NCBI RefSeq assembly: GCF_000313135.1
Contig: NW_004457578.1
Coordinates: forward strand, 4,274-16,923
Source: Acanthamoeba castellanii str. Neff
Lineage: Eukaryota > Discosea > Longamoebia > Acanthamoebidae
Length of the DNA: 12,650 bases
Direction: 5' to 3'
The position numbers and the translations under genes are program-made. The notes below the pieces were generated by a model, which worked only from the letters and a program-made list of their open reading frames with translations, was not told the DNA's origin and made no database searches. Position 1 is the stretch's first letter; every line of letters starts with the position of its first letter. Positions 1 to 12,650 of the stretch are shown here, piece by piece.

Positions 1-22
1 TAAGATGGGGGGGGGGACGTAC

Positions 23-388
23 ATGGATGGCCTTGTTGAGGATGAGGGTGAGCGACATGATGATCACCATGTCGAACGAGACCACACACTTGGTGTAGTA
101 GCCGCGGTGCTCATCTGACAGAGTCATCAGACTCTTCTCGGGCGCCAAGTAATGGCGGCCGACACGGACCGGTGGCAGCTCCTTCATGGAGCGGGCGACC
201 TTCGCCACCAACGCCGACCAGAAGTGGTGGTAGTTGGTCGAAGTGAAGCCAGCCTGGGGGACCATCGACTGTTCAACTCGAACGGTGGAGTAGATCGCGG
301 CGACGGTTGGGATGGTGGTGATGGTGAGCCCGATCATGAGGGCCATCATCGCCATGAACCAGATGGTGAACTTCATGGTGTTGTTCAT
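23..388 (-). CDS. First exon of an unrecognised membrane protein, continuing beyond the left edge
   Basis: Read on the minus strand, an ATG at 388-386 opens 122 codons that end exactly at a GTACGT splice donor (22-17), phase 0. I do not recognise the family. Residues about 7-33 are strongly hydrophobic (start FTIWFMAMMALMIGL), either a signal anchor or a first membrane helix. Residues 34-100 form a polar loop with aromatic and basic residues, probably on the other side of the membrane. Residues about 101-117 (CVVSFDMVIIMSLTLIL) look like a second helix. This helix-loop-helix start would suit a four-helix or other multispan protein, but that is inference. Codons are GC-rich at third positions, supporting real coding. 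The second in-frame Met (residue 5) could also be the start. The donor intron begins with a run of about ten C residues on the minus strand. The remaining exons lie outside the window. Confidence 0.75.
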
Positions 389-825
389 CGTGCTGTTAGT
401 TGCTTGCTTGGTTGAGACGACAAAAGAAAAGCAAACCTTCCACCTTCTTCTTTGAGAAGGTGCCCGTCCACCACAGCCCAAAAAGGGAAGTTGTGGAAAC
501 GCATAAAAAGACACCAATTAGAAACGCGGAAAAGAACACCAATTAGAAGCGGTAATTAGTAAATCGCTGGAATACTTCAAGAGAAGGCAACGGAAAGCAG
601 GCGCGCGGAGATGGAAGCGAAAGCAACGTTCAGGGCACCACACATCTCTCGCCCCTTCGCCACCTCATCTTCTCCGCCGCCATCTCCTCGCCTATCTATA
701 GCCCGAGAGATGTTAGAGTATACTACGCAAGAGAGATGGGTCCCAACAGCACACCTCTTGGGGTCAAATCGAAACCACTCAGCTGCTCTTCCTCCCTCCT
801 TGCCCATCGAGCCTCAACATCGTAG
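389..825. other. Upstream, largely non-coding interval
   Basis: Between the membrane-protein start and the possible exon at 826 I see no convincing coding sequence on either strand. The interval holds the 506-552 tandem repeat, an A-rich stretch around 480-560, and TATA-like words near 694-702 (TATCTATAG) and 718-724. A plus-strand frame opens with ATG at 611, but it shows no family signal, and an overlapping minus-strand frame is equally open. It is probably promoter and 5'-UTR sequence. Confidence 0.4.
506..552. repeat. Tandem 23-24 bp direct repeat with CCAAT core
   Basis: Two adjacent near-identical units, 506-529 and 530-552, share AAAAGA(A)CACCAATTAGAA followed by a GCGG end. A partial third TAATTAG follows at 553-559. 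The repeat sits about 120-165 bp upstream of the minus-strand start codon at 388, a plausible promoter distance. The CCAAT core suggests a transcription-factor site, but function is inference. Confidence 0.55.
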
Positions 826-968
826 CTGCTATCACGCTTGGCAACTTTGAACGTCGAACGTGATGCCACGACGTTTAAGAGACATGTTCAACAGCATCAC
901 TCCACCCCAGAAGATGCCGACGTCCACTACTTGCTCTACATCTTCTACCTCAAGAAGCTTCTTTGCAG
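826..968 (+). CDS. Possible orphan coding exon
   Basis: After an in-frame TAG (823-825) an open frame runs to an AG|GTACCC donor at 969. Its second half has codons typical of this genome (GAC GTC CAC TAC TTG CTC TAC ATC TTC TAC CTC AAG AAG). The peptide includes DADVHYLLYIFYLKKLLC, which looks like a real amphipathic or membrane-proximal helix. No family is recognised and no in-frame ATG lies inside it, so it would need an upstream exon. The acceptor could be CATCGTAG ending at 825 or TTCAACAG near 894. A following exon is not clear. It may be part of a gene on the plus strand, a decayed fragment, or chance. Confidence 0.3.
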
Positions 969-1569
969 GTACCCATCATGACGATTCCCTCAGCCTCTGT
1001 AGCTGCACGCGCCAACTCCACTCTGCCGCCGTCAACGATGTCGCATCACGACTCACGAACGGCGGCCTGCACAAGATTCGCGGCTGTACTGCCCCCCCCC
1101 CGCCAGGACGTGCATGTGCGGCTCTTCTCTTAGCTGCAACCGCTGCACACGACCCACCACTGCTCCGATGTGCCTCCCTTTCCCCCTGTCCAAGCCCCCC
1201 CCCGGGCCAACGCTTGCATCTCTCTTTCAACTTCGAAGCGCTTTGGATGTGGCCCGTCGAGTGGTGGTGGTTGGCCAAGACACCAAGAGTACTCTTCGCC
1301 CGCTTGCCTTTTCATCTCTCTTCGTGTGATCGCAAGTTACGGCGGTGGTCGATGAAGCGGCGAGCAGAGGCCGCGCGAACAGACAACTCAGCTGCGACCT
1401 CGAGTAGTACGACAAGAGACGAATAATAATAATAACAATAGTGGTGCTACCAACGACTGAAGAACTACAATAAATCACGACCACCGACCTAGTTCCAAAC
1501 CAAGATGACCACCGCATAGATTGTGCTTCTCCTTCTTCTGTTGCGGTCGTCGGCTTAAGGGGGGGGGTT
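969..1569. other. No confident gene; homopolymer-rich interval
   Basis: Open frames exist on both strands here, but none has a family motif and they overlap each other. The stretch contains runs of C (about 1091-1100 and 1195-1203), a run of G near 1560-1567, a short AATAATAATAATAACAATA stretch near 1426, and an AATAAA on the plus strand near 1469. The last could serve as a polyadenylation signal for a plus-strand transcript. I cannot assign a function. Confidence 0.4.
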
Positions 1570-2274
1570 TCACATACCGGTAGCTTCGTCCGGCTCTTGG
1601 GCAGCGCGCCGCTTGCTCTCAGGCGCACTCGAGTCCACAAAGGCAATAGGTCTGGTGTTGGTGGTGAAATCTTCAGCCGGTCGACGGGTACCCCCCCCCC
1701 CTTTGCCTAATGCGGCACCACCACCATGAAACTGAAAAGAAAAGCTGTGCCACCATGGCAACAAGGCGAAGAAGCCACTCTCTCTTGGCTTCTATGTACA
1801 GAAGAGAGCCGTGTGTTGTGTGGGCCGTGTGTCGTGTCGTGTCGTGTCATGTGCGCTGTCTGAATGGTGTGCACTCTCTCGGCCGGCTCTTCACCTCCTC
1901 TGGCTCTTCAGGGACGTGGTGGTTACGGGGAGGAGGAGGGCGAGAGGAAGGACGGCGGACGCGCGTACAGCTGCGAAGATAGGAGAGGCGGGGCTCGGCA
2001 ACGTTGCCGTCGTTTTCCATGATGCGCTCCGACAGACAACCGGCGAGACTCTCCAGCACCACGTTCATCCGCTCTCTGCACACCACGACAGGCGAACATA
2101 CACAGATGATGAGTAGATGCGCGATGCTTGGTGCACGGGTGGGGAGAGTGGGAAGGTCACGTCCCGCCTGGCGGGCGTGGTGGCGGCATCGGCAGCGGGC
2201 GCGGTGGACGCGGCCGGGATGGTGGCGAGGCAGGCGTTCTTCTGGTTGTAGGCCGACTGCAGATTTTGGAAGTT
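1570..2274 (-). CDS. C-terminal exons of the disturbed RhoGEF-type gene
   Basis: Three minus-strand exons keep one frame: 2274-2161 (38 codons, starts NFQNLQSAYNQKNACL after a CTCTGCAG acceptor), 2071-1961 (37 codons, starts RMNVVLESLAGCLSERIMEN), and 1731-1570 (53 residues, ends ATGM then TGA). Donors are GTGACC and GTCCGC. The last acceptor follows CTTTTCTTTTCAG. The product is polar and Ala/Pro/Thr-rich in the first exon and Gly-rich in the last. I see no catalytic domain. By position these exons would be the tail of the gene whose DH exons lie at 2829-3597, with a PH segment between them in the opposite orientation. The GTATGT just before the TGA is also a good donor, so the gene could continue. 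Internal splice choices are less certain than in the other genes. Confidence 0.5.
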
Positions 2275-2390
2275 CTGCAGAGCCAGCAGCACCACAGGTG
2301 GCGTGTGAGCATCAACAAAGCATGGGATGATTGAAGAAGTGAAGAAAGGTGTGAAAGATTGGGAGAGGTGCACCTTTTAAGGCGGTGCAG

Positions 2391-2714
2391 CCCTCGCGGC
2401 GGCTGGTCCACGAGGGGGAGGTGAAGCGGATCGTCCGGGGCACTCAGGCGGCCTCGCCCATGTGCTACCTCTTCCTCTTCAACGACATCCTCGTCATCAC
2501 CGAACGAAGACGGGTGCGCCACTGCCCTCCTGTCGTGTGTCGTGTGCTGCGCGTGTGCGGTCGTATGTTGCGTGTCGTGTCGTGGAGAGCTCACCGTGGA
2601 AGGGACAGTCATGTTCGAGGAGAAGTACTACTACACGTTCAAGGAGCTGGTTTGGGCTGGAACCGACCGAAAACTGCGGGCGATCATCCCCGCCTACCCC
2701 GCGCCGAACGCCGG
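2391..2714 (+). CDS. PH domain fragment, opposite strand to the flanking DH and tail exons
   Basis: Two plus-strand exons encode most of a pleckstrin-homology domain of the kind that follows DH domains. The first, 2391-2513 (possibly from 2382, after TTTTAAG), has RRLVHEGEVKRI then YLFLFNDILVITE, the classic PH beta1 and beta3-beta4 signature. The second, 2590-2714, gives TVMFEEKYYYTFKELVW, the later strands. Codon third positions are GC-rich. The intron between them (2514-2589) carries TGTCGTGTGTCGTG runs. The last strand and C-terminal helix are missing: after the GTGATG donor at 2715 no next exon is visible. There is no start codon or upstream exon on this strand. PH domains bind phosphoinositides or partners and support exchange activity of the adjacent DH. 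Here the piece is best read as an inverted part of the surrounding minus-strand gene, or as a separate gene fragment. Confidence 0.7.
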
Positions 2715-2828
2715 GTGATGAAGACAAGAGCGATCCACCACTCCTCGTCCTCTCTGCTCGTTCTCTGCGCGCACTCACTCTCCACGATCGCCTCGCCCCT
2801 TTCAGCAGTAGTTGAGCTCTTCCCGTAC

Positions 2829-3597
2829 TCGCACGTAGCGGGGTATGCGCTGCACGGGCATGATCTGGTAGTCCTGGAACGACAGCTTGATGCCTCGGGG
2901 TGGTCCCTGCATTTCTGTCGACGCACACGACACACGACACACGACACACGAGGGTGTTGAGTTACGAGACACGAGATTGCGCGTCAGCCGGAAGTGCTGG
3001 GGTATGGGTGCGGCAAAAGAACGGACCTCGACCATCTGCGCAAAGTTGGGCTGCAGGCGCTGAAAGGTGTAGACGGCCTGGGTGTAGTTGTTGATGTACG
3101 TCGTGTACATCCGCAGGAAGGCGACTACCGACACGCCGCACACGCACACGGCACACGATCTACGACACACGCGCAAGTGAGTCCTGTGTCGCGGGTGTCG
3201 TGTTCGTGTGTGCCGTGCCGTGTGTCGTGTGTGTCGTGTAATGTACCAGCGCGAGGAAGACATCGCTGAGACAGGTCTCGAAGGACCAGTCCTTGGTGCG
3301 CTCCTCGAGCTGCATCCAATAGGAGGATGGTCTCGCTGACCCTCAAAATGAGCTCCACGTGGGAGAACAGCTTGGCCTTATCGTCGTTCGTCAGGAACCC
3401 CGCCTGCTGCAGCGGCACCATAAAGCCCTGATTGATTGGTCGATTGATTAGTAATGGTTGCATGCTCACGAGTGAGTGGCAAAATATAATGTGAAAGAAT
3501 ATAAATATAAATATAATATAATAATATAATAATAAAGAGGCCGCACGTCTTCAATCTCTTCGACGTTGCTGGGGAAGACTCCATAGTGGCTGTACAC
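2829..3597 (-). CDS. RhoGEF DH (Dbl-homology) domain exons, incomplete
   Basis: Minus-strand exons: 3597-3547 (17 codons, VYSHYGVFPSNVEEIED), 3427-3247, 3124-3027 and 2906-2829. Together they give the core of a DH domain, the catalytic part of Rho-family guanine nucleotide exchange factors. Recognisable parts are FMVPLQQAGFLT with LFSHVELILRVSE (first helices), FLRMYTTYINNYTQAVYTF (central helix), and FQDYQIMPVQRIPRYVR, the very typical CR3 motif. Missing are the N-terminal E..YV..L motif and the roughly 45 residues after IPRY. The last exon ends at a strong GTACGG donor (2828-2823) with no acceptor exon on this strand until 2274. Part of exon 3427-3247 matches DH better in another frame (see findings). 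Introns here carry ACACG/CGTGT arrays. It is either a rearranged or decaying gene or an assembly problem; the DH identity itself is firm. Confidence 0.75.
2921..3240. repeat. ACACG / CGTGT intronic arrays
   Basis: CGACACACGACACACGACACACGA near 2928-2951, and at 3140-3240 first ACACG-type and then GTGTCGTG-type stretches, in introns of the DH gene. Related CGTGT runs lie at about 1828-1852 and 2535-2582. They are low-complexity and lie in introns, and they occur in both orientations within the locus. Confidence 0.6.
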
Positions 3598-3672
3598 CTG
3601 CTTCAGAGCTCGAGATGAAGATGGAGAAACACCAGCAGAAATACTTTGAAAAGGCAACGAATTTCCATTTCA

Positions 3673-3861
3673 AAAAGATGGTGAAGGCCGGAGGTGATTA
3701 TGAAGGTGGTGCGAAGGTGGTGATGTGTCGATCGTGTCCCCGTCTCTAGGCCCGCCGTTGTTGAGACCCTCCGCATAGCCGCCGTCACGGTCGATATGAC
3801 GCGCGCTACACGAGACTTCACCGGACCACGCCGCCGCCTCGGCCGCTGCAGCGGAACTGTC
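3673..3861 (-). other. Possible upstream coding segment of the DH gene
   Basis: A minus-strand open frame with no ATG, stopping at 3672-3670, reads SSAAAAEAAAWSGEVSC and then an Asp/Gly/Asn-rich stretch with GC-leaning codons. It may be a low-complexity N-terminal exon of the RhoGEF-type gene, but I found no donor whose phase fits the next exon at 3597. It has no recognised domain. Confidence 0.3.
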
Positions 3862-4211
3862 AGGCCTACGCGCTATGTGAGGGGCGTGGTACTGACTTGC
3901 GCCGCACCACGGCCACAGACAGCGCCTTGTTCGGCGAATCTGCCCTCCCTATTCCGAACAATAGAAAAGAGGACAGTTCTCCTCCTTTCTATTGTTTCGT
4001 GTGCTATCCGACGACCACAAACTACGCAGGAGGTTTGGAGCTGGACGAGAGACTGCCCCCTCTTTTCATCGTCTTGTGCCAGAAAGCCAACGTTGGCACT
4101 GTAAGCAAGTAACGGAGGTTCTCTCCTCCAATCAATCTCTCTCTCTCTCTCTCTCCCCCCCCCGCAAGAGTCTTGTCCTCTCAGGTGCTTACTTGTGCTC
4201 CTGCAGCACCC
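3862..4211. promoter_or_regulatory. Upstream region of the E3 ligase gene, likely shared with the divergent DH gene
   Basis: No coding sequence is convincing here. The interval holds a perfect 12-bp palindrome GCCAACGTTGGC at 4086-4097, a (CT)n tract with a following C run at about 4136-4163, and GTAAGC-like and CAG-like signals (about 4099, 4181 and 4206) that could bound a 5'-UTR intron. The E3 start codon at 4212 follows at once. It may drive transcription in both directions; this is inferred from gene orientation only. Confidence 0.4.
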
Positions 4212-7200
4212 ATGGGTAATGCACAGCCCGGGCGAGTTGTGGACCCGCCTCAGCACGGCGGCGACGGAGAGAAGGAGGCAAAGAAAAAGGGGAAGAGGCA
4301 CGGCTCCGGCGCAGTAGCTCACGGGGAGAAGCAGGCGAGCGGCAGCGATGGGGGCGTGCAGCTGCGTCACCCCACCAAGGCGTCCGGCAGGCGTGCGCAG
4401 AAGCTGCAAAAGTACTCCACCCTCACCATGTCCAAGCTCGTCACCTCCTCCTCCGAGGAGGACAACAACGGCACCGCCACGACTGCCACCACCGCCGAAA
4501 CCGCTGCTGCTGCTGCTGCGACCGCCACCGGCCAGACCACAGCCGCCACGACCGCGGACTCCTCGTCGCCGCAGCACCCGTCGCAGGTGCTCTGCCTCGC
4601 CACCTCGAGTGGGCGCGCCTGTGCGTCGGCTTACTAATGCACGAGGTGCGTCTTTATGGGGGACAGGCTGAGGCCGTGGAAGACGAGATGGCGTTGGTCA
4701 AGGGCTTCCTGGCGCAATCGCAGAAGATGGGCGTGACGCCATCGGCGAGCGTTACCAGCCCAGTGGGTGGTGAGGAGGAGCAAGCCAAGGACATGTGCCT
4801 CCTGTGCGAGAGGGAGTTCGTCGTCGCCGGCAAGGTACGCACCATCGCCCTTGGCCCTCTACACATGGCGCAGTTCATTCATCACATGCCGTGCTGTGTC
4901 CCGCGGTAGTCCTTCTACGTGCTGGAGCTGTGCGGGCATGGCTACTGCGTCGAGTGTCTCTATCATCACCTGCAAGCCGAGCTGACCAAGCGGGAAAGCG
5001 AGAGCGGCATAAACGAAGACTCAGTGGCGCGCGAGAACAAGGACGAGAAGGTAGTGACAGTGTGCGTGTCCGTGGCGGGCGATGAGAACAGCGCTCGGGG
5101 AGAGGCCGACGACAAGGGCAAGGAGAAAGAGGCCGACGCAGGCGAGGAGGCAGCGGCGGAGGCCAAAGAGAAGCCGCTCGCGCTGTCCAAGCACCGCGAC
5201 TTCACCTGCCCGCTGGAGAGTTGCAAGTGTGTAGTGTCGGTCGACGACCTCAAGCAAGGTGCCGTCGCCCCGTCCCTCCACGCGCGTATGGCCATGCCGC
5301 TTACGCACGGCTGCAATACCGTCGTATTTGCAGGGCTGGCGGTGTTCGGAAAGCAGGGGCCGTCCTTCGTGTCGGCCCACCCCGGCCACAGCCACCTCAA
5401 GCAGAGTCTCCCCTCCAAGCTTAGTGCATCGCTTCGGTAAGCAGGAGGGTGAGGCCAAGAGGTGGATGTACATATGCGTGCTGTTGCTCACCAGTCCGCC
5501 CGTTCTCTGTGCGGTATGGCAGGGTCTTCATCGAGTCCAATGAAAGCTTCATCATGTGCCCCAAGGAGGAATGCGGGGTGGCGTTCGAGCGCTTGCCGCC
5601 CTCTGAGGTTCCTTCCCGCCCTGCAACTCGCAGCTGCTCTCCTATACTGACGACCGGCCTCACTCATGCATGCAACGCAGGAGGAGAAAAGAGTGCCTGT
5701 CAAGGACGACGAGGGCAAGGCCATCGTGGGACCGGCGCTCGCCCACTACCACGAGTACAGATTCCGGTGCCGCGTATGCGACACCATCTTCTGTTCGGCG
5801 TGCACGACCGCGCCGTACCACGCCGGTAACCCTACCTACCACCCTCTAAGCACACATGCCCCGACTCACTTCGCACGACCGTTGGGGGAGTGCAGGGTAC
5901 ACGTGCCAACAGTATCAAATGTATGGTCGCTACAAGCACTGCATCATCTGTGACATGCCCGTCAAGAAGGACGAGCAGAAGGCGAAAGAAGAAGAAGAAG
6001 AAGCGGGGAGCGATAAAGGCAAGGAGAAGGAGAAGGAGAAGGTGGATCAGGACATACTCGACGATGCCGCCGCCATCTTGAACATCGAGGCGCCGAGCGA
6101 CCTCAGCATTTCGGGGCACATGGCCGCGGAGCTGGCCGATGCGCTGTTATCAGGTGCGGAGGAACCGCCATCCGGTGAAGAAGTCGCTTCGGGGCCCGCG
6201 ACTGTCGAGTCAGCGCCAGACGAGGGCGACCAGCCGGCGAATGTCGAGCAAGAGCAAAAGCGGAAGGAGGAAGAGGCGAAGGCCGATGAACAGGCGTGCG
6301 ACAATGGCGGTGATAAGGAACAGCAGAAGGCCGAAAAAGTGGAAAAGGGAAAGGAGAAAGCAGATGACGACGATGAGGGAGAGGTAGAAAAGAAGCCGGA
6401 GCACGAGGCAGAAGCCGAGGTGGATCCAGCCAAGGAAGCGAGGGACGTCCTGCGTGCAAGCAGCAGCTCGAGCGATGAAAGCGTAGCCTCGGAGATCGGG
6501 GCGGAGGGCCTGCTGGCCGCCTTCTTTCTCCCCGAGGAAGAGAAGGAGGTCAAAGGGAAGAGGGGCAAAAAGGCGCGCAGGCCCCTCAAGCGCTCAAGGT
6601 CCCCCCCTTTCTTTTGAGCTCTCCACACTCTCAGCCCTTTGTCTATGGGCCGTACGCCATTCTGATGTGGTCCACCTCACGCGCAATAACAGCGATTCGG
6701 CAAGTGACGAGAGTAGCGAGATCAGCGAGGTTGAGAGCTGCAGCGAGAGCGAGACCGAAGAGTCGGAGACCGGGAGCGAGACCGAGAGCGCGAGCGACAG
6801 CGATGACGAGCACGTCGTCCAGCCGCCCCCTCACGTAGAAGAAGAGGAACCCGAGGAGCTCAACTACGACGACATACTTGGCGGCGATGACCTGGATCCG
6901 GCCCCCATACAGGCCTTCGCCAAGGACATCCCGAGGGTGCCCGGAGGCATCTTCTTCTGGCGCAAGCGACGCGTACGCAAGGTCCGCGACGAACTGGTGC
7001 TCGAGAAGGAGGCGTGGGACCGACAGGAAATGGAGCGCTTCCTTAAGGAGCAGTACGTGCGCCCTGCCGCTCCCTAAAAGGCGTACGGTCCAGACTAACG
7101 CTGTTGGTTTGTCGCATGCGGGGCGCACGCAGAGATGAGTGCAACCAAAAGAAGGAGATCCTGCGGAAGGAAATAGAGGCGAAGAAGCAAGAACGCGCCG

Positions 7201-9231
7201 AGCTCGAGGTACGCACCTGTCCCCATTGTGTGCTCTGGGGCGCTGCCCTCTCTCGTTTGTCGTGCGCGGGCCGCGTCGCTTATTCGACTTCCCTCCACGA
7301 CTGTGCGGACATTGCACCGAACAGACGGCCATTCTGGAACACGAGTGGTGCGGTGAAGTCGAGTGCCGGAAAGCCATCAAGCGGTACGTACTACATAAGA
7401 CCTCTTGTCTCCCCTCGAACACCCAGTTGACGTGTTCGTTTGTTCGTTGCCCAAAGGCGGTGCTTTAAGCACATGGACTGTAACCACCAGTGCTACGGCC
7501 TGGCCCTGGAGAGGGTACGTACCCCGACTATGCTTTCACTGTGTCGACAACTGTGGACGACACCTCACGCGACCTTGGGTATGGTGTACGTGCTGCTGCT
7601 GCTGCTGCAGGAATGTCTGCACTGTATCCACCCCGACTGCGTGCAAGACGACAAACAGACCAAGGTAAGATGCGGGCTTGGCGGTTCACCCCCAGTGTGG
7701 TGCGGCAGCGGCGCACTGATCCACCCCATTCCTTTCCCCCGCAACTCGCAGGATGATTACTGCAATATATGTTGGGTCGAAGGCTTGGGCGCCAAGCCCT
7801 GCATTTCGCTCACCGGCTGTGGTCACCTGTTCCACTACGACTGCGCCAAGAAGAAGCTGGCACGCCCTCCCTCACCGTCATACACCGCATCGATACACGT
7901 GCTCACTCACCTACACAACAGACCGAGGGCTGGCCCACAGCCGTGATCTCCTTTGCCTTCATGGACTGCCCACTCTGCAACGTCCGCATGGTTCGTCACC
8001 GCATCACGGCCGCGCTTACCCGGAATGATGCAACGATGGAGTTTTTTTGACGTCCTGCGATATTCGTCTGCGCCACACAGGACCATCCCTCGCTCCAAAA
8101 GCAGCTCAAGCCGTTGCTCGAGCTGGAGAAGTACGTCACCAAGGCCGGTGTTGAGCGGATTGCAATCGAAGGTACGGTCACTCGCCGCCTCCATATGCTT
8201 GCTCCGCACCAGAGGCCACAACTCACCGCGGCCGTTTACTTGCGGCCTTCGTCCTCGCTACAGGCATGAAGAAGGACGACGCCCTTGTGAGCCCGCACAG
8301 TCCCTACTTCAACAACCCGGAAAAGTACCTCTCTCTCTCCCACCTCCTCCTCCCGCACGTGTCCGTGAAACTGAGCGCGTGCGGCTGCGGTGGCTCAGGT
8401 TCGCTGCGGACACGTTTGCGTTCTACATGTGCTACCGCTGCCGGTCGCCCTACTTTGGCGGCAAAAAGGAGTGCGCCAACATGGGTGGACCCCCTGGTGC
8501 CGGAGCTCAAGGTACCTCCGCCATCTCATTCCTGCCAGGGGACGTCCACCCCACACTAACCACCACGGCGCGTCTCGCTCAGGAGGAGCTTTCAACCCGA
8601 AGGAACTGGTGTGCGGCGCCTGCAGCAACACGTCCGGACAAACGTGCCTGATCCACGGCGAAGAATACATGGAGGTGGGTCCCACCTCACGCGCTACGCC
8701 TTGCGTGTGCTAAATGCCCAGGCCTACGCGTGATAACATAACATCGCCTCCTCTTCTCTGCTGCAGTGGAAGTGCCGTTTCTGTTGCCGGCTCGCGACGT
8801 ACTTCTGTGCGGGCAAGGCCCGCTTCTGCGACCCCTGCCACGGCGTACCCGGTACCAACACCCCCCGCCCCTCTCGAGAGAATCTCATGGAGCGCGATCC
8901 CTATTGACCCCCGTGCTGCCTCCGCGCGCAGCTGAGCGAGTTGACTTCAACGAATGGAAGACCGTTCCAGAGTACCTTAAGTCCGCGCCCAAGTGCAACG
9001 GTACTCCTCGTCGTACCTTGTGAGTACATTCACTGTGCTTCCGCTCTGCTCATGCCCATTCTCTCTCTTCTTTCTCTCTCTCTCTCTGCGGCGCCAGGGC
9101 CTTCCGACTGTCCGCTGGGAGTGTACCACCCGCCCAACGGCACCGAGGAATTCTGCCTGGGGTGCGTTCTCTGTCGCGCCATCCAGAGCGATAGCCAGTT
9201 CCAATTCAAGGGCCTGGTGAGCAACGCTTGA
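4212..9231 (+). CDS. RING1-IBR / RING-Cys-relay hybrid E3 ubiquitin ligase (MYCBP2-like C-terminus)
   Basis: Exons: 4212-4586, 4667-4834, 4910-5258, 5334-5436, 5523-5607, 5681-5825, 5896-6598, 6693-7052, 7133-7208, 7325-7383, 7457-7514, 7611-7664, 7752-7859, 7922-7990, 8081-8171, 8264-8324, 8399-8511, 8583-8674, 8767-8851, 8932-9000, 9098-9231. All junctions keep frame, giving 1118 residues. Order: low-complexity Lys/Ala/Thr-rich N-terminus (1-125), RING1 (169-288), IBR (344-412), acidic Lys/Glu linker with a basic cluster near 625-642, Ser/Glu tract (643-690), charged helix (about 725-788), Cys/His cluster (797-837), RING-H2 (849-900), tandem-cysteine domain (956-1100). The C-terminal third matches the PHR family (MYCBP2, Highwire, RPM-1), whose RCR module passes ubiquitin between two cysteines and esterifies threonine. 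Animal PHR proteins are several times longer with other N-termini. The start is the first ATG in frame. An alternative is two genes split at the 6599-6692 intron; matching phase and Ser/Glu-rich sequence on both sides argue for one. Substrates are unknown. Confidence 0.85.
4796..5230 (+). other. RING1 domain of the hybrid E3, with a long insertion
   Basis: Residues C169-LL-C172, then C189-G-H191-GY-C194-VE-C197, and after about 83 residues C281-PLES-C286-K-C288. This is the RING1 pattern of RBR ligases, including the CGHxYCxxC core and a final CPxxxC. In known RBRs RING1 binds the charged E2. The insertion between the two halves is Glu/Lys/Ala-rich and probably disordered. An intron (4835-4909) lies between the first and second metal pairs. 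Confidence 0.85.
5557..5906 (+). other. IBR (in-between-RING) domain of the hybrid E3
   Basis: Ligands C344-x4-C349, then C390-x2-C393-x4-C398-x2-C401-x5-H407-x4-C412 fit the IBR zinc pattern exactly. The approach [16 protein letters not shown] resembles the 'ESNPxxxxCPxxxC' entry of known IBRs. Two introns (5608-5680 and 5826-5895) interrupt it. A lone C424-II-C427 follows, but there is no RING2. Confidence 0.87.
7349..7640 (+). other. Cys/His-rich segment just before the PHR-type RING
   Basis: Residues C797, C802, C810, C816, H818, C820, C829, C832 and C837 lie in MDCNHQCYG and [10 protein letters not shown] contexts across three small exons. Spacing suggests one or two zinc sites. From memory, PHR proteins have a comparable GHxC...CLxC stretch immediately before their RING. 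The exact fold is not known to me. Confidence 0.6.
7761..7978 (+). other. RING-H2 domain of the RCR module
   Basis: Ligands C849-x2-C852, C868-G-H870, H873-x2-C876 and C897-x2-C900. The context [18 protein letters not shown] and FMDCPLCN matches the MYCBP2 RING (CMICFTEAL...CSHIFHxxC...CPIC, from memory). It would bind E2~ubiquitin. The intron inside it (7860-7921) uses a GC donor. Confidence 0.88.
8400..9174 (+). other. Tandem-cysteine (TC) domain with relay cysteines
   Basis: Begins [20 protein letters not shown] and runs to GCVLC (C1097, C1100). Aligning by eye to human MYCBP2 from memory, C980 matches the upstream relay cysteine C4520, E1000 matches E4534, C1037 matches the esterifying C4572, F1043 matches F4578 and H1048 matches H4583. 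The residue after C1037 is Ala where human has Phe (4573). Other cysteines (C966, C969, C1003, C1006, C1014, C1026, C1029, C1030, C1044, C1047, C1073, C1079, C1094, C1097, C1100) are likely zinc ligands. The 8852 donor is a choice; the alternative 8845 donor with an 8936 acceptor also keeps frame. Confidence 0.85.
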
Positions 9232-9380
9232 CGCGCGCGTTCATCGAAAGGACGGCTTCTTGCTGTACGGCCATTGTGGTTTCGATTCGACTCGATCCTA
9301 GGTTCATGTTTGTTCTTGTATTACTACGCCTCCCTCTGTGGCGTCCTTTCCTTTGACTGTACATTCCCATTCGGGGTTCT
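9232..9380. terminator. Convergent 3' ends of the E3 and VOC genes
   Basis: Only 149 bp separate the E3 stop (9229-9231) from the VOC stop (9383-9381 on minus). The plus strand has a GT-rich TGTTTGTTCTTGTATT near 9307, and the minus strand reads GTAATACAAG, an AATACA-type signal. Both transcripts must end or overlap here. No AATAAA is present. Confidence 0.45.
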
Positions 9381-10176
9381 TCAGTTCAGTTGAGTTGTGA
9401 GCTGGAGGGCTTCAGTGGAACTGCGTCCTCCGTCTCCGTTTTGCCCCTCGGCCGAGTGGTCATCGTCCTCCTCTTCGAACGGCGGCGGCTCCACGTCGCA
9501 GTCGCATATCTCGATCCCGTTGCCGTCCGGATCGAAGAAGAACAGCTGCCGCTGGCCCGTCTGAGGCACCACGCTCTCCGCAAACATGATTCCGTACTCC
9601 TTCAGCAGTTCCATGGTCAGCCCCAAGTCTTCCGTCCTGAACGCCATGTGGTGACCTACTGTGGTGCAAGACCGTGGTGAGCGTCATGCGTCGTGGCTGT
9701 GCAGAGAGCAAAAAACAGAAAAGAAAAGAAAAGACAAAGGCAAACACAAATCTGTAGATGAAGGTACCGCGCTTGAGAGAGGCAGGGTTTTTGGCGACCT
9801 CTTGCCAGTTGCCCATCTTCTTGACGGCAGCGCACGGGCCTTCAGGAAGGTCGACGCTGGGATCTTTCTCGATGATGTGGAGCGAGGTGCTGGGGGGCAT
9901 GAAGAGCCACGCGCCTGCGAAGGGGAACGGTGGTCGCTTGATTCTTCGGAAGCCCATGACTTTGGTGTAGAACCGAATCATCTCGTCCACATTCTCGGTC
10001 TCCTTCGATAGATGATTGAACGAATGGATGGGCAGGCCGGGGCGCTTGGTGTTGGCAGGCTGTGTATGGCTGTCAGTAGCCCTTCCCACAACAGCCTCGC
10101 TGTGCTTGTCCTTGTCGTTGCCATTGTGGTCGAGCGCGACTGTGGCCACGAGGGTGGACACCAGAGTCGACGCCAT
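9381..10176 (-). CDS. VOC-superfamily (glyoxalase I-like) protein
   Basis: Two minus-strand exons, 10176-9768 and 9655-9381, joined through a GTACCT...CAG-TAG intron in phase 1, give 227 residues. The fold is two VOC half-repeats: SFNHLSKETENVDEMIRFY with GFRRIKRP and GAWLFMP (residues 52-93), then GHHMAFRTEDL, a helix, and QLFFFDPDGNGIEICDCD (172-190). H55, H139 and E185 sit where vicinal-oxygen-chelate enzymes hold metal. The pattern, especially FFxDPDGxxIEICxCD, resembles plant and fungal glyoxalase-like proteins of unclear substrate, so I would not assign methylglyoxal activity with confidence. Residues 1-47 form a polar extension that could be a weak targeting or linker segment, and the tail after 190 is acidic and low-complexity. 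The start is the only sensible ATG upstream of the domain. It is convergent with the E3 gene and divergent from glucosidase II beta. Confidence 0.88.
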
Positions 10177-10643
10177 GGTCTCGTGGTGGGTGATGGAGGG
10201 TGGAAGGGTCTATGTGAATGCAGCCGCGCGCAAGGCCTCCGTGTTTGTGCTTGTGTAGCATCAGCAACAAGGAGGCAGGGACTCACGCCCGGACACACGA
10301 AGACACCCGGTTGTGTGACCGTTCTGCGCAAGCGGCTGGAGCCTTCCGCGGATGTGCTGCATTCCACATTCTTTTCGCTCAAAACGCGCTGCCAATGTGC
10401 AACTCTCTGCATCTCGTCGCTGGTGTGTTCACCGGGGCCGCACGCACAACGTTGCAGCCAGGCTGGTAGAGGTTGTCGTGACCAGCACAAACCTGATGCC
10501 CAGCAGGGTGTGTTGGATTGGGTACGCCCAACAGTAACGCCAGTACGGGCGAGCGAAAAAAAAACGAAAAAACGAAAAAAACAAAAAAAAACTGTGACGT
10601 AGCACAAGCGACCAAACAAAAAGCCACCCAGCACGCCAACGAG
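10177..10643. promoter_or_regulatory. Divergent promoter region between the VOC and glucosidase II beta genes
   Basis: 467 bp with no credible coding on either strand. Close to the plus-strand gene lies an A-rich tract (about 10554-10591, runs of A broken by CG or C) followed by TGACGTA at 10595-10601, a CRE/ATF-like half site about 45 bp before the ATG. It presumably drives both genes; the element roles are inference. Confidence 0.5.
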
Positions 10644-12650
10644 ATGGGACGCTTGGCATTTCTCTCACTCTGCTGCCTTTTTGTGGCGTCGATTAGCCTT
10701 GCCCAGGCAGTTGATCTCCGCGGTGTCCATCCCTCCGGTACGTCTTCTCAAAAGAGTGGAGAATATGGTGGGGGCTACTCCTGTCTGCAAACGTGCTGCC
10801 CTCGTAAATTCAATACATTCCGCACTAATTTGATGTGTGGCTCTTGTGATGATGGGCGCAGATGCGGCGCGGTACAGCGGCAAGACGTTTGAGTGCAAGG
10901 ACGGCTCGAAGACCGGCCTCCCGCTGTCCAAGGTAAACGACGACTACTGCGACTGCGCGGACGGCAGCGACGAGCCCGGCACCAGTGCCTGCGACAACGG
11001 ACGCTTCTTCTGCCCCAACCGCGGTCACCTCGGCCTCACGCTCTTCTCCTCCCGCGTCAACGATGGCATCTGCGGTACGTACGAGAACTGCGCGTCTAGA
11101 CTCTGCTCTGGCCGTTCTCGCGACTGAGACTCACCTTCATCATGTGCTGGTCGCGTCGTCCACCGGTGCTGCACACAGATTGTTGCGATGGAAGCGACGA
11201 GTACGACGGCAAGGTGAAGTGCCCGGACACCTGCTACGCGCTCGGCGAGGACACCCGGAACGCCAAGAGGCTGGAGATCGAGGCCTTCAAGAAGGTTTGG
11301 AGCGAACCCTCATGTCCCTCCTCCTATTGTACCCGAGTCGCTCACCTCTGTTGACACACACACAATTGCACACGCGCGCAGGGTTTGGGGATCAGGCGCG
11401 ACTACGAGGCTGAGGCCAAGAGCGTGCGCGAGGAGAAGCAGGAGAAGGTCGAAGAGCTCAAGGCCGCCCTTGCCCAGAAGCAGCAGAACGAGAAGGACCT
11501 CCAAGGTCGGCTGGCTAATGCCCCATTATCCATCCCCCCCCCTCCCGATTGCCTCTCTCCACGTAGTGCTGCCTGACTGACTGACGCTCGTGTGTGCCGC
11601 GTGGTGCGTGGTGCGTGGTGAATCGGATCTACAGCCCAAGTCGACGCGCTCGAGGCCAAGGCCAAGGCTGCCGAAGAGCTGCTGGCCCAGTACAAGCCCA
11701 AGGAGACCCTCCCGGGCCAGGAGCAGGCCGAGGACCAGTCCGCCGGCGAAGAGGACGATGAGGAGGGCCTTGACGATGACGACGACGAGGAAGAGGAGGA
11801 CGGTGAGGAGGACGAGGAGGACGAAGCCGCGGCCGCTGAGAAGAAGGAGGCCCAAGAGGAGGTCAAGGTTCTCCTGGAGAGGACCGACGACGTCAAGGAG
11901 GCTCTCGAGCAGGCCGAGAAGGACATCGCCGGTACACACCGTCACTCCTTCACGTCCCTCTTTCTGTTTCTCTCTTTCTCTCTTTCGCTCTCTGGCGCGT
12001 GTGGCGTGTGTGGCGTGTGTGCGTGTGTGCGTGCAATCACCCGAAAACGACGTCATTCATGGTTAAATTTCGTACGATAGAGTACAAGGCCTCCAAAGCT
12101 AGAGGCCGAGAGGAGAGGGAGGTGGGGGCCGAGGAGGGCGTTCTGGCGAGCCTGTGGCGATTCCTCGTCGGCTTTGCTCCCTCCTCCCTCTCCTCCACCT
12201 CCTTGCCTCTCTCCGGAGAGGCGAAGATGTCAGGTGATCATCACATGCGCATACACACGCACCCGCCGCCAGCTCCTCTTCTATGTCGCGTCGCTTTCGT
12301 GCCTCTCGTTTCCAACCTTCGGCGTTTGAGTGACCACACTCACACAGCGGTTCTCACCGTGCGGTGGTGCTTGTCGACAGACTTGGAGGAGCTGCGGGAC
12401 AGGCTGAGAAGCGTCCGGCGCGAGGTCGAGAACACGGCCACGGAGATCTCCAACCTCGAGGACTACTTCAAGCTCGACATGGGTACGACATACGGGCTTC
12501 CATCCGCCCACCCGTCTTCTTCCCCCTACTCCCCGCCCATATGGGCACACATTGACGCGGCCCCGATCAGGTGAGGACGCGTTCTATGGCATTCGCGATA
12601 AGACCTTCGAACTGAAGACCAACGAGTACACCTACAAGCTGACCCCCTTC
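10644..12650 (+). CDS. Glucosidase II beta subunit (PRKCSH-like), truncated by the right edge
   Basis: Exons 10644-10737, 10862-11074, 11179-11294, 11382-11505, 11635-11931, 12381-12482 and 12571-12650 keep frame, giving 342 residues here. A signal peptide ([20 protein letters not shown], cleavage near residue 22) sends it to the ER. Two LDLR class-A-like repeats follow: [17 protein letters not shown] (residues 56-72) and VNDGIC with [11 protein letters not shown] (97-113), the calcium-binding N-terminal domain that holds the catalytic alpha subunit. Then come a coiled coil (about 142-215), an Asp/Glu-rich stretch (about 220-260), a second helix (265-310), and the start of the MRH domain ([11 protein letters not shown]). 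In known systems GII removes glucose residues from N-glycans, and the MRH domain binds mannose to raise activity. The expected C-terminal ER retention signal lies outside. Intron 5 (11932-12380) is unusually long at 449 nt. Confidence 0.93.
11932..12380 (+). other. Long intron 5 of the glucosidase II beta gene
   Basis: GTACAC donor and GTCGACAG acceptor; the flanking exons join in phase 1 to give an uninterrupted helix. The intron starts with a pyrimidine-rich stretch (about 11940-11995), then a GTGTGGC repeat (12000-12031), then a GC-rich part with the small inverted repeat GGCCTC...GAGGCC near 12089-12108. A frame across 12059-12235 is open but shows no family match, so I treat it as intronic. 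Confidence 0.6.

Follow-up and report, generated by a model that had tools for sequence, protein, structure and literature searches.

A predicted Acanthamoeba ubiquitin ligase combining an RBR-type RING1-IBR with a RING-Cys-relay module, and its relatives in distant microbial eukaryotes

Introduction

The RING-Cys-relay (RCR) class, based on MYCBP2, is placed among the atypical E3 ligases in a human catalogue (PMC13061254). The second site of the RCR is described as a Cys-His-Glu triad, and the reported RCR enzyme was selective for Thr/Ser (PMC9527308). Different E3 types may also be brought together, as in CUL9, which is described as a chimeric cullin-RING/RBR E3 (PMC11257990).

The stretch of DNA analysed here (12 650 nt of Acanthamoeba castellanii, referred to as the window) contains a gene for which an earlier note, made from the sequence alone, proposed an E3 ligase with an RBR-style RING1 and IBR in its N-terminal half and a PHR-style RING with a tandem-cysteine (TC) domain in its C-terminal half, the RCR module taking the place of RING2. 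This gene was compared with its homologues and with the described ligases. All coordinates of the ligase gene given below refer to the + strand of the window.

Results

Splice-site reading placed the ligase gene at 4212–9231, where 21 exons encode 1118 codons plus a stop. The 20 introns are 62–116 nt long and have GT-AG ends in 19 cases, the remaining one being a GC-AG intron within the RING-H2 domain (7860–7921). The region at 6599–6692, which the earlier note had singled out as a possible break between two genes, is a 94-nt GT-AG intron (intron 7) within the single ligase gene. An independent database protein, P0001 (1116 aa, uninterrupted), derived from a 3543-nt contig, differs in its letters from the window protein in exon 1 alone, where two alanines are deleted and one S is replaced by P. 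Since the window gene spans 5020 nt of genomic DNA, more than the length of this contig, P0001 can only be the product of splicing, and its near-identity to the model supports all 20 exon joins, including those at intron 7 and at the GC-AG intron. The sequence from 4212 to 9231 therefore represents one spliced gene, and the suggestion of a single protein on consistent exons was upheld. A search of the organism's own assembly with an RCR fragment, which would have revealed paralogues, gave at least five exon matches, and those listed all fell inside the ligase gene.

It is extremely improbable that two adjacent genes, or a chimera arising from assembly or annotation, account for this protein. 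A low-complexity stretch (5976–6954) does lie between the two conserved halves, but P0001 reads straight across the suspected break, three further relatives (P0002, P0003 and P0004) show the same domain order, and the IBR, zinc module, RING-H2 and TC domain occur together in 87 of the 89 IBR-carrying proteins among the matches listed, the exceptions being P0153, which gave no zinc-module match, and P0044, which ends upstream of the RCR.

Flanking the ligase gene on the opposite strand are a piece of a RhoGEF domain upstream (2802–3377; Pfam 34.5 bits, cut-off 27.6) and a weak glyoxalase/VOC match downstream (9460–10209; 19.3 bits, just under the Pfam cut-off of 20.6). An exon resembling the glucosidase II beta subunit (PRKCSH, 85 bits) is located on the + strand at 10834–11127, and short-repeat runs of the CGTGT/ACACG type were noted by eye upstream of the gene at about 1820–1850, 2925–2952 and 3160–3240.

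Three protein searches, one of which gave the best 120 of 168 matches, yielded a set of 158 distinct homologues including P0001. Among the matches listed, 89 of the 158 carried an IBR, and 88 of these 89 also possessed the relay domain; the remaining 69 gave no IBR match and were labelled PHR-type from this absence, PHR domains having been checked in some of them. The domain order put forward in the earlier note was thus recovered in other proteins by profile, with 88 of 158 (among the matches listed) possessing the IBR, RING-H2 and TC domain; such proteins are termed RBR-RCR here. The 89 IBR carriers do not correspond to 89 lineages, because near-copies that look like the Tetrahymena row make up many of the rows. 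Named carriers comprise Plasmodiophora brassicae, Spongospora subterranea, Cercozoa sp. M6MM, Neobodo, Tetrahymena utriculariae, Anaeramoeba flamelloides (Metamonada), Cymbomonas and Closterium, and the named rows lacking an IBR match are mostly animals, together with Thecamonas and Palpitomonas. Five of the IBR carriers (P0036, P0038, P0043, P0103 and P0119) are annotated at source simply as MYCBP2.

The N-terminal half of the window protein contains an RBR-type RING1 (residues 169–299; 4796–5338) and, directly after it, an IBR (residues 341–415; 5548–5915). Family profiles trained without the window sequence scored these domains at 41 and 84 bits, respectively, whilst the RING1 profile scored 23.5 bits at most on RING-H2 domains. 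In the family profile search the RING1s of HOIL-1 (1.2e-9), HOIP and RNF144A were matched, with weaker matches to other RINGs, and the predicted folds of RING1-IBR matched RBRs, including RNF144A/HOIL-1, the RBR alignments in the fold-match lists ending mostly near the C-terminal limit of the IBR. These results agree with the RBR-style assignment in the earlier note. The family profile is needed for this assignment, because the N-terminal half alone retrieved no RBR from the PDB (best match 0.036, an unrelated enzyme) and the window protein was absent from the matches to the Pfam IBR model at E ≤ 1; the Pfam IBR cut-off was passed by 10 of the 18 RBR-RCR relatives scanned.

The RING1 is split into halves at 4796–4957 and 5201–5236, with C197 and C281 separated by 83 residues compared with 24 at the equivalent position in P0012, and its zinc ligands are kept. 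The zinc ligands of the IBR were invariant in alignment A3 (34 rows). Detection of RING1 was more variable: among the matches listed, 45 of the 89 IBR carriers reached the specific level of 25 bits, and in the other 44, many of them near-copies and at least four of them fragments (P0029, P0030, P0036 and P0040), RING1 scored below this level or was unseen. The RING1 profile gave no match in P0019, P0024, P0025 and P0042. RING1 therefore may not serve as an E2 dock throughout the family, and the two E2-docking RINGs suggested for one chain in the earlier note now appear a weaker proposition.

The RCR half of the window protein matched MYCBP2 (5o6c) with an E value of 2.4e-59, and comprised a RING-H2 (residues 846–907; 7752–8089; 103 bits, aligned to MYCBP2) and a TC domain (residues 958–1102; 8406–9180; 153 bits), as the earlier note had described. 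The two cysteines of the relay are present, as are the Glu and His of the catalytic site; MYCBP2 residue numbers are given beside them. Relay cysteine 1 (C980, 8472–8474; C4520 in MYCBP2) was conserved in all 88 RBR-RCR rows and in 68 of the 69 rows without an IBR (one gap), and relay cysteine 2 (C1037, 8806–8808; C4572) in 87 of 88 (the other row being truncated, with a gap here) and 69 of 69, among the matches listed. The catalytic His (H1048, 8839–8841; H4583) was likewise present in 87 of 88 (one gap) and in 69 of 69 of these matches. The position of the catalytic Glu (E1000, 8603–8605; E4534) was occupied in the same listed matches by E in all 69 rows without an IBR, and by E (36), D (46), H (5) or A (1) in the 88 RBR-RCR rows. 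The sequence of the window protein thus contains the triad of C1037, H1048 and E1000.

Row comparison placed A1038 (8809–8811) at the position of MYCBP2 F4573, which presumably lines the Thr pocket. Among the matches listed, this position was F in all 69 proteins without an IBR, compared with W (73), F (7), G (5), A (1), N (1) or a gap (1) in the 88 RBR-RCR rows; the difference is one of the family as a whole and could change the acceptor. At the position of human F4586 the window protein has P, 26 of 41 RBR-RCR rows have either Q or A, and three of the four PHR-type rows compared also vary.

RING2 (Rcat) was sought after the IBR with a spacing motif that we assume to be diagnostic, and which matched none of 90 proteins and all three typed RBR controls; a RING2 may have diverged so far as to lack this spacing. 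The interval between the IBR and RING-H2 is occupied by a zinc module (CxxC ... CxxxxC ... CGHxCxG ... CLPCL), which was rejected as a candidate RING2 on the same result with the Rcat motif. Among the matches listed, the module was detected by profile in 88 of 89 RBR-RCR and in 68 of 69 proteins without an IBR, and hhalign aligned the modules of the two groups with 99.5 % probability (E 4e-23), the rows without an IBR having been chosen for this comparison by a regular expression on two of the module's own motifs. The proposal that the RCR replaces RING2 was therefore retained in part: RING2 was recognizable in none of the 90 proteins, but the RCR does not follow the IBR directly, the intervening zinc module being present also in proteins without an IBR. 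Homology between the B-box region of PHR proteins and the IBR was unsupported (hhalign only 33.7 %).

In the window protein the first cysteine pair of the zinc module, CIIC (C424 and C427; 5940–5951), lies just past the IBR. The pair was invariant across the 25 rows of alignment A2 and the 34 rows of A3, and the pattern was found in 87 of the 90 proteins. The second part (C797–C837; 7349–7640; profile 34 bits), with CNHQC and CLHC motifs, is common to PHR proteins. Between the two parts are an acidic low-complexity linker (residues 436–730; 5976–6954) with a net charge of −55 and a pLDDT below 50 over most of its length, and a long predicted helix (residues 728–793; 6946–7339; AF2 helix 728–791 of P0001), which together form a 369-residue insert; the median gap at this site is 18. 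The shared zinc site would pin the two conserved halves together.

Companion domains in the 89 IBR carriers among the matches listed, taken from precomputed Pfam results, were C2 (nine proteins), ubiquitin-like (four), PX (one) and PH (one), a hint of membrane work in some relatives. Four proteins (P0019, P0024, P0105 and P0141), of which two are from named rhizarians (Cercozoa sp. and Plasmodiophora), possess ubiquitin-like and C2 domains ahead of the IBR-RCR and gave no RING1 match. An N-terminal C2HC finger was seen in six of the 89 (P0031, P0032, P0034, P0035, P0038 and P0044; among the matches listed); from its pattern we take it to be UBZ-like, a ubiquitin-binding finger, and in P0034 it matched Pfam zf-C2HC_2 under the cut-off. 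The N-termini of the closest relatives, P0002, P0003 and P0004, are MGNxxS, which presumably fits a myristoylation motif. Myristoylation was rejected for the window protein and P0001, whose start, MGNAQP, has a Pro that spoils the motif. A viral origin was also rejected, since a scan of viral contigs in which 259 stretches were matched by pattern contained no relatives.

In a quick tree, for which 82 rows were chosen out of 159 and nine of these dropped to leave 73, the two architectures were separated by one branch with a support of 50, requiring a single architecture change. In a careful, unrooted tree of 57 rows (59 chosen, two dropped), all 15 PHR-type rows formed one clan with the IBR-bearing P0125 (98/98), and the window grouped with P0002, P0003 and P0004 (100/100) among the RBR-RCR rows. 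This tree needs two architecture changes, and one sufficed in only 4 % of 200 bootstrap trees. As the tree is unrooted, the direction of change is not given by it; the taxon spread and P0125 lean weakly towards RBR-RCR being ancestral and PHR derived.

Discussion

We consider it somewhat probable that the window protein is a single-chain hybrid E3 in which catalysis is carried out by the RCR, while RING1-IBR forms a regulatory arm that binds ubiquitin or E2~Ub; that the chemistry belongs to the RCR is in itself very likely. By analogy with MYCBP2, the RING-H2 would dock E2~ubiquitin, the ubiquitin would pass to C980 in the TC domain and then to C1037, and C1037, with E1000 and H1048, would transfer the ubiquitin to an acceptor, either a hydroxyl or perhaps a group of another kind. 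The esterification of hydroxyls suggested in the earlier note is thus drawn, for the window protein, from MYCBP2. With no RING2, RING1-IBR would be unable to complete an RBR cycle, and through its binding of ubiquitin or E2~Ub it may activate, orient or prime the relay, the split zinc module (C424/C427 and C797 onward) keeping it beside the relay despite the 369-residue insert.

Other roles for the N-terminal half seem less probable. RING1-IBR might dock an E2~Ub of its own and feed the relay cysteines or build chains, which would suit the zinc ligands of the window RING1, its match, in both family profile and fold, to the RING1s of RBRs, and a zinc module that would keep both halves close; we regard this as unlikely given that RING1 was weak or unseen in 44 of the 89 carriers among the matches listed (fragments and near-copies among them) and that four proteins lacked any RING1 match. 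Slightly more doubtful still is a mere scaffold, or an arm for substrates or localization, that binds neither ubiquitin nor E2. The differing N-terminal companions (C2, ubiquitin-like, PX and PH) and the failure to detect RING1 in several lineages would be expected of such an arm, but not the invariant IBR zinc ligands in A3 or the order of IBR, CxxC and zinc module preserved across great distances. Somewhat easier to entertain, whilst still improbable, is a relay that works on lysine or a non-protein acceptor instead of Thr/Ser. It draws on position 4573 (F in 69 of 69 proteins without an IBR versus W, G, A, N or F in RBR-RCR, among the matches listed) and on the position of F4586, albeit one that also varies in PHR-type rows, and is opposed by the conserved Cys-Glu/Asp-His set and by the Thr/Ser selectivity of the reported RCR enzyme (PMC9527308). 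The hybrid in which the RCR acts and RING1-IBR regulates remains our preferred reading.

The earlier note had also raised a new ligase class or an ancestral form of the PHR family. Full-text searches, judged on titles and the starts of abstracts and with partial coverage of the literature, found no description of RING1-IBR fused to an RCR; the parts are already known, and within that coverage the combination and its breadth are apparently undescribed. RBR-RCR proteins look like an overlooked branch of relay ligases, since dozens of related proteins in distant microbial eukaryotes have the same design. As a tentative proposal, which we hold to be rather less than even in its chances, they would form a separate and very old E3 class that predates the main eukaryotic split and couples a ubiquitin-sensing RING1-IBR to a Cys relay, animal MYCBP2/PHR being derived by loss of RING1-IBR and gain of a B-box-like finger and DOC; with its altered pocket, most of this class may ubiquitylate hydroxyls, or else different acceptors, and may do so in part at membranes. 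The presence of an IBR in 88 of 158 RCR homologues from distant protist and algal groups, among the matches listed, would turn a one-enzyme curiosity into a family and suggest how the relay came to adjoin RBR parts. Work on non-lysine ubiquitylation would gain compact proteins (many of about 550–770 aa) from tractable organisms, Tetrahymena being one, and the family would allow RING1-IBR regulation of a catalytic unit other than RING2 to be tested.

The window protein shares with MYCBP2/PHR (Highwire, RPM-1) the CxxC/CGHxCxG zinc module, RING-H2, TC domain, both relay cysteines, Glu and His. It differs in its RING1-IBR, for which the named animal rows of MYCBP2/RCR type, P0049 and P0053 among them, gave no match, in its length of 1118 aa and in having A rather than F at position 4573. 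Pfam listed neither an APC10-like (DOC) domain nor a B-box in it, whilst, in comparison, P0017 and P0020 passed the APC10 cut-off and P0017 gave a B-box match under the cut-off; with an IBR and no DOC or B-box match, it would not appear to belong to the PHR family proper. The likeness to RBRs (HOIL-1, HOIP, RNF144A, ARIH1/2 and parkin) lies in RING1 by family profile, in the IBR by Pfam in relatives and in both by predicted fold, but past the IBR all 90 proteins lack a RING2 motif and the RCR catalytic unit is found instead. As in CUL9, two E3 catalytic types are brought together in one assembly; whereas CUL9 has an RBR and a cullin-RING with RBX1, the window protein has a RING1-IBR without RING2, together with a Cys relay.
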